Positions 1 through 64,000 of a stretch of 64,000 nt of DNA are shown here, one piece after another (the stretch's first letter is position 1; each line of letters begins with the position of its first letter). This DNA is from Halorarum halophilum (GTDB lineage: Archaea > Halobacteriota > Halobacteria > Halobacteriales > Haloferacaceae): contig NZ_CP058529.1 in NCBI RefSeq assembly GCF_013401515.1, forward strand, positions 558,001-622,000, given 5' to 3'. The translations under genes and the position numbers were made by a program. Below the pieces are notes generated by a model. The model was not told the origin of the DNA. It saw only the letters and a program-made list of their open reading frames with translations, and did not search any database.

Positions 1-1
1 G

Positions 2-484
2 GATTTGAGCGCGGATATCGGGATCGATCAGGTCAAAGTAATCGACAAAGTGGAGAAACAGATGTTCGTCCGTATTGACTGGAACCTCACTCACGAGAGC
101 ATTCTCACGGCGATCGTTAATACTGAGATCACGCTTCTTTCCGGCATCGGCAAGGAAAAGCAGTGGACCTTTGAAGTCCGGGCAGGCGAGCAACAAGACC
201 TCTCCGACTTCCAGACGTACTGCCAAGACCATGATATTCCGATTGAGCTGACTGAACTACACGCGGTTTCATCACTCAACTCTGACCGAGAGTACGACCT
301 AACCGACGGGCAACGGAAAGCGCTGGTACTGGCGTACTCGAGCGGGTACTTTGACTCGCCACGAGACGCCACGCAAGCCGATCTCGCAGACGAACTTGGA
401 ATCACCCGTCAGGCGGTCTCATCACGGTTACAGCGCGGTATGAGACGCCTCGTAGCGAGTACCCTCATCACTCCTGAAGAGTAA
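2..484 (+). CDS. bat-type HTH_10 transcriptional regulator, C-terminal part (5' end outside window)
   Basis: The frame is open from the first bases of the window and no ATG or GTG is available, only a TTG at 5, so this is most likely the C-terminal part of a longer gene. The last ~55 residues form the HTH_10 domain typical of bacterio-opsin-activator (Bat)-like haloarchaeal regulators: a LTDGQRKAL helix, then ATQADLADELGITRQAVSSRLQRG as the recognition region. The ~100 residues before it look like the Bat-associated output domain. Known family members act as sensory transcription regulators. It is followed by a HalOD1 gene, so the left edge of the window begins in a signalling gene cluster. 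Sure of the family, not of the N-terminus. Confidence 0.85.
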   Translation, partial: DLSADIGIDQVKVIDKVEKQMFVRIDWNLTHESILTAIVNTEITLLSGIGKEKQWTFEVRAGEQQDLSDFQTYCQDHDIPIELTELHAVSSLNSDREYDLTDGQRKALVLAYSSGYFDSPRDATQADLADELGITRQAVSSRLQRGMRRLVASTLITPEE

Positions 485-561
485 GCGCGGAATCTCGGTA
501 TTAAAACGTTTTGCGCGAGCAAAAGCTACCCTCAACCCCGTAGAAGGCCTCTGTTTGGGTG

Positions 562-903
562 ATGAAACATTCTCAAACGATGGCCGCGAATCCAGAAATC
601 ACAGAGTCACTGAGCCCTATTGAATTCGATCTGGAGAGCAAATCCTTCCAAGCTACGTACGATAGTATCCGTGACTCGACGAGTTTAGCGGTCGTTGCAG
701 TGGTTGCGACCGCCCTTGGGGAAGACCCGCAGGCCTTGACACCGCTTCAGACCATTATTGACACAGACGCACTTGACAAACTGACGACGGAGTCAGCTAC
801 CGGATTCAGGGCCTGTGACAGGATTTCCTTCAGGTATGGCGGATTCGAGATCACCGTCACTAGCGAGGACGTTATCGAGGCGAACCATCTCGAGGATACA
901 TAA
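562..903 (+). CDS. HalOD1 (halobacterial output domain 1) small protein
   Basis: 113-residue protein. Residues ~35-105 match the HalOD1 pattern: a helix rich in VVAVVATALGEDP, then TPLQTIIDTDALDKL, then a short beta segment (RISFRYGGFEITVTSEDVI). HalOD1 is found alone or fused to response-regulator domains in haloarchaea, and its function is not established. The GTG at 559 and ATG at 562 are adjacent, and ATG is preferred. It is the first gene of a HalOD1 / Cys4 miniprotein / DUF7344-like cassette that recurs at 1691-2647. Confidence 0.8.
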   Translation: MKHSQTMAANPEITESLSPIEFDLESKSFQATYDSIRDSTSLAVVAVVATALGEDPQALTPLQTIIDTDALDKLTTESATGFRACDRISFRYGGFEITVTSEDVIEANHLEDT

Positions 904-911
904 TCGGCACG

Positions 912-1061
912 ATGCTTCCGTATCAAATCGTATGTACTGGCTGTGAAGCGCTTCGAGCGGCCCGAAAACGGACGCCTGATACTGCGGTTGTTCCGTATCA
1001 GGACACGTGCCCGGAGTGTGGATGCGGAAATTTCGGCATTGGAGCAACGACTGGAAAATGA
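912..1061 (+). CDS. 49-aa Cys-rich zinc-ribbon miniprotein
   Basis: The ORF from ATG 912 to TGA 1061 encodes 49 residues with a CxxC knuckle near residue 8 (VCTGCEAL) and a second one near residue 33 (DTCPECGCGNF), a zinc-ribbon layout with an extra Cys. It overlaps the next gene by an ATGA junction (1058-1061) and lies 8 bases after the HalOD1 gene, so the three are probably co-transcribed. A similar Cys4 protein sits in the same place in the second cassette (2246-2431). Function unknown; binding of zinc is inferred from the spacing of the cysteines. Confidence 0.65.
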   Translation: MLPYQIVCTGCEALRAARKRTPDTAVVPYQDTCPECGCGNFGIGATTGK

Positions 1062-1357
1062 GTGAACAGGCTGCTCCGAGAGGTGAGGACTTCCGGACCG
1101 TGCTGCGAAAGCAACAACAACGAGTGGTGGAGGCCCTAGCAGCACAGGAGACGATAGATGCGACGCCGATAATTCAGGAGGATGAAGCTCTCTCCTACGA
1201 GGAGTATGTCACACTCGTGTATGAACTCCACCACGTCCAACTACCCGGGTTACAGGCAGCCGGAGTAATTGAGTTTGACCGGCATGGAGAGACCGTGAGC
1301 CGAGGGGGAAGCTTTGACGAGTGGCGCCCGAGACTCAAACACGGTCATGGTCGGTAA
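1058..1357 (+). CDS. DUF7344-like winged-helix small protein
   Basis: 99 residues, starting at the ATG that overlaps the stop of the zinc-ribbon gene. Residues ~45-75 carry the pattern SYEEYVTLVYELHHVQLPGL followed by QAAGVIEFDRHGETV, the second half of the small HTH proteins that I know as DUF7344 in haloarchaea (a helix ending H-hxxLPxLxxxGhhxaD). These are thought to be DNA-binding by fold, with no assigned target. The C-terminal GGSFDEWRPRL corresponds to the GPNFDEIRPLL tail seen in the decayed copy at 2437-2647. Family from memory; the fold is likely. Confidence 0.65.
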   Translation: MSEQAAPRGEDFRTVLRKQQQRVVEALAAQETIDATPIIQEDEALSYEEYVTLVYELHHVQLPGLQAAGVIEFDRHGETVSRGGSFDEWRPRLKHGHGR

Positions 1358-1690
1358 GATACGTTAGTCGCAGAACTCCTTCAGGCGAATCACTAGCAGG
1401 AAATTCACGCTATTCAATATCCTAGTGAAACTCCCACAGTGTGTAAACGTGCATTCGTTGAGGAATTGGCCTAGTGGCCTACGGATCTGCTGTTCAAAGT
1501 TAGTGTGAGTAACTGGGTTATCGAGGAGCATATCCAATTTCGCCGCGTACCAGTATTACGAGCCAGTTCACACTGTGCGTCCGGTCCGGCGTGGGGACGG
1601 TCCACCGCTGGTGCCGTGGCACGGGAACCGCGTTAGTAGCTGTATTTTCGCGGGGCGCATCACTTAGTCCAGACTCGCCCCTAACCCAGC
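1358..1690. other. intergenic, no gene seen
   Basis: 333 bases between the first and second sensory cassettes. No credible ORF, tRNA or repeat array was found. The single minus-strand ORF that crosses it shows no recognisable domain and runs into the real gene at 1691. The last ~40 bases should hold the promoter of the HalOD1 gene at 1691, but no strong TATA box stands out. Confidence 0.5.
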
Positions 1691-1999
1691 ATGACAGACG
1701 AGAGTCCGTTCCGAGACACCCAGCGACGCACCGAGACTGACGACTACACACACGAATTCGACACGGAGACCGAGTCGGCGAGCGTGGCACTCATCAGTTC
1801 AATCATCACCCTGGAAAACACTGACCCCACCGAGTTGGCGTTCCTCCCAGACTGTATCGACACGGACGCCCTCGACGCATTCATTTCTATGAGTACTAAA
1901 GACCGCAGCTGTTCCACCGACCGGCGCGTCTCGTTCAATTACGAGGGGTATCACGTCCGAATCACGAGCGACGGGACCATCACCCTCAATCCGAGGTAG
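1691..1999 (+). CDS. HalOD1 small protein (second copy)
   Basis: 102 residues. Residues ~28-100 show the HalOD1 arrangement: ASVALISSIITLENTDPTEL, then LPDCIDTDALDAFI, then RRVSFNYEGYHVRITSDGTI. It aligns along its length with the protein at 562-903 but differs at most positions, so it is an old paralogue rather than a recent duplication. It stands first in the second copy of the cassette, ahead of a Cys4 miniprotein (2246) and a broken DUF7344-like gene (2437). Role presumed signalling; no direct evidence in the sequence. Confidence 0.8.
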   Translation: MTDESPFRDTQRRTETDDYTHEFDTETESASVALISSIITLENTDPTELAFLPDCIDTDALDAFISMSTKDRSCSTDRRVSFNYEGYHVRITSDGTITLNPR

Positions 2000-2215
2000 T
2001 GCGCGGTCGGCAGCTCCCCAGACATCGAAAATCAGTCGGTGGAAGCTATTCCGAGGCGAGTACCGTCCCCACCTCCACGTTCCAGTCGTCTCCGACTGTG
2101 ACTGCATACGAAGTAGACCTGCTAGTAAACCAGGTGAAATTCAAGAACATGACGATAACCGTTGTTCACTAGGTGTTTGTCTTGGAACCTGTTGACCAAA
2201 TAATCACACAATGGC

Positions 2216-2222
2216 TATATAG
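2216..2222 (+). promoter_or_regulatory. TATA box for the 2246 miniprotein
   Basis: TATATAG is centred about 27 bases before the ATG at 2246, the distance expected for a leaderless haloarchaeal transcript. This spacing decides against the upstream ATG at 2228, which lies only 6 bases after the box. Confidence 0.55.
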
Positions 2223-2245
2223 CGGATATGCCATACAGCGGGGGT

Positions 2246-2431
2246 ATGGTGCACGAAGACCGACGTTCTGGTGGTGACCCCGAGGGATTCGGCATGTGTA
2301 CGGAATGCCAGAACGTGTATACAGTGCAGCAAACAGCAGACGATCAACTCCGTCCGATGGGAACGGACGGTGCTTGCGAATGTGGAAACACGGAGTTTGT
2401 CCCCTATACGGATGCAGAGAAGATCGACTGA
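2246..2431 (+). CDS. 61-aa Cys4 zinc-ribbon miniprotein (second copy)
   Basis: From ATG 2246 the protein has 61 residues with a CTEC pair near residue 18 and a second pair in the GACECGNTEFVPY segment, so four cysteines spaced as in a zinc ribbon. An in-frame ATG at 2228 would add six residues, but the TATA box at 2216-2222 favours 2246. It resembles the miniprotein at 912-1061 in the last Cys pair and the aromatic residue that follows. It lies ahead of a broken DUF7344-like gene, matching the order in the first cassette. Function unknown. Confidence 0.6.
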   Translation: MVHEDRRSGGDPEGFGMCTECQNVYTVQQTADDQLRPMGTDGACECGNTEFVPYTDAEKID

Positions 2432-2436
2432 GCGTC

Positions 2437-2647
2437 CCCGAAGACGTGCAGTACGATGAAGAGGAACTGGAGGTACTACAGCTGCGGTTCATTCATACTC
2501 ACCTACCGAAGCTGGAGGACGCAGAGTACATCTCGTGGGAGGCAAGACAAGCACGAAGTCGTGAAAGGGCCGAATTTCGATGAGATACGACCCCTCCTTG
2601 AGCTGATTCATTCACACCAAGGGAAGCTTCCCGAGGGATGGATCTGA
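2437..2647 (+). pseudogene. DUF7344-like gene, N-terminally truncated and frameshifted
   Basis: The protein-like signal is split over two frames. In the first frame VPEDVQYDEEELEVLQL, then HTHLPKLEDAEYISWE, runs to about 2548. The reading then continues in the next frame as QDKHEVVKGPNFDEIRPLL and IHSHQGKLPEGWI to the TGA at 2645-2647. Joined, the two parts make a normal second half of a DUF7344-like protein, as in the intact gene at 1058-1357. The first half is missing. One inserted or deleted base near 2543-2550 explains the break. Clear as a gene remnant, unless there is a sequencing error. Confidence 0.65.
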
Positions 2648-2689
2648 CCAGTGTAGCTACAGCCGTGCAAAGTAGTCCATCTGTACGTA

Positions 2690-2828
2690 ACTTTCGTACG
2701 GTGTCGAAGGCACTCGTGATTCCCACGGCACTCCATTCAATCAGAGACGGAATATGACATCGGTGGGCCTGGCTCAGACTGTCGAACACCCGATCCAGGT
2801 CATCGATTTCGGTCGTGAGTTGTGTCAT
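2690..2828 (-). pseudogene. possible N-terminal remnant of an HTH (ArsR/DUF7344-like) gene
   Basis: From ATG at 2828 (minus strand) the first ~25 residues read MTQLTTEIDDLDRVFDSLSQ then AHRCHI, which resembles the first helix of haloarchaeal ArsR- or DUF7344-type small HTH proteins (LDxVFDxLSxxxRR). After about residue 45 the translation loses any such pattern, although the frame stays open further. It could be the missing front half of a cassette gene in the opposite orientation, or chance. Weak call. Confidence 0.3.
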
Positions 2829-2950
2829 GGTCGGATGGAACAACGGGTCGACACAGGAATCGATAAACCGGTGGTTTGAGCCGGATTCATACAATAGCCC
2901 ACTCTATTCCCCAGGTTGTGACCGGCAGGCATCTCTGCATCCTGATTCGA

Positions 2951-3739
2951 TCAGGGCATTTCGTTGGTCCTGAGCCGCCAGGTGAAGATCGCCCGCAGGA
3001 CGACGACCAGGCTGTTTCGCGCGCCGCTCGCCCAGATCGCCGACTCCTCACCCTCGTCCGCCGGCTGGTCATCGACGCGAACGCTCACGAGCGCGGTCTG
3101 CTCGTCCGTGATAAGAAGGCTTCCGGCTGGCGTGTCTTCCCACTCCCAGAGCGTCTCGAACAGGTCCGCCGACGGAATGACGTCCTGAATGCGTCCTTGG
3201 ACCTCGTCGGAGATCCCTGCCAGGTGAATGTCCACCCCTCGCTCATCGGCGTCCTGCAGGCGATCGAGATGGTCGTCGGTGAAGAGGTCGTCGATGGTCA
3301 TATAGATGATCTCGTCATCAGCCTCGTCGATAAACTCGAAGACCCGCTCAGCGACGGAACCTCGCCCGGTGACCGTCCAGACCCCCATCTGTTCGGTCTG
3401 TGGCTCCACCGACCCAAGTTGCTCGAACAACTCGGCCACTTCGGTGATCATGTTCTCGCGGTCCGTGTTGAGTTTGCGTACGAGCGACTCCCGGGAGAGG
3501 ACGGTGAATTTCTTCGGTGACGCATACTGGATGTCAACCAGCCCAGATTCATGGAGTGGGTCGATCGCGTCGTAGACGCGAGTCCGTGGAACGTCGCTAC
3601 TATCAGCGATGTCCTTGGCGGTCGCCGTCCCGAGACGGAAGAGGGCGATTAACGTGTGGGCTTCGTATTCTTTGAACCCGAGCGCCTTCAGGTGGTCGAC
3701 TAGCTCTGCTTCAACCAGCTCGTCATCACGGGGCGCCAT
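2951..3739 (-). CDS. TrmB-family transcriptional regulator
   Basis: 262 residues from ATG 3739. The upstream extension of the frame has no protein character. Residues ~10-75 form the TrmB winged helix: LVDHLKALGFKEYEAHTLIA, then ATAKDIADSSDVPRTRVYDAIDPLHESGLVD. Residues ~105-260 resemble the phospholipase-D-like effector part found in the shorter TrmB group. TrmB proteins sense sugars or other small molecules and repress or activate metabolic genes. No transport or sugar operon lies beside it here, so the target cannot be read from context. Its start faces a HalOD1 gene across 227 bases. Confidence 0.85.
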   Translation of the reverse strand: MAPRDDELVEAELVDHLKALGFKEYEAHTLIALFRLGTATAKDIADSSDVPRTRVYDAIDPLHESGLVDIQYASPKKFTVLSRESLVRKLNTDRENMITEVAELFEQLGSVEPQTEQMGVWTVTGRGSVAERVFEFIDEADDEIIYMTIDDLFTDDHLDRLQDADERGVDIHLAGISDEVQGRIQDVIPSADLFETLWEWEDTPAGSLLITDEQTALVSVRVDDQPADEGEESAIWASGARNSLVVVLRAIFTWRLRTNEMP

Positions 3740-3966
3740 ACGTGTGATACCACACTGCAAAGGGAAAGGCGTACACATTGATAATCCACGTCTGACAGGC
3801 GAGAAGGAGAGATCTGCTACCCTGGTCAAACGCTTGCTGAACGAAGGGCGCGTAACGGGCATGAGGACAGACCGGTGTGACGGTCGAAAGAATCGCTACG
3901 TACAGTGGAACGGTTGAGTGGTAGATTACTTTCATCCGAAATATCACACTAGGTTTTTTCGATGGA

Positions 3967-4254
3967 GTGCAATTTGGTGTCGTGAGCACCGTACACACGG
4001 AGAGGGCGTGGGGTCGCGCTCAATATGATTGGTCGGAAATGACTCCGAGTGTTGCTGTCGTCGAGACCATCGCAGCTGTCGAGAACGTGGAGCCAGATGA
4101 GCTCGTGTTCGGACAAGGGCTGCCCTTGAGCGAGTACTTCGATCCGGATGCACTCGATTCGCTCGTCACTCACGACGACATTACGATTGCATTCACTGGC
4201 GACGAATACCAGATTCGAATCGACGGGAGCCACGTGGGGATCCACAGCGAGTAG
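3967..4254 (+). CDS. HalOD1 small protein (third copy)
   Basis: Up to 95 residues. The HalOD1 pattern begins near residue 20: YDWSEMTPSVAVVETIAAVE, then VEPDEL, then LSEYFDPDALDSLV, then DITIAFTGDEYQIRIDGS. The start is uncertain: GTG 3967 and GTG 3982 are both possible and there is no ATG before the domain. It is divergent from the TrmB gene. Unlike the other two HalOD1 genes it has no Cys4 or DUF7344-like partner downstream. Confidence 0.75.
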   Translation: MQFGVVSTVHTERAWGRAQYDWSEMTPSVAVVETIAAVENVEPDELVFGQGLPLSEYFDPDALDSLVTHDDITIAFTGDEYQIRIDGSHVGIHSE

Positions 4255-4343
4255 GCGTTCCGGCATGGGTTCAGTATCAATTCGCGGGTTCTTCTGAGCG
4301 GTTGATTCGCCTCTGTTAGGCTGAAACGAACGACGACCGTCTA

Positions 4344-4366
4344 CTGCATATAATCTCTGTATGCAG
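4344..4366. terminator. 7-bp inverted repeat between convergent genes
   Basis: CTGCATA (4344-4350) and TATGCAG (4360-4366) are perfect inverted arms around a 9-base AT-rich spacer. The site lies between the ends of two convergent genes (4254 and 4508), so a shared terminator hairpin is plausible. No T-tract follows, and the role is inferred from position. Confidence 0.35.
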
Positions 4367-4507
4367 CAGGTGGTTGGTTCCTGCTGCTCGACAGATCAAT
4401 CGAGCGTTGCTGAATAGAGAGCGCGTATCGTGCAACCGCAGCTAAAACCGATCTAGACCATGTACACTGCAATGATGAATTCATCGCAGTGAGTCAGACC
4501 TGCGCGT

Positions 4508-5338
4508 TCACTTCGTGCCGGAGGCGATATTCATCCGGGTGGCCAGGACTGCGGGGCCGCTCCCTCCGGCGCGTTCACGGAGTTTGGTGTCTAGAACCTC
4601 CTGGATCTCAGCGATTTGCTCTTGAGAGAGATTGGCGACCAGTGATGCGGCGATTGGATTGCTGTTGACTACCATATTCCAGAGGTGTGTGGCGGACCGG
4701 AACTCCGTCTCCCACGAACCAGTGTCGATGCGGATGTCGTTCAATCCAGCGTCGACAAATCGTGCGCGCAACTGCTCGGGATCCGCCACCTGGAAGGGTA
4801 ACGGCGGTGGATCCATCGGCAGGCCGTCGAAGCCGGGAACGGCCGATTGCATCGCCTCCAGGAAGAAGGTGATGAACTCCGCTTCGGTAGGCGGACCAAA
4901 CGCGAGGATCAATATCCGACCACCAGGCTTCGTGACTCGCACCATCTCACCTAGTCCGCGCTGCATGTCCGGAAATAGCGAGACACCGTTCATGGATGCA
5001 GAGACATCGAAGGCGTCGTCCTCAAGTTCGAGGGCGTGGCCGTCCATGACGTGGGCCTCAATAGTGGTCAGATTCTCGTCCCGAGCCCGCGCCTCTAGCA
5101 GCTCGACCATCGCCGGCGAGATGTCTGTCGCCACTACCTCCGCGCCGAGGCGTGCAGCTGGGAGACTGAGCGCTCCGCTTCCCGCTGCCACATCCAGAAA
5201 TCGCATGTCTGGGCGGAGATCCACGCGTTGAAGGGCAGCCTCCGCAAACGCGGTCGTCAAGGGCGTGGCGTACTCGTCGAAACCGGCCGCGATCTCGTCC
5301 CACCCGGCCTGCGTGTCACTGAATTCCTTAGCAGTCAT
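4508..5338 (-). CDS. class I SAM-dependent methyltransferase (UbiE/COQ5-like)
   Basis: 276 residues from ATG 5338. Motif I is FLDVAAGSGALSLPAA (residues ~48-61), followed by EVVATDISPAMVELL as the acidic-loop motif and a VTKPGGRILI strand typical of Methyltransf_11/25 enzymes. The second half (~170-276) is an extension that probably forms the substrate lid. The substrate cannot be told from sequence. It stands alone, with a long gene-free region upstream. A 23-residue upstream extension in frame looks non-coding. Confidence 0.8.
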   Translation of the reverse strand: MTAKEFSDTQAGWDEIAAGFDEYATPLTTAFAEAALQRVDLRPDMRFLDVAAGSGALSLPAARLGAEVVATDISPAMVELLEARARDENLTTIEAHVMDGHALELEDDAFDVSASMNGVSLFPDMQRGLGEMVRVTKPGGRILILAFGPPTEAEFITFFLEAMQSAVPGFDGLPMDPPPLPFQVADPEQLRARFVDAGLNDIRIDTGSWETEFRSATHLWNMVVNSNPIAASLVANLSQEQIAEIQEVLDTKLRERAGGSGPAVLATRMNIASGTK

Positions 5339-5770
5339 GGATGTCCCCCTCTTCGTCGGTTGGAAGTACTGGTCTGCTAAGTCGGTCGTGTACCCCTCGA
5401 CCTGCACTACGATCTACCGACATTGCGTCTATTGTCATAGCAAGACGACTTGTAGAAATGAGATGGGAGCGCATATAATTAATCATCAATTATCGTTATA
5501 TATTTGCATGTTCACGAAGGAGGAGGAGAGGGTCATTCGGAACTGCACCTATACTGAATCCAGCCTCTATATTCAGCAGGCTACATTTGGCAGATCGCAG
5601 AAGGATTAATAGTCGCTCCGGTAACTGCTTCACCTGTACTTAGCGTTCACGTGCGGAAGATACAGACGTTTAGTAGATTTCCACACAGAGGGCTGAAGGG
5701 CTTGCAATTTTTAGCGCAAGGAGTCGTGCGAGTAGCCGCATACATCGGTCACTATCGAATCCACTCTGGC
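5339..5770. other. AT-rich intergenic region, no gene seen
   Basis: 432 bases without a convincing gene. It holds the most AT-rich stretch in the window, around 5473-5505, with an imperfect palindrome ATAATT (5475-5480) / AATTAT (5488-5493) around a 7-base centre, followed by a TATA-like run near 5495-5503. A 33-codon ORF at 5508-5609 has no recognisable features, and I do not call it a gene. Confidence 0.5.
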
Positions 5771-5980
5771 TCACTCGAGCGTTACGATTGAAAGCTTAGC
5801 CAGAAGAGCGAGACAAAACCCAAGGATCGCGAGACCAAAGGCGACCCCAAAGAGCGGTGCCGCAACAAGCAGTGCAAAATCGTATTCGACGACGAATTGG
5901 CCGAACCCTCTGACGATGAACGCACAGACGGTACCGACGATTGCGCTCAACATGAGGACGACGACTGTCTGCTGGCGCAT
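5771..5980 (-). CDS. small membrane protein, two transmembrane segments
   Basis: 69 residues from ATG 5980 (MRQQTVVV). Two hydrophobic segments are visible, about residues 5-25 and 32-60, joined by a short RGFGQFVVEYD loop. An upstream start (6025) would add 15 less likely residues. No family recognised. It lies tail-first towards the gene-free AT-rich region and head-first towards a PadR remnant. Confidence 0.5.
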   Translation of the reverse strand: MRQQTVVVLMLSAIVGTVCAFIVRGFGQFVVEYDFALLVAAPLFGVAFGLAILGFCLALLAKLSIVTLE

Positions 5981-6090
5981 TTCCACGAACGCCACAGTAA
6001 CCGGAGGGACTCCGACTCCGAACAAAAGCTATTCTGTCTACGTCCAGCCCAGGAGGAACATTCAATTCGGGACGATCGGGATTAACTGCC

Positions 6091-6218
6091 AGGATCTCGA
6101 TACGCTCGTGGAGAAGGGCCTCATCGAGAAGAGCGAGCTGGATAAGCGGACGAACTACTATACGGTCACACAGCGTGGCCAGCGCGAACTGGAGACCCGC
6201 CGGATCTGGGAGGCCTAA
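6091..6218 (+). pseudogene. PadR-family regulator, 3' remnant
   Basis: The last ~42 codons read LDTLVEKGLIEKSELDKRTN, then YYTVTQRGQRELETRRIWEA, which is the wing and C-terminal end of the haloarchaeal PadR-type winged-helix proteins. The usual N-terminal half, ending in a GRLYPNL-type stretch, is absent. The codons before it, back to 5916, have no PadR character. The frame is intact from the break to the stop. Most likely a 5'-truncated gene. Confidence 0.6.
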
Positions 6219-6229
6219 TACGTTGACGG

Positions 6230-6376
6230 CTAGAGGTTGAAGCGACTGATCTCGCTCCGATTACACTGCGGGCACGTCGTCCGCTTGCACGCCACACTCG
6301 TTCCACAATAGCGGCATTCACAGACGGTGCTCGGATCGTTTGCCCGGCCAAGCAACTGGGTGAGGAGTGGGATCAT
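6230..6376 (-). CDS. 48-aa Cys-rich zinc-ribbon miniprotein
   Basis: ATG 6376 to TAG 6230, 48 residues. Cysteines at about 19, 21, 24, 30, 35 and 38 make CECRYC and CPQC knuckles, a zinc-ribbon-like layout, after a short hydrophobic MIPLLTQLLG start. It follows another zinc miniprotein (6386-6535) after only 9 bases on the same strand, so both may be one transcript. Function unknown; real-gene status rests on the ordered cysteines. Confidence 0.5.
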   Translation of the reverse strand: MIPLLTQLLGRANDPSTVCECRYCGTSVACKRTTCPQCNRSEISRFNL

Positions 6377-6385
6377 GGATGTGCG

Positions 6386-6535
6386 TTACTCCGGATGTAC
6401 TACTTCCGAGCAGTGGGGGCAGTCGGCCCAGATGCCCGTCTCGTTGTCCTCACGATACTCGATGAGGACATCTCGGGCGTGAATGTCGGTCTCACAGAGT
6501 GGGCAGACACCAAGTTGTCCATCTGAGGATGCCAT
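6386..6535 (-). CDS. 49-aa CxxC...CxxC zinc-binding miniprotein
   Basis: 49 residues from ATG 6535. CPLC (residues 11-14) and CPHC (39-42) frame a DIHARDVLIEYREDNETGIW core, a pattern I have seen in many short haloarchaeal proteins (DUF7837-like, from memory). One zinc ion held by the four cysteines is likely. The start is set by the ATG, since the longer frame upstream is a shadow of the next gene. It forms a pair with the miniprotein at 6230. Confidence 0.6.
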   Translation of the reverse strand: MASSDGQLGVCPLCETDIHARDVLIEYREDNETGIWADCPHCSEVVHPE

Positions 6536-6674
6536 TTTTTGGAAACCTTCGAACTGCTGTCCTACACTCTCGACGGAGTGCATTTGACTAACCACTCGGG
6601 CCACTCTTAATTCCGCAGAGCAGTGTGAAAGTGAATCCCCGCGACTAGCTACTGACACCGTATTGGACAGTTGA

Positions 6675-7088
6675 TTATCTGGTGGCAGGGCGGGGCGCGT
6701 TCTCGTACTTGACCATCTTCTCGGGTTTGTCGGCGATCGTCTCGTAGATCCGTTGCAGCGTCTCCTCAGCCGCCAACAGGTTGTGTTCTTCGAGGAACGC
6801 GCGCCCTTCATCGGTCAGTCCGTAGAACTTCCACGGGTAGCCCTGCCGACGCTCGCCGTCCGGGAGGGGGACCTCCTCCACGATGCCAGCGTCGATGAGC
6901 TTCTGGGTGTGTTTGTACACGGTGGCGGCGCTGACGCTTGGGTTGAGCTGTTCGAGCTCGTACATCGAGGGCAGTTGCTCGGGGTGTTGGAGAATGTTGG
7001 TGAGGAGGGAAAATCGCGTCTGCTGAGTCACGAAGTGAACGAGTTCGCGCGCCTCCGTCCCATTAGCGGTCCCTAGGTCGGTACTCAT
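6675..7088 (-). CDS. winged-helix transcriptional regulator
   Basis: 137 residues from ATG 7088. Residues ~10-95 are a winged helix: ARELVHFVTQQTRFSLLTNI, then LPSMYELEQLNPSVSAATVYKHTQKLIDAGIVEE, then a wing ending YGLTDEGRAFL. It is of a PadR/ArsR-like type common in haloarchaea. It is divergent from the gene at 7219, and the 130-base gap holds an inverted repeat (7116-7139) and a related half site (7179-7187), so it may regulate itself and its neighbour. The signal or target is unknown. Confidence 0.8.
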   Translation of the reverse strand: MSTDLGTANGTEARELVHFVTQQTRFSLLTNILQHPEQLPSMYELEQLNPSVSAATVYKHTQKLIDAGIVEEVPLPDGERRQGYPWKFYGLTDEGRAFLEEHNLLAAEETLQRIYETIADKPEKMVKYENAPRPATR

Positions 7089-7115
7089 ACTGCCACCTAC
7101 GCCGTGGTGCAGCAA

Positions 7116-7139
7116 GTAGTTTACCCTTGAGTAAATTAC
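7116..7139. promoter_or_regulatory. palindromic operator candidate in a divergent promoter
   Basis: GTAGTTTAC (7116-7124) and GTAAATTAC (7131-7139) are inverted arms with one mismatch in nine and a 6-base spacer. They lie 28 bases upstream of the regulator's ATG at 7088. The core TGAGTAAA recurs at 7180-7187, nearer the divergent gene. This is the arrangement expected for autoregulation by the winged-helix protein at 6675-7088. The role is inferred. Confidence 0.5.
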
Positions 7140-7218
7140 TTGTGGGAATAGAAGACGCAGAGTTCACGCTGTAATCTACTGAGTAAACCATATCACAACT
7201 CCATGAGAGGGCTGCGAT

Positions 7219-7767
7219 ATGACTGACGAGGAGTCGCCCGTTCCTGATGAGATCCTCACAAGCGCGAAAGCGCAACTCGACAAGGAAGAGCTCTCGCTGG
7301 CGGACAACGAGGAGATTCTGCATGCGCTGAGCGAACTCACGCCAATCTACGAGACCGACCGGTCGTACTTCGTGCTCGGAAACTACGATCGTGACCCCAT
7401 TCGGCGGCTCAACGTGGTCGTCGACCGCCTGAACCGGCGGACGGATGCCTACGCCTTCCGGATGGTCGACATCCGCGGTGAGTGGGACAACAGTATCCAG
7501 AAGTTCTGTCTCATCGCTGATCTCGTCACGTATCTGGTGGGTGTCGCCGAGAAGGATCCCAGCGATTTCCTCGTCGAACAGGGCCTCCTCGTCGGCACTG
7601 TCGAGTACTTCGCCAAGAGCTACGTGCTCAAGCGGGAGTACGAGGACGAAACCAATCCGTTTGGCTGGATGCAGGACGGCGTCTTTGACCTCTTCGACCA
7701 GGACGGACGGTTGTATCGATGGCAAACTGATGAGGACCTCGTTGCGATGACCGGCGAACTCCCCTAA
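7219..7767 (+). CDS. conserved-looking hypothetical protein, 182 aa
   Basis: 182 residues, acidic, soluble, no transmembrane segment, no motif that I recognise. The middle (NVVVDRLNRRTDAYAFRMVD, then RGEWDNSIQKFCLIADLVTYLVGVAEKDPSD) looks folded and helical. It is divergent from a winged-helix regulator and shares its promoter region with an operator-like palindrome, so it is probably that regulator's target. Function unknown. Confidence 0.6.
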   Translation: MTDEESPVPDEILTSAKAQLDKEELSLADNEEILHALSELTPIYETDRSYFVLGNYDRDPIRRLNVVVDRLNRRTDAYAFRMVDIRGEWDNSIQKFCLIADLVTYLVGVAEKDPSDFLVEQGLLVGTVEYFAKSYVLKREYEDETNPFGWMQDGVFDLFDQDGRLYRWQTDEDLVAMTGELP

Positions 7768-7897
7768 TCGGGGATATCTGTGAATTCAAATCGGAGAGAG
7801 TGACTCAGCCGAACGCAGAGCGTCCTTCCATCAGACGAAGCATCGTTGGTAGTGATCGACTGGTATGGCGGCAATTTTCGAAAGGAGCGACCCCACC

Positions 7898-7939
7898 TTA
7901 ACCAACATCGGACTGGTGATATGCCTATCTGTTGGTTAA
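7898..7939. terminator. 10-bp perfect inverted repeat between convergent genes
   Basis: TTAACCAACA (7898-7907) is exactly repeated in reverse at 7930-7939 (TGTTGGTTAA) with 22 bases between. It lies between the ends of the genes at 7767 and 7958, so a hairpin terminating both is one reading. The long AT-rich arms could equally bind a dimeric protein or be an end of a lost mobile element. Confidence 0.35.
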
Positions 7940-7957
7940 TACGGAACGGATAGCGAT

Positions 7958-8518
7958 TCAGGGGTCGAGAATTTCGATAAGCTCCTTCGGGGTGCGGCTG
8001 ATTCGGTCGAGCCGGTCGCGAACGACCGCGGCATCGTCTGATACCCACGCAGCAAGGTAGAACGCCGACCCGCTGGTGTCGAGTCCACAGTACCGGCCAA
8101 CGATATACGCGACGGCTTCCGCCTCGACTTCGCGTTTCGAACGTTCCGTCTCGTGGCCGACGTCGAAGTGCAGGAGAGCGTGCGCGTACTCGTGGATCAG
8201 CGTTCGCGCAAGGTCAGCGTCGTTCTCTCGATCACGAACCTCGACGAGTGGCTGCACGTCGACGAGACTCAGCTGTTCGCAGACGCCCTTCGTCTCCCCA
8301 TACGTCCACTCCTCTTCTGGAACGATTCGAACTGATACGCCGAGTTCGTTAGCGGTTTCAGTCAGCTGGGAAACGAGATCGCCGGCGTCACCGACGACCG
8401 TAATCAGGTTCGGGTAGAGGAGCGCCATCCCCACGCCCGCCACACCAGCAGCGAGGAGCCAGCTCCAGTACCCAGTTACGAGGCCCGTCGCGAGCACCCC
8501 GACGCCGGCTAAGAACAT
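7958..8518 (-). CDS. membrane-anchored ImmA/IrrE-like metallopeptidase
   Basis: 186 residues from ATG 8518; a TTG at 8578 could add 20 residues, and no ATG or GTG lies between that TTG and the upstream stop. Residues 1-45 hold two hydrophobic segments. Residues ~60-185 carry the M78-type zinc site: LIHEYAHALLHF (HEYAH, ~109-113) and, 20 residues on, EVEAEAVAYIV with the third acidic ligand. ImmA/IrrE peptidases cleave repressors or antitoxin-like proteins. Here the enzyme would sit at the membrane and no partner repressor gene adjoins it. The weak start suggests that the 5' end may be altered. Confidence 0.75.
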   Translation of the reverse strand: MFLAGVGVLATGLVTGYWSWLLAAGVAGVGMALLYPNLITVVGDAGDLVSQLTETANELGVSVRIVPEEEWTYGETKGVCEQLSLVDVQPLVEVRDRENDADLARTLIHEYAHALLHFDVGHETERSKREVEAEAVAYIVGRYCGLDTSGSAFYLAAWVSDDAAVVRDRLDRISRTPKELIEILDP

Positions 8519-8680
8519 CCCGGAGACGACGAGGCGGACTTCTATGACGGCGTCACCACGGGTGGCGGCGCGCGGCAACCGCCATACAGGACATGGCCGA
8601 GGCAGATATTCAGCTTCTCATTGACTGAAAATTCGCCCAGATGGGGACACAACCCCTAAGACGTCCCGACAAAATTGTAC

Positions 8681-8695
8681 AGTATGTCCTATACT
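8681..8695. promoter_or_regulatory. palindrome overlapping the DUF302 start codon
   Basis: AGTAT (8681-8685) and ATACT (8691-8695) are inverted arms around GTCCT. The ATG of the DUF302 gene (8684) lies inside the left arm. With a leaderless or near-leaderless transcript, a bound repressor would cover the transcription start. A comparable palindrome covers the ATG at 10747. Confidence 0.4.
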
Positions 8696-9070
8696 ACAGA
8701 CAAGCGGGTTGCGGGCGAGTTCGATGCCGTTGTCGAGCAGACCATCGACGCCCTCTCCGACGAAGGGTTCGGCGTGCTCTGTGACATCGACGTCCAGGCG
8801 ACGTTCACGGAGAAACTCGACGAGGAGTTCCGCCAGTACCGAATCCTCGGAGCGTGTAACCCGCGGCTCGCCTATCAGGGACTCGAAGCGGAGATCGAGC
8901 TCGGAGCCCTGCTCCCCTGTAACGTCATCGTGTATAAGGAGGCCGATGAAACCATCGTGGTAAGTGCGGTCGATCCGACGCAGCTCGTCGGTATCACGGA
9001 TAACCCCGACCTCGATTCGATCTCGGCGGACGTCTCCGCCCGATTGGAACGCGTCCTTGAATCACTGTGA
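8684..9070 (+). CDS. DUF302-family protein
   Basis: 128 residues from ATG 8684. The DUF302 core is visible: AVVEQTIDALSDEGFGVLCD, then DVQATFTEKLDEEFRQYRIL, then ACNPRLAYQGLEAEIELGAL, then LPCNVIVYKE. DUF302 proteins often sit beside copper or sulfur genes; their role is unclear. The gene overlaps the multicopper oxidase gene by GTGA (9067-9070), so the two are translated from one message. A palindrome covers the start codon. Confidence 0.9.
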   Translation: MSYTTDKRVAGEFDAVVEQTIDALSDEGFGVLCDIDVQATFTEKLDEEFRQYRILGACNPRLAYQGLEAEIELGALLPCNVIVYKEADETIVVSAVDPTQLVGITDNPDLDSISADVSARLERVLESL

Positions 9071-10503
9071 GCGACCACACTTCGATTCCACGGCGGGAGT
9101 TCCTCCAGGTACTGGGTGCGACGGGCGTCAGTGCGCTTGCTGGATGCGCTCAGCCCGCTAATCCATCCCCCGACGGAAGCGCACCGACGGCAACCCCGCG
9201 GCCGGCCCCTTCGGCAGCAGCCGATGTGGCTGCCACGGTGCAGGCGGCACCGAGTACGATCCAGCCTAGTGGGGCCGCGTCCGCTAAAAGCTGGCTGTAC
9301 GACAGTGCGTTCCCGGGGCCGGAACTGCGGATGGCTGAAGGGGACGTTGTCGAAGTCGAACTGACGAACGAACTTCCAGCAGGAACCACGATCCACTGGC
9401 ATGGCATCCCCGTATCGAACGGGATGGATGGCGTTCCGAACGTCACCCAACAGCCAGTCGACTCCGGCGGCTCGTTCACCTACAAGTTCCGGGCGGAGCC
9501 GGCGGGCACGTACTTCTTCCACAGCCACGCCGGCCTCCAACTCGACCGCGGGTTGCTCGCACCGCTGGTCATCGAGGAATCCGACCCGCACGTGGAGTAC
9601 GACCGGGAGCACACCGTCGTCGTCGACGACTACCTCGAGGGAGCGCCGCGACCACTCTCCGACGACGACTCTGACCGGGGGCCTGGAGGCGGTGGCTCCG
9701 GTGGCATGGGCGGCGGCATGATGGCCGACAGACGACCGCCGTACGCCGGACTCCTCATCGACGGACGCTTACCGACTGATCCGCGGACGTTCGACGTCCA
9801 GGAAGGAGAGCGCGTCCGCTTACGGTTCATCAACGCAAGCAGTGCGACGCTCTTTCGCGTGCAGGTGGCCGGGCACCCGCTGTCCGTCACGCATGCCGAC
9901 GGCCAGCCGGTCGATCCAGTGTCCGTCGACTCGTTCGTCTTCGGATCCGGCGAGCGCTACGACGCGATCGTCGAGGCTTCGAATCCCGGCACGTGGGAAA
10001 TCCGTGCTGGCGCTGTCGACGGGAACGAATCACCCGCACGGGCAGTTCTCGCGTACGACGGGAGTGAGTCGTCGTCACCGACAGCACCGTCGACGAGCGA
10101 GCGCCAGCTCTCGTATCGTGACCTCGACGCGATCTCGCCGCTCGATGGCGTCGACGGGAGTCCGGACCGCACGTTCGACGTCACGCTCTCAGCTGGCGGC
10201 CGGTCGGACGACTGGTTGATCGACGGGCAAGCGTATCCCGATGCGGAGCCGTTTCAGGTCAGGGAGGGAGAGCACGTCAGAGTCAGAATGACGAACCGGA
10301 GTCCCGTCGTTCACCCGATGCACCTTCACGGCCATTTTTTCCAGGTTCAGGACGCGGTCAAAGACACCGTCGTCGTTCCGGGACACAGAGGAGAGGTGAC
10401 CTTCGACTTCGTCGCGGACAACCCCGGCAACTGGCTCTTCCATTGCCACAACCTCTATCACCTCGACGCAGGGATGGCTCGCGTCGTCCAGTATCTCAAG
10501 TAG
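9067..10503 (+). CDS. Tat-exported multicopper oxidase, lipoprotein-type
   Basis: 478 residues from GTG 9067, overlapping the stop of DUF302. R9-R10 with EFLQVLG form a Tat signal, and LAGC with C27 is a lipobox, so the enzyme is probably anchored outside the membrane. Copper motifs: HWHG at 110-113, HSH at 152-154, HPMHLHG at 416-422, and HCH at 459-461 with H465 and M470, giving a complete type 1 and trinuclear set. A Gly/Met-rich stretch (GGMGGGMM, ~215-223) may bind extra copper, as in Cu(I) oxidases. Such enzymes oxidise Cu(I) or phenolics with O2. A role in copper handling is suggested by DUF302 and SHOCT neighbours. Confidence 0.9.
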   Translation: MSDHTSIPRREFLQVLGATGVSALAGCAQPANPSPDGSAPTATPRPAPSAAADVAATVQAAPSTIQPSGAASAKSWLYDSAFPGPELRMAEGDVVEVELTNELPAGTTIHWHGIPVSNGMDGVPNVTQQPVDSGGSFTYKFRAEPAGTYFFHSHAGLQLDRGLLAPLVIEESDPHVEYDREHTVVVDDYLEGAPRPLSDDDSDRGPGGGGSGGMGGGMMADRRPPYAGLLIDGRLPTDPRTFDVQEGERVRLRFINASSATLFRVQVAGHPLSVTHADGQPVDPVSVDSFVFGSGERYDAIVEASNPGTWEIRAGAVDGNESPARAVLAYDGSESSSPTAPSTSERQLSYRDLDAISPLDGVDGSPDRTFDVTLSAGGRSDDWLIDGQAYPDAEPFQVREGEHVRVRMTNRSPVVHPMHLHGHFFQVQDAVKDTVVVPGHRGEVTFDFVADNPGNWLFHCHNLYHLDAGMARVVQYLK

Positions 10504-10739
10504 TGAGCGGGAAGGGGGAGTCGACGTCATCGGTCACTCGGTCGGTTCTGCCGCTCGCGACGCGGACACGTCCGGCAGATGGCGGCATTCTCGACGGATG
10601 CCGGTCACGCAGCCCACTGAGCTGAAAAGGGATAGTTATGCCAGACCCAGCGACCGGAACGCGGAGTTCGAACTCCCCACAAGGAACGTGCTGGTCCCCC
10701 CAACCCGCACCACAGCATTAAGGCAACTGATGGGGTAGT

Positions 10740-10762
10740 GTATTGTATGAGAACTACAATAC
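10740..10762. promoter_or_regulatory. perfect 8-bp palindrome over the start of the 44-aa gene
   Basis: GTATTGTA (10740-10747) and TACAATAC (10755-10762) are perfect inverted arms with a 7-base spacer, and the ATG at 10747-10749 begins at the last base of the left arm. It is probably an operator for the 10747-11241 transcript. The related but weaker palindrome at 8681-8695 is placed in the same way. Confidence 0.5.
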
Positions 10763-10881
10763 GAACTCCAGTCTTCGACGGTTTCGACGGCGTCGACGCG
10801 ATACTCGCTGTGCTCGAAGATACGGGAGTTAGCGTCCGCGCGATCCCGTCCGGTGAACCGAGTTCCGCGCTGGGGACCTGA
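10747..10881 (+). CDS. 44-aa protein of unknown function
   Basis: ATG 10747 to TGA 10881: 44 residues, beginning MRTTIRTPVFDGFDGVDAIL, then AVLEDTGVSVRAI and a short polar tail, with one predicted helix and no cysteines. It lies 6 bases before the SHOCT gene and its start is covered by a perfect palindrome, which argues for a real, regulated gene. Not recognised. Confidence 0.5.
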   Translation: MRTTIRTPVFDGFDGVDAILAVLEDTGVSVRAIPSGEPSSALGT

Positions 10882-10887
10882 TCACCC

Positions 10888-11241
10888 ATGTCCTCATCCG
10901 ATCAACTCAATATCGCGACCATCCTCCTCCTAGTCCTCGGAGTGATCGTCGTACTCCCGTTACTCACGATGGGGATGGGCTTCGGTGGGATGATGGGCTT
11001 CGGTGGGATGATGGGTCAGTACGGCAGTACTGGTGGCTGGTGGCCATTCGTGGGTATGCTCGTTCCGTTCGCGTTTCTCCTCATCATCCTCGGAGGTGGG
11101 TACCTCGTCCTCAGGCGCGTGACCGAAAATCAGACGGCTCGAAACCCCGCGCTGGAAGAACTCCGTACGGCATACGCTCGGGGAGAGTTGACTGACGAAG
11201 AGTTCGAAACGCGTCGGGAAAAGCTCGAACCGCAGGAGTGA
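10888..11241 (+). CDS. SHOCT-domain membrane protein
   Basis: 117 residues from ATG 10888. Two transmembrane segments (~8-28 and ~50-72) flank a Gly/Met-rich loop with a twice-repeated GFGGMMG unit. The C-terminal ~35 residues are the SHOCT domain (ALEELRTAYARGELTDEEFE). SHOCT proteins bind partners or membranes and are common next to copper genes. The Met-rich loop would suit soft-metal contact. It is probably co-transcribed with the 44-aa gene. The next in-frame codons after its stop are already those of the truncated dehydrogenase. Confidence 0.85.
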   Translation: MSSSDQLNIATILLLVLGVIVVLPLLTMGMGFGGMMGFGGMMGQYGSTGGWWPFVGMLVPFAFLLIILGGGYLVLRRVTENQTARNPALEELRTAYARGELTDEEFETRREKLEPQE

Positions 11242-12399
11242 CGGTTCGCGTCCGACGAGGAGAACGCGCAGAAGCTGGTCGAGTTGATCGACGATGATCG
11301 TGTCAGCTTCGAACCGGTCGATGCGACCGACACGGTCGACATCGTTCGGGTCCTCGAGGACGCCGACTACGTCGTGAACGGCCTTCCCTACGCGTTCGAG
11401 GAGAACGTCCTCGACGCCATCGTCGAGGTGGGCGACCTCACCGGCGTCGACCTGAACGCTTTCGACTTCGACGACGTGCTCGGTCGGTCCGATGAGTTCG
11501 CCGACGTGGGGTGTTCGCTGTGGTTCGCCAATGGCGGGCTTGTGAGCACGATCGCGCTCGGAATGGTCGGCTGTGAACAGTTCGACGACGTGAACGACGT
11601 GAACTTCTACTGGGGGATGTGGCGGCTCCTCACCCAGACGACCGCCGGGCTTACCGACACGGTCACGTACGAGCACGATCCGAACGTTGACGAACGAGCA
11701 CGCTGGGAAGATGGTGAGGTGATCGACGACCTCGCACCGTTCTCCCAGACGCGGACCTTTGAGTTCCCCGACCCCATCGGCGAGCAGGAAACGTACGTGA
11801 TCTCCCACCCCGAGCCGATCACGTTCCCGAAGGCACCGATCGCACAGGAGACGAACGTCGACCGGATCATTACCCGCGGGGTCTGGCACGAGGAGTGGGC
11901 TGAGTACGAACGGACCCTGCATGCAATGGATGCCTTGGATGCGGAGCCTCTCGAGGTCTACGGCGGCGAGGTCGATCCTCTGGAAGTTGCGCAGGAACAG
12001 GTCAAGCGCGCCGGACGTGAACGCGAGGCCGAATGGAAGCCCCCCGAAAAACTGTCGACCGAGACGGAGTGGACACCACAGACCATTCTCTCGGCGGAGA
12101 TCACCGGGTCAGTTGCGGAAGAGGACGAGACGGCAGTCCTTCACCTCGAACAGCCGTATCCGTTCTTCGACGGAAACGAGATCACGACGATGCGTGAATA
12201 CGGCTGTTACGTCGACCTCCCGCTCTCGGTGACGCTCCAACTCATGGCCGACGGTGCTGTCAACGAGGAGAGGATTTTCGTCACAGAAACTAGCGGGCTC
12301 GACGCTGATCGGTATTTCGAGGAGATGGAGGCCCGCGGGTTCGAGTTGCGCGAGGAGCAGACACCCGCGACCCGGCCGTCATCGCCCGCCGATGATTGA
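11242..12399 (+). pseudogene. saccharopine dehydrogenase-like protein, 5'-truncated
   Basis: The open frame begins directly after the SHOCT stop codon (11239-11241) with RFASDEENAQKLVELIDDDRV, which is the middle of the first Rossmann half in this family. The GxGxxG nucleotide-binding segment that should precede it (~35-40 residues) is absent. The rest is intact for ~385 codons and includes YVVNGLPYAFEENVLDAIVE and a substrate domain ending at 12399. Only a TTG at 11284 could start it. Known relatives are NAD(P)-dependent lysine or saccharopine dehydrogenases. Without the nucleotide site it is unlikely to be active, so I call it a pseudogene. Confidence 0.75.
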
Positions 12400-12593
12400 A
12401 ATGAACTCAGTCGAAGCAACGAGAGACTGGGGCTCTCACTAGGGGAGGCACTTCATCCCCAGCGGTAACTATGCCTTTGGGAGTATTTTCTCGAGTAGCA
12501 GCGGCGCGTGGAGCGACCTGTGTGATACTCACTTCCGGTGTCTCAACAGCAGAGAGACGCACGCATTGCCCCCGAAATTGGAAGAGATACCCA

Positions 12594-13007
12594 TCACACA
12601 CGGAGCGTCTCGTCGCTGTCGTCGGTCGCGAAGAACTGAGTCTCTGGCGCGTATTCGGGGAGGCAGACCACCTTCTCCCGGCCGACTCGCACGCGCACGA
12701 CTTGGCCGTCGTCCTCCATCTCCTGGAGAAGCCGACTGATTGTCGAACTCGACAGATTCGCATAGGTGGCGAACCCCTTCTGGGGAAGCGTACCCCCATT
12801 CTCCGAGATGAGCTGACAGAATAAGTCGTAGTGAGGGATACCGAGTTTCAAGAGGAAGTCCTTCTGACTCCGAATCTCACTGGGATCGTACTCGAGCGAT
12901 CCAACATCGTACGCAGGACCGGGTTGGTTTCTCGTCGATTCCTCCGGCTTTGCCCTGTCCTCGGCGCGTGCTACTGACGTCGCCTTGAACGGAGTGGCTT
13001 TGGCCAA
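12594..13007 (-). CDS. MarR/DUF7343-like winged-helix protein
   Basis: 137 residues from ATG 13007. After a ~50-residue polar N-terminus, residues ~55-125 form a winged helix: LGIPHYDLFCQLISENGGTL, then KGFATYANLSSSTISRLLQEMEDDGQVVRVRVGREKVVCLPEYAPE. The recognition-helix and VGREKVV-LP wing resemble the HTH part of haloarchaeal DUF7343 or MarR-like regulators. The context (plasmid-like small genes to the right, a wrecked dehydrogenase to the left) suggests an element-borne regulator. Target unknown. Confidence 0.65.
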   Translation of the reverse strand: MAKATPFKATSVARAEDRAKPEESTRNQPGPAYDVGSLEYDPSEIRSQKDFLLKLGIPHYDLFCQLISENGGTLPQKGFATYANLSSSTISRLLQEMEDDGQVVRVRVGREKVVCLPEYAPETQFFATDDSDETLRV

Positions 13008-13052
13008 GAGTTTCCGGATGTGCTCGAGCCGATCCCAGGCGGCAAGCGCACC

Positions 13053-13166
13053 ATGTTCCGACTCGCTCGTGGCGGGACCATCAAGGACCTCCGCCGTGTC
13101 GAGCGAGCGCCCGAGACCGCTGCTGACCGGTCGAGCTACGAGGCCGACTGGGGGGTCGACGGATGA
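13053..13166 (+). CDS. 37-aa ORF overlapping the next gene
   Basis: ATG 13053 to TGA 13166, encoding MFRLARGGTIKDLRRVERAP and ending in EADWGVDG. It overlaps the next ORF by ATGA (13163-13166), a coupling often seen between real small genes here. There is no known domain, and the call rests on the overlap and charge pattern only. Confidence 0.3.
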   Translation: MFRLARGGTIKDLRRVERAPETAADRSSYEADWGVDG

Positions 13167-13294
13167 GCGACGACTTCGTGGATGTCGTCAGGGAACGGAG
13201 AGAGGCGCTCGAACGCGTCGCCGACAGCGACCTCCCCGCGGCATGGATAGCTGAGACGCTCCTCGAAGTCGCCGACGCGGAGGGAGAATCGTGA
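13163..13294 (+). CDS. 43-aa small haloarchaeal protein
   Basis: ATG 13163 to TGA 13294. The sequence MSDDFVDVVRERREALERVA, then DSDLPAAWIAETLLEVADAE, resembles short helical proteins that I have seen repeatedly near haloarchaeal plasmid genes (VxRVAxSDLPxAxxAExxL pattern). It overlaps the preceding ORF by four bases. Function unknown; existence fairly likely. Confidence 0.5.
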   Translation: MSDDFVDVVRERREALERVADSDLPAAWIAETLLEVADAEGES

Positions 13295-13562
13295 ACCTCA
13301 CCGGCCTCGCGGCGATGTTCGGCAACCCGACCGGGAGATTGTTTTTCTCTCGCAACACTGGCCAGCGGTCGCATCTCCGCCACGAACCACCGACCCAGGC
13401 GTGGCGAAACCGCGTGACGGTGGCGGCCTCGTCCCCACTCCACACCACTGTTCCGCCGACCAAACTCCGCACTACTACTAACTACTGCATCCACTTAAGG
13501 GAAGGAACGAGGGGAAGCTACCCCGAGACGGATGCGCGGTTTCGAGGGGAGGTGAGGACCCG

Positions 13563-14558
13563 ATGACGGCGCGACCGAAGGTGAACTGGCGCGTCGTGGC
13601 GGCAGTGTGGGCTGCCTTCCGTGAGTACGTGGACGAGAAGTACGACGGGATCGAGGGACGGCTTGGCTATGAAGTCGACGCAGCGATGGCAGAGTACGCC
13701 GACTTAGATGCCTACGCCCCTGTCGAGGCAGAGGTTGACCGGCTCATCCGAGCCGCGGGGCGGACCCCCGCAGACCTCTCCGCCGAAAAAGAACTCATCG
13801 CTGACGCCATCGGGGGAGAGGAGACAACCCTTGTACAGGTTCACGTGCGCGCGGGCGTGAAGGAGGGGTTCCAGGCCGCTGCCAACCAGGCCGACAATCG
13901 CCCAGGCGAACACCTCACCCGCGCCCTCCAAGAGCGCATGGACGGCGGCCGCGCCACCCGGCTCGTGCGGAAGCTCGAGCGACTCGGTGCGGACACCGAG
14001 CGACTCCTCGCGGAAGCGTCTCCTGACGCAGACGGCAACCTGGGCACCGTGGGTCGCCGTACAGTCTCCATCTGTCGGCGTCTCGGTGATGAGTTCACGC
14101 GTGATGACCTGGAGGACGCGATTCGCACCGAAGAGTTAGAATCGACGAGGACGATCAGGACCTACACTGAGCGGGTGCTCGACCGGTTGGAGTACGCCGA
14201 ACATCCGGTGAACACAGACCTGTTCATCCCGGAAGAAGAAGCGGCCGCGAGAGCGGACGAGTTGGACCTTCCCGACCCGGAAGCGCCTGAACACGAACGG
14301 AAGGGTTATGACGCACTCGACGCAGACGAACGCCTCCAGGCCATCCGCGACGCGGCCATCAGCGAAGCACAGGAGCGCGGAGGGTTGGGCCAACTCACGG
14401 TGGAAGACGTCCGTGAGGATGTATTTCATTCCGGAGGGCCATCCGACAGCGGGGCGCGGGGAATGATGGAACGAGCGGCTACCGCGGACCCGTTCAGTTA
14501 TGGGACGTTCCATGGCACCACCGCCCTCCGATGCGACCTCTCCAAGGTGGATCGATGA
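13563..14558 (+). CDS. plasmid-type hypothetical protein, 331 aa
   Basis: 331 residues from ATG 13563, highly charged, mostly helical, no transmembrane segment. The start (KVNWRVVAAVWAAFREYVDE, then KYDGIEGRLGYEVDAAMAEY) is of a type I associate with haloarchaeal plasmids and integrated elements, but I cannot give it a function. A coil-like middle (RLVRKLERLGADTERLLAEA) is followed by an acidic linker (~220-260). The end, beyond ~290, is low in structure. It follows two short overlapping ORFs, consistent with an element-borne gene block. Confidence 0.65.
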   Translation: MTARPKVNWRVVAAVWAAFREYVDEKYDGIEGRLGYEVDAAMAEYADLDAYAPVEAEVDRLIRAAGRTPADLSAEKELIADAIGGEETTLVQVHVRAGVKEGFQAAANQADNRPGEHLTRALQERMDGGRATRLVRKLERLGADTERLLAEASPDADGNLGTVGRRTVSICRRLGDEFTRDDLEDAIRTEELESTRTIRTYTERVLDRLEYAEHPVNTDLFIPEEEAAARADELDLPDPEAPEHERKGYDALDADERLQAIRDAAISEAQERGGLGQLTVEDVREDVFHSGGPSDSGARGMMERAATADPFSYGTFHGTTALRCDLSKVDR

Positions 14559-14572
14559 CTCCCGCGGTGGGC

Positions 14573-14803
14573 ATGCCAACGGTCCACATCTGTGAAACAA
14601 ACTAGGCGTTCGGAGATCGCCGCGTCATCCATGTGGTGCTTCCACCGGGCATGCCAGCGGACACGCCGCTCGCGGACCTCCGTGACACGGGCTACGACGT
14701 GCTGGCGGTCGGAGTGTTCCCTGAGGAACTTCCCGCCTGCCCGGCCGCGGGAGCGTACCCGGCGTGTGAGCATGTAGTGCTCCGCTCACCCAAACCGGGA
14801 TAA
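14573..14803 (+). pseudogene. small ORF interrupted by an in-frame TAG
   Basis: ATG 14573 opens a frame that meets TAG at 14603-14605 after 10 codons and then stays open to TAA 14801-14803. The downstream part can start at GTG 14633, GTG 14636 or ATG 14651 (50 residues, MPADTPLADLRDTGYDVLAV, then GVFPEELPACPAAGAY with two cysteines and CEHVVL). Either the gene starts at 14633-14651 and is intact, or the longer gene is broken by the stop. Not recognised. Confidence 0.35.
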
Positions 14804-14856
14804 GCGGTACGCACGCCCGGCGACGAGATTAGGTTGGTGTGGCCGATACAGCCGAT

Positions 14857-15351
14857 ATGGACGACCACACCCGAGACGAATCCGTGGGTCCGCCGACGCA
14901 CGGCGCGCCGACTGGGTGGCTCGCCGAGCGTGCAGAGTCGAATGGGTGGGAGCACGGGTCACTTCGACGCGCTACGCTCCACGGCGTTCGACTCTATAAC
15001 GCAGGCGAGTACCACGAGGCCCACGATTGTTTCGAAGCAGAGTGGTACAACTACGGGTCAGGAACGACTGAGAGCGCGTTCCTCCACGGGATGGTACAGG
15101 TCGCTGCTGGCGCGTACAAGCACTTTGATTTCGAGGATGACGCAGGGATGCGGTCACTCTTTGAGACCGCTCTCCAGTACCTCCACGGCGTTCCGTCGGA
15201 CTTCTATGGCGTGGACGTGGATGGAGTGCGGACCACGCTCGATACTGCGCTTGAGAACCCGGCGGTGCTCCACGGCTGGGAAATCGAACTCGATGGCGAG
15301 CGACCCGTTGCAGACGCGGTCGACCGCGAGTACGCAGAACGCCTCGAATGA
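14857..15351 (+). CDS. DUF309-family protein
   Basis: 164 residues from ATG 14857 ([13 protein letters not shown]); a GTG at 14839 is an alternative. DUF309 core: [20 protein letters not shown], then HDCFEAEW, then [17 protein letters not shown]. The family has a helical hairpin with a conserved HExxE-like motif (here [12 protein letters not shown]). Function not established. The gene is convergent with a truncated copy of a related gene (15367-15549) just 15 bases away. Confidence 0.85.
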
Positions 15352-15366
15352 ATTGGCGTCACTTAA

Positions 15367-15549
15367 TCAAACATTCTCGTCCTCGAAGCAGTCGTGGCTC
15401 TCGTGGTAGTCGCCCGCGTTGAACAGGCGGACGCCGTGCTCGGTCGCGCGCCGGAGGGTCGCGTGCTCCCAGACCCGCTCGTCCGCGCGCCATCCGGCGG
15501 GCTCACCCAGCGGCGGCGCGACGCCGGGGTCGCGGGTGTGGTCGTCCAT
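15367..15549 (-). pseudogene. DUF309 gene, 3'-truncated copy
   Basis: From ATG 15549 the 60 codons [20 protein letters not shown], then [20 protein letters not shown], then HDCFEDE align with the first 60 residues of the full DUF309 protein at 14857. After the DE pair the similarity ends, two codons follow, and TGA ends the frame. About 100 residues are missing. The identity is only moderate, so the two copies are not a recent duplication. This break coincides with the change from accessory to core-type DNA. Confidence 0.75.
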
Positions 15550-15669
15550 GTCCGTTCCTGCTCCTCGACGGGTATCAGTTTCGCGGTCGTCGTGGTGTTC
15601 CACGGCGACTAGGAGGAAGGGGGTGAGGGGGCGACGTGGCTTTATGATCGACCGCACGAACAATCCCCC

Positions 15670-15960
15670 GTGCGATTCATCCGTCGCGGACTGGCCCGGC
15701 TCGTCGGGTTTCTGGCCGCCGTCGCGGCGCTTCCGCGGCGAGCAGTGGAGGGCGCGTGGGACCTCCTGACGGACGAGGCGGCTCGCCCGGGCATGCTGTA
15801 TCTCGTCGCCCTGGCCCTCGGGTTCGGGAGCTTCGCGGTCTACTTCCTCCGCGGCGGCGGCGACCCGACAGGGCTCGAACTCGGCATGCAGTTCGGCTCG
15901 CTCGGCGTCGTGTTCTACGTGTCGCTCCGGCAGGCCGGCACGGCGCCGCGTCGCCGCTGA
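15670..15960 (+). CDS. small membrane protein, 96 aa
   Basis: 96 residues from GTG 15670. Two hydrophobic segments, about 43-60 and 70-86, follow a basic amphipathic N-terminus ([20 protein letters not shown]), and the C-terminus is a short Arg-rich tail (TAPRRR), so both ends may be on the inside. No family recognised. It precedes the tRNA-Leu gene. The first gene of the GC-rich core-type stretch. Confidence 0.6.
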
Positions 15961-15978
15961 CTCGCGGATTCGGAACGC

Positions 15979-15985
15979 TTTACAT
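15979..15985 (+). promoter_or_regulatory. TATA-like box of the tRNA-Leu gene
   Basis: TTTACAT is centred ~30 bases before the first base of the tRNA at 16012, the usual spacing for archaeal stable-RNA promoters. Confidence 0.45.
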
Positions 15986-16011
15986 CGACCGAGCGGGAGT
16001 TCCAGACGCGT

Positions 16012-16095
16012 GCGAGGGTAGCCAAGCCTGGAAACGGCGGCGGACTCAAGATCCGCTCCTGTAGAGGTCCAAGGGTTCAAATCCCTTCCCTCGCA
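16012..16095 (+). tRNA. tRNA-Leu (anticodon CAA)
   Basis: 84 bases. The acceptor stem GCGAGGG (16012-16018) pairs with CCCTCGC (16088-16094), followed by discriminator A (16095). The anticodon stem GCGGA / TCCGC encloses the loop CTCAAGA, so the anticodon is CAA. A long variable arm (class II) and a T-loop TTCAAAT within AGGG/CCCT are present. No CCA is encoded and no intron is seen. It reads UUG codons. A tRNA 3' end is a common integration target in haloarchaea, but I found no second copy of its 3' end in the window. Confidence 0.95.
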
Positions 16096-16285
16096 TCGCC
16101 GGGGAATCAACCCCGAGATGCGGAAGACGCCGCAGGGGCGCTCTTCCCTCGCAATTACTATCGACCCGTCAGCGATACAGAGAGAGACGAGACCCGTTTC
16201 CGATCCACCGTTCGAACGGGAGGGGCCGATTGCTGGTGGATTCGGCCGGCACAACCGTAATGTACCCCACCGACGATTTCCTAGC

Positions 16286-16450
16286 GTGACCGATAGCGAC
16301 CCGGATCCGAACAACCCGCTCTCCCCGTACTATCCGTCGGAGGCCCCCGGTATCCCGGGAAGCGGCCGGAAGTGGTTCGCGCTCCTCCTGGCGCTGATGA
16401 TACTACTGGGGGCGTCCTTCGGAGTTCTCTCGCTCCTCTTCTCGTTGTAG
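16286..16450 (+). CDS. 54-aa single-pass membrane protein
   Basis: 54 residues from GTG 16286. A polar, Pro-rich N-terminus ([20 protein letters not shown]) leads to one transmembrane segment (~31-53, [20 protein letters not shown]). This layout is typical of short haloarchaeal membrane proteins of unknown role. The longer frame upstream (from 16118) starts inside the tRNA flank and is unlikely. Confidence 0.55.
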
Positions 16451-16623
16451 TTCACCGGCATCGGATTCGAGCCCCCCTGTGAGATACGGAGGTTCCGCAA
16501 CGATCGTCCCACCGGGGAATCCCCGACCGGAACCCGGACCGAACCGGATTCACGGCCGGTTGACTATCACGAGTTGTCGGGGAACCCGAATATTATTCAC
16601 CCCTTCGAGTGCTGTTCAGAACG

Positions 16624-17199
16624 ATGCCCTCCACGCCACTGTTCGATCCCCGCGCGTTCTTCACCGAACGGAACCCGTCCCTGCGAGGCGCCGCGGCCAT
16701 CCTCTACTTCGCCGGGATCGCTCCCGTTTCGACGGGTGCTATCGCGACGGGCGGATTCGGTCCCGCCGACGTCACGGGCTGGCTACTCCTCCTCGCGGTA
16801 CTGGTCGGTGCCGCAGGCGGTGCCGTCGTGATCTGGACGGTGTACGCCGTCGGTATCTATCTCGCGACGGCGGTGGCCGGAGGGACCGGATCGTTCACCC
16901 GGACGGCGGCGAACGTTGGCTGGTCACTTCTCCCGCTCCTGCTCGGTAACGTGGTCACGTCGCTGGCGAGGTGGGGAGTGTATCTCTCCGGCCGACTCTC
17001 CGGCGAGGGGTCGGTTCGGTTCCCGTCCTGGCTGGACGGACTGAGTCTCGTCGTTGCCGTCGGCTGCTACCTCTGGATCGGCTACCTGCTGGTGTACGCG
17101 ATCGAGGATGCCCGCGACGTTTCGGTGCAGCACGCGACCGTGATCGCAGCGATAGTGGCGCTCGTGAGTGTCCTCGTCTCGGTAGGTATCAGCCTCTGA
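16624..17199 (+). CDS. YIP1-family membrane protein
   Basis: 191 residues from ATG 16624. The N-terminus (LFDPRAFFTERNPSLRGAAA) and about five hydrophobic segments (~25-45, 52-80, 98-122, 143-162, 170-190) match the YIP1-like integral membrane proteins of haloarchaea. The family is thought to work in membrane organisation or transport, with no defined substrate. It stands alone between the small 16286 gene and a minus-strand pair. Confidence 0.7.
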   Translation: MPSTPLFDPRAFFTERNPSLRGAAAILYFAGIAPVSTGAIATGGFGPADVTGWLLLLAVLVGAAGGAVVIWTVYAVGIYLATAVAGGTGSFTRTAANVGWSLLPLLLGNVVTSLARWGVYLSGRLSGEGSVRFPSWLDGLSLVVAVGCYLWIGYLLVYAIEDARDVSVQHATVIAAIVALVSVLVSVGISL

Positions 17200-17366
17200 G
17201 TACGCGTCGGAGACCGTCCCCTCGTCGAGGCCCCGCTGCAACTCGCGGTCTGCCCGTTGCGCGAGCACATCACCACCGGGCCTCGCGATGCGGCACACCT
17301 TGAACTACCCAACGTCGAACGCACCCCGAAAACGAAACCTCCAGCTCGGGAAGAACGGACGGTCGA

Positions 17367-17618
17367 CTACCGTCCGCCGTCCGTCGCGACGCCGAGGACC
17401 TCGTCCGCGCTCCGCCTGGCCTCCGCAGGGGACGGCCGGTTCCCGTTGCAGACCTCGCCGCAGAGTTTCGCGGCGAGGTCCGTGACGTCGGCCTCGGTGC
17501 CGTCGCTGGCGACGCGCTCGAACGTCCGCTGGTACGTGGCCGCACAGCGCTGCCCGCCGTCCGTGGTGGTCGCGTCTATCGCGTACTCGATTTGTTTGAC
17601 CGCTTCCGTCGGTCGCAT
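17367..17618 (-). CDS. hypothetical protein, 83 aa
   Basis: 83 residues from ATG 17618 (MRPTEAVKQIEYAIDATTTD). Predicted helical, with four cysteines (QRC, then LCGEVC), one of them in a CxxxC spacing, and no motif that I recognise. A longer frame up to 17693 is open but less protein-like. Neighbouring gene 17721-17990 is on the same strand with a 102-base gap. Function unknown. Confidence 0.5.
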   Translation of the reverse strand: MRPTEAVKQIEYAIDATTTDGGQRCAATYQRTFERVASDGTEADVTDLAAKLCGEVCNGNRPSPAEARRSADEVLGVATDGGR

Positions 17619-17720
17619 GGTGGGACGTACGGGTTCGTCACAGTTAACTTCACTCTGAGTCGGAATCGAGTTAATCGTCTGCTCGTTCGCCACTGGTGCC
17701 CTTCGGGTCGCGGAAAATCG

Positions 17721-17990
17721 CTAGTCGACGAGCCGTTCCATCGCCCGCAGGTACTCCGCGGCGACCTCGTGGTCCGCGTCGGCGTGGTACTCGACCCGGG
17801 AACAGCCGAAGAGGAGTCGCTCCCGGAGGGGGCCCTCCGGGAGTTCGGTCCGGGAGACGGTGACGACCGTATCCAACGCGTCGAGCAGTCGTTCCGTCTC
17901 ACCTCCAGCCGCGTACAGGCGGGCCTCGGCGACCAGATGAGACAACGCCGTGTGGACGCCCGCCGGGCGATCGGTCCCTTCGTCGCTCAC
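17721..17990 (-). CDS. hypothetical helical protein, 89 aa
   Basis: 89 residues from ATG 17990. It reads as a two- or three-helix soluble protein (VHTALSHLVAEARLYAAGGE, then TERLLDALDTVVTVSRTELP, then EVAAEYLRAMERL), reminiscent of small haloarchaeal TPR-like or DUF-type proteins. It is divergent from the inositol-monophosphatase-like gene at 18084. Not recognised. Confidence 0.55.
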   Translation of the reverse strand: MSDEGTDRPAGVHTALSHLVAEARLYAAGGETERLLDALDTVVTVSRTELPEGPLRERLLFGCSRVEYHADADHEVAAEYLRAMERLVD

Positions 17991-18083
17991 GCACCGGGGT
18001 AGTCGGCGGACGCACCTAAATCCCGCAGGTCGGCGACGCCGGACCGACGGGTATTACGGGCCACTCCCCCGTCGATCCCCCGC

Positions 18084-18887
18084 ATGAACGGGCGAACGAG
18101 TCGGGCGGCTGTCGCCGAGCGCGCCGCGCGGGCCGGTGCGGCAGTGGCGTCCGGACGGTTCCGCAGCGACGTCGACGTGGAGACGAAGGGTGGCAAGACG
18201 AACGTCGTCACCGAGGCCGACCGGGCGTCACAGCGCCGGGTCATCGAGATCGTTCGCGACGCCTACCCGACGGACGCGCTGGTCGGCGAGGAGGAAGAGG
18301 AGCTGAAGGCGATTCCATCGGAGGGTCCGGCCTGGGTCGTCGACCCCATCGACGGGACGAACAACTACGTCCGCGATATTCGGGTGTTCGCCACCGCAGT
18401 CGCCGCGGTCGTCGACGGCGACCCGGTCGCGGCCGCGAACGTCCTCCCGGCGATGGACGACGTGTACACGTCCGACGCCGACGGCGCATACCGAAACGGG
18501 CAATCCGTGGCGGTCAGCGATATCTCCGACCCCGAGAGGGCGACGGTCGCGCCGACGGTCTGGTGGGGGTTCGACCGGCGGGACGAGTACGCGGCGGCCT
18601 GCTCGGAGATCGTCCGTCGGTTCGGCGACATGCGACGGTTCGGCTGCGCGCAGGCGACGCTGGCGATGGTCGCCGACGGGTCACTGGAGGGGACGATCAC
18701 GAACGTCGCGTGCAACCCCTGGGACACGGTCGCCGGCGTCCACATGGTCCGGCAGGCGGAGGGACGGGTGACGGATCTCGACGGTGAGCGCTGGACGCAC
18801 GACTCCCGCGGTCTCGTCGCCTCGAACGGCTCCGTCCACGACGAACTGCTCGACGCGGCGCGCGGAATCGACGCCGTCAGGGGGTGA
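18084..18887 (+). CDS. inositol monophosphatase / FBPase-type phosphatase
   Basis: 267 residues from ATG 18084. Metal and catalytic motifs of the family are in order: GEEEEE (residues ~68-73), VVDPIDGTNNYV (85-96) and CNPWDTVAG near 210-218. These bind two or three Mg ions and hydrolyse a sugar phosphate. Archaeal members act on myo-inositol phosphate, fructose 1,6-bisphosphate or 3'-phosphoadenosine phosphate, and the sequence alone does not separate these. It stands ahead of an Lrp-type regulator. Confidence 0.9.
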   Translation: MNGRTSRAAVAERAARAGAAVASGRFRSDVDVETKGGKTNVVTEADRASQRRVIEIVRDAYPTDALVGEEEEELKAIPSEGPAWVVDPIDGTNNYVRDIRVFATAVAAVVDGDPVAAANVLPAMDDVYTSDADGAYRNGQSVAVSDISDPERATVAPTVWWGFDRRDEYAAACSEIVRRFGDMRRFGCAQATLAMVADGSLEGTITNVACNPWDTVAGVHMVRQAEGRVTDLDGERWTHDSRGLVASNGSVHDELLDAARGIDAVRG

Positions 18888-18947
18888 GGAACTCGCCGGG
18901 AGTGGAACGAGCGCAACGTCGAAGTACCGGCCAGTCGGAGGTTCGGT

Positions 18948-19409
18948 ATGGAACTCGACGACACGGACCGTGCCATCCTCCGCATCCTGCAGGAGGACGC
19001 GCGCACGCCGTTCAGCGAGGTGGCGCGGCGCATCGACATGTCCAGCGCGACGGTCCACGACCGCGTCTCGCGCCTGGAGGAGGCCGGGGTCATCCGGGGG
19101 TACCACGCCGAGATCGACCCCGGATCCGTGGGATACGGGGTCTCGGCGCTCGTCGGACTTCGGGTCCAGCAGGGACACGAGGACGAGGCGCTCGCCCGGT
19201 TGCGCGAGGTGGACGGCGTCCGGGAGATCCACCTGACGACCGGGGAGTGGGACGTGATGATGCGGGTGTACGCCGAGAACACCGACGACCTCCGGGAGCT
19301 GATGTTCGGACAGATCGCGGGGATGGACGGGTTCGACCGCTCGCAGACGATGGTCATCCTCGGGACCGCCTACGAGGAGGCGGGCGTCCCGATCCCGTCG
19401 CACCGATAG
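18948..19409 (+). CDS. Lrp/AsnC-family transcriptional regulator
   Basis: 153 residues from ATG 18948. The N-terminal HTH (DDTDRAILRILQEDARTPFS, then EVARRIDMSSATVHDRVSRLEEAGVIRGY) is followed from ~70 by the RAM ligand-binding domain (ALVGLRVQQG, then VREIHLTTGEWDVMMRVY). Members bind amino acids or other small effectors and act as dimers to octamers. It is 60 bases after the phosphatase gene and 38 bases before the HD protein, all on the plus strand. Effector unknown. Confidence 0.95.
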   Translation: MELDDTDRAILRILQEDARTPFSEVARRIDMSSATVHDRVSRLEEAGVIRGYHAEIDPGSVGYGVSALVGLRVQQGHEDEALARLREVDGVREIHLTTGEWDVMMRVYAENTDDLRELMFGQIAGMDGFDRSQTMVILGTAYEEAGVPIPSHR

Positions 19410-19447
19410 TATTTCACGGCGACACCTCCACCTCCGCGTAGCGACCG

Positions 19448-20611
19448 ATGAAGGCCATCAAGGACAGCGTCCACGACTACATCACCCTCGACCCCGCCGC
19501 CGCCGACCTGCTGGACACCGACGCCGTCCAGCGGCTCCGGCACATCAAGCAGCTCTCCACCGTCCGGCTCGTCTACCCGTCGGCATCCCACACACGGTTC
19601 GAGCACAGCCTCGGCGTCTACCATCTCGCCTCCCGGGCGCTGGACTCGCTGGGGATCGAGGGCGACCGGGCCAGGCACGTCCGGGCCGCCGCGCTCCTCC
19701 ACGACGTCGGCCACGGACCGTACGGTCACCAGACCGAGACGGTGATCGAGCGACACACCGGCCAGCATCACGACGAGGTCGGCGACCTGCTCGGCCGGAC
19801 CGACGCGGCCGACGTCCTCGAGTTCCACGACCTCGACCCCGATCGTGTCGCTGCGCTCGTCCGCGGCGAGGGGGAACTCGGCCAACTCGTCTCGGGTGAA
19901 CTGGACGTGGATCGGATGGACTACCTGGTGCGGGACGCCCACCACACCGGCGTCCCCTACGGCACCATCGACCACGAACGGCTGGTCCGCGAACTCAGAT
20001 ACAGCGACGGACGACTCGTGCTCGAGGAGGGGAACGTCCGGACCGCCGAGTCGCTGCTGCTCGCCAGGGCGCTCATGGACGCGACGGTGTACCGTCACCA
20101 CGTCTCGCGCATCGCCGGCGCGATGCTGGAGCGCGCCTCGGAGCGGCTCATCGCCTCCGGCATCGACGTCGGGACGTTCCGCCGGATGGCGGACCACGAC
20201 CTGCTCGTCGCGCTCCGGGAGGACGTCCCCGAACTCGGCCGGCGCATCGAGTACCGCGACCTGTACAAGCGGGCGGTGTGGGCGGAACTCGGGGACGTCC
20301 CGGCGGACGTGGTGGAACTCGACCATGCGGGCGAACGAGCCGCCGAGCGCGACATCGCGGACGTCGCCGGCGTCGACGACCGCGACGTCCTCGTCGACGT
20401 GCCCGGCCGGCCGACGTTCACCGAGGCCGCCAGCCGCGTCGTCGTCAACGGCGTCCCCCAGCGGCTGGAGGACGCCTCCGAACTCGTCTCGGGACTCCGA
20501 GCGGCCCAGCGCGCCGGCTGGCGGATGGGCGTCTACGCGCCCGAGGAACACGTCGACGAGGTCGCGGCCGCGACGGAGGCGGTCCTCGGCGTCCGCGCGG
20601 TCGCCCCGTGA
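19448..20611 (+). CDS. HD-domain phosphohydrolase (copy 1)
   Basis: 387 residues from ATG 19448. The start IKDSVHDYITLDPAAADLLD, then SHTRFEHSLGVYHLA (H53), ALLHDVGHGPYGH (H85-D86) and ELDVDRMDYLVRDAHHTGVP (D155/D158) give the complete HD metal site. This is the SAMHD1/dGTPase-like group of HD hydrolases (COG1078), which act on nucleotides. It is a paralogue of the protein at 21922-23157. The last ~90 residues (after ~295) are a separate small domain. Substrate not assigned. Confidence 0.9.
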   Translation: MKAIKDSVHDYITLDPAAADLLDTDAVQRLRHIKQLSTVRLVYPSASHTRFEHSLGVYHLASRALDSLGIEGDRARHVRAAALLHDVGHGPYGHQTETVIERHTGQHHDEVGDLLGRTDAADVLEFHDLDPDRVAALVRGEGELGQLVSGELDVDRMDYLVRDAHHTGVPYGTIDHERLVRELRYSDGRLVLEEGNVRTAESLLLARALMDATVYRHHVSRIAGAMLERASERLIASGIDVGTFRRMADHDLLVALREDVPELGRRIEYRDLYKRAVWAELGDVPADVVELDHAGERAAERDIADVAGVDDRDVLVDVPGRPTFTEAASRVVVNGVPQRLEDASELVSGLRAAQRAGWRMGVYAPEEHVDEVAAATEAVLGVRAVAP

Positions 20612-20753
20612 CGGCTTCCGAATCGGCGTCGTCACTCATCGGAACCTACCGACCTCGAAGAGACTGGCCGTTTCAGCACGCACCGTCTCGGCCATTGAAG
20701 AAGCGAGAATCGCTCGGAACCGAACGTGCGAGATTGGCGCGGAATAGAGGGCG

Positions 20754-21182
20754 TTACTGCTTGTGCGGAAGTACGTTCTCGTAGAACCAGAAGTCGACGA
20801 CTCGCTGCGCTAACGCCTCGTACTGGTCGGGGTTGTCCGGTTTCCGCAGGTACGCGTTCGCACGGAGCTTGTAGCTCCGCTGGACGTCCTTCTCGACCGT
20901 GGAGCTGGTGAGGATGAGAACGGGGAGATGAGCGAGTTCCTGGTTCTCGCGGACCTCCTCGAGCACCGTAAACCCGTTACTCCCGGGAAGGTTCAGGTCC
21001 AGGAGGAGGACGTCCGGCAGTGTGGGCGGCTCCGTCGCCGCGCGCTCGGAGAGGAAGTCGAGCGCCTCCCGACTGGTGGTCACAGCGTGGATCGAGGTGC
21101 TGCGGTCCACCGTTTTGAAGGCTTCCTGGATGAGTCGAACGTCACCAGGATTGTCCTCGACGAGTAGAATGTCAATATTCAT
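20754..21182 (-). CDS. Rcp1-type response regulator, receiver domain only
   Basis: 142 residues from ATG 21182. The receiver fold is complete: E9-D10 acidic pair (LLVEDNPGDVRLI), phospho-acceptor D62 in LLLDLNLPGSNGF, T/S in VLILTSST and K in YLRKPDNP. The extra loop and LNLPG motif place it with the single-domain Rcp1-like regulators that partner phytochrome-like kinases. No output domain is present and no histidine kinase lies nearby. It lies between the two HD paralogues on the opposite strand. Confidence 0.92.
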   Translation of the reverse strand: MNIDILLVEDNPGDVRLIQEAFKTVDRSTSIHAVTTSREALDFLSERAATEPPTLPDVLLLDLNLPGSNGFTVLEEVRENQELAHLPVLILTSSTVEKDVQRSYKLRANAYLRKPDNPDQYEALAQRVVDFWFYENVLPHKQ

Positions 21183-21466
21183 GTTACGGAGAGGTTCAGG
21201 AGCTTCCAGCACATCGATTGGCCCTCCCCGAGTTAAGGTCTTTGTCTAAGTGGGTAGGTTCTGGACGGTACTTGATTGGATCGAACAGGCGTTCACGACT
21301 ACCCGACCGCCGGTGCGACCGCCGTGACGGCTGCGTTTTCCCTCCGCTGCGGCCGCCGACAGGACTGCTCACCACCTCCGGTAGTTGACGGGCGCCGACA
21401 GTGCAGACGAGCGTATCCGGAGCTACCGCACGGAAAGCACTTGTATCCGAGACGACGTTTAGTTCT

Positions 21467-21715
21467 ATGACAGAACCGGTCGTCCCTTGTAACGTTCTGG
21501 TGGTTTTCTTCATCGGGTTACTCGTCACGGGAGCGACTATTGGAATCCGGAACGAACAAGAGGTTCGTGCGTGTCACGACGAGTACGACGACGATCCATC
21601 GGTCATCGTGATGTGCGAGGACGCACTCACGGATATCAGGCGTGGGGTGGCCATGTTCAGTGTGATACTCGGTTTCGTCGGCGTGGCGTGGAACGTTCAG
21701 TCCCGATGGAGCTGA
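21467..21715 (+). CDS. small membrane protein, 82 aa
   Basis: 82 residues from ATG 21467. Hydrophobic segments at ~9-24 and ~60-75 are separated by an acidic loop with two cysteines (ACHDEYDDD, then VMCEDAL) that could form a disulfide. No family recognised. The 284 bases before it hold no other gene; the codons upstream of the ATG in frame are unlikely to be translated. Confidence 0.55.
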   Translation: MTEPVVPCNVLVVFFIGLLVTGATIGIRNEQEVRACHDEYDDDPSVIVMCEDALTDIRRGVAMFSVILGFVGVAWNVQSRWS

Positions 21716-21921
21716 TCGGTTCGTAGCACCCCTGAGCGGTCCTCTCGCACTAACGACTTCCCTTGGACTCGGATCCGACCGACGGTTACCGGGAATCGAG
21801 GGCGTTCGGTCCCACCTGCACCGTCGAATCGGCAACTGTTTTTATCCGATGCCGGCCAAACGCGGGGTATGATCCGATTCGTCGCGGCTCCGACGACCCG
21901 TTCCCATCGGAGGGTCCCCGC

Positions 21922-23157
21922 GTGACGACGATCAAGGACTCCGTCCACGACCACATCCAGGTCGAGGGCGTCGCCGCGGACCTGCTGGACACGCCCCAGG
22001 TCCAGCGACTCCGTCGCATCGCCCAGCTCGGCACCGTGAAGCTGGTCTACCCGTCGGCGAACCACACGCGGTTCGAGCACAGCCTCGGCGTCTACCACCT
22101 CGCCTCCCGGGCGCTCGAACACCTCTCCATCGAGGGCGTCCAGGCCGAGCGCATCCGCGCCGCCGCGATGCTCCACGACATCGGCCACGCCCCGTTCAGC
22201 CACAACGTCGAGGAACTGCTCCACCGACACACCGGGCTGTACCACGACGACGTCGAGGAGCTCATCGCCGACACAGCGGTCGCGGACGTGCTCGCGGACC
22301 ACGGGCTCGACCCCGACCGCGTCGCCGGGCTCATCGCCGGCGAGGGCAAGTACGGTCAGCTGGTGTCGGGTGAACTGGACGTGGACCGGATGGACTACTT
22401 GGTGCGGGACGCCCACCACACCGGCGTTCCGTATGGCACCATCGACCACGAACGGCTGGTCAGGGAGCTGACCTTCGTCGGCGGCGAACTCGTGCTCGAC
22501 GAGGGCAACGTCCAGACCGCCGAATCGCTCCTCGTCGCTCGGGCGCTGATGAATCCGACCGTCTACACCCACCACGTCGCGCGTATCAGCAAGGCGATGC
22601 TCCGGCGCGCGACCGAGCGCCTGCTGGACGCGCCCGACATCGACGCCGACGTCGTCCGTCGGATGGACGACTACGACCTCGTCACCGCGCTCCGGATGAA
22701 CGACGGCACCGCCGAGTTCGCTCGGCGCTACGACTCACGGGACCTCTACAAGCGAGCCGTATGGGCGGAGTACCACGACGTCCCGGAGTCGGTTCGCTCG
22801 GCGGACCCCGCCGAACTCCGGGACGTCGAGGCCGACGTCGCCGAGAGCTGTGAACTCGATGCGAACGAGGTCATCGTCGACGTACCGGCCGAACCCGGGA
22901 TGACCGAGTCGACCTCCGAGGTCCTCGTCAACGGCGAGGTCCGTCGGCTGGAGGACCAGTCGCCGCTCGTCACGGCCCTCCGCACGTCCCAGCGCGAGCA
23001 GTGGCGCCTCGGCGTCTACACCGTCGCGGACGCGACCGGCCGGGTGGGAAGGGCTGCCGCCGAGCGACTGGGGCTCGACATCGATGGCGCGCTCGTCGCC
23101 GACGTGACGCCGGGCGTGACCGCGACGCTCGACGAGTTCGACGGGGGTGCGCGATGA
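21922..23157 (+). CDS. HD-domain phosphohydrolase (copy 2)
   Basis: 411 residues from GTG 21922 (VTTIKDSVHDHIQVEG). It has the same organisation as the protein at 19448: NHTRFEHSLGVYHLASRALE, AAMLHDIGHAPFSHNVEELL and the identical stretch ELDVDRMDYLVRDAHHTGVP. The C-terminal third differs more. The two genes are ancient tandem paralogues now separated by 1.3 kb. This copy overlaps the amidohydrolase gene by ATGA (23154-23157), so those two are translationally coupled. Substrate not known; nucleotide hydrolysis is the family expectation. Confidence 0.88.
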   Translation: MTTIKDSVHDHIQVEGVAADLLDTPQVQRLRRIAQLGTVKLVYPSANHTRFEHSLGVYHLASRALEHLSIEGVQAERIRAAAMLHDIGHAPFSHNVEELLHRHTGLYHDDVEELIADTAVADVLADHGLDPDRVAGLIAGEGKYGQLVSGELDVDRMDYLVRDAHHTGVPYGTIDHERLVRELTFVGGELVLDEGNVQTAESLLVARALMNPTVYTHHVARISKAMLRRATERLLDAPDIDADVVRRMDDYDLVTALRMNDGTAEFARRYDSRDLYKRAVWAEYHDVPESVRSADPAELRDVEADVAESCELDANEVIVDVPAEPGMTESTSEVLVNGEVRRLEDQSPLVTALRTSQREQWRLGVYTVADATGRVGRAAAERLGLDIDGALVADVTPGVTATLDEFDGGAR

Positions 23158-24185
23158 GCGGACCGGTCACGTTCGAGGGCACGGTGCTCGTCGGCCGCGA
23201 CTTCGACCCCGTGGAGGGACGCGTCGTCGTCGAGGACGGCGTCATCACCGCCGTCGAGGAGACGTCCACCGGGTCGACCGACATCGTCGCGCCCGCGTTC
23301 GTCAACGCCCACACCCACATCGGTGACTCCATCGCGAAGGAGGCCGGCCGGGGCCTCTCGCTGGACGAACTCGTCGCCCCCCCTGACGGACTGAAACACC
23401 GGCTCCTCCGGGAGGCGAGCCGCGAGGAGACGGTCGCCGCGATGCGGCGGAGCCTCGAGTTCATGGCCGAGTCGGGCACGGTCGCACACATCGAGTTCCG
23501 CGAGGGGGACGTCGCCGGCGTGGAGGCCATCCGCGACGCGGGCGAGGGCGTCCCGATCGAGAGCGTCGTCCTCGGTCGCGGCTCCGTGGACGCCATGGAG
23601 CACCCCGAGTCCGACGGTTACGGGGCCAGCGGGGCTCGTGACGGCGACTTCGACACCGCACGCAACGCGACCAGGCGCGCGGGGAAGCTGTTCGGCATCC
23701 ACGCCGGCGAGCGCGACGCCGACGACGTGAACCCGGCGATGGACCTCGACCCGGACTTCCTCGTCCACATGGTCCACCCGGACCCCGTCCACCTCGACCG
23801 ACTGGCCGACGCCGACGTTCCCGTGGTCGTCTGCCCTCGGTCGAACCTCGTCACGAACGTCGGCGTCGCCCCCCTTCGAGAACTGGTCGAGCGGACCACC
23901 GTCGCGCTCGGAACGGACAACGTGATGCTGAACTCCCCGTCGATGTTCCGGGAGATGGAGTTCGCCTCGAAGCTCACTGACGTGACAGCCGTCGATGTCC
24001 TGCGGATGGCGACGGTCAACGGCGCCGAACTGGCCGGCCTCGACTGCGGGCTCGTCGAGGAGGGTCGACCGGCGAAACTGCTCGTCCTCGACGGCGACTC
24101 GGACAACCTCGCCGGGGTCCGCGATCCGGTCCGCGCGGTCGTCCGCCGGGCCGGTGAGACGGACCTGAAGCGGGTCGTTCGGTGA
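23154..24185 (+). CDS. amidohydrolase-superfamily protein
   Basis: 343 residues from ATG 23154, coupled to the HD gene. Metal-binding signatures are present: [11 protein letters not shown] (H53, H55), KLFGIHAGE near 180, FLVHMVHPD near 200, and [12 protein letters not shown] near 260 with the metal Asp. This is the cytosine-deaminase/chlorohydrolase-like branch (subtype with one metal). It should hydrolyse an amino or amide group on a ring compound. Together with an HD nucleotide hydrolase it may serve nucleotide or nucleobase breakdown (inference from coupling). At 343 residues it is slightly short for the family. Confidence 0.85.
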
Positions 24186-24249
24186 GGGGAACTCGGTATC
24201 TCGACTCGCCGTGTTCCAGTCACGGGCGCGACGACGGGAGAACGCACCA

Positions 24250-24257
24250 TTTATAAG
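24250..24257 (+). promoter_or_regulatory. TATA box upstream of rpl21e
   Basis: TTTATAAG is centred ~32 bases before the ATG at 24286 and is the strongest TATA match in this region. It gives a short or absent leader and probably drives rpl21e and rpo4, and perhaps more of the run. Confidence 0.65.
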
Positions 24258-24285
24258 TGAACCCGCGGAAACACCTCGTACGATT

Positions 24286-24582
24286 ATGCCGAGCTCCAAC
24301 GGACCACTCCACGGCACGCGTGGCAAGCTCTCGAACGACCCGCGGGACCGGGGGACCTCCCCGCCCCAACGCGCGATCGCCGAGTTCGACGACGGCCAGA
24401 CCGTCCACCTCGCGCTCGACCCGTCGGTTCCCGACGGGCGCTTCCACCCGCGGTTCAACGGCCGGACGGGAAGCGTCATCGGCGAGCAGGGCGCCGCGTA
24501 CAAGGTAGAGATCACCGACGGCGGCGTCACCAAGACGATCATCGCCAAGCCCGCACACCTCCGCGCCCAGAAGAACGAGTAG
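24286..24582 (+). CDS. rpl21e: 50S ribosomal protein L21e
   Basis: 98 residues from ATG 24286. The conserved L21e features are seen: [20 protein letters not shown] at the start, [20 protein letters not shown], and [20 protein letters not shown] near the end. L21e binds the large subunit near 5S rRNA. It is followed after 3 bases by rpo4, the usual archaeal order (L21e, Rpo4, DUF655, RsmA). Confidence 0.97.
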
Positions 24583-24585
24583 CCA

Positions 24586-24942
24586 ATGACGATATTCAAG
24601 GAAAAGCTCGACGAGGAGTACCTCACCGTCTCCGAGGCGAAGGAGCTGCTCGCCGACGTCGAGGCGGAGCGCGCGGCCGACGAGGACCGCGAACTCCGCT
24701 ACGAGCTAGCTCGGGCCATCGAGCACGTGAACCGGTTCGCGGTGCTCGACGCCGAGGAGTCGGTCGAGCTCGTCCAGGACCTCCAGGAACTGGAGAAGGT
24801 GAACGAGGCGACCGCCTACAAGATCGCCGATCTGCTGCCGCGCGACCGCACGGAGCTGCGGGCCATCTACGCGCAGGAACGGTACGCCCTCGACGGCGAC
24901 GAACTCGACGAGATCCTGAACGTCGTCGCGAAGTACGCCTGA
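24586..24942 (+). CDS. rpoF: DNA-directed RNA polymerase subunit F (Rpo4)
   Basis: 118 residues from ATG 24586. The pattern EEYLTVSEAKELLADVEAER, a charged helix, then ATAYKIADLLPRDRTELRAI and LDEILNVVAKYA matches archaeal Rpo4 (eukaryotic Rpb4 homologue). With Rpo7 it forms the polymerase stalk. It starts 3 bases after rpl21e. Rpo7 is not in the window. Confidence 0.95.
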   Translation: MTIFKEKLDEEYLTVSEAKELLADVEAERAADEDRELRYELARAIEHVNRFAVLDAEESVELVQDLQELEKVNEATAYKIADLLPRDRTELRAIYAQERYALDGDELDEILNVVAKYA

Positions 24943-24995
24943 CGGCGGGTCCCCCGCGACCACCTTTTATGCACCTGCCCGGTGTATCCGGATGT

Positions 24996-25640
24996 ATGAC
25001 CGATGACGAGCCGTCACTGGACGACACCTCGGCCGAGGCGGACGCCACCGAAGCCGAGGACGCACCCGGCTCGGCCGAGCGGCAGCGGATGGCGGTACTG
25101 CTGGACTACCTGCCGAACGGAGACCCGTCCGACAACAGACCGCCCCACCAGAAACCGGCGCTCGCCTACGCGCTCGGCGAGGACGACTTCCGCCTGTACG
25201 AGTTCCGCCTCGCGGACGAGGCCGACCTCGCTATCGGCGACAGGATCGCCGTCGGACCCGAACCCAACGAGGTCGTCGACCGCATCAGCGAGATCGGGTT
25301 CGACGACCTCACCCGGAACGCACAGGGCGAGCTCGAGTACGCGGTCGAGGAGCTCATCGAGCGCGACGAGCGACGGTTCGTGGACTTCTACAACGACGCG
25401 GGTCCCATCACCCTCCGACTCCACCAGCTGAACCTCCTCCCGGGTATCGGGAAGAAGCTCAGGAACAACATCCTCGAGGAGCGCAAGCGCGGTCCGTTCG
25501 AGTCGTTCGACGACGTGGAGGAGCGCGTCTCCGGGCTCCACCGCCCGCGCGAGGTGCTCGCCGAGCGCATCATGGAGGAACTCCGCGACGAGGACCTGAA
25601 GTACAAGACGTTCGTCGGCCGGAACGACGAGGACGGCTGA
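24996..25640 (+). CDS. DUF655 protein (HhH-containing, RNA-related)
   Basis: 214 residues from ATG 24996, after an acidic ~25-residue leader. The core is AVLLDYLPNGDPSDNRPPHQ, then ALGEDDFRLYEF (an OB-like S1 part), and LHQLNLLPGIGKKLRNNILE, a helix-hairpin-helix. DUF655 is conserved next to rpo4 and rsmA in archaea and is presumed to bind nucleic acid. A TATA-like TTTTATG precedes it at ~24965. It may belong with RNA polymerase or rRNA maturation. Confidence 0.93.
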   Translation: MTDDEPSLDDTSAEADATEAEDAPGSAERQRMAVLLDYLPNGDPSDNRPPHQKPALAYALGEDDFRLYEFRLADEADLAIGDRIAVGPEPNEVVDRISEIGFDDLTRNAQGELEYAVEELIERDERRFVDFYNDAGPITLRLHQLNLLPGIGKKLRNNILEERKRGPFESFDDVEERVSGLHRPREVLAERIMEELRDEDLKYKTFVGRNDEDG

Positions 25641-25718
25641 GGTCGGCCGACGACGCCCACCGGACGACGCCCACCGGGATAGACGGATTTACGGCGGGCC
25701 ACCCCAAACGCCGGTTCG

Positions 25719-26585
25719 ATGACCGAGTACGAGTCCGAGTCCCCACCCCGGGACCCGGACCGTCTCCGCCGGCGTGCCGGTGTGAGGGGGAATCCGGACC
25801 GCGACCAGCACTTCCTCGTCGACGATCGCGTGCTGGACAGGGTGCCGGGCTACCTCCCGCCGGACGCCGACCGCTCGCACCTGCTCGAGATCGGCGGGGG
25901 CACCGGGGCGCTCACCGACAGGCTTCTCGCCAGCGGCGAGCACGTGACGGTCGTCGAGCGGGACCCCGACCTCGCCGCCTTCCTCCGCGAGGAGTTCGAC
26001 GAGGAGGTCGCCGCGGGCCGCCTGGACGTCCTCGAGGGCGACGCGCTCGACGTGGAGCTCCCCGAGTTCACCGCCTGCGTGTCGAACCTCCCGTACGGCG
26101 TCTCCTCGGAGATCGCGTTCCGGCTGCTCCCCGAGAAGCGACCGCTCGTGCTCATGTTCCAGCTCGAGTTCGCCGAGCGGATGGTGGCCGACCCCGGAAC
26201 CGAGGAGTACGGCAGGCTCTCGGTGAGCGCCGGACACTACGCCGATGTGGAACTGGTCGAGACGGTGCCGCGTGAGGCGTTCGACCCGCAGCCTCGCGTG
26301 GAGAGCGCGCTCGTGAGGTGTACGCCCCGCGACCCGGAGTACGAGGTCGCGGACGAGGAGTTCTTCCTCCGGTTCGTGAAGGCGCTGTTCACCCAGCGGC
26401 GCAAGACGGTCCGGAACGCGATCCGGAACACGGCCCACATCTCCGGGCTCGCCGACCCCGACGCGGTGGTCGAGGCGGTCGACGAGGGGACGCTCGCGAA
26501 GCGACCGGGGGAGCTCCCGCCCGCCGCGTTCGCCGCGCTCGCGGGGACCGCGCTCCGGGAGAGCGACGTCGGTGAAGGACAGTGA
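25719..26585 (+). CDS. rsmA: 16S rRNA dimethyladenosine transferase (KsgA/Dim1)
   Basis: 288 residues from ATG 25719. Signature motifs: RDQHFLVDDRVLDRV (substrate-binding N-terminus), LLEIGGGTGALTDRLL (SAM motif I), VVERDPDLAAFL, and the catalytic VSNLPYGVSSEIAF. It dimethylates the two adjacent adenosines near the 3' end of 16S rRNA. It overlaps the MscS gene by four bases (GTGA at 26582-26585). Confidence 0.96.
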   Translation: MTEYESESPPRDPDRLRRRAGVRGNPDRDQHFLVDDRVLDRVPGYLPPDADRSHLLEIGGGTGALTDRLLASGEHVTVVERDPDLAAFLREEFDEEVAAGRLDVLEGDALDVELPEFTACVSNLPYGVSSEIAFRLLPEKRPLVLMFQLEFAERMVADPGTEEYGRLSVSAGHYADVELVETVPREAFDPQPRVESALVRCTPRDPEYEVADEEFFLRFVKALFTQRRKTVRNAIRNTAHISGLADPDAVVEAVDEGTLAKRPGELPPAAFAALAGTALRESDVGEGQ

Positions 26586-27838
26586 CCGGGGCGGCGGGAG
26601 CACAGAACGGGACCCAGACGCCGACCGCGTTCCCCACTGGAAACGAGACGACCGGCAGCACGCCGTTGTTCCCCCCGGAGGTGACCGAACCGCTGCACGA
26701 GCTGTTCCCGACCGTCGAGGCGCAACTCGTCGGGACGCTCATGGTCGTCGTCGGCCTGTTGCTCGTCGGGGAACTCATCCGGGCGTCGGGCGATCCGCTG
26801 AAGGAGCGGTACAACGACACGCTCGTCGAGGCGGCGCAGGCCGGGACGATGGCCGTCCTCACGGCGCTCGTCGGAATCTTCTTCGTCGTCGTGTGGCGCG
26901 GCGGGGCCGTCGTCCTGTTCCTTATCGACGTGCTCGACATCGAGGAGCGGGACATCGCGAAGCTGATGTTCACTGCCGTCATCCTCGCCGGGGCGTACTC
27001 GCTCACCCGGGTGACGAAGCGCTCCGTCAAGCGCATCGGAAAACGACGCGGCGCGCTCTCCCAGCACCAGCGTCAGATCGCACACCACGTCGTCCAGGTC
27101 ACCATCTTCATCGTCGCGGTCCTCGTCGCCCTGAGCCTGTGGAAGGTGAACATCGGCGGCCTCCTCGTTGGCGCGGGGTTCGCCGGCATCGTGCTCGGCC
27201 TCGCGGCCCGGCAGACGCTGGGGGCGGTCCTCGCCGGGTTCGTCGTGCTGTTCTCGCGGCCGTTCGAACTGGGCGACTGGGTCAGGATCGGCGAGCACGA
27301 GGGCATCGTCACCGACATCAACATCGTGAACACCCAGCTCCGGACGTACAACGACGAGTTCCTGATGGTCCCCAACGACACGGTGACGAGCCAGGAGATC
27401 CTGAACCGGTCGCGCAAGGGGCGGCTCCGGATCAACGTCGACGTCGGCGTCGACTACGACGCCGACCTGGAGGAGGCGATCGACATCGCGGAGGGCGTCA
27501 TGGCCGACCGGGAACACGTGCTCGAGAAGCCGAACCCCCAGGTCGTCCTTCCCGAGTTCGGCGACTCCGCGGTGGTGCTCCGGCTCCGCTTCTACATCGA
27601 CAACCCGAGCGCGCGGAAGATGTGGAAGGCACGCACCAACGTCATCGCGGCGCTGAAGTCGGCGTTCGACGACGCCGGCGTGACCATCCCGTTCCCGCAG
27701 CGCGAACTGTCGGCCCGCGGCGGGCGACCGGCCGTCGACGTCACCGAGGCGGTTGCCGACAACGGCGCGCCTCCGGAGACGGAGTCTAACTCTGCGCGCG
27801 ATCGAGGGGCAGGGACGGGGGCCGGCGATGCCGAATGA
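26582..27838 (+). CDS. MscS-family mechanosensitive channel
   Basis: 418 residues from GTG 26582, coupled to rsmA. Transmembrane segments lie at ~50-70, 92-118, 125-145 and 165-185. The pore-helix signature, rich in Gly and Ala (GGLLVGAGFAGIVLGLAARQ), is at ~188-207, followed by the MscS beta domain (FELGDWVRIGEHEGIVTDIN) and the cytosolic domain. These channels release solutes at high membrane tension, an obvious use after hypo-osmotic shock in a halophile. The C-terminal ~45 residues are acidic and disordered. Confidence 0.92.
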   Translation: MTGAAGAQNGTQTPTAFPTGNETTGSTPLFPPEVTEPLHELFPTVEAQLVGTLMVVVGLLLVGELIRASGDPLKERYNDTLVEAAQAGTMAVLTALVGIFFVVVWRGGAVVLFLIDVLDIEERDIAKLMFTAVILAGAYSLTRVTKRSVKRIGKRRGALSQHQRQIAHHVVQVTIFIVAVLVALSLWKVNIGGLLVGAGFAGIVLGLAARQTLGAVLAGFVVLFSRPFELGDWVRIGEHEGIVTDINIVNTQLRTYNDEFLMVPNDTVTSQEILNRSRKGRLRINVDVGVDYDADLEEAIDIAEGVMADREHVLEKPNPQVVLPEFGDSAVVLRLRFYIDNPSARKMWKARTNVIAALKSAFDDAGVTIPFPQRELSARGGRPAVDVTEAVADNGAPPETESNSARDRGAGTGAGDAE

Positions 27839-28448
27839 GGCCGACGGTTCCGGCGAGGACGACGGAACGCGGGACGCGCTCGCCGCGCGTCGCGGGCTGG
27901 ACGACCCGGTGTACGCGCCGGCCGAGGACTCCGGGCTGCTCGCGGAGGCGGCCGCCGAACGAGCACGCGGCGTCGTCCTCGAGGTCGGCACCGGGTCCGG
28001 CTGGGTCGCGGAGCGGACTGCGGAGGTCGAGGGAGTCTCGCGCGTCCTCGGCAGCGACGTGAACCCGCACGCCTGCCGACGCGCGCGGGAGCGCGGCGTC
28101 GAGGCCGTTCGCGCGAGCCTCGTCGACCCGTTCCGCGACCGCGCGTTCGACACCGTGCTGTTCAACCCGCCGTACCTACCGACCGACCCGGACGCCGAGT
28201 GGGGCGACTGGCAGGAGGCGGCCCTCTCGGGCGGCGAGTCCGGTCGCGAACTCATCGAACCGTTCCTCGAGGACGTCGGTCGCGTGCTCGCCCCGTCGGG
28301 GACCGTCCTGCTGCTCGTCTCCTCGCTGACCGGCTTCGGCGAGGTCGTCGAACACGCCGTCGACTGCGGGTTCCGCGCGGAGACCGTGGTGGAGGAGTCG
28401 TTCCCGTACGAGACGCTATCGGTGCTCGCGCTGTCGTTGGATAACTGA
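27828..28448 (+). CDS. HemK2/MTQ2-type protein methyltransferase
   Basis: 206 residues from ATG 27828, overlapping the end of MscS by 11 bases. Motifs: YAPAEDSGLLAEAA, VVLEVGTGSGWVAERTAEVE (SAM site), and the catalytic FNPPYLPTDPD (NPPY). The archaeal enzymes of this group methylate the Gln of the GGQ loop in release factor aRF1, and some also methylate other proteins. A T-tract (28455-28460) follows the stop closely and may end the transcript. Confidence 0.9.
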   Translation: MPNEADGSGEDDGTRDALAARRGLDDPVYAPAEDSGLLAEAAAERARGVVLEVGTGSGWVAERTAEVEGVSRVLGSDVNPHACRRARERGVEAVRASLVDPFRDRAFDTVLFNPPYLPTDPDAEWGDWQEAALSGGESGRELIEPFLEDVGRVLAPSGTVLLLVSSLTGFGEVVEHAVDCGFRAETVVEESFPYETLSVLALSLDN

Positions 28449-28471
28449 AGTGCATTTTTTGCTTTAGCAAG

Positions 28472-28478
28472 TATTATG
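28472..28478 (+). promoter_or_regulatory. TATA-like box for the MetE-like pair
   Basis: TATTATG lies ~30 bases before the ATG at 28504, allowing a leaderless transcript of the two MetE-like genes. Confidence 0.4.
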
Positions 28479-28503
28479 CCTCGGCATTTCGAACCGTCTG
28501 ACG

Positions 28504-29526
28504 ATGACTGACGTAGTCGCGACCACACCGGGGCTGTTCCCGCTCCCCGACTGGGCGAAGGAGGACCTCTCCGACCTGAAAGGCCACCAGAAGGGCGATC
28601 TCGTCTCCGGCGGCGAGGGCGGGGAGATCGCCAGGGCGTACGACCGCGTTCGGAACGAGGTCGTGGACGACCAGACGGACGCCGGCCTCGACCGCTTCGT
28701 CGAGGGGCAGGCCCGCTGGGACGACATGCTGGCCCACCCGCTGACCGTCCACGAGAACGTGGAGACGGGTGGCATCGTCCGGTACTACGACAACAACAAC
28801 TTCTACCGCGACCCCCGGGTGACGGGGGAACTGACGTTCTCCGGCGACGTCGCCGCCGAACTCGAGGCCGCGAGCGGACTGCTCGGCAGCGACGCCGACG
28901 ACCGACTCCAGGCGGTCCTCCCCGGCCCCTACACCCTCGCCGACCTCGCGTCCGACGAGTACTACGGCGACGAGGCGGAGTTCCTCGCCGCCGTCTCGGA
29001 GTTCCTCGCCGGGGAGGTCGAGGCGTTCCCCGCGCACGCGACGCTGTTCCTCCTCGAACCCTCCTTCGTGACGAACGCGCCCGACGACGACCTCGACGAG
29101 CGAGCGAGCGAGGCGATCGACGCCGTCGCGGGAGCGACGGACGCCGACGTGGTCGTCCACACGTACTGGGAGGCGTTCGCGGAGAAGCCGTACGCCCACC
29201 TCATGGACGCCGACGTCGACGCGCTCGGCTTCGACTTCGTCGCCGCGGACCGGGAGGCGAACCTCGAGTGCATCAACGAGTACGGCACGAAGGGGGACGT
29301 CGCCCTCGGCCTCGTCGACGGGCAGAACACGCTCGTCGAGGAACCGGGGACGATCGCCGAACGCGTGAACTGGGTCCGCGAGCAGGTCCCCGGCCAGGAG
29401 TTCGACACGACGTACGTGAGCTACAACACCGAGCCGTTCTACCTGCCGACGAGCAAGCACGTGGAGAAGCTCTCGGCGATCGCGGAGGCCGCTCGCCTGG
29501 CCGCGACCGAGGGGGTGGAGGCGTGA
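28504..29526 (+). CDS. MetE-like protein lacking the zinc ligands (first of pair)
   Basis: 340 residues from ATG 28504. The fold is the MetE/UROD-type barrel (TPGLFPLPDWAKEDLSDL start, then QAVLPGPYTLADLASDEYYG). At the places where MetE carries HxC and a distal Cys, it has VVVHTYWEAF and TYVSYNTEPFYLP, so no Cys ligands are seen. It overlaps the real catalytic-type gene by GTGA (29523-29526). Possibly a partner subunit or a protein that binds a methyl donor. Haloarchaeal annotation usually calls it methionine synthase; that reaction is unproven for this chain. Confidence 0.85.
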   Translation: MTDVVATTPGLFPLPDWAKEDLSDLKGHQKGDLVSGGEGGEIARAYDRVRNEVVDDQTDAGLDRFVEGQARWDDMLAHPLTVHENVETGGIVRYYDNNNFYRDPRVTGELTFSGDVAAELEAASGLLGSDADDRLQAVLPGPYTLADLASDEYYGDEAEFLAAVSEFLAGEVEAFPAHATLFLLEPSFVTNAPDDDLDERASEAIDAVAGATDADVVVHTYWEAFAEKPYAHLMDADVDALGFDFVAADREANLECINEYGTKGDVALGLVDGQNTLVEEPGTIAERVNWVREQVPGQEFDTTYVSYNTEPFYLPTSKHVEKLSAIAEAARLAATEGVEA

Positions 29527-30608
29527 GCCGAAACCCCGCCAACCGCGAGCAGTTCCGGCCCGAGGGACACCCGACCGACCACTTCCTGCTCACCACGGTC
29601 GTCGGCTCGTACCCGAAGCCGAAGTGGCTGAACCGCGCCGGCGATCTCAGCGAGGACCCGGACTCGAAGTTCGACGCCGACGATCTCGCGGAGGCCCACG
29701 ACGACGCGTGTCGGGTCATCACCCACGAGCACGAGCGCGCGGGCCTCGACACCGTCGTGGACGGGGAGATGCGCCGCGAGGAGATGGTGGAGTTCTTCGC
29801 CGAGCGCATCGACGGCTACGAGTTCAATGGCCCCGTGAAGGTGTGGGGCCACAACTACTTCGACAAGCCGTCGGTCGTCGACGACGTTGCGTACGCGGAG
29901 CCGTGGCTGGTCGACGAGTTCGAGTTCACCGACGCCGTCGCGTCCCGCCCGGTGAAGGTGCCGATCACGGGGCCGTACACGCTGGCGAACTGGTCGTTCA
30001 ACGAGGCGTACGACGACAGCGAGGCGCTCTCGTACGACCTGGCTGACCTCGTGAACGAGGAGATCGAGAAGCTGGTCGAGGCAGGCGCGCGCTACATCCA
30101 GATCGACGAGCCCGCGCTGGCGACGACGCCAGACGACCACGCCATCGTCGGCGAGTGTCTCGACCGCATCGTCGCGGGGGTCCCCGAGGACATCCGGATC
30201 GGGCTCCACGTCTGCTACGGCGACTACTCGCGGGTGTACCCCGAGATCAACGACTACCCGATCGACGAGTTCGACGTCGAGCTGTGCAACGGCGACTACG
30301 AACAGATCGAGGTGTTCGCGGACGGCGAGTTCGCGCCGGACCTCGCGCTCGGCGTCGTCGACGCCCACGTCGCCGAGGTCGAACCGGTCGAGGAGATCAA
30401 GGCGAACATCCGGGAGGGCCTGAAGGTCGTCCCGCCGGAGAAGCTCACCGTCTCGCCCGACTGCGGGCTGAAGCTCCTCCCGCGAGAGATCGCCTACGGC
30501 AAGATGGCGAACATGGTGCAGGCGGCGCGCGAACTGGAGGCCGAACTCGACGCGGGCGAGGTAGAGGTCCCGGCGACGACGAGTGGCGCCCCTACCGCGG
30601 ACGACTGA
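29523..30608 (+). CDS. methionine synthase, core-MetE type (second of pair)
   Basis: 361 residues from GTG 29523. Start LLTTVVGSYPKPKWL, then ITHEHERAGLDTVVDGEMRR, VPITGPYTLANWSF and YIQIDEPALATTPDDH. Zinc ligands are complete: H229 and C231 in LHVCYGDYSR, a glutamate near 253 (VELCNGD region) and C314 in VSPDCGLKLLP. It should transfer a methyl group to homocysteine. It is half the length of bacterial MetE and lacks the folate-binding half, like archaeal core-MetE enzymes that use a methylated corrinoid or folate donor (donor not shown here). Confidence 0.92.
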   Translation: MSRNPANREQFRPEGHPTDHFLLTTVVGSYPKPKWLNRAGDLSEDPDSKFDADDLAEAHDDACRVITHEHERAGLDTVVDGEMRREEMVEFFAERIDGYEFNGPVKVWGHNYFDKPSVVDDVAYAEPWLVDEFEFTDAVASRPVKVPITGPYTLANWSFNEAYDDSEALSYDLADLVNEEIEKLVEAGARYIQIDEPALATTPDDHAIVGECLDRIVAGVPEDIRIGLHVCYGDYSRVYPEINDYPIDEFDVELCNGDYEQIEVFADGEFAPDLALGVVDAHVAEVEPVEEIKANIREGLKVVPPEKLTVSPDCGLKLLPREIAYGKMANMVQAARELEAELDAGEVEVPATTSGAPTADD

Positions 30609-30739
30609 CCGGTCCCTCCTCCTTCCGTTTCCGTTCTCGAGGTCGCCCCGGTATTCCAGTCCCACGACTCGGTGTTAGAGAATCCCCGAACGATCTGGGA
30701 CCCCATGACTCAAGAGCGCCCACACCCAAGTCGAGGGAC

Positions 30740-31768
30740 ATGACCACGACCGCCGACACCGACCTCAGCGAGTCGGTCGAGGAGACGGCGGAGGCCATCG
30801 CGACGATGGAGACCCGCGGCGCCGCGACCATCGCCGACGCCGCGGCAGTCGCCCTCGCGGAGCAGGCGCGCGCCGTCGACGCCGCCGACCCCGAGGAGTT
30901 CCGCGCGACGATGCGCGCCGCCGGGCGACGGCTGTACGACACCCGCCCGACGGCCGTGTCGCTGCCGAACTCGCTCCGGTACGTCCTCGGGCGGATGGAG
31001 GGCGACACGGTCGGGCAACTCCGGTCGTCCGTCACGACCGCGGCGGCCGACTTCTCGCGGCGGCTCGAGACCGCACAGGACGAACTCGGCCGGATCGGCG
31101 CGAACCGGCTCCGCGACGGCGACACGATCATGACCCACTGCCACTCGACGGACGCGCTGTCGTGCGTGCGGGCCGCGGTCGAGCAGGGCAAGGAGATCTC
31201 GGCCATCGTGAAGGAGACCCGACCCCGGCGGCAGGGGCACATCACCGCGACCGAGCTCCGGAAGATGGGCGTCCCGGTGGTGCTCATCGTCGACTCCGCC
31301 GCCCGTCGGTACCTCGACGAGACCGACCACGTGCTCGTCGGCGCCGACGCCATCGCCGCCGACGGCAGCGTCATCAACAAGATCGGCACCTCCGGGCTGG
31401 CCGTGAACGCCCGCGAGCGCGGCGTGCCCATCATGGTCGCCGCACAGACCATCAAGCTCCACCCGGACACCCTCACCGGCCACACCGTCGAGATCGAGAT
31501 GCGCGAGGAGGAGGAGGTGATCTCGGCGGACGAGCGCGCGGAACTGGGCGACCTGACGGTCGAGAACCCGGCGTTCGACGTGACGCCGCCGCGCTACCTC
31601 GACGCCATCGTCACCGAGAGCGGGCAGTTCCCGCCCGAGAGCGTCGTCACGCTGATGCGCGAACTGTTCGGCGAGTCCGCGACCCGACCGTGGGAGGAGC
31701 CGGAGTCGACCGATGGAGCGGGTGAAGCCGCCGAGCCGCGCGTCGACGAGCGGACGGAGCCGCGGTAG
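30740..31768 (+). CDS. ribose-1,5-bisphosphate isomerase (e2b2 family)
   Basis: 342 residues from ATG 30740. The family motifs are THCHSTDALSCVRAAVEQGK with C134 as catalytic cysteine, KETRPRRQGHITATELRKMG, and VLVGADAIAADGSVINKIGT with D203 as catalytic acid. The enzyme converts ribose 1,5-bisphosphate into ribulose 1,5-bisphosphate in the archaeal pentose-bisphosphate (nucleoside degradation) pathway. The kinase gene follows with no spacing. A distant eIF2B-subunit homology is why it is often misnamed eIF2B. Confidence 0.92.
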   Translation: MTTTADTDLSESVEETAEAIATMETRGAATIADAAAVALAEQARAVDAADPEEFRATMRAAGRRLYDTRPTAVSLPNSLRYVLGRMEGDTVGQLRSSVTTAAADFSRRLETAQDELGRIGANRLRDGDTIMTHCHSTDALSCVRAAVEQGKEISAIVKETRPRRQGHITATELRKMGVPVVLIVDSAARRYLDETDHVLVGADAIAADGSVINKIGTSGLAVNARERGVPIMVAAQTIKLHPDTLTGHTVEIEMREEEEVISADERAELGDLTVENPAFDVTPPRYLDAIVTESGQFPPESVVTLMRELFGESATRPWEEPESTDGAGEAAEPRVDERTEPR

Positions 31769-32641
31769 ATGCAGGCGCTCTGTGCGGGCCACGTCAACTG
31801 GGACGTGACCCTTCGGGTGGACAACCTCCCGGCGCCCGACGGCGAGGTGACGATCGAGGAACAGCACCAGGCCGGCGGCGGCAGCGCGGCGAACGTGGCG
31901 GTCAACCTCGAGCGACTGAACCACGACGCGTCGCTGTTCGGCTCCGTCGGAAGCGACGAGTCCGGGCGGTTCGCGCGACGCGAACTCGCTGAGGCCGGGG
32001 TGGAGACCCACCTCGTCGAATCAGACGGCGAGACGGCCGTAAAGTACCTCGTGGTCGACGGGGACGGCGAGGTGATGATGCTGTCCAACCGGGGCGAGAA
32101 CGAGGCGTTCGTCGCGGAGGACCTGCCCTCCGAGGCGCTCGACGTGGACCTGCTTCACCTCACGAACCAGCCCCCCGCGGTGGCGGCGGCGCTCGCCCGA
32201 CGGGGGCGTGAGGCCGGCGCCAGGGTCAGTTTCTCCCCCGGTCGGCGGTTCGCGGACCGCGACTTCTCGACGACGCTCCCCCTCGCAGACCTCGTCTTCC
32301 TCAACGAACTCGAGGCCGCCGCGCTGGTGGAGGGCGCCGGAATGGACGCGCTCAGGGAGGGTGCGCGCCTCGTCGTCACCAGGGGTGCCGACGGCGCGGA
32401 GATTCGGGTCGACGGCCGCTCGTACACCCACGAGGGGTTCCACATCGACCCGCTCGACACGACCGGTGCGGGCGACGCGTTCGCGTCGGGCTTCCTCGCG
32501 GCGCGGGCGGACGGGGCGGGCTACGAGCGTGCGCTCGCCGTGGCGAACGCCTGTGGCGCCGTCGCCTCCGGCGCCGTTGGTGCGCGCGCCGACCTGTCCT
32601 GGGAGGCCATCGAGGCGCTCCTCGCGGAGCAGACGGCCTGA
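31769..32641 (+). CDS. PfkB/ribokinase-family kinase, candidate ribose-1-phosphate kinase
   Basis: 290 residues from ATG 31769, the base after the isomerase stop. PfkB signature 1 ([16 protein letters not shown], ~38-52) and signature 2 ([15 protein letters not shown], 230-244, with catalytic D236) are present. The tight pairing with ribose-1,5-bisphosphate isomerase suggests that it makes ribose 1,5-bisphosphate from ribose 1-phosphate, as described for halophilic archaea in the non-carboxylating pentose bisphosphate pathway. This specificity is an inference from gene pairing. Confidence 0.88.
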
Positions 32642-32757
32642 GCGACCACCCAGTCGACCGCTGGACGAGTTCACACAAGTCGCTGCCCGTTACGGAATCC
32701 TTTTTGTGTGGCTGACCGCACCTCCCCCCAACGAATGTCCACGAAGGGTGGTCCGCG

Positions 32758-34308
32758 ATGACGATGGAGGACCGCATCGAGGAACTCCGGGAGCGGCGGG
32801 AAGAGGCGCTCCTCGGCGGCGGCGAGGACCGCATCGAGCGCCAGCACGAGAAGGGGAAGATGACGGCGCGCGAGCGGATCGACTACTTCCTCGACGACGG
32901 CACCTTCCACGAGTTCGACCAGTTCCGGACCCACGACACGCACACGTTCGGGATGGAGGAACAGCAGATCTACGGCGACGGGGTCGTCACGGGCTACGGC
33001 GAGGTGAACGGTCGGAAGACGTTCGTGTTCGCCCACGACTTCACCGTCTTCGGCGGGTCGCTCGGCGAGGTGTTCGCCGAGAAGGTCTGCAAGGTGATGG
33101 ACAAGGCGATGGACGTCGGCGCGCCAGTCGTCGGGCTCAACGATTCGGCGGGCGCCCGCATCCAGGAGGGCGTCGGCTCGCTCGCCGGCTACGCCGAGAT
33201 CTTCCGGCGGAACACGGAGGCGTCCGGGGTCATCCCCCAGCTGTCGGCCATCATGGGGCCCTGTGCCGGCGGCGCGGTGTACTCGCCGGCCATCACAGAC
33301 TTCGTCTTCATGGTGAAGGACAGCAGCCACATGTTCATCACCGGCCCGGAGGTCATCAAGACCGTCACGGGCGAGGAGGTCTCCTTCGAGGAACTCGGCG
33401 GGGCGACAACCCACGCATCGACCTCCGGCGTCGCCCACTTCGCCGAGGAGAGCGAGGAGGACGCGCTCGACCACATGCGCCGCCTGCTGTCCTACCTCCC
33501 GCAGAACAACGTCGAGGACCCGCCGCGCGTCGAGCCGTGGGACGACCCGGAGCGCGCCGACGAGGAGCTCAACTCCATCGTCCCCGACCAGCCGCGCAAG
33601 CCCTACGACATGACGAACGTCGTGGACCGCGTCGTCGACGAGGGGTCGTTCTTCGAGACGCACGCGGACTTCGCGAAGAACATCGTCACCGGGTTCGGCC
33701 GCCTCGACGGTCACAGCATCGGCATCGTCGCGAACCAGCCGCGCGTGAACGCCGGGACGCTGGACATCGAGTCCAGCGAGAAGGGCGCGCGGTTCGTCCG
33801 CTTCTGCGACGCGTTCAACGTCCCCATCCTCACGTTCGTGGACGTGCCGGGCTTCATGCCCGGCACCGACCAGGAGCACAACGGCATCATCCGCCACGGC
33901 GCGAAGTTGCTGTACGCGTACTCCGAAGCGACGGTGCCGCTGCTCACCGTCATCACGCGGAAGGCGTACGGCGGCGCCTACGACGTGATGGCCTCGAAGC
34001 ACATCGGCGGCGACGTGAACTACGCGTGGCCGAGCGCCGAGATCGCCGTGATGGGTCCACAGGGCGCGGTCAACATCCTCTACTCGGACGAACTTGCGGA
34101 GGCCGACGATCCCGACGCACGCCGCGACGAACTCATCGACGAGTACCGCGAGGAGTTCGCGAACCCCTACACCGCGGCCGACAAGGGGTTCATCGACGAC
34201 GTGCTCGAACCGCCGCAGACCCGTCCGCGGCTCGTCGACGATCTGGAGATGCTGAAGTCGAAGCGCGACTCGCTCCCCGACAAGAAGCACGGCAACATCC
34301 CCATCTGA
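32758..34308 (+). CDS. pccB: acyl-CoA (propionyl-CoA) carboxylase, carboxyltransferase subunit
   Basis: 516 residues from ATG 32758. Typical PccB/AccD5 features: [40 protein letters not shown] (acyl-CoA pocket), [20 protein letters not shown], and [20 protein letters not shown]. It moves the carboxyl group from biotin to acetyl- or propionyl-CoA to make malonyl- or methylmalonyl-CoA. Next is pccX (overlap ATGA at 34305-34308), then pccA. The order is as in Haloferax mediterranei pccB-X-A. Confidence 0.96.
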
Positions 34309-34565
34309 TGGACCCCGAGGACCTCGACATCCCCGAATCCGCCGACGACCGGGAGGCAGCCGCCATCGCGGCCGCCGTGAGCGCCCACCTCCGCGACCAG
34401 GAGGCAGCGGCCGCGGCGGCCGCCGCATCCGACGTCGAGACGTGGGACGGCAAGCGCTGGGCGTTCGCCGGACGGATCGCGTCGCTGCAGCCGTGCGCCA
34501 AGCGGGTTCCCGACGGCGCGCCCACCGACGCCTGGGCCGCGTCGGGTCGGACGGACCGGTTCTGA
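34308..34565 (+). CDS. pccX: small third subunit of propionyl-CoA carboxylase (PccX)
   Basis: 85 residues from ATG 34308, overlapping the pccB stop. Acidic N-terminus, an Ala-rich helix ([20 protein letters not shown]), and a W/R-rich end ([20 protein letters not shown]). It occupies the place of actinobacterial AccE and of the described haloarchaeal PccX, which is needed for holoenzyme activity. Family assigned by position and length; the sequence itself is little conserved. Confidence 0.75.
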
Positions 34566-34684
34566 ACCGTCGGCGTCGAGTCGGTCCGCGTTCTCCCCTC
34601 GCCTCGCACGTCGAGAAGGTTCACGGATGGACCCGACTCGAACCGACGGTTTGAGTAGGCGTACCCGGGTACCATCCCCCAGGA

Positions 34685-36481
34685 ATGTTCGACAAGGTGC
34701 TCGTCGCGAACCGCGGGGAGATCGCGGTGCGCGTGATGCGAGCCTGCGAGGAACTGGGCATCGACACCGTGGCCGTCTACTCCGAGGCCGACAAACACTC
34801 GGGGCACGTCCGCTACGCCGACGAGGCGTACAACGTCGGACCCGCACGGGCCGCCGACTCCTACCTCGACCAGGACGCAGTCGTCGACGCCGCGGAACAG
34901 GCCGGCGCGGACGCGATCCACCCCGGCTACGGCTTCCTCGCCGAGAACGCCGACTTCGCCGAGAAGGTCGAGGGGACCGACGGCATCACGTGGGTCGGCC
35001 CGTCCAGCGACGCGATGGAGACGCTCGGCGAGAAGACCAAGGCCCGCAAGGTGATGCAGTCGGCCGACGTCCCAATCGTCCCCGGCACCACCGACCCCGC
35101 CGAGTCTGCCGACGAGGTCCGCGAGTTCGGCGACGAGTACGGCTACCCGATCGCCATCAAGGCGGAGGGCGGCGGCGGCGGCCGCGGGATGAAGGTCGTC
35201 GAGTCCGCGGACGAGGCCGACGAACAGTTCGAGTCGGCCAAGCGCGAGGGCGAGGCGTACTTCTCGAACGACTCCGTCTACCTCGAGCGGTACCTCGAGT
35301 CCCCGCGCCACATCGAAGTCCAGATCCTCGCGGACCACCACGGCAACGTCCGCCACCTCGGCGAGCGCGACTGCTCGCTCCAGCGCCGCCACCAGAAGGT
35401 CGTCGAGGAGGGTCCCTCGCCGGCGCTCTCCGACGACCTCCGCGAGCGCATCGGCGAGGCGGCCAGACGCGGCGTCAGCGAGGCCGACTACACGAACGCG
35501 GGGACGGTCGAGTTCCTGGTCGAGGACGGCGAATTCTTCTTCCTCGAGGTCAACACCCGTATCCAGGTCGAGCACACCGTCACGGAGGAGCTGACGGGCA
35601 TCGACATCGTGAAGGAACAGCTCCGGGTCGCCGCCGGCGAGGAACTCGCCTTCTCGCAGGACGACGTCGACCTCGAGGGCCACGCGATGGAGTTCCGAAT
35701 CAACGCGGAGAACGCCGCGAACGACTTCTCGCCCGCCACCAGCGGGTCGCTCGACGTGTACGACCCGCCGGGCGGCATCGGGGTCCGGATGGACGACGCG
35801 CTCCGACAGGGCGACGACCTCGTCACCGACTACGACTCGATGATCGCGAAGCTGATCGTCTGGGGCGCCGACCGCGAGGAGTGCTTCGCGCGCTCGAGGC
35901 GGGCGCTCGCCGAGTACGAGATCGACGGCGTCGTGACGATCATCCCGTTCCACCGGCTGATGCTGGAGGACGAACGCTTCGTCGAGGGGACCCACACGAC
36001 GAACTACCTCGACGAGGAACTCGACCGCGAACGCGTGGCCGAGGCCCAGGAGAAGTGGGGAACCGAGGGCGAATCGGACGGGGAGGGGGACGGGGAGGTC
36101 ACCGAGCGCGACTTCACGGTCGAGGTGAACGGGAAGCGCTTCGAGGTGAGCCTCGAGGAGCGCGGCGCGCCGGCCGTGCCGAACCCGTCGGGCGGGAGCG
36201 GTGCCGGGCGGATGGAGCGCCCCGACGTCGCGGAGGAGTCCGAGGACGAGGTCGTCATCGAGGGCGACGGCGAGACGATCGCCGCCGAGATGCAGGGGAC
36301 CATCCTCTCGGTCGACGTCGCGGAGGGCGACGAGGTGACCGCCGGCGACGTGGTGTGCGTGCTGGAGGCGATGAAGATGGAGAACGACGTCGTCGCGGAC
36401 CGCGGCGGCGTCGTGAGCCAGGTGCTCGTCGCCGAGGGCGACAGCGTCGACATGGGCGACCCGCTCGTCGTGCTGGAGTAG
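34685..36481 (+). CDS. pccA: acyl-CoA carboxylase, biotin carboxylase-BCCP fusion
   Basis: 598 residues from ATG 34685. Biotin carboxylase part: [20 protein letters not shown] at the start, ATP-grasp [34 protein letters not shown], then [20 protein letters not shown]. After an acidic linker (~440-470) comes the biotinyl domain with EAMKMEND and K564 as the biotin site, ending VVLE. It carboxylates biotin with bicarbonate and ATP. With PccB and PccX it makes the holoenzyme for fatty-acid-type and propionate metabolism. Confidence 0.96.
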
Positions 36482-36642
36482 TTCGGAACGGAACCACTCC
36501 TGACGCTCCGGCGGTACTTATCGGATCGTTCTCGAAGACGCCGTCGAGCGACCGACGGCCGTTACTCTCGACGTACTTGAAGGGAACTAGTCTGTAGAGA
36601 GACCTGCGAACAGTACACTCCGGAGGAGGGTAGCCGACTGAG

Positions 36643-36648
36643 TATAAA
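36643..36648 (+). promoter_or_regulatory. TATA box upstream of DUF4242 gene
   Basis: TATAAA lies ~50 bases before the ATG at 36694, so a leader of about 20 bases would follow. Confidence 0.5.
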
Positions 36649-36693
36649 GTGGGAAACACGGCTATCACCGAGCCATTCGTGTTATCGGTTGTC

Positions 36694-36942
36694 ATGCCTC
36701 TGTATATGGACGTACACAAAGACGTCGACGCGAGCGTCGAAGAGGTCATCGAGGCGCACAAGAAGGACGTCGAAGTTCAAGGCGAACACGGGGTAGAATA
36801 CAAGCGGTACTGGGTGGACGAAGACGAGGGGACCGTCTTCTGTCTCTTCGAAGGGCCGAGCAAGGAAGCGGGCGAGAAAGTCCACGAAGAGGCACACGGC
36901 CTCACCGCGGACGAGATCCACGAAGTGAGAGAGGGCGAATAA
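36694..36942 (+). CDS. DUF4242 protein (SCO4226-like, nickel-binding family)
   Basis: 82 residues from ATG 36694 (MPLYMDVHKDVDASVEEVIE). DUF4242 core: AHKKDVEVQGEHGVEYKRYW, then EDEGTVFCLFEGPSKEA, a ferredoxin-like fold. The GHDHHxE-type pattern and W-VDED-EG are as in the family. Some members bind nickel; here H-xH-like ligands are not complete, so metal binding is unsure. It is monocistronic with its own TATA box. Confidence 0.85.
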   Translation: MPLYMDVHKDVDASVEEVIEAHKKDVEVQGEHGVEYKRYWVDEDEGTVFCLFEGPSKEAGEKVHEEAHGLTADEIHEVREGE

Positions 36943-37286
36943 CCGTCGCTGGCCTTACGAACGGTATCGGTCGGTCGTGAAACGGGACTCGCAGGCCCTG
37001 AATCAGGGTCCTTGCCTCGTTTCTCACCCCTCACGGTGAACCGTGCCTTTCCGACACCCGTCCGTTCAGTACCGGGCGATTCTTCCCGTAAGGACTTCTA
37101 GGTAACCCCGTCTGTGAATCGAGCGTCGACGAGGTGGGGAGCATCCACGAGCGAAGCGAGCGGTTCACCACTGGTGTGGGTGTTCCACCCCGCGGCAACG
37201 AAATTATCGGGGCCGACCGGTTTCGGCGGTTCGAGGATCGAGCGCCGAAGGCGCGTGCGACGAGGATCCCGTCAAGAGAGGCCGGG
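36943..37286. other. intergenic region with hairpins, no gene
   Basis: 344 bases without a credible gene. Palindromes: CCCTGA / TCAGGG (36996-37008, 1-base centre), CACGGT / ACCGTG (37033-37046), and the GCGCC-GAA-GGCGC hairpin (37242-37254). The phrase GAGCGAAGCGAGC (near 37149-37161) belongs to a class of short intergenic sequences widespread in haloarchaeal genomes. They may act in 3' end formation of the converging transcripts. Confidence 0.5.
37242..37254. repeat. C(GAA)G hairpin, haloarchaeal intergenic repeat type
   Basis: GCGCC, GAA, GGCGC form a perfect 5-bp stem with a GAA loop, 33 bases from the end of the minus-strand DUF63 gene. A second hairpin with the same loop is at 60599-60611. 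Terminator or RNA-stability element is inferred. Confidence 0.4.
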
Positions 37287-38471
<1,185 letters not shown>

Positions 38472-38551
38472 TCATCGTTGAAACTGTCGGTCGTGGGTCA
38501 GTGCCGGTGGCGGTCGCTGGCGGTCGCCGGGGTCGAAGCGAGAAGAACCGA

Positions 38552-38749
38552 TTACGCCGCGTTCGCGGCCGCGCTGGCCTTCTTCCGCGTGATGTAGCCC
38601 GCGATCCGGTTTCGGACCGACTTGGACTCGACGTTCGTGAGCGTCGTGACGCTCTCCTTGTTCGTCTCGAAGTCCTGGTTGAACGACTGCGGATACTGCT
38701 CGAGCAGTACCTTCGCGAGCTGCTTGACGTACTTCGGTTTGATCGCCAT
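38552..38749 (-). CDS. rps17e: 30S ribosomal protein S17e
   Basis: 65 residues from ATG 38749. The sequence MAIKPKYVKQLAKVLLEQYP, then DFETNKESVTTLTNVESKSV, then RNRIAGYITRKKAS is diagnostic of archaeal S17e. The two-codon extension to 38755 is unlikely. Located ahead of DUF63, downstream of DUF447. Confidence 0.97.
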   Translation of the reverse strand: MAIKPKYVKQLAKVLLEQYPQSFNQDFETNKESVTTLTNVESKSVRNRIAGYITRKKASAAANAA

Positions 38750-38814
38750 GTGCATACGGTCGCCGGACGCGAACTAAAAGCGTTCGGAACGCTCATCGCG
38801 TTTCCCGGGCCGGT

Positions 38815-39450
38815 TCATCGGCGCTCCCGCCATCCGGTCGCCGCGGAGAGCGATTCGAACGCATCCCGCTCCCGGCGCCCGCCGCATCGCTCCACCACGT
38901 CGGCGAAGTAGACGAGGCGGTCAAGGAGTTCGTCCGTGTCGTAGCCGTCCACGTCGAGCCGTGAGGCCGCCACCGTCGCCTCCACGACGGCGGCGAACCC
39001 CCGGTCGATGGTCCGGACGCCCTCGCATACGACCGAGGACTCGACGGGTCGGAGGTGCCAGTCGATCCACTCGGTGTCCCCGTCCTCGCCGGCACCCACC
39101 TGCTCGACGGCGACTCTGACCCACGCGTCTGCGGAGTCGAGGACGGGCTCGGGCTCCTCGCGGACGGTCACCGCCGCGTCGACGAAGTCCCGGGGGTCCG
39201 TGACGAACTGCACGACGCCCCCGCCCCGCGCCGCGAAGTTCCGGGCGGTTCTTGTCCGGCCCCACGTCCGTGCTCGGACCGGTTCGCTGGCCCGACGGCC
39301 GTCCGCGGCCGGCGCATGGAGTCCCAGGGCCGCGACGTTCCAGAGGTCGTTCGGACCGAGCGTCGCGACGACGGACTCGGTGACGCCCGCGAGGTCGACG
39401 GGCCACTCCGCGTCCGCGACGTCGCCCACATCATGGCCCTCCTCGCTCAC
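38815..39450 (-). CDS. DUF447 family protein (flavin-reductase-like fold)
   Basis: 211 residues from GTG 39450, overlapping the CitG-like gene by GTGA (39447-39450). The core ESVVATLGPNDLWNVAALGL, then RTARNFAARGGGVVQFVTDP and DFVDAAVTVREEPEPVLDSA matches DUF447, an archaeal and methylotroph family with a flavin/FMN-binding-like split barrel. In methylotrophs homologues lie among genes for methanopterin synthesis (recalled). It is the last of the cofD cluster. Confidence 0.85.
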   Translation of the reverse strand: MSEEGHDVGDVADAEWPVDLAGVTESVVATLGPNDLWNVAALGLHAPAADGRRASEPVRARTWGRTRTARNFAARGGGVVQFVTDPRDFVDAAVTVREEPEPVLDSADAWVRVAVEQVGAGEDGDTEWIDWHLRPVESSVVCEGVRTIDRGFAAVVEATVAASRLDVDGYDTDELLDRLVYFADVVERCGGRRERDAFESLSAATGWRERR

Positions 39451-40274
39451 GGCTCCACCCCCCGTTCGAGCGCGACGAACAGCGCCGCGGCCGTGAGGTC
39501 GGCCGTCGTCCCCGGGTTGATCCCCCGGGCGACCAGTTCGTCGGCCCACTCCTCCGCCTCGGCCCGCGAGTCGATCCTCCCGGCGCGCTGCCACACCTCG
39601 CGTGCGACCGTCTCCCCGTGCTGCGTCCGGACGAGCGTGTCCTCGGTCTCCGCGAGCAGATCGAGGAACGCCCTCGCGGCGCGGTCGGTGATGGGCCCCT
39701 CGTCCGCCGCGATCGATTCGGCGGCACGGAACGTTCGTGGGAACCCTTCGTGCCACTCGCGGGCGTTCGCGTCGTCCTCCGAGCGTGCCATCACGTCCAG
39801 GAGGGTGAGGTCGCGTTCGCGGAGCGTCGGGACCGCGTCGGCGCCCCGGTGGACGTCCAGCGCGTCCATCCCCTTCGGCGGGTCGCCGACGGCGACGTCG
39901 ACGTGCTCGAACGCGCGGTAGAAGCCGGCGGCGTCCGCCACGGTCGTCGACTCGCACACCTCCCCGACGCCGCGAGGCGAGAGGTCGCCGGCGGTCGCGG
40001 CCTTCACCAGCGGGACGAGGAGGAGCAGGCAGCCAAACTGCGTGTTCCCGCCGGACTGCTCGCTCATTCCGAGCACTGCGGTCTCGAACGCATCCCCAAT
40101 GGGTGCGCCGTCCTCGGCGAGTTCGAGCCCCTCGCGCGCGCCGACTGCCCCCGCGAGGAAGTGTTCGAAGCGGAGCGTCTCGAGGTCGCAGCGACGGTCC
40201 ACGTTCCCCGGTTTCGGGGTCCCCGCGACCTCGAGCAGCAGCGCGAGTTCGGCGTTCGCCGCCGGCCCCCTCAC
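39447..40274 (-). CDS. triphosphoribosyl-dephospho-CoA synthase-like (CitG family)
   Basis: 275 residues from GTG 40274, coupled by GTGA to the gene before it (40271-40274). CitG features: AGTPKPGNVDRRCDLETLRF, then GMSEQSGGNTQFGCLLLLVP, and a late GINPGTTADLTAAALFVALE. CitG transfers a ribosyl-phosphate unit in citrate lyase prosthetic-group synthesis, but archaea lack that enzyme. Archaeal and methylotroph homologues are linked with tetrahydromethanopterin-type genes, so another (tri)phosphoribosyl transfer is likely. Exact reaction unknown. Confidence 0.88.
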   Translation of the reverse strand: MRGPAANAELALLLEVAGTPKPGNVDRRCDLETLRFEHFLAGAVGAREGLELAEDGAPIGDAFETAVLGMSEQSGGNTQFGCLLLLVPLVKAATAGDLSPRGVGEVCESTTVADAAGFYRAFEHVDVAVGDPPKGMDALDVHRGADAVPTLRERDLTLLDVMARSEDDANAREWHEGFPRTFRAAESIAADEGPITDRAARAFLDLLAETEDTLVRTQHGETVAREVWQRAGRIDSRAEAEEWADELVARGINPGTTADLTAAALFVALERGVEP

Positions 40275-41092
40275 CGCCGGACCTCCCGCCCCGACGCCGA
40301 CGGTCGCGGTCGCCCGCCTCCTTCCTCTCCTCCTCCGCCACCCTCTCCACTGTTCTCGGAGAACCACTCGTCGACGGCCCGCCGGACCTGCCGGAGCACG
40401 CACGGGTCGTCGCTCGGCCGGCCGACGCTCACTGCGTCGGCGCCGTACGCGAAGTACTCCCGCGCCGCCTCCGCATTTCGGACGCCGTTGTTGGCGACGA
40501 GGAAGGTGTCGGGCGCCGCGTCGGCCACCTCCGCGATGATCCCCTCCGAATCCATCGCGTCGACGTGTACTGCGTCCGCGCCGGCGGCCGCGAGCGCGCG
40601 AGCCGTCTCAGGGAGGTCGATGCCCGGGACCTCGGCGCGGACCTTCACCGAAACGAGGGCGCCGGTCTCGCTCGCGGCCGCGACGTACTCCGCGAGTCGG
40701 TCGGTGTCACGGAGCAGCGTCTCGCCGCAGCCGACGTCACAGAGCTCCGCCTGACGACAGTGGGCGTTCACCTCGAGGATCGCGTCGTGTTCGGCACAGA
40801 TGCGCCCGGCCTCCCGGACCGGACCCGCCGTCGCGCTCCGGACGTTCACGGCCGGCCGGAGGTCGGCCCCCGCGAGCGCGGCGAGTTCGTCGTCGATCCA
40901 CCCGAGCGGATCGGGTGGGAGGAACTCGGTCCGGTCGCGGTCGGCGACCATCTCCCGGGCGGCGTCCCTGCTCGGTCCGTCGAGGGCGATGCCGCCGAGG
41001 AACGCCGCGCCGGCGAACCCCTCACCCCGTCGCGCCCACTCGTGGTCGGACTCGCCCGAGAGCGACGCGAGCGCCACGCGGGGCTCGAACAT
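40271..41092 (-). CDS. tRNA-dihydrouridine synthase/DHOD-like flavoprotein
   Basis: 273 residues from ATG 41092, sharing one base with the cofD stop. A TIM-barrel flavin enzyme: VALASLSGESDHEWARRGEG start, ILEVNAHCRQAELCDVGCGE (Cys-bearing loop), SVKVRAEVPGIDLPETARAL, and VANNGVRNAEAAREYFAYGA followed by DAVSVGR. It has the Dus-like catalytic loop with the NAHC pattern but lacks the RNA-binding C-terminal domain. With CitG and DUF447 genes it probably works on a cofactor, not on tRNA (inference). Confidence 0.85.
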   Translation of the reverse strand: MFEPRVALASLSGESDHEWARRGEGFAGAAFLGGIALDGPSRDAAREMVADRDRTEFLPPDPLGWIDDELAALAGADLRPAVNVRSATAGPVREAGRICAEHDAILEVNAHCRQAELCDVGCGETLLRDTDRLAEYVAAASETGALVSVKVRAEVPGIDLPETARALAAAGADAVHVDAMDSEGIIAEVADAAPDTFLVANNGVRNAEAAREYFAYGADAVSVGRPSDDPCVLRQVRRAVDEWFSENSGEGGGGGEEGGGRPRPSASGREVRR

Positions 41093-42081
41093 CAGACGGC
41101 CTCCAGCGCGGCCTCGCAGGCGCGGGCGACGCGCTCCGCGTCCGCCTCGTCGTCGATCCGGGTGTCGGTCCGGACGGTCGGTCGGTCGAGGTCCGTCCCG
41201 TCCTCGTCGTCGAGCACGAACGCGTCGGCGAAGGGGTACGCCTCGGCGACGCCCGCGGTGCTCGGCTCGTAGCCGATGCCCCGCATGAGGTCGGGGGCCG
41301 GCCCCGAGAACGCCTCGTCCTCGACGAAGGGGGAGACTGCGACCACGCGCGTGTCGCGCAGTGCGTCCTCTATTCCGGGGACGGCGAGCATCGGACCGAT
41401 GCTGGTGACCGGGTTCGATGGGCCGACGATCACGTCGTCCGCGAGGGCCTCGAGCGCCGCGTCGGCCGGGGTCGCCTCCACCGCGCCGCGGAACTCCACG
41501 TCCTCGACGGTCGGCTCTCCGCGCTCGGCTACCCAGAACTCCTGGAAGTGCAGTTCGCCGTCGGGCGTGTGGACGATGCTCGCCACGGGGTCTTCGCTCA
41601 TCGGAACGAGGTCGACGGCCAGGTCGAACGCGTCCGCGAGCGTCCGCGTGACCTCGGTGAGCGTGTGGCCCTCGTCGAGCAGCGAGGTGCGGGTGACGTG
41701 GACCGCGCGGTCGCGGTCGCCGATCTCCATGAACTCCGCGACCCCGGAGAAGCGGCGCCAGCGCGCGATGTCACGTCCGGCGGTCTGCGCCTCGTCTGGG
41801 AGGTACCGCGGGCCGCCTTCGAGGCCGGCGGCCTCGGCCAGGCGCGAGAGTTCCCGGTGGGTCTCGGTCGTGTCGTCGGTGATCCCCCACCACCGTTCGC
41901 GGTCGAGGACGCCGCCGCCGGCGAACAGCACCGTGTCGATGTCCGGGCAGACGAGGTGCCCGCCGAGTTCCACGTCGTCGCCGGTGTTGCCGACGACGAC
42001 GGTGTCCTCGGGGGCGAAGACGGGGGCGGCACCCTCCAGCAGCTTCGGCGTGCCGGTGCCGCCGGCGAGGAACGTGGCCAT
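41092..42081 (-). CDS. cofD: 2-phospho-L-lactate transferase (coenzyme F420)
   Basis: 329 residues from ATG 42081. CofD motifs: [20 protein letters not shown], then [20 protein letters not shown] and [14 protein letters not shown], and [20 protein letters not shown]. The enzyme transfers the phospholactyl (or phosphoenolpyruvyl) group from an activated donor to Fo to give F420-0. It is the first gene of the minus-strand cluster with Dus-like, CitG-like and DUF447 genes, all with overlapping ends. cofE and cofGH are not in the window. Confidence 0.97.
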
Positions 42082-42231
42082 GTGCGATACGTGGTGGCGG
42101 GGGGACTTGGACCCTTCCGATACCGGCGGTCGCCGGCCGACGACGCGACTGCTCGACGTGGGAACGCTCTCGACCGGGTACGGCTGGGACGTTCCTCAGA
42201 TAGTGGATCGCCCGGTGCGGACGGCGGCGAC

Positions 42232-42438
42232 TCAGGCGTCGACCATCACCTCGGTCGCCTTGACGACCGCCGTCGCCTCGGAACCCTCCTCGATGCCGAG
42301 CCGTTCGACGGAGTTCGCCGTGATGACGGACGTGACCTCCTGTCCGTCGTCGAGTTCGATCGTCACCTCGGCCGTCAGGCCGGACGTCTCGACGTTCGTG
42401 ACGGTGCCGGTCAGCCGATTGCGTGCGCTGAGGGTCAC
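42232..42438 (-). CDS. molbindin-type TOBE (Mop) protein
   Basis: 68 residues from ATG 42438. The chain SARNRLTGTVTNVETSGLTA, then EVTIELDDGQEVTSVITANS, then GIEEGSEATAVVKATEVMV is the complete Mop/TOBE fold that binds molybdate or tungstate. Free-standing molbindins store oxyanions or act with ModE-type regulators. A moaA gene is in the window, but 15 kb away. Confidence 0.9.
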   Translation of the reverse strand: MTLSARNRLTGTVTNVETSGLTAEVTIELDDGQEVTSVITANSVERLGIEEGSEATAVVKATEVMVDA

Positions 42439-42546
42439 GCGCTCGCGTACGGACGCGAGAACCGTAAATCGGGGTGAGAATTTAGACGTGAGGAGAGGTG
42501 GCCGTCACTCGGCGTCGGATCGCAAAGAACGGAGCCGCGAGTCGGA

Positions 42547-43029
42547 TCAGTGGTCGCCGACGTCCTCGTACACCCACTCCGCGGTGCCGAGGTCCCAGTC
42601 GACGAGTTCGTCGTCGTCGAAGAAGAGGGCGATCTCGCGCTCGTTCGCACCCTCGTCCTCGTGGTCCGAGCCGTGGATGACGTTCTGGCCGAGGTCGAGC
42701 CCGAAGTCGCCGCGGATGGTTCCCGGGGCCGACTCGGCGGGATCGGTCTCGCCCATCATTCCGCGGACCTGCCGCGTCGCGTCCGCGCCCTCCCAGACCA
42801 TCGCGAAGACGGGTCCGGAGGTGATGAACTCGACGAGGCCCTCGAAGAACGGCTTGCCCTCGTGCTCGCCGTAGTGCTCGTGGGCGAGCTCCTCGTCGAT
42901 CCGCATGAACTTCCCGCCGACGAGCTTCAGGCCGCGGTCCTCGAAACGGGAGACGATCTCGCCGATGAGGCCGCGCTGGACGCCGTCGGGCTTGACCATG
43001 ACGAAGGTGCGCTCGTCGTGGTGGCTCAT
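42547..43029 (-). CDS. ndk: nucleoside-diphosphate kinase
   Basis: 160 residues from ATG 43029, sharing 4 bases with the L24e stop. NDK features: [60 protein letters not shown] and [20 protein letters not shown] with H119 as the phospho-acceptor. It balances NTP and dNTP pools. It is the last of the L7Ae-S28e-L24e-Ndk operon, a standard archaeal arrangement. Confidence 0.97.
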
Positions 43030-43202
43030 TCGCTCCCCGCCTCGGTCCACTCGAGATCGCGGGCCTCGCGCCCGAGATCCGCGTTCTTCTCGCACTTCGC
43101 GGAGCAGAAGTGCGTGATGCTCCCGTTCGTGTGGACGAACATCGTGCCCGTGCCGGGTTCGATGTCCGCGCCGCAGTAGTCGCAGTCTCGATGCTGTGGC
43201 AT
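43026..43202 (-). CDS. rpl24e: 50S ribosomal protein L24e
   Basis: 58 residues from ATG 43202; overlooked easily because it is short. [20 protein letters not shown], then [20 protein letters not shown] holds the CxxC...CxxxC zinc site (C7, C10, C33, C37), and the end is [13 protein letters not shown]. Between rps28e (3 bases upstream) and ndk (overlap ATGA at 43026-43029). Confidence 0.96.
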
Positions 43203-43205
43203 TGG

Positions 43206-43430
43206 TTACTGACCTCCGATGGAGTCCGCGTCCCGCTGGGTCTCGCGCAGCTGGAGGATGTCCCCCTCCCGCACGGGACCGAGGACGTTCCGCGTGATGA
43301 TGCGGCCCTGGTTGTCGCCCTCCTGGATGCGGCACTTGACCTGCATGGCCTCGCCGTGCATCCCGGTCTTGCCGACGATCTCGATGACCTCGGCGGGCGT
43401 GGAGCCGCTCTCTTGTTCTTCAGCCGACAT
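43206..43430 (-). CDS. rps28e: 30S ribosomal protein S28e
   Basis: 74 residues from ATG 43430. [20 protein letters not shown], then [20 protein letters not shown], then [19 protein letters not shown] matches archaeal S28e throughout (RNA-binding OB fold). It starts 6 bases after the L7Ae stop. Confidence 0.97.
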
Positions 43431-43436
43431 GGTGGG

Positions 43437-43799
43437 TTACCGGAGTTCCTCGACCTTGTCCGAGATGTCCTCGACGTCGTCGTCGGCGTCGCCGGCGTCG
43501 ACGATCGCGGCGGCGGCCGAGCCGACTTCGAGACCGGCCGCGTGGCCGACGTCGTCCTGGGTCTCGATGAAGACGTAGGCGATGCCCTTCTCCTCGCAGA
43601 GTTCGGGGAGGTGCATCACGATCTCCTCGGGGTCGACGTCCTCGGCGATGATGACGAGGTCGGCGTTGCCGCGCTCGACGGCCTTGGTCGTCTCGTTCGT
43701 TCCTTTCTTGACGGTTCCTGTGTCGCGGGCGACCTCGAGCGCGTCGAGGCTTCGCTCCGCGAGATCCGCGGGTACATCGTAGTCGACGTATACTGACAT
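43437..43799 (-). CDS. rpl7ae: 50S ribosomal protein L7Ae (k-turn binding)
   Basis: 120 residues from ATG 43799. [20 protein letters not shown], then [20 protein letters not shown], then [20 protein letters not shown] is the classic L7Ae fold. It binds kink-turns in 23S rRNA, in C/D and H/ACA guide RNAs and RNase P. First gene of the operon. The leader between the TATA box (43912-43917) and the start is about 85-90 bases, unusually long for a haloarchaeon (see findings). Confidence 0.97.
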
Positions 43800-43819
43800 T
43801 TGTCTGGTCCTCCCTCCCG

Positions 43820-43840
43820 GCGGCTCGACTTCCCCGCCGC
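43820..43840 (-). promoter_or_regulatory. hairpin in the L7Ae mRNA leader
   Basis: GCGGC (43820-43824) and GCCGC (43836-43840) form a 5-bp stem with an 11-base purine-rich loop in the transcribed leader just before the ribosomal protein start. In other archaea L7Ae represses its own mRNA by binding a kink-turn in the leader. Whether this hairpin is a kink-turn I cannot decide. Confidence 0.3.
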
Positions 43841-43911
43841 TGTAGATCCCTGACGACGGGGAGGGTCACGACCCCGGGAAGGTTGTACTTGCTCGGTAGT
43901 TCGGGTTGCCG

Positions 43912-43917
43912 TATAAA
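43912..43917 (-). promoter_or_regulatory. TATA box of the L7Ae operon
   Basis: TATAAA on the plus strand (TTTATA when read along the minus strand, the direction of transcription) lies ~115 bases before the L7Ae start codon at 43799. Confidence 0.55.
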
Positions 43918-44004
43918 CGCTTTCAATGTCTCCCGACCGTGTGACGGGGGTACACGGGGGTTCGCAGCACCGACTCGTCAACTCGCTGATGACGGTTCGT
44001 CGAC

Positions 44005-44724
44005 TCACTCCGCCCCCCTAGTGCCCGTCTCGGCGACGACCCGCGCAGGTGCCCCGTCCGCGTCGACGCGGAGCGGAAACGCGGAGACCGTACATCGTTC
44101 CGGGAGGCGGCCGAGGCCGACCAGGTTCTCGAACACGAGCAACTCCGCCCCCAGGAGTGCGCGATGGGCTGGCGCTCCGTAGTCGCTGTAGTCGTCCCGG
44201 CGACCGTGAGCCCAGTTCCGGCGGTCGTGGTCGTCTTCCTCCTGACCGCCCCCACCGACTTCGGCGTTCGGGTCGGGGGTCGGGTCCGGGCTGAAACAGT
44301 CGAGGCCGACGGCCAACCCGCGACGGGCGCAGCGCTCCGCCGCCTCCCGCGAGAGGTACGGGTGTTCACGGTAGCGGTCCGTCCCCCAGTGTTCGTCCCA
44401 GCCGGTGTGGAACAGGACGAGGTCCACGCCGGCGTCCGGAACGGCCTCTGGCGTGATCACTCCTCGGGGTCCGAGGTTCGGCACGTCCACCACCCGAGCG
44501 CCGAACCGGAACGTGTCGAGGTCGAACTCGCCGAGGGTCGCCCCGTCCTCCAGGACGTGGCTCGGCGCGTCGACGTGGGTCCCGGCGTGGGTACCGAGTT
44601 CGAGCGCGGTCACCCGGTACCCGTCGGCGTCGGCGGTCGCGTGCGGGGTCACGCGGACCTCCGGGTCGCCTGGATACGTCGGCATCCCGTCCTCGACCTG
44701 TCGCGTGAGGTCGTACAGCGTCAT
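44005..44724 (-). CDS. cyclase / kynurenine-formamidase family metal hydrolase
   Basis: 239 residues from ATG 44724. The family pattern YDLTRQVEDGMPTYPGDPEV, then ALELGTHAGTHVDAPSHVLE (H-xGTHxDxPxH metal site, ~48-58) is intact, as are LFHTGWDEHW and the YPYLS-like loop HPYLSREAAE. A ~25-residue polar insert (SPDPTPDPNAEVGGGGQEED) sits near 155-180. Members hydrolyse N-formylkynurenine, isatin or other cyclic amides. Substrate not certain. Upstream extension to 44811 is unlikely. Confidence 0.85.
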   Translation of the reverse strand: MTLYDLTRQVEDGMPTYPGDPEVRVTPHATADADGYRVTALELGTHAGTHVDAPSHVLEDGATLGEFDLDTFRFGARVVDVPNLGPRGVITPEAVPDAGVDLVLFHTGWDEHWGTDRYREHPYLSREAAERCARRGLAVGLDCFSPDPTPDPNAEVGGGGQEEDDHDRRNWAHGRRDDYSDYGAPAHRALLGAELLVFENLVGLGRLPERCTVSAFPLRVDADGAPARVVAETGTRGAE

Positions 44725-44843
44725 CCGGGAGGGACGACGCGGTGCCCGAATAAAACGTCGGCTACCGTCAGCGGTGGCCGTGCTCGCGTGACCGATCGTC
44801 GATGGCGACACATCGATTACGGTCGGTCGAGAAGGGTGGACCG

Positions 44844-45008
44844 ATGCCCGAATGCGCCGAGGACGGCTGCGAGGCGGTCGCCGCAGTCCGTCTCCACGTC
44901 CCCTGGGCGGCCGATCGGTCGGTCTGTACCGCCCACGCCAGGGCGCTCGTCCAGCAGGACGGCGTCGTGGCGGAGCCGCTGGCCGACGCGGACGGCGAGT
45001 GGCCCTAG
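44844..45008 (+). CDS. 54-aa Cys/His-rich miniprotein
   Basis: 54 residues from ATG 44844. CAEDGC (4-9) and VCTAHARALV form a Cys-rich zinc-knuckle-like site (C-x4-C...C-x2-H). The chain MPECAEDGCEAVAAVRLHVP, then CTAHARALVQQDG is typical of short haloarchaeal zinc proteins. It ends overlapping the converging GNAT gene by 4 bases. Function unknown. Confidence 0.55.
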   Translation: MPECAEDGCEAVAAVRLHVPWAADRSVCTAHARALVQQDGVVAEPLADADGEWP

Positions 45009-45739
45009 TCGAGCCGTTTCGCCATCATCACCTCGTCCACGTACTCATCCTCGATGCGGTAGTGGTCCGACCTGACGGCCTCCGTCTCCCAGCCGTGGGC
45101 CTCGAGGAACGCGATGGCGTGCTCGTTCGTCGACGGGACGCTGTTGTACAGCTTCTCGAACCCCTGTTCCCCGGCCCACTCCTCGCCGCGTTCGAGGAGT
45201 CGTTCGCCGATCCCCTTCCCGCGGTACTCGGAGAGCAGGCCGACGGTGAGCACGGCGGTGTGGGAGAGCTTGCTGGCCTCCGGCAGGTCCAGGTGGACCC
45301 AGCCGACCACGTCGTCGTCCACGACCGCGACGAAGAACAGCCGCGAGCCGAGCTGGTTGTGCCGGAGGACGACCTCCTCGGACTCGATCACGTCGGCGAC
45401 CGTCTCTGCCTCGATGTAGCTCCCGTCGCCGGCGACCCGCCGGATGACGTCAACGAGCCCCGAGAGGTCCTCCTGTCCGGCTTGCCGGATCATGTAGTCG
45501 ACGCCGTCCGCGCTGTACTCCCTCGTCTCCTCCTCCCCGTAGGCGACGGTGATCTTCCCGTCCACACGGCGGACGTAGCCGTCGCGCTGCAACACCGTGA
45601 CGTGGTGGCCGAACGCCGTGGGGTCCATGTTTAGAGCCCGTCGGGCGGCGTCCTCGCGAACGGTCCCGTGCTGTTCGACGTACTCGTACAGGTCCTGTCG
45701 GTCGCCGTCGTCGAACGAGAGTCGCTCGGTCAGCTCCAT
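45005..45739 (-). CDS. HTH-GNAT fusion acetyltransferase
   Basis: 244 residues from ATG 45739. Residues ~8-65 look like a winged helix (DDGDRQDLYEYVEQHGTVRE, then LNMDPTAFGHHVTVLQRDGY). From ~82 comes a GNAT domain: MIRQAGQEDLSGLVDVIRRV, and the acetyl-CoA motif LLSEYRGKGIGERLLERGEE, then NSVPSTNEHAIAFLEAHGW. The known haloarchaeal relatives are annotated as acetyltransferases, possibly acting on proteins. Coupling of a DNA-binding and an acetyltransferase domain suggests a regulatory task (inference). Confidence 0.88.
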   Translation of the reverse strand: MELTERLSFDDGDRQDLYEYVEQHGTVREDAARRALNMDPTAFGHHVTVLQRDGYVRRVDGKITVAYGEEETREYSADGVDYMIRQAGQEDLSGLVDVIRRVAGDGSYIEAETVADVIESEEVVLRHNQLGSRLFFVAVVDDDVVGWVHLDLPEASKLSHTAVLTVGLLSEYRGKGIGERLLERGEEWAGEQGFEKLYNSVPSTNEHAIAFLEAHGWETEAVRSDHYRIEDEYVDEVMMAKRLD

Positions 45740-45847
45740 GATTAATGATAACAATTACCAGCACTTAACTGTGCGTGCCGAACGGTGCCGGCGAGGGGGT
45801 CCGTCGCCGTCAGCGTGACCGCCAATTCCGGGCACAGCGTGGCGAAC

Positions 45848-46261
45848 TCACTCGTCCCCCACGCCCGTCAGCAGGCGCGCCGTGGCCGCGATATCGTGCG
45901 TGTCGACGACCAGTTCCGCGGCGGCGCGGACCGTCGCGTCCGGGTCGCTCTCGACGCCGTGTTCCAGCGCGTACACCGCGAGCCAGTCGTTCGTGGCCCG
46001 GTGGAGCAGGTCGAGCTGTCGCCCCGAGAGCCGCTCCCGTTCGCCCGTCCGGGCGGCGATGTACCGCGCGACGACCGGTCCGAGCCCGTCCCGAGCTGCC
46101 GCAAGCGCTGCCTCGGAGTCGGGCGGATTCGCCGGCGGCCCGGCGGATTCACGGTCCTCGCGTTCCGCGCGAGCCTCCGCGGCAAGCCGCTCGATCGAGG
46201 GCGGTCGCTCCAGGCCCGCCGCCCCGTCTCCGCCGTCGGCGGTCGCGCCGCGCCCGGTCAT
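45848..46261 (-). CDS. hypothetical protein co-transcribed with fixC
   Basis: 137 residues from ATG 46261, overlapping the fixC stop by ATGA (46258-46261). A low-complexity N-terminal half (~1-55) precedes a helical C-terminal part (ALAAARDGLGPVVARYIAAR, then LSGRQLDLLHRATNDWLAVY, then TVRAAAELVVDTHDIAATAR). I know similar proteins after haloarchaeal fix genes but no function. Coupling suggests an accessory role in the ETF system. Confidence 0.65.
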   Translation of the reverse strand: MTGRGATADGGDGAAGLERPPSIERLAAEARAEREDRESAGPPANPPDSEAALAAARDGLGPVVARYIAARTGERERLSGRQLDLLHRATNDWLAVYALEHGVESDPDATVRAAAELVVDTHDIAATARLLTGVGDE

Positions 46262-47946
46262 CCCTGGTCGAACTCCACGCCCTTCCCGCCGCGGGGGTGG
46301 GTCCACTCGGTGTCGGCGACGATGGCGCAGGTGCCGCACTCGACGCAGGGCTGGGTGTCGAGGCTCACGACGCGCTCCTCGCTCCCGTCCGTCCTGACGG
46401 TCTCCTCGCGGTAGCACCCCCCGCCGAAGTCCCGGGCGCTGACTGGGCAGGCGGTGACGGCTGTGCCGCTGGCCTCGTACGACTCGTCGACCAGTTCGAT
46501 GTGGGGGTTGCCCACGTCGGTGTCGTAGGTGAGTTCGCCGATGCGCTCCTCCAGCGTCGGCGGGGTCGCGTCGTTTTCCGCGGTGGCCGGCTCCCCGAGT
46601 TCCTCGGCCAGCACCGTCGGTACGGTGACGTAGGAGGTGTGAGTGTCCGGGAGCATCCCGAGCGCAAACGGCGAGTTGAACACGCGCCCCGTGAGCCCGC
46701 CGGCGGCGCGGAGGCCGAGGCGACCGACCGAGGAACGAACCAGCCCGTCGAGAGCGCCCGAGACGGCGTCCGACTCGCTGACGCGCCGGGAGAGCTCGTA
46801 CCGCGTCGGGCGGAGCTTGTCCATCACGCCCTCGTCGCGGAGCTTGTCCGCGTAGAGGTCCCCCGCGCTGTACGGGGCGTTCCGCGACCTGGCCTCGATG
46901 TACGCCTCCGCTGCGAGTCCGCCGGCGGTGACGGCGTGGTTCATCCCCTTGATGATCGGCCCCTGCGCCTGCATCTGGCCGGCGGCGTCGCCGACCAGCA
47001 GCAGCCGGTCGCGGAAGGGCGACCCGTGGGCCACCTTCTTCGAGTCAGGAACGAGCTTCGCCGAGTACTCCCGCTCGCTGTACTCGTCGGGGAGCCACTG
47101 CCCGAGGTGCGGGTGGGTGAGCAGGTTGTCGAGGAGTTCGTGCGGCTCCGCCCGCTCCGCGGCGAGGCTGTCGAGGTGGAACACCGTCCCGATGGACAGC
47201 GAGTCGCGGTTCGTGTAGAGGAAGCCGCCGCCGCGGACGCCGTCGAACAGGTCCCCGCCGAACAGCCGGGCGACCCCCTCGTCTTCGGCCACGTCGAACC
47301 GGTCGGCGATGACGTCGGGCTCCACGTCCACGACGGCCTTCACGCCCTGGAACCACTCGTTGGGCTCCTCCCAGTCCATCAGGCCCGCCGCCCGGGCCAG
47401 TTCGCTGTTCACGCCGTCGGCAGCGACGACGACGTCCGCGCGGATCGGGTCGAGTTCGTCGCAGGTGACGCCCACGATCTCCCCGTCCTCACGGAGGAGC
47501 CCGTTGACCCGGACTCCGGTGAGCACGCCGCCCCCAGTCTCGGCGGTCAACTCGTGGACGCGGTCGGCCAGCCAGGAGTCCATCGGTCGGCGCAACACGG
47601 AGTCGCACCAGAGGGTGTCGTGTTCGTGGACATCCTTCAGGTCGACCGTGTGAACCCTGTCGCCCGCGATGTTGTCCATGTAGTTCCGGGTGACGGGGCG
47701 CTCGCTGGCCTCCTCCCGGAAGTCCGGGAACAGGTCGTCGATGGTGTACGGTGCCGACCTCTCGGCGTAGATGAGCCCGCCGGAGACGTTCTTCGACCCG
47801 GCTTCGACGCCCCGCTCCAGCACGAGCGTCTCGACGCCGTTGTTCGCGAGGACGGCGGCCGCGGCAGCGCCGCCCGGGCCGGCGCCGACGACGACCGCCT
47901 CGAAGTGCTCGGCGTCGGCCGCGTCCACGTCGACGGCGTCAGTCAT
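46258..47946 (-). CDS. fixC: ETF:quinone oxidoreductase with fused FixX-type cluster domain
   Basis: 562 residues from ATG 47946. FAD-binding N-terminus AVVVGAGPGGAAAAAVLANN (~17-36), NVSGGLIYAER, DVVVAADGVNSELARAAG and LLVGDAAGQMQAQGPIIKGM (FAD motif 3). The last ~65 residues carry CPVSARDFGGGC and CVECGTC (C534, C537, C540), a [4Fe-4S] domain equal to free-standing FixX. The enzyme passes electrons from reduced ETF to menaquinone at the membrane. It overlaps fixB by 8 bases and the 46261 gene by 4. Confidence 0.93.
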   Translation of the reverse strand: MTDAVDVDAADAEHFEAVVVGAGPGGAAAAAVLANNGVETLVLERGVEAGSKNVSGGLIYAERSAPYTIDDLFPDFREEASERPVTRNYMDNIAGDRVHTVDLKDVHEHDTLWCDSVLRRPMDSWLADRVHELTAETGGGVLTGVRVNGLLREDGEIVGVTCDELDPIRADVVVAADGVNSELARAAGLMDWEEPNEWFQGVKAVVDVEPDVIADRFDVAEDEGVARLFGGDLFDGVRGGGFLYTNRDSLSIGTVFHLDSLAAERAEPHELLDNLLTHPHLGQWLPDEYSEREYSAKLVPDSKKVAHGSPFRDRLLLVGDAAGQMQAQGPIIKGMNHAVTAGGLAAEAYIEARSRNAPYSAGDLYADKLRDEGVMDKLRPTRYELSRRVSESDAVSGALDGLVRSSVGRLGLRAAGGLTGRVFNSPFALGMLPDTHTSYVTVPTVLAEELGEPATAENDATPPTLEERIGELTYDTDVGNPHIELVDESYEASGTAVTACPVSARDFGGGCYREETVRTDGSEERVVSLDTQPCVECGTCAIVADTEWTHPRGGKGVEFDQG

Positions 47947-49678
47947 CGTCCGCACCCCCCGAATCCGCGGCGACGTCACCGTCGGGCCCGTCCCGTCCAT
48001 CCTCGGCGACCCCGCCGTCGGCGGCGACGTCGAGTTTCCCGGCCTTCACCGCGGCCGTGAGTTCGGGGAGGACCTCGAACAGGTCGCCCTCGATGAAGTA
48101 GTCGGACCAGTCGAAGATGCGCGCGTCCGGGTCGGTGTTGATCGCGATGATCGTGTCCGACTCGTCGCAGCCGACCTTGTGCTGGACCGCGCCGGAGATG
48201 CCTGCTGCAATGTAGATCTGCGGTTCGATCACCTGTCCGGTCTCGCCGATCTGCCGCTCCTCCTGGGTGTACCGCTCGACGTGGCCGTCGAAGTTGTACG
48301 ACCCCGTGACGATGCCGCGCGAGACGCCGACGTCGGCGTCCTCGAACGCGTCGGCCAGTTCGACCGCGAGTTCGATGCCCCGCGTCGGATCGTCGCCGAT
48401 CCCCCTGCCGACCGCGACGACGACGTCGTGGCCGGTGAGATCCACGCCGCCCTCGAGTCGGTCGAACTCGGTCACGTCGACGCGGAACCAGTCCTCCTCC
48501 AGGTCGGCGTCGTGTTCGACCACGATGCCCTCGCGGTCCCCGTCCGGTTCCGGGAGGTCGAAACTCCCCGGGATGACGGAGGCGCCCTGCGGGTGGAACT
48601 CCCGGTCGGGGTTGTCGAGACAGAGGATGGTCGAGTACTCGAACCCCGAGAAGTCCGGGCGCTTCATGTGGAGCACGCGCTCGAACGTCCGGTTCGAGCC
48701 CGCGCTGCCCGTCTTGACGGGGTTCGAGATGACCGTCTCCTCGATGTACAGCCCCGAACAGTCGGAGGCGAGCCCCGAGTCGAGTTCGGCCTGTGCCAGC
48801 GCGGAGAGGTCCCGGCCGTTGTTCGTCGCCGGGTAGAGGGTATAGCGCGGTTCGTCGTACTCGCGCCAGTCGGCGTCCTCGCCCGGATGACCCTCGGACC
48901 CGTCCCGGGCCGGCGGGTCCGCGCCCCATCGTGCCATGTCCGCGAAGATCTCAGTGTACGGCTTGTGGCGGAAGCGTTCGAGGCGATCGTCCTCGTGGTA
49001 CACCACCACGTCGGCGCCGAGCGCGATGCACTCCTCCGCGTGGCGCTCCACGTCGTCGCCGATGAGCACCGCGACGACGCGCTCGTCGTCCTCGTCGTCG
49101 TCGACGTACGTCTCGTTGTAGCCGTCCATCATCGTCCGGGCGTGCCCGAGCATCTCGCGGGAGACGTCGAGCAGGTCGCCCGCCTGCGTCTCACAGTACA
49201 CCCACATGTCGCCGTAGGTGCCGTCCGCGAGCGCCTTCACGTACTGCTTGTCCGCGGTCGGGTGGTCGAGTTCGGGGTGGCGCTCCTCTGGGCTCTCCGG
49301 TTCCTCCGCTTCGCCCTCCTCCTCGCCCCCTTCGAGCGAGTCGATCCGTCGGCGGACGAGGCGCTCGACCGAGTCCCGGCCCTCGCCGGACTCCTCGCGG
49401 TCGAGGATGTCCCGGAGGCGGTCCACGTCGTCGATGTCCTGGAGCGCGTTCCCCACCTCGGCGGCGCTCATCTCCGAGAGGTCGAACTCCGCGTCGCCGC
49501 CCTCCTCGTCATCCGAGAGGTTCTCGATGCGGCTCCGGATGACGGTGAGCACGGGGGCGCGGTCTTCGCCCGCCTCCTCGGCTTCGAGTAGCTCCTCCAG
49601 CTCGTCCACGTCGTCGATGCCCTGGACCTTGGGGCCGAGTTCCGAGATGTCGTACTCAGCGGGGTCGAACGGGGGCAC
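47939..49678 (-). CDS. fixB: electron transfer flavoprotein alpha subunit, N-terminally extended
   Basis: 579 residues from ATG 49678. The ETF-alpha domains start near residue 145 (KQYVKALADGTYGDMWVYCE) and run to the FAD signature region (GISGAVQHKVGCDESDTIIA, ~510-530). Residues 1-125 are an extra domain with two copies of an ~45-residue repeat (DISELGPKVQGIDDVDELEE ... RIENL and DLSEMSAAEVGNALQDIDDV ... RIDSL), a helical unit similar to Rho-N/SAP-like modules in haloarchaeal proteins. Gene follows fixA after 2 bases. FixA and FixB bind FAD and AMP and take electrons from acyl-CoA dehydrogenases or similar donors. Confidence 0.93.
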   Translation of the reverse strand: MPPFDPAEYDISELGPKVQGIDDVDELEELLEAEEAGEDRAPVLTVIRSRIENLSDDEEGGDAEFDLSEMSAAEVGNALQDIDDVDRLRDILDREESGEGRDSVERLVRRRIDSLEGGEEEGEAEEPESPEERHPELDHPTADKQYVKALADGTYGDMWVYCETQAGDLLDVSREMLGHARTMMDGYNETYVDDDEDDERVVAVLIGDDVERHAEECIALGADVVVYHEDDRLERFRHKPYTEIFADMARWGADPPARDGSEGHPGEDADWREYDEPRYTLYPATNNGRDLSALAQAELDSGLASDCSGLYIEETVISNPVKTGSAGSNRTFERVLHMKRPDFSGFEYSTILCLDNPDREFHPQGASVIPGSFDLPEPDGDREGIVVEHDADLEEDWFRVDVTEFDRLEGGVDLTGHDVVVAVGRGIGDDPTRGIELAVELADAFEDADVGVSRGIVTGSYNFDGHVERYTQEERQIGETGQVIEPQIYIAAGISGAVQHKVGCDESDTIIAINTDPDARIFDWSDYFIEGDLFEVLPELTAAVKAGKLDVAADGGVAEDGRDGPDGDVAADSGGADDD

Positions 49679-49680
49679 GG

Positions 49681-50532
49681 TCAGTCACCCCCCGCGTACG
49701 GCGCGAGTTCGTCCACGAGCCCGGCCATCGCGTCGGCGTCCTCGGGGTCGACGACGGTCGCCTCGCGCTCGGAGGGCGCCTTCGGGATGGGGTCGACGGA
49801 GCTCACGATGGTCGGCGAGCCGTCCAGTCCGACGTAGTCCGGGTCGAGGTTCAGTTCCTCGTGGTCCCACATCGTCAACTGGTCCTCGAACGACCCCGCC
49901 CGCTCGCGCGCCTCCGCCCGCAGGCGCTTTCGCTCGAGCCGGTGTCGGGCCGTGCGGTAGGACGGCTCGAACTCCGGGTCGGCGACGATGAACGCCGGTA
50001 GCGGCGCCTCGACGGTCTCGATCTCGGAGACGTCGCCCTCGACGAGCCGCTTCGCGCGGACCCGCTTGGCCTCGGGGTCGACGTCGAGCGCGATGACGTG
50101 GGTGATGATCGGCATGTCGAGCCCCCAGCACGTCTGCGGCCCGGTGTGGCCCGTCTCCCCGTCGGCGGTCTTGAACCCCGCGAAGACGAGGCTCGGCTCG
50201 CCGAGGTGCTGGATCGCCGTGGCGAGCGTGATTGCCGTCGCCCAGGTGTCGGCCGCGGCAAACTGCTTGTCCGAGATGAGGTAGAGGTCGTCCGCGTACA
50301 CGGACTCCATCGCCTCCCGCAGCACGTCCTTGTAGCCCGGCGGGCCCATGCTCATCACGTCCACCTGTCCCCCGTGCCGAACGCGCGTCTGCAACGCCGC
50401 GCGAAGGGCGTGCTCGTCGTTCGGATTCATCGTCGTCGGGGTGTTCCCGCGCTCGAGGTGGCCGTCCTCGTCGAACGACACCATCCCCTCGCGGAAGTCG
50501 GGAACGCCCTTCGTCAGAACTACCGTGTGCAT
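49681..50532 (-). CDS. fixA: electron transfer flavoprotein beta subunit
   Basis: 283 residues from ATG 50532. MHTVVLTKGVPDFREGMVSF, then NDEHALRAALQTRVRHGGQV, DVMSMGPPGYKDVLREAMES and FAGFKTADGETGHTGPQTCW, typical of ETF-beta. First gene of the fixABCX-like operon on the minus strand. A TATA-like AT stretch (50566-50575) gives a leader of about a dozen bases. The C-terminal region is slightly longer than in bacteria. Confidence 0.94.
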   Translation of the reverse strand: MHTVVLTKGVPDFREGMVSFDEDGHLERGNTPTTMNPNDEHALRAALQTRVRHGGQVDVMSMGPPGYKDVLREAMESVYADDLYLISDKQFAAADTWATAITLATAIQHLGEPSLVFAGFKTADGETGHTGPQTCWGLDMPIITHVIALDVDPEAKRVRAKRLVEGDVSEIETVEAPLPAFIVADPEFEPSYRTARHRLERKRLRAEARERAGSFEDQLTMWDHEELNLDPDYVGLDGSPTIVSSVDPIPKAPSEREATVVDPEDADAMAGLVDELAPYAGGD

Positions 50533-50565
50533 TGGAAACACTCGTCGCCCCCGAGTTTCTAACGA

Positions 50566-50575
50566 AAATTAATAA
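50566..50575 (-). promoter_or_regulatory. TATA box of the fixABC operon
   Basis: Read on the minus strand this is TTATTAATTT, about 38 bases before the fixA start codon, in an otherwise GC-rich region. Confidence 0.5.
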
Positions 50576-50696
50576 CTGTTGCTCCGCCAACGGGCGAGAT
50601 CGACGGATCTGAACCCGGAGGCGCCGCTACTCGGGGTTCGAACGGTCCGCCGTTCGGTTGCCGTCCTCGCTCGCACCGGCCGAGGCGACGCCTCGG

Positions 50697-51053
<357 letters not shown>

Positions 51054-51191
51054 TCATTAAAGTCCCGGCAAATCCCTGCTCGAATCGGCCGTGGACACGG
51101 ATCGATCGCTGATCGGAATCCGTCTCGGACAGCACGTCGGCGACGAACGGGGACGGAAAGAGCCAACTCGCCCTCCCCGCTACTGGGGAGC

Positions 51192-53426
51192 ATGTCGCTG
51201 TCAGCGGCGGTCGAGGCCCTCCGCACGGAGGCACGCGCGACGGACCAGCGACGGCTCCTCGTCGTCCACGGCGGCCGCGACGCCTGCATCGACGCCGCCT
51301 ACACCGCCCTCGACGCCGCCGACGTGGACGCGGACGACGCCACCCTCCTGACGACCCGGGAGGGGTTCGCGTACGACCGCCTGCGGCCGAAACACGCCCG
51401 CCGGTTGCTCGGCACGACGCGGGACGCCGTCGTCCTGGACGCCTTCGAGGAGTTCTCGGCGAACGCGCTCGGCCAGACGATCGGCGCGGTCGACGGCGGC
51501 GGCCTCTACCTGCTCCTCGCGCCGCCGCTCGACGACTGGCCGGACCGCCGGGACGACTTCGACGAGTCGCTCGCCGTCCCGCCGTACACCGTCGACGACG
51601 TGACGAGCCGGTTCCGGCGGCGCCTCGTTACGACGCTCCGTCAACACCCTGGAGTCGCGATCTACGACACGGACGACGACCGGCTGGAACGGGACGGCCT
51701 CATGGGCGAGGGCGCTCCGCCGGTATCGCCCGAACCGACGACGCCGGCGGATCACGCGTTCCCCGAAGCCGCCTACGCGTCGTGTCTCACGAGGGACCAG
51801 TCGCGGGCGGTCCAGTCGCTCGAACGTCTCCGCGAGAACGGAAGCGCGGTCGTGCTCGAAGCCGACCGAGGACGAGGCAAGTCGAGCGCCGCCGGGCTCG
51901 CTGCCGGGAGCCTCGCGGCCGAAGGCCGTGACGTCCTGGTCTCGGCACCGGGATTCCGCGGCGCCGAGGCGCTGTTCGACCGCGCCCGCGAACTCCTCGA
52001 CGCCGAGGGCGTTCTGGCGGACGACGAGGAGCGGCGACTGCGTGCGACAACCGGAGGGACAGTCCGATTCCTCGCTCCCGCCGACGCGGTCGAGGAAGCG
52101 ACCGAGGCGGACGTCGTGATGGTCGACGAGGCGGCCGCGCTCCCGGTCCGGCTCCTCGAACGCTTCCTCGACGCCCCGTCCGTCGCTTTCGTGACGACGG
52201 TCCACGGCTACGAGGGCGCCGGCCGGGGGTTCTCGGTCCGCTTCCGCGACCGGCTCCGGCGGTCGCGCCACGACGTGACCGAACTCCGCCTGGAGGACCC
52301 GATCCGGTACGCCCGGGGCGACCCGGTGGAGTCCTGGGCGTTCAGGGCGCTGCTCCTCGACGCGCGGCCCGCGGTCGACGAGGCGGTCGAGGGCGCCGAC
52401 CCGGAGTCGGCCCGTTTCCGGGCCGTCTCGGCGGAGGAACTCGCGTCGGACGAGCACCTCCTCGGGGAGGCGTTCGGCCTGCTCGTGCTCGCCCACTACC
52501 GGACGGAACCGGACGACCTCGTCCGCCTGCTCGACGCGCCGAACCTCTCCCTCCGGGCGCTCACCCACGACGGCCACGTAGTCTCCGTCGCGCTGCTCGC
52601 GCGGGAGGGCGGCCTCGACGAATCGACGCGGGAGTCGATGTACGACGGCGCCCGCGTCAGGGGGAACATGATCCCAGACGTGCTGACGAGCCAGCTCCGG
52701 GACCGCGAGGCGGCCGCGCCCGTCGGCTACCGCGTGATGCGCATCGCGACCCACCACGCGGTCCGATCGGAGGGGCTCGGCTCGCGGCTCCTCTCCGGGA
52801 TCCACGACGAGATCGGGGCCGAAGTCGACTACCTCGGGACCGGCTTCGGCGCGACGCCCGAACTGCTCCGCTTCTGGCGCCGGAACGGCTACCGGACGGT
52901 CCACCTCGCGACCACCAGGAACGAGGCCAGCGGCGAGCACTCGGCCGTGATGCTCAGGCCCGTGACCGACGCCGGGGTCGCCCTCCACGACCGCAACGCG
53001 GGCCGGTTCCGGGGCCGGGTCGAGGCGGCGCTCTCGGACGCGCTCCGGGACGTCGACGCCGACGTCGTTCGGGGGGCCCTCCGCGCCTGCGACGCCGACG
53101 CCGCGCCGCTGCTCGACCTCTCCGAGTACGAGTGGCGCGTCGTCGTCGGTGCCTCCTACGGCCCGGGGCTGTACGACGCCGCGCCGCGACCCTTCCGCCG
53201 CCTCGCGATGGCACACCTGCTCGACGACCGCGCGCCGCTCGACCCCCGCGCCGAGCGACTTCTGGTCCGGAAAGTGCTCCAGGCCCGTCCCTGGCAACAG
53301 GTCGCCGACGAACTGGAGTTCGTCTCGACCGGGCAGTGCATGCGATCGCTCGGGGCGGCGTACCGCCACCTCGTCGACGAGTACGGTGGCGAAGTCGCGC
53401 TCGAGGAACGGGAGCGGTACGAGTAG
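51192..53426 (+). CDS. tmcA: tRNA(Met) cytidine acetyltransferase TmcA
   Basis: 744 residues from ATG 51192. N-terminal AAVEALRTEARATDQRRLLV, then the P-loop helicase part with VVLEADRGRGKSSAAGLAAG (Walker A, ~220) and DVVMVDEAAALPVRLLERFL (Walker B), then the GNAT part (AHHAVRSEGLGSRLLSGIHD) and a tRNA-binding C-terminus. It makes N4-acetylcytidine with acetyl-CoA and ATP, on tRNA and in some archaea on rRNA as well. Single gene, divergent from the ferredoxin gene. Confidence 0.96.
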   Translation: MSLSAAVEALRTEARATDQRRLLVVHGGRDACIDAAYTALDAADVDADDATLLTTREGFAYDRLRPKHARRLLGTTRDAVVLDAFEEFSANALGQTIGAVDGGGLYLLLAPPLDDWPDRRDDFDESLAVPPYTVDDVTSRFRRRLVTTLRQHPGVAIYDTDDDRLERDGLMGEGAPPVSPEPTTPADHAFPEAAYASCLTRDQSRAVQSLERLRENGSAVVLEADRGRGKSSAAGLAAGSLAAEGRDVLVSAPGFRGAEALFDRARELLDAEGVLADDEERRLRATTGGTVRFLAPADAVEEATEADVVMVDEAAALPVRLLERFLDAPSVAFVTTVHGYEGAGRGFSVRFRDRLRRSRHDVTELRLEDPIRYARGDPVESWAFRALLLDARPAVDEAVEGADPESARFRAVSAEELASDEHLLGEAFGLLVLAHYRTEPDDLVRLLDAPNLSLRALTHDGHVVSVALLAREGGLDESTRESMYDGARVRGNMIPDVLTSQLRDREAAAPVGYRVMRIATHHAVRSEGLGSRLLSGIHDEIGAEVDYLGTGFGATPELLRFWRRNGYRTVHLATTRNEASGEHSAVMLRPVTDAGVALHDRNAGRFRGRVEAALSDALRDVDADVVRGALRACDADAAPLLDLSEYEWRVVVGASYGPGLYDAAPRPFRRLAMAHLLDDRAPLDPRAERLLVRKVLQARPWQQVADELEFVSTGQCMRSLGAAYRHLVDEYGGEVALEERERYE

Positions 53427-53620
53427 AAGAAACGGTACGATTTGGGAGATTCGAGTAGTCGTGGACGGGTTGGTACGTCCTACTGTCGCGGCCGGGTCGA
53501 GATATCCCCGAACCGATTTGGGACCGAACCGACGTACTTCGATGCCACCGCCACTGAAACGACGTCCCTGGAACCACCCTGGCCGGGAGATTCATCGGGG
53601 TCCGGGTCGTCGGGGCCACC

Positions 53621-54115
53621 ATGGTCGATCTGGTCACCGGGGTCGCCCTCCTGCTCCTCCTCGTGGCCGTCGCGGGAAGCCTGCTGCCGCTTGTCCCGTC
53701 CGGCCTGACCGCGCTGGCGGGCGTCTACGGCTACTACTTCTTCGCCCCGGGCGCCGGGGAGGACATGGGCCTCTGGCTCCTCGCGGGGTTCACCGTCGTC
53801 GGGCTCGTCACGGCGCTGGTGGAGCACTTCGGTGGCGCGCTCGCGTCGAAGGCGGGCGGCGCCGAGACCGAGACAATGATCCTCGCTGGACTGTCGTCCG
53901 TCCTCCTCCTGTTCGTCCTCGGCCCGCTGGGCGTCGTGGTTGGCGTCGTCGCCGTCGTCGTCCTGGCCGAACTGCGCGCCGGGAAGGAGCCGCGGGAGGC
54001 CGTGGTCGCCTCCGTGTGGACGGTCGCCGGGCTGCTCGGTTCCACGGTGGCGCAGTTCCTCCTGACGCTCTCGATGCTCGTGGGATTCGTCACGTTCGTG
54101 CTCCTGCTCAGCTGA
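53621..54115 (+). CDS. DUF456 membrane protein
   Basis: 164 residues from ATG 53621. Four or five transmembrane segments: VDLVTGVALLLLLVAVAGSL, LTALAGVYGYYFFAPG, LWLLAGFTVVGLVTALVEHF, GLSSVLLLFVLGPLGVVVGV and VGFVTFVLLLS. DUF456 also has Gly-rich turns in known families. Function unknown. Its end overlaps the converging amidase gene by 8 bases. Confidence 0.85.
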   Translation: MVDLVTGVALLLLLVAVAGSLLPLVPSGLTALAGVYGYYFFAPGAGEDMGLWLLAGFTVVGLVTALVEHFGGALASKAGGAETETMILAGLSSVLLLFVLGPLGVVVGVVAVVVLAELRAGKEPREAVVASVWTVAGLLGSTVAQFLLTLSMLVGFVTFVLLLS

Positions 54116-55502
54116 GCCGCTCCACGGCGAGCGCGGCCCGGAGCGCCAGCGCGTCCTCTCCGCGAGGTGCGGCGAACTGGATGCCGACCGGCGCCCCGTC
54201 CGCACGGCTGCACGGGACGGAAACGGCCGGGGAGCCGGTGTTGTTGAACGGCGCCGTGTTCGCGACCACCTCGGGGACCGAGACCTCGTGGCGGTCCTCC
54301 CCGCCGACCGCCCCGAATTCCGGGGCCGTCATCGGCGTCGTCGGTGCGGCGAGCACGTCCACGCGGTCGAAGCAGGAACGGGTCCGGCGGACCTGTCGGC
54401 GACGTGCGTCCCACCCCGCCGCGTAGGCGTCGCGTCCCTCGCGCCGCAACGCCTCCCCGATGGCCGCGAGGCGGTGGACGCGCGGAGGGACCTCGGCGTC
54501 GGAGAGCGAGGTCGCGAGCGCGGTGCGGGCGTCCGGGAAGCGCCCGTTTCCGAGCGGCTGACCGCCGCCGGCCCGGAGCCGGGCGAACTCCCGGAGGGTG
54601 TGGAGCTGGTTGACGAATCCGGCGTCCCCGTGCTCTGGGAAGTCGAGGCGCTCCACCGTCACGCCCGCGCGGCCGGCCAGGTCGGCGAGCGTCCCCTCGA
54701 CGGTGGCCCGCACGCCCGGGTCGGCCGCCGCGACGAACTCCTCTGGGACGCCGACGCGGAGGCGACCGAGTTCCGAATCGAGCGTTCCCGTTGGCCTGAC
54801 GGGGTCCGTGTGAGCGGTGGCGGGACGGAGCGGGTCGCCGCCGCCGAGTGCGCCGAGCACGCGGGCCGCCGTCCCCACGTCGCGGGCGAGGACGCCGACG
54901 TGGTCGAGCGTCGGTGCGAGGTCGAGCACGCCGGTCCGGGGGACCAGATCGAACGTCGGCTTCACGCCGACGAGGTCGCAGAACGACGCCGGTACGCGGA
55001 CGCTCCCGGCCGTGTCCGTGCCGAGCGCCGCGTCCGCCAGCCCGCCCGCGACCGCCGCGGCGCTCCCGCTGGAGGACCCGCCGGGAACCGCGCCGGCGAC
55101 GGCCGGGTTCTCCGTCCGGCCCGCGACGCAGCCCTCGCCGGTGACGCCGAGTGCGAACGGGTCCATCCGCGTAGTCCCGACGAGGTCGGCGCCCGCGACG
55201 CGCAGTCGCTCGACGACCGTCGCGTCGTGGTCCGGCTCCCAGGCGAGTCGGCCGGTACCGGCGCGGTGGGTCACGCCCCTCACGGCGACGTTGTCCTTCG
55301 TCGCCAAATCGAGGTCGGAGAGCGGCCCGTCCACCGACTCCGGCGTCTCGAGTGCCGTGGCGAACGCGCCGTACGGGTCGGCCCTGCCGACCGGTTCGGC
55401 GGGCGGGAACGCGGGGTAGGTATCGTCCCCGGGCAGCGACCGCGCGCGTTCGACGAACCGCCGGGCCGCCTCCTCCTGCTCGTCCCACGCTCCCTCGGTC
55501 AT
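54108..55502 (-). CDS. amidase (GatA/AS family)
   Basis: 464 residues from ATG 55502. Amidase signature: DLATKDNVAVRGV with the catalytic Lys, PGGSSSGSAAAVAGGLADAA with the Ser of the Ser-cisSer-Lys triad, and ALGTDTAGSVRVPASFCDLV. Family members cleave amides or transfer ammonia. It is shorter than some GatA and stands without gatB/C, so an independent amidase is likely. Substrate unknown. Confidence 0.92.
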   Translation of the reverse strand: MTEGAWDEQEEAARRFVERARSLPGDDTYPAFPPAEPVGRADPYGAFATALETPESVDGPLSDLDLATKDNVAVRGVTHRAGTGRLAWEPDHDATVVERLRVAGADLVGTTRMDPFALGVTGEGCVAGRTENPAVAGAVPGGSSSGSAAAVAGGLADAALGTDTAGSVRVPASFCDLVGVKPTFDLVPRTGVLDLAPTLDHVGVLARDVGTAARVLGALGGGDPLRPATAHTDPVRPTGTLDSELGRLRVGVPEEFVAAADPGVRATVEGTLADLAGRAGVTVERLDFPEHGDAGFVNQLHTLREFARLRAGGGQPLGNGRFPDARTALATSLSDAEVPPRVHRLAAIGEALRREGRDAYAAGWDARRRQVRRTRSCFDRVDVLAAPTTPMTAPEFGAVGGEDRHEVSVPEVVANTAPFNNTGSPAVSVPCSRADGAPVGIQFAAPRGEDALALRAALAVERLS

Positions 55503-55549
55503 ATCCCTGCCTTCGGGTGGGGGATGAAAACAGTTCTGGCAGCTGACGA

Positions 55550-56383
55550 CTACAGCCCGAGTAGGTCGCGGGCCTCCGCCGGCGAGGCGACCGGCCGTCC
55601 GAGTTCCTCGGCGATGCGAACCGAACGAGCGACGAGCGCCTCGTTCGTGGCGCGCTCGCCCTTCCGGTAGTAGCTGTTGTCCTCCAGCCCGACGCGGACG
55701 TGCCCGCCGAGCAGCAGCGACTGCGTGGTGAGCGGGAGCTGGTGCGGTCCGAACCCGATCACGTTGAACTCCGCGCGGTCGGGGAGCTGGTCGACCATGT
55801 GCTGGAGGTTGGCCGGCGAGGGCGGGGAGAGCGTCCCCGGCCCGAAGATGAGATTCAGGTACGGCGGATCCGCGAGGTCGTCGAGGATGCGGAACGACTC
55901 GTTGAGGTGGCCGTCGTTGAACACCTCGAGTTCGGGCTTGATCCCCCGCTCGCGCATCTCCGCGTGGAGGCCGTCGATGGTGTCGCGGGTGTTCTCGCTG
56001 GTGAGCCGTCGCCCGCGGTTCATCGGACCCATGTCGAGGCTGGCCATCTCCGGTGCGGGGTCGGTCCGGAGCGGTTCGGCCCGGAGCGCGTCCGGCGCGG
56101 CGGTGCCGCCCGTCGAGTGCTGGATGACGAGGTCGTCGGTCGCGTCGCGCACGGCGTCGGTCACCGCCTGGAACCGCTCGGTCGAGAACGCGCGCTCGCC
56201 GTTGTCCCGCCTGGCGTGCAGGTGGACGATGGCCGCGCCGGCCTCCTCGCAGGCGGCCGCGGCGGCGGCGATCTCCTCGGGCGTCTCGGGCAATCCCGGG
56301 TGGGTTTCCTTCCCGTGGATCCCGCCGGTCAGCGCCGCCGTGACGACGACTGGTTTGCCGTCGAGGTACTCCTGGTACGTCAT
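55550..56383 (-). CDS. BKACE-type beta-keto acid cleavage enzyme (DUF849)
   Basis: 277 residues from ATG 56383. PVVVTAALTGGIHGKETHPG, then EAGAAIVHLHARRDNGERAF (zinc-binding HLHAR), IQHSTGGTA, and FGPHQLPLTTQSLLLGGHVR, VGLEDNSYYRKGE. The fold is that of 3-keto-5-aminohexanoate cleavage enzyme, which joins a beta-keto acid with acetyl-CoA. The exact substrate varies. It overlaps the small Cys gene by ATGA (56380-56383). Confidence 0.88.
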   Translation of the reverse strand: MTYQEYLDGKPVVVTAALTGGIHGKETHPGLPETPEEIAAAAAACEEAGAAIVHLHARRDNGERAFSTERFQAVTDAVRDATDDLVIQHSTGGTAAPDALRAEPLRTDPAPEMASLDMGPMNRGRRLTSENTRDTIDGLHAEMRERGIKPELEVFNDGHLNESFRILDDLADPPYLNLIFGPGTLSPPSPANLQHMVDQLPDRAEFNVIGFGPHQLPLTTQSLLLGGHVRVGLEDNSYYRKGERATNEALVARSVRIAEELGRPVASPAEARDLLGL

Positions 56384-56574
56384 TCGTCCCAGTCGAGCCC
56401 CTCGTGTTCGCGGAAGTACTCGCAGTCTGCCTCTGGGTCGAGGTCGTAGCGTTCGGTACAGATGTCGGCGCGGACCGGCTGGACGAACCTCTCCGCCACG
56501 GTGCAGAACGCTCGGGCCGTCTCGAACTCCCGACTCCCGTCGCCCTCGCGGTACTCCAGGTGCGGGCACGTCAT
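56380..56574 (-). CDS. 64-aa Cys-rich protein coupled to BKACE
   Basis: 64 residues from ATG 56574. The chain MTCPHLEYREGDGSREFETA, then RAFCTVAERFVQPVRADICT, then PEADCEYFREHEG holds four cysteines (3, 24, 39, 51), as in haloarchaeal one-domain metal-binding or redox proteins. It ends on the BKACE start, so translational coupling is likely. The function is unknown, though similar C-rich ORFs are seen with metabolic genes. Confidence 0.65.
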   Translation of the reverse strand: MTCPHLEYREGDGSREFETARAFCTVAERFVQPVRADICTERYDLDPEADCEYFREHEGLDWDE

Positions 56575-56652
56575 ACCCACACTGCGGCCGCCGACCGTTT
56601 AGGTGTGACCGTCGGTGACACACGTGTTACCGCAGCGGGGCGGGAGCGCCGC

Positions 56653-57042
56653 TCAGGCGAACACGACGCCGTCGAACGAGCCCGAGAGGACGAGTTCCCC
56701 GTCCCCGTTGTGGCAGACGAACGGGGCGGTGACGTCCGCGCGACCGTCGCCGTGCTCGACGTCCGCCACGGTCACCTCGCAGACGATGCGCTCGCCGGTG
56801 TGGACCGGTCGGCGGAACTCGAAGGTCATCTCCCGGGCGAGCACGTCGAGGTCCCCGCCGATCTTCGTCGGCAGCGTCGCGGTGAGCAGGCCGTGGACGA
56901 GCAGGCGACCCTGCTCGTCCCGTTCCTCGTGGTGGGTGCCGCGGTCGCCCGAGAGGTCGGCGAACTCCCGGACCTCCTCCCGGGTGAAGGTGCGCTCGTG
57001 GCGGACGACGGTTCCCTCCTCGGGGAGGTCTGCCGGGTTCAT
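56653..57042 (-). CDS. MaoC-like (R)-hydratase/thioesterase-fold protein
   Basis: 129 residues from ATG 57042. Hot-dog fold with MaoC features: RTFTREEVREFADLSGDRGT, then HHEERDEQGRLLVHGLLTAT and EMTFEFRRPVHTGERIVCEV. The D-x-H pair of the hydratase site (DLSGDRGTHH) is present. Members hydrate enoyl-CoA. Alongside BKACE and the amidase it hints at degradation of an amide or amino acid side chain via CoA esters (inference). Confidence 0.85.
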   Translation of the reverse strand: MNPADLPEEGTVVRHERTFTREEVREFADLSGDRGTHHEERDEQGRLLVHGLLTATLPTKIGGDLDVLAREMTFEFRRPVHTGERIVCEVTVADVEHGDGRADVTAPFVCHNGDGELVLSGSFDGVVFA

Positions 57043-57140
57043 GAGGGCGCGTCGAACCGCCGGAGGAAGAACGTGGTGGGTGCGCGAACTCGACGGACGT
57101 AGGGAAGCGCTCGCCGTCGGAGTCGCTCCGATCGAGGGTC

Positions 57141-58109
57141 CTACGCGCCGATGTACTTCTCGTTGATCTCGTACTCGCCCCGGTCGTTCTCGACGAGGTA
57201 CTCGCCGTAGTACGGGACCCGATCCGCGACGACCTGGCGGTACGCCTCGCGGATCTCCGGCTTCGTCATCTCGCCCATCGACTTCAGGTCGTCGTTGCGG
57301 TTGAGACAGCCCTTCAGGTAGCCCTCGTGGGTGACGCGGACGCGGCCGCAGTTGGCGCAGAAGCCGGCGTTCTCGACGGGGTCGACGATCTCGACCATCC
57401 CGCCGTTCACGAAGTAGCGCTTCCGGTCGTGCATCTCCCGTCGCTCAACGCGGTCGGCGATGTCGGCGAGCCAGTCGTGAACGCGTCCGATGTCGATGTT
57501 CCACTCGGGCCTGCCAGTGAGCTCCGGCATGTACTCGATGAGCTGGAGCTGGAGTCCGTCGTTCTCCGCGACGTGTTCGACCATCCCCTCGACGTACCCG
57601 GCCGTGTGTTCGAAGACGACCATGTTCAACTTCACCGGAGCCAGCCCGGCGTCGAGTGCCGCCTCCACCCCCTCCATTACCTTCTCGTAGGCGCCCGACT
57701 TCGTGATCTCCCCGAACGCCTCCGGGTCGAGCGCGTCCTGCGAGACGTTCACGCGGTCGAGACCTGCGTCCACGAGGTCCTCCGCGCGTCCGGGGAGGAA
57801 CGTGCCGTTCGTCGTCATCGACGTCTCCATCGAGTCGGGGGTCCGGCGGATGATCTCCTCGAGGTCCTCGCGGAGCATCGGCTCCCCGCCGGTCAACTTT
57901 ACCGAGTCGACACCGAACTCGGCTGCGACCTCCAGAAAGGTGACCACGTCGTCGGCGGTCATCTCGTTTTCCTGGGCGTCCATCGGCCCGCGCGTGTCCC
58001 CGAGGCCCTCGTTGTGACAGTAGACGCAGTCGAAGTTGCACCGGTCGGTAAGCGAGACGCGAACCCCGGTCACCGCACGTCCGAAGTCGTCCTCCAGCGG
58101 GGCCTGCAT
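57141..58109 (-). CDS. moaA: GTP 3',8-cyclase MoaA (molybdenum cofactor)
   Basis: 322 residues from ATG 58109. Radical-SAM motif CNFDCVYC (24-31), [20 protein letters not shown], and the second [4Fe-4S] site [18 protein letters not shown]. It turns GTP into the 3',8-cyclic intermediate of molybdopterin. The last residues are IGA, whereas many bacterial MoaA proteins end in GG, so the C-terminal tail differs. A palindrome (58164-58183) lies between it and the divergent mrp gene. Confidence 0.93.
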
Positions 58110-58163
58110 ATAGCCGAGAATTCTCGCGGAGGGACTTGAACTTGTGGTGCAATCGGGTGAGAT

Positions 58164-58183
58164 TGTAATCAGATATGGTTACA
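58164..58183. promoter_or_regulatory. TGTAA-N10-TTACA palindrome between moaA and mrp
   Basis: TGTAA (58164-58168) and TTACA (58179-58183) are perfect inverted 5-base arms around a 10-base AT-rich centre in the 146-base divergent promoter region. The shape fits a dimeric regulator site. It is 55 bases from the moaA start and 73 from the mrp start. Confidence 0.35.
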
Positions 58184-58255
58184 GATCGGCGTCGCGAGCG
58201 AGTTCGGTGTGACCCCTTCACAACCCTTATTCGCGGGGCTCGCTGAAGGTGGAAC

Positions 58256-59326
58256 ATGGACGAAGCAACGGTTCGCGACCGCCTCGCGACCGTCGAGGAC
58301 CCGGCGCTCGGCGACGACATCGTCTCGCTCGGGCTGGTTAACGCGGTAGAGGTGGACGACGAGGCGGGCGTCGTCCGCGTGTCACTCGCGCTCGGCGCGC
58401 CGTACTCGCCCGACGAGACGGACATGGCCGGACGGGTCCGCGAGGCGCTCTCGGGGACCGACTACGAGATCGACCTCTCGGCCAGCCTCCCCTCCGACGT
58501 CGGCGAGGAGGATCAGGTGCTCCCCGGCGTGACGAACGTCATCGCCGTCGCCTCCGGGAAGGGGGGCGTCGGCAAGTCCACGGTCGCCGTGAACCTCGCG
58601 GCCGGGCTCTCGAAGCTCGGCGCGCGCGTGGGCCTGTTCGACGCCGACGTGTACGGTCCGAACGTCCCGCGGATGGTCGACGCCGACGAGGCGCCGCGCG
58701 CGACGGGCGAGGACACCATCGTGCCGCCGGAGAAGTACGGGATGCGCCTGATGAGCATGGCGTTCCTCGTCGGCGAGGACGACCCGGTCATCTGGCGCGG
58801 CCCGATGGTCCACAAGGTGCTGACCCAGCTCGTCGAGGACGTGGAGTGGGGTGACCTCGACTACATGGTGCTCGACCTCCCGCCGGGGACGGGCGACACG
58901 CAGCTCACCATCCTCCAGACGCTCCCGCTCACGGGCGCCGTCATCGTCACGACGCCCGAGGACGTCGCGCTCGACGACGCGAACAAGGGGCTGCGGATGT
59001 TCGGCAAGCACGAGACGAACGTGCTCGGCATCGTGGAGAACATGAGCGGCTTCGTCTGCCCGGACTGCGGCAGCGAACACGACGTGTTCGGCAAGGGCGG
59101 CGGGAAGGCGTTCGCGGCGGACAACGACCTGCCGTTCCTCGGCGGCGTCCCGCTCGACCCGGCGGTCCGGAAGGGCGGCGACGGCGGGAAGCCCATCGTG
59201 CTGCGCGAGGACTCGGAGACGGCGGACGCGTTCAAGCTCGTCACCGAGAACGTCGCCAACAACGTCGGCGTCGTCCAGCGCCGGCGGGCGAGCCAGCGCG
59301 CCTCCCGCGACGCGCCGACGCAGTAG
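58256..59326 (+). CDS. Mrp/NBP35-type P-loop ATPase (Fe-S carrier)
   Basis: 356 residues from ATG 58256. N-terminal DUF59/FSCA-like domain (DEATVRDRLATVEDPALGDD, ~1-80), then the deviant Walker A VIAVASGKGGVGKSTVAVNL (~95-114), and MVLDLPPGTGDTQLTI. A CxxC pair (FVCPDCGSEHD, ~260) binds the bridging [4Fe-4S] cluster of Mrp dimers. The protein transfers Fe-S clusters. A TATA-like CCTTATT (58223-58229) stands ~30 bases before the start. Confidence 0.94.
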   Translation: MDEATVRDRLATVEDPALGDDIVSLGLVNAVEVDDEAGVVRVSLALGAPYSPDETDMAGRVREALSGTDYEIDLSASLPSDVGEEDQVLPGVTNVIAVASGKGGVGKSTVAVNLAAGLSKLGARVGLFDADVYGPNVPRMVDADEAPRATGEDTIVPPEKYGMRLMSMAFLVGEDDPVIWRGPMVHKVLTQLVEDVEWGDLDYMVLDLPPGTGDTQLTILQTLPLTGAVIVTTPEDVALDDANKGLRMFGKHETNVLGIVENMSGFVCPDCGSEHDVFGKGGGKAFAADNDLPFLGGVPLDPAVRKGGDGGKPIVLREDSETADAFKLVTENVANNVGVVQRRRASQRASRDAPTQ

Positions 59327-59393
59327 GTGACCGCGACGCTCCGTCGTAACGGACTCAGTAAGGGCTTAGGCGCGGGCCGACCAGGGACGCGAC

Positions 59394-59690
59394 ATGACCG
59401 ACCCCGATTCTCCCGATGACGAACTCCCGCCCGACCTGCAGGAGGAGGACTGGGCGCTCGCGCCGGAGTCCGACGCCGAGTTCGTCCCCGACGCCGACCG
59501 GCGCCGGTTTCTCCGGCAGGTCGCGGAGGACGTGCGCGGCGAGTCGAGCGAGTCGAAACAGCTCTCGGCCATCCTCTACCGCGTCTCGGACCTGTACGAC
59601 CCCGACGAGGACACCTCGCCCGAGGAGATCTACCTCAACGTCAGGCGGATCATGCAGATCAAGGAGCGCGGCGGGCTGGAACGGGAGTAG
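59394..59690 (+). CDS. conserved haloarchaeal hypothetical protein, 98 aa
   Basis: 98 residues from ATG 59394. Very acidic N-terminal third (TDPDSPDDELPPDLQEEDWA), then RRRFLRQVAEDVRGESSESK and ILYRVSDLYDPDEDTSPEEI, YLNVRRIMQIKERGG. I recall this type as widely present next to mrp genes in haloarchaea but have no function for it. It starts 67 bases after mrp, probably in the same transcript. Confidence 0.7.
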   Translation: MTDPDSPDDELPPDLQEEDWALAPESDAEFVPDADRRRFLRQVAEDVRGESSESKQLSAILYRVSDLYDPDEDTSPEEIYLNVRRIMQIKERGGLERE

Positions 59691-59771
59691 GACGACTGTG
59701 GACGGCTGGTGGGAACAGACGTCGAGACCGTGATGACGACCGCGGCGTTCCGGTGGTCCGGACTGGACCGA

Positions 59772-60332
59772 TCAGTCGGTTTCGTCCGGGTCGTCGGACC
59801 CGATGGTCTCGCCGCAGTGAGGACACCGGTCGTACCGGAGTTCGACGCTCGCCTCGTGGACCGCCCGCATCGCGGCTCGAACGCGCTTCTCGCTGGCGAT
59901 CTCCTCGTCGTAGGCCAGCGTCGCTCCTTCGACCTCGATCAGGAACTTGGCGACCTCGGTCGCCTCGAACATCACGTCGTCTAGCTCGTCGGCGGTGAGG
60001 AAGTCGCTCATCGCGCCGTAGAGGAACGTCGCACCGGCCGTCCGCACCTTCCCCTCGAAGTCCCGCCTGGCCTGATAGACCGCCTGGCGTGTGTACGTGT
60101 CGTCGAGGAAGGGCACGAGCTCCGGCAGTTGTTCGCCGACCTTCGTCATCTCGACCCCGGTCTTCGTCCGGAAGTCGGCACACAGCCTCGCGACGGCCCA
60201 CTCACGTGCCGTGAACGCCACCCGGCCCCTAAGGAACACGTCCACTCGGTCGTTATCGGCGCCGTCGAGTCGCTCGAAGCGTCGCCGGTCACCGTTGGTA
60301 CTCGGAACGGTCGCTTTCGTGTCGTCGGGCAT
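59772..60332 (-). CDS. DUF5806-like protein with a C-terminal CxxC
   Basis: 186 residues from ATG 60332. Helical middle: REWAVARLCADFRTKTGVEM, then KVGEQLPELVPFLDDTYTRQ, AVYQARRDFEGKVRTAGATF, and a long acidic stretch. At the end YDRCPHCGETIGSDDPDE gives a CPHC pair that may be half a zinc site. It resembles the DUF5806 family (recalled). Function unknown; converges with the plus-strand 98-aa gene. Confidence 0.7.
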   Translation of the reverse strand: MPDDTKATVPSTNGDRRRFERLDGADNDRVDVFLRGRVAFTAREWAVARLCADFRTKTGVEMTKVGEQLPELVPFLDDTYTRQAVYQARRDFEGKVRTAGATFLYGAMSDFLTADELDDVMFEATEVAKFLIEVEGATLAYDEEIASEKRVRAAMRAVHEASVELRYDRCPHCGETIGSDDPDETD

Positions 60333-60638
60333 GGTTGTTTCGTGCGGTTGCCCGCGACAGAAACAGGACCTACAGCTGTATACGCCTTTCTACCGCCCGA
60401 ATCGGGTACTCGGAATCGGAGCGGATACGTGGTCTTCGAACCCCCCTACGACCGGCGGAACCTGGCCGAATCGTCTGCTACTGGTTCCCAGTCCAGAGTC
60501 CGGTATCGCGTCGGTCGTGGGAAGCGTGATGGAACACCCTCGGTGGCGAACGCAAGGGAAGAGAACGGGGCGTGAACCACGGGGGTCGACGAGCGAAACC
60601 GCCGAAGGCGGCCGAGAGGGGAGACCGCTAGAGAGGAT
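60333..60638. other. intergenic, holds one hairpin, no gene
   Basis: 306 bases upstream of the DUF5806-like gene and downstream of CDC48 (both minus). ORFs here show no domain or codon bias. The only structure is the CCGCC-GAA-GGCGG hairpin near the CDC48 end. Confidence 0.45.
60599..60611. repeat. C(GAA)G hairpin near the end of CDC48
   Basis: CCGCC (60599-60603), GAA, GGCGG (60607-60611) form a stem with the same loop as the hairpin at 37242-37254. Just 28 bases after the CDC48 stop, on the transcript side, so a 3' end element is likely. Confidence 0.4.
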
Positions 60639-62897
60639 TTACTGGAACGTCCGGCCCAGTTCGCCCTCCTCGGGCTCGGCTGTGTCGGCCTGCCGGAAGC
60701 GCTTCTCGATCTCTTCGTAGCGCTCGATCGTCTCGGGGGTGACGGAGGGCTTCACCTCGTCCAGTGCCGACTCGAAGTGGTCCATCGTGATGCGGACGTT
60801 GCCGACCGAGTCGGCGATCTCCTCGGGCTTCACCGACTCGATGAACTCGCGGGAGGCGTTCATCGACGCCTCGCGGCAGACGGCCTCGATGTCGGCGCCG
60901 ACGTAGCCGTCCGTCCGGCGGGCCAGCGAGTCGAGGTCGACGTCGTCGGCCAGCGGCTTCTCCTCGGTGTGGACCTGGAAGATGGCCCGGCGGCCCTCCT
61001 CGTCCGGGACCGGCACGTGGACGTGGCGGTCGAGCCGGCCGGGGCGGAGCAGCGCCGAGTCGATGAGGTCCGGGCGGTTCGTCGTCGCGATGACGACCAC
61101 GTCCTCCAGCGTCTCGAGGCCGTCGAGCTCCGTCAGGAGCTGCGAGACGACGCGCTCGGAGACGCCCGAGTCGCCCGTGTTGGTGCCGCGCTCGGTCGCG
61201 AGCGAGTCGATCTCGTCGAAGAAGATGACGGTGGGGGCGTTCTCGCGCGCCTTGCTGAACACCTCGCGCACGCCCTTCTCCGACTCGCCGACGAACTTGT
61301 TCAGGAGCTCAGGCCCCTTGACCGAGATGAAGTTCGACTCCGACTCGTTGGCGATGGCCTTCGCCAGCAGGGTCTTCCCCGTACCGGGCGGGCCGTACAT
61401 CATCACGCCCTTGGCCGACTGCATGTCCATCGCCTCGAACACCTCGGGGTACTCGAGGGGCCACTGGATCGTCTCGCGGAGCCGTTCCTTGGTCGCCTCG
61501 AGACCGCCGACGTCGGCCCAGGTGACGTCCGGCACCTCGACGAACACCTCCCGGAGCGCGGAGGGCTCGATGCCCTTCATCGCCTCCTTCATGTCGGACT
61601 CGTTGACCTCGATGGAGTCGAGCACCTCGGCGTCGATCTCCTCCGCGTCGAGGTCGAGCTGCGGGCGGATGCGCCGCAGGGCGTTCATACCGGCTTCCTT
61701 CGCAAGCGACTCGAGGTCGGCGCCGACGAACCCGTGGGTGGACTCCGCGTACTCGTCGATGTCCACGCCCTCGGAGAGCGGCATGTTCCGCGTGTGGACC
61801 TGCAGGATCTCCTTGCGGCCGTCCCGGTCCGGGACGCCGATCTCGATCTCGCGGTCGAAGCGCCCGCCGCGGCGTAGCGCCGGGTCGATCGCGTCGACAC
61901 GGTTGGTCGCGCCGATGACGACGACCTCGCCGCGCTCCTCGAGCCCGTCCATCAGCGAGAGCAGCTGGGCCACGACGCGGCGTTCCACGTCGCCGCCCGC
62001 CTCCTCGCGCTTGGGCGCGATGGAGTCCAGCTCGTCCATGAAGACGATCGCGGGGGCGTTCTCCTCGGCCTCCTCGAACACCTCGCGGAGCTGCTCCTCG
62101 GACTCCCCGTAGTACTTCGACATGATCTCGGGGCCCGACAGGGTCTGGAAGTGCGCGTCGATCTCGTTGGCGACGGCCTTCGCGATGAGCGTCTTCCCGG
62201 TGCCCGGCGGGCCGTGGAGCAGCACGCCCTTCGGCGGCTCGATGCCGAGCCGCTTGAACAGCTCGGGGTGGCGCATCGGCAGTTCGATCATCTCGCGGAC
62301 CTGCTCGAGTTCGTCGTCGAGTCCGCCGATGTCCTCGTAGGCCACGTCCGGCGACTCCGCGCCCGACGTGGAGGCCTCGGCGATCTCCTCGGCCGGCTTC
62401 TCGGAGATGTCGACGTCGGTCGAGTCCGTGATGACGACCGTGCCGGACGGCTGGGTCGAGGCGATCTTCAGCGGGACCGCCTGCGAGCCGCCGCCCATGA
62501 GGCCGAGCCCGAGGGGGAACCTGATGGTCTGCCCCTGCGTGACCGGCTGGCCCGAGAGCTTGTCGCGGATGATCGAGCCGACGTTCCCGCGGATGCCGAA
62601 CTGCTGGGGGAGCGCGATGGTGATGCGCTCGGCCGGCTCGACGTCGGCGGGTTCGACCTCGACGCGGTCGTCGATGCCGGCGCCGGCCTCCTGCCGTAGC
62701 TGACCGTCGATGCGGACGACGCCCGTGTCGTCGTCCTCGGGGTAGCCGGGCCACACCCGCGCGATAGCGGTCGAGTCACCCTCGAGGCGGATGTAATCGC
62801 CGCCCGAGAGCTCCAGTTCCTCGGCCGCGACGCGGTCGATCGCTGCGAGGCGCCGCCCCGCGTCCTTCTGCTTCAGTGGTTTGACAGTTAGTTTCAT
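60639..62897 (-). CDS. CDC48/VAT-type AAA+ ATPase
   Basis: 752 residues from ATG 62897. N domain (1-180) begins [21 protein letters not shown]1: Walker A GPPGTGKT (229-236), Walker B FMDELD (D288-E289). D2: GPPGTGKT (502-509), Walker B FFDEID (D561-E562), both with arginine fingers in GRFDREI and GRLDRHV segments. It unfolds proteins and feeds the proteasome or dissociates complexes. A terminal LGRTFQ tail replaces the HbYX motif, so proteasome docking by that motif is not seen. It overlaps the DUF7127 gene by ATGA (62894-62897). Confidence 0.97.
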
Positions 62898-63142
62898 TGG
62901 GTGATCGTGATAGTGAGTACGCCGTTCTGCGTGTCAATGTTTGCGGCCGTGCCGGGGAGATCGATCTCGAACTCCTCATCGCCGTCCTCACGCTGCAGGA
63001 CGACGATGGCGGTGTCGTCGACGGTGTCGACGTACACGTCCTCCTCGTCGATGTCGAGATCGGCGGCGAGCACGGTCGTGTCGTCGTAGTCGTAGCGACG
63101 CACGAACCGCTCGGTTTCCCCGTTGAATTGGCGTTGGTTCAT
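62894..63142 (-). CDS. Hsp20/DUF7127-like small protein coupled to CDC48
   Basis: 82 residues from ATG 63142. The chain [20 protein letters not shown], then [20 protein letters not shown], then [20 protein letters not shown] is an alpha-crystallin-like beta sandwich without the usual C-terminal IxI tail, as in the haloarchaeal group that I recall as DUF7127. The CDC48 gene follows with an ATGA overlap. It may act as a holding factor or adaptor for CDC48 (inference from coupling). Confidence 0.8.
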
Positions 63143-63174
63143 GACGAATCCTAACTCCAGGTAATGCACCTTCC

Positions 63175-63182
63175 TATTTAAA
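63175..63182 (-). promoter_or_regulatory. TATA box of the DUF7127-CDC48 operon
   Basis: TTTAAATA read on the minus strand, centred about 37 bases before the start codon at 63142, the best TATA match in this part of the window. The leader would be about 10 bases. Confidence 0.6.
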
Positions 63183-63296
63183 TCTTCCGTCGGCGAACCG
63201 CGGTACGACGGTGGTTATCGCACAATTGCGGTCGTGTTGCGGTTCATCCCGGCCCGCCCCCTGTCATTTTATCACACAGCCACGACGAGTACAGAC

Positions 63297-64000
63297 ATGG
63301 AGCGAATCGCGCACCACGGTCGCGAGACTGCCTACCGTGTTTCCGACAGAGGAGGTGACGGGCCGGGACTGCTGTGTATCCACGGGAGCGGGGGTTCCGC
63401 GGGGGCGTGGAAGTCCCAGTCTCGACTCGCCGACAGGGCACCGATTGTCGCGCTTGACCTCAGCGGCCACGGCGAGAGCGAGGACGTCGCCTCGTCGGCA
63501 GGTCCCGACGCCCTGGAAGCGTACGTCGAGGACGTCGTCGCGGTCGCCGAGGAGACGGACGCGAGCATCCTCGTCGGTAACTCGCTGGGCGGTGCCGTGG
63601 CGATGTGGACCGCCCTCGAACGTGGTCTCCCTCTCGACGGGCTCGTGCTCACCGGGACCGGCGCGAAACTCGCAGTTCTCGACGACCTGTTGGCGTGGCT
63701 CGGGGACGACTTCGACCGGGCGATCGAGTTCCTCCACGCACCCGACAGGTTGTTCCACGATCCCGACGAGCAGTCCCTCGAACTCTCGAAGGGGGCGATG
63801 CGGCAGGCCGGGCGCGCCGTCACGGAACGCGACTTCCGTACCTGCCACGCGTTCGACGTCCGCGACAGGCTCGGGGAACTCGACGTCCCCGCGCTAGCCG
63901 TCGTCGGCGAGCACGACAAGATGACACCACTGCGGTACCACGAGTTCCTGGCCGACAACATGCCCGATTGCGACATAGCCGTCGTCGAGGACGCCGCCCA
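63297..64000 (+). CDS. alpha/beta hydrolase, 3' end outside window
   Basis: At least 234 residues from ATG 63297, cut off by the window end. LLCIHGSGGSAGAWKSQSRL (oxyanion HGxGG), then IVALDLSGHGESEDV, the nucleophile elbow LVGNSLGGAVAMW (GNSLGG with Ser) and the acid strand ALAVVGEHDKMTPLRYHEFL. The final His should lie a few codons beyond the end. Broad esterase/peroxidase-like family; substrate unknown. Divergent from the DUF7127-CDC48 operon. Confidence 0.88.
   Translation, partial: MERIAHHGRETAYRVSDRGGDGPGLLCIHGSGGSAGAWKSQSRLADRAPIVALDLSGHGESEDVASSAGPDALEAYVEDVVAVAEETDASILVGNSLGGAVAMWTALERGLPLDGLVLTGTGAKLAVLDDLLAWLGDDFDRAIEFLHAPDRLFHDPDEQSLELSKGAMRQAGRAVTERDFRTCHAFDVRDRLGELDVPALAVVGEHDKMTPLRYHEFLADNMPDCDIAVVEDAA

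What the first reader, a model, noticed from the sequence alone, without database searches (positions are those of the whole stretch)
38815..42081. cofD linked with Dus-like, CitG-like and DUF447 genes
Four minus-strand genes overlap end to start. CofD makes F420; DUF447, CitG-like and Dus-like proteins are recalled from methylotroph methanopterin gene clusters, yet haloarchaea are not known to use methanopterin. The set therefore may make or modify an unrecognised cofactor, perhaps an F420 or folate variant, with CitG doing a phosphoribosyl-type transfer and the Dus-like flavoprotein a reduction.
Basis: partly seen in the sequence, partly recalled or inferred. Interest (0 to 1): 0.6.

Follow-up and report, generated by a model that had tools for sequence, protein, structure and literature searches.

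The report
Methyl-pterin pathway genes in haloarchaea
Two of the four genes (CitG-like and DUF447) belong to a gene set that salt-loving archaea keep or lose as one unit with a methanopterin-type first enzyme, an F420-dependent reductase and, where checked, a methionine-synthase subunit, which suggests these organisms make an overlooked methanopterin-like carrier for making methionine, beside ordinary folate.

Summary
In detail: four overlapping minus-strand genes, cofD, a Dus-like flavoprotein, a CitG-like protein and DUF447. The grouping needs redrawing. CitG+DUF447 follow beta-RFAP synthase, the committing enzyme of methanopterin-type pterins, not cofD. In 116 haloarchaeal genomes CitG, DUF447, RFAP synthase and the Mer orthologue (F420-dependent methylene-pterin reductase) occur together in 113 and are all missing from the same three (at least two independent losses). 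In two of these, cofD and Dus remain and CitG-DUF447 is cleanly gone from the ancestral locus; all three keep Mch. A complete losing genome keeps folate synthesis but also lacks the pterin-binding half of split MetE. In Halobellus limi, mer-DUF447-RFAP synthase-MetE1-MetE2 lie in one operon-like run. Bacterial tetrahydromethanopterin clusters carry the CitG homologue beside mch and fae. Best explanation: haloarchaea make an RFAP-derived, methanopterin-like carrier that takes a methyl group from Mer (with F420H2) to split MetE for methionine synthesis, alongside folate. Papers I could read assign these enzymes to tetrahydrofolate, doubt the RFAP homologue, or call the role of Mer and Mch unclear. 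The carrier has not been shown chemically. The Dus-like role stays open.

The parts
38815..39450 (-). DUF447 protein, predicted FMN-binding split-barrel enzyme of the pterin set
   Evidence: PF04289 74 bits and PF20766 60 bits. Predicted model matches FMN-bound DUF447 structures 2iml (Z 18.4) and 2nr4 (Z 18.2). Lost together with CitG, RFAP synthase and Mer.
39447..40274 (-). CitG-like protein, predicted ribosyl-type transferase of the pterin set (homologue of the CitG gene in bacterial H4MPT clusters)
   Evidence: PF01874 202 bits; CitG/MdcB equivalogs not met. Archaeal profile scores H4MPT-cluster CitG 112-113 bits and E. coli CitG 52. Fold match 3h9p Z 24.2.
40271..41092 (-). Dus-like TIM-barrel flavoprotein (MJ0144-type), role open; stays with cofD in genomes that lost the pterin set
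   Evidence: PF01207 26.7 bits, TIGR00736 123.5 bits below cut-off. Retained beside cofD in G008 and G060.
41092..42081 (-). cofD, 2-phospho-L-lactate transferase of F420 synthesis
   Evidence: TIGR01819 equivalog 395 bits.
28504..29526 (+). MetE1, N-terminal pterin-binding half of split methionine synthase; proposed user of the carrier
   Evidence: Pfam Meth_synt_1 best hit, 50 bits; 54% identical to Halobellus MetE1 from the mer-DUF447-RFAP run; absent from G060.
29523..30593 (+). MetE2, catalytic half of split methionine synthase
   Evidence: Meth_synt_2 192 bits; NF003317 532 bits; 70% identical to Halobellus MetE2.
38579..38749 (-). ribosomal protein S17e, conserved flank that marks the clean loss in G008 and G060
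   Evidence: 72% identity match; in G008 and G060 S17e directly follows Dus.

Best explanation
CitG-like and DUF447 are biosynthetic enzymes of an RFAP-derived, tetrahydromethanopterin-like C1 carrier that haloarchaea make in addition to folate. Proposed flow: the RFAP synthase homologue (G000:C1:1973759-1974706) joins p-aminobenzoate and PRPP; the product is condensed with the pterin; DUF447, with FMN, carries out a reduction (my guess: opening the ribofuranose to ribitol); CitG-like adds an alpha-linked ribosyl group. The finished carrier takes a methylene group that Mer (G000:C1:2184093-2185049) reduces to methyl with F420H2, and split MetE passes the methyl to homocysteine. cofD is a neighbour because Mer needs F420. 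SHOWN: gene content, co-loss, operon-like linkage, homology, and an FMN-type fold for DUF447. INFERRED: that the product is a pterin with a ribofuranosyl-aniline core, the order of steps, and the individual reactions of CitG and DUF447. The Dus-like protein is not assigned.
For: (1) 116 haloarchaeal genomes: RFAP synthase, CitG and DUF447 each in 113, absent from the same three, G008, G060 and G095. The Mer orthologue is absent from the same three: no hit in G008 and G060; G095 has only a weak paralogue, E 1e-38, while the best hit in every other genome is 2e-79 or better. G095's genus mates have all of these genes, so there were at least two independent losses. (2) Mch is kept in all three; cofD and Dus are kept in G008 and G060. 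CitG-DUF447 is cleanly missing between Dus and S17e there. (3) Complete genome G060 lacks MetE1 but keeps a MetE2 core and keeps FolD, FolP, FolC, GlyA and ThyA. (4) Halobellus limi plasmid: mer-DUF447-RFAP synthase-MetE1-MetE2, one direction, nearly touching. (5) G018: RFAP synthase close to cofE-mer. (6) Bacterial H4MPT clusters: CitG homologue between a RimK-type ligase, mch and fae, with RFAP synthase. (7) Haloarchaeal RFAP scores (about 150 and 175) equal those of the bacterial H4MPT-cluster enzymes (157-163 and 169-186), with shared SGTQ, RSG and GQSSWGP motifs. (8) Control genomes: CitG, DUF447 and RFAP synthase all occur in Sulfolobus, which has no F420 cofD hit and is described as using sulfopterin (PMC3697235).
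Against: No methanopterin-like compound is reported from haloarchaea in what I could read; White 1988, as cited by PMC8305020, reports tetrahydrofolate there. Haloarchaeal RFAP misses the strict equivalog NF040726 (176 against 328). Mch, a C1-carrier enzyme, does not follow the set. Only two independent losses support the co-loss, both in small genomes. The condensing and late-tailoring enzymes were not identified. Outside Halobacteria agreement is imperfect: G017, G037 and G045 have no DUF447 hit and G082 no CitG hit, perhaps from incomplete drafts. MetE1 absence was tested in one genome only.
Confidence: 0.62

Rival explanations
1. Haloarchaeal Mer and MetE use tetrahydrofolate, and the RFAP homologue, CitG and DUF447 modify that folate or make an unrelated compound; co-loss reflects shared loss of methionine synthesis in reduced genomes.
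For: PMC8305020 assigns HVO_1937 and HVO_2573 to tetrahydrofolate and doubts the RFAP homologue. Mch stays without the set. Losing genomes are small, 2.1-2.4 Mb.
Against: Halobellus places DUF447 and RFAP synthase between mer and metE. Equally small genomes G098 (1.9 Mb) and G170 (2.2 Mb) keep the whole set. G060 keeps folate genes while losing Mer and MetE1.
Confidence: 0.22
2. The four genes form one F420-variant pathway, with Dus-like, CitG and DUF447 modifying F420.
For: Conserved order cofD-Dus-CitG-DUF447 in haloarchaea and a few other lineages. Mer uses F420.
Against: CitG and DUF447 are lost with cofD kept. Sulfolobus has CitG, DUF447 and RFAP but no F420 cofD hit. CitG sits near cofD in only 25 of 84 genomes.
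Confidence: 0.07
3. CitG-like makes the triphosphoribosyl-dephospho-CoA prosthetic group for a citrate or malonate lyase.
For: Pfam family CitG; automatic annotation of relatives.
Against: Below CitG and MdcB equivalog cut-offs; closer to H4MPT-cluster CitG (112-113 bits) than to E. coli CitG (52); neighbour is DUF447 rather than citX or a lyase.
Confidence: 0.03
4. The Dus-like protein is a tRNA dihydrouridine synthase that is only a passenger in this cluster.
For: Pfam Dus match; stays with cofD in genomes that lost the set; absent from 36 CitG-bearing genomes.
Against: DusB equivalog far from met; beside CitG in 41 of 51 genomes with both; in methanogens it carries a methanogenesis marker 9 domain.
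Confidence: 0.3

Closest known systems
Tetrahydromethanopterin biosynthesis of methanogens and methylotrophic bacteria (RFAP synthase, CitG-like gene, DUF447)
   Same: RFAP synthase subfamily, CitG homologue, DUF447 (archaea), Mer and Mch are all present in haloarchaea; RFAP scores equal those of bacterial H4MPT clusters.
   Different: No methanogenesis use; folate made as well; Mch not tied to the set; proposed use is methionine synthesis by split MetE; late tailoring enzymes not identified.
Sulfopterin and other modified folates of thermophilic archaea
   Same: Sulfolobus control genome has RFAP, CitG and DUF447 without F420 cofD; split MetE is also typical of Thermoprotei (PMC7857596).
   Different: Haloarchaea also have F420, Mer and a full folate pathway.
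Split MetE of archaea (PMC7857596)
   Same: Window holds MetE1-MetE2; [quoted passage not shown]
   Different: Here the gene context points to an RFAP-derived methyl pterin as the donor in haloarchaea.
F420 biosynthesis (CofD)
   Same: cofD in the window is a true CofD by equivalog.
   Different: CitG and DUF447 are not part of it.

Membership tests
RFAP-dependent (methanopterin-type) pterin synthesis | beta-RFAP synthase in the genome | tested here: inconclusive
   Subfamily TIGR00144 met (150 bits, cut-off 113.5); strict equivalog NF040726 not met (176, cut-off 328), but bacterial H4MPT-cluster enzymes miss it too (169-186).
RFAP-dependent (methanopterin-type) pterin synthesis | CitG homologue and DUF447 present and co-inherited with RFAP synthase | tested here: met
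   113 of 116 with all three, 3 of 116 with none.
RFAP-dependent (methanopterin-type) pterin synthesis | F420-dependent methylene-H4MPT reductase (Mer) | tested here: met
   Window genome Mer passes NF002619 (437, cut-off 276) but not TIGR03555 (290, cut-off 348.7); co-lost with the set.
RFAP-dependent (methanopterin-type) pterin synthesis | Late tailoring enzymes (ligases, methylases) and condensing enzyme | not tested
   Not searched in the window genome.
RFAP-dependent (methanopterin-type) pterin synthesis | Carrier with ribofuranosyl-aniline core in cells | not testable with these tools
   Needs LC-MS.
CitG/MdcB for citrate or malonate lyase | Equivalog score | tested here: not met
   28 bits against 282 (MdcB), 19 against 272 (CitG).
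tRNA dihydrouridine synthase (Dus) | Dus domain and DusB equivalog | tested here: inconclusive
   Pfam Dus met (26.7, cut-off 20.4); DusB 22.8 against 293; TIGR00736 123.5 against 218.7. No tRNA data.
F420 CofD | Equivalog TIGR01819 | tested here: met
   394.7 bits, cut-off 257.45.
DUF447 FMN-binding split-barrel proteins | Pfam domains and FMN-type split-barrel fold | tested here: met
   PF04289 and PF20766; model matches FMN-bound 2iml Z 18.4, 3.1 A over 182 residues, and 2nr4 Z 18.2. FMN binding of this protein itself not tested.

The most novel reading that the evidence does not exclude
Haloarchaea run two separate C1 carriers: folate for methylene and formyl chemistry, and an undescribed RFAP-derived methyl pterin, made with CitG-like and DUF447, that links F420-dependent Mer to split MetE for methionine.
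Probability: 0.5. Interest if true: 0.82.

Novelty: new variant of a known kind. Interest (0 to 1): 0.7.

Why it matters
Haloarchaea are described as folate users that lack methanopterin-specific enzymes (PMC8305020), and the role of their Mer and Mch is called unclear (PMC7599335). If true, a methanopterin-type carrier survived the methanogen-to-halophile transition and was narrowed to methionine synthesis. It would explain why haloarchaea keep Mer and an RFAP synthase homologue. It would also give CitG-like and DUF447, found in nearly all methanogens sampled, a pathway to be tested in genetically easy, aerobic Haloferax volcanii, where the missing steps of methanopterin synthesis could be worked out.

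Tried and rejected
F420-variant pathway: rejected because CitG/DUF447 and cofD part company. Mch as the partner of the set: rejected, present in 116 of 116 including the losers. Classical CitG for citrate lyase: cut-offs not met. A tree of CitG was uninformative because of long branches. The fold search gave CitG a weak likeness to ADP-ribosyl-hydrolases (Z about 4), not significant. Naming the losing genomes by a genome-contig scan with G060 CofD failed: they did not appear. White 1988 and the de Crecy-Lagard folate review are not held. No held paper links DUF447 or CitG with methanopterin. Two rows of the RFAP alignment (L020, L021) were translated in the wrong frame and are ignored.

Full report
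OBSERVATION. Families: cofD passes the F420 equivalog. Dus-like passes Pfam Dus only and stays under TIGR00736. CitG-like is strong in Pfam but misses the CitG and MdcB equivalogs. DUF447 has both Pfam halves. The order cofD-Dus-CitG-DUF447 is present in 13 of 13 named haloarchaeal cofD loci and is not seen around 31 other archaeal cofD loci, mostly Archaeoglobi.

WHO BELONGS WITH WHOM. In 90 genomes drawn evenly from the phylum, CitG and DUF447 lie within 2 kb of each other in 74 of 84 genomes that have both, but CitG lies within 10 kb of cofD in only 25 of 84. Dus-like is beside CitG in 41 of 51, yet 36 genomes with CitG have no Dus-like hit. Among the 14 control genomes, CitG, DUF447 and RFAP synthase all occur in M. 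jannaschii, Hfx. volcanii, S. acidocaldarius and M. acetivorans; Sulfolobus has no F420 cofD hit. So CitG and DUF447 follow RFAP synthase rather than F420.

CO-LOSS. In 116 haloarchaeal genomes RFAP synthase, CitG and DUF447 are each found in 113 and each missing from G008, G060 and G095. The Mer orthologue is missing from the same three: G008 and G060 have no hit, and G095 has only a paralogue-level hit. G008 and G060 are one genus; G095 sits in another genus whose other sampled members have every gene, so there are at least two independent losses. Small size alone does not explain it: G098 (1.9 Mb) and G170 (2.2 Mb) keep everything. Mch is in all 116. In G008 and G060 cofD and Dus remain, and CitG-DUF447 is missing exactly between Dus and S17e at the ancestral locus.

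WHAT ELSE WENT, AND WHAT STAYED. I read the complete 2,085,946-base G060 genome. tblastn with haloarchaeal queries finds no Mer, RFAP synthase, CitG or DUF447. The catalytic half of split MetE is present (47% identity), but the N-terminal pterin-binding half is absent. FolD, FolP, FolC, GlyA and ThyA are present. The remaining MetE2 scores 328 bits against 532 for the window's, under the cut-off of 406. Folate therefore stayed while the methyl branch went together with CitG, DUF447 and RFAP synthase.

OPERON EVIDENCE. On a Halobellus limi plasmid mer, DUF447, RFAP synthase, MetE1 and MetE2 follow one another in one direction with overlapping or nearly touching ends, next to an F420 reductase gene. 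In G018 RFAP synthase lies near cofE-mer. The window itself carries MetE1-MetE2 at 28504-30593. In the bacterial H4MPT clusters of Azospirillum and Paraburkholderia, a CitG homologue sits between a RimK-type ligase, mch and fae, with RFAP synthase a few genes away. The literature calls the gene next to mch in methanotrophs orf5 (PMC3615186); that it is this CitG homologue is my inference.

ENZYMES. The haloarchaeal RFAP homologue passes the TIGR00144 subfamily but not the strict equivalog; the RFAP enzymes of the two bacterial H4MPT clusters do exactly the same, and the conserved motifs are shared. PMC8305020 doubts this homologue and assigns Mer and Mch to tetrahydrofolate. An archaeal CitG profile scores the H4MPT-cluster CitG at 112-113 bits and E. 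coli CitG at 52. The DUF447 model (pLDDT 73, pTM 0.66) matches the FMN-bound DUF447 structures 2iml and 2nr4 at Z about 18 and a Rhodopirellula protein at Z 16. The CitG model matches 3h9p at Z 24.

MECHANISM. Shown: gene content, co-loss, linkage, homology and fold. Inferred: a pterin carrier with a ribofuranosyl-aniline core; DUF447 as a flavin-dependent reductase (perhaps ring opening of the ribose to ribitol); CitG-like as the alpha-ribosyl transferase, by analogy to the CitG reaction and to the ribosyl group of methanopterin (general knowledge). Mer would load the methyl group with F420H2, and split MetE would use it. [quoted passage not shown] the Hikarchaeia authors call the role of mer and mch in haloarchaea unclear (PMC7599335).

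LIMITS. No carrier has been shown chemically. Only two independent losses were seen in 116 genomes. MetE1 was tested in a single losing genome, and cofD in G095 was not reached. Agreement outside Halobacteria is high but not perfect. The role of the Dus-like protein is unresolved; its methanogen counterpart carries a methanogenesis marker 9 domain, and in losing haloarchaea it stays with cofD.

Noticed in passing
L047:6170-7309 (G032) and window 40271-41092: The methanogen counterpart of the Dus-like protein, upstream of CitG-DUF447, carries a C-terminal methanogenesis marker 9 domain (TIGR03277, 163 bits) that the haloarchaeal protein lacks.
   Followed up: partly
L039:5877-7169, L042:11777-13003, L044:5113-6291, L045:9802-10944, L051:2473-3660: A protein that looks from its sequence like an HD-domain phosphohydrolase ('VHDHIEV', 'IHDYIKL') lies next to or near cofD in many archaea, including genomes that lost CitG-DUF447. 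No family search was run on it.
   Followed up: no
L044:4551-5102 and L046:4190-4744: Genes that look like UbiX (flavin prenyltransferase), with UbiD-like genes beside them, lie near cofD in two lineages. No family search was run.
   Followed up: no
L102:4817-9050 (G018): RFAP synthase, a phosphoesterase-like gene, cofE and mer are clustered, a second place where pterin and F420 genes meet.
   Followed up: partly
window 37287-38453: DUF63 membrane protein gene downstream of the cluster, beyond S17e (121 bits).
   Followed up: no
G060:C1:1839618-1840703: Lone MetE catalytic half without its N-terminal partner; it may act as a core methionine synthase with another methyl donor.
   Followed up: partly
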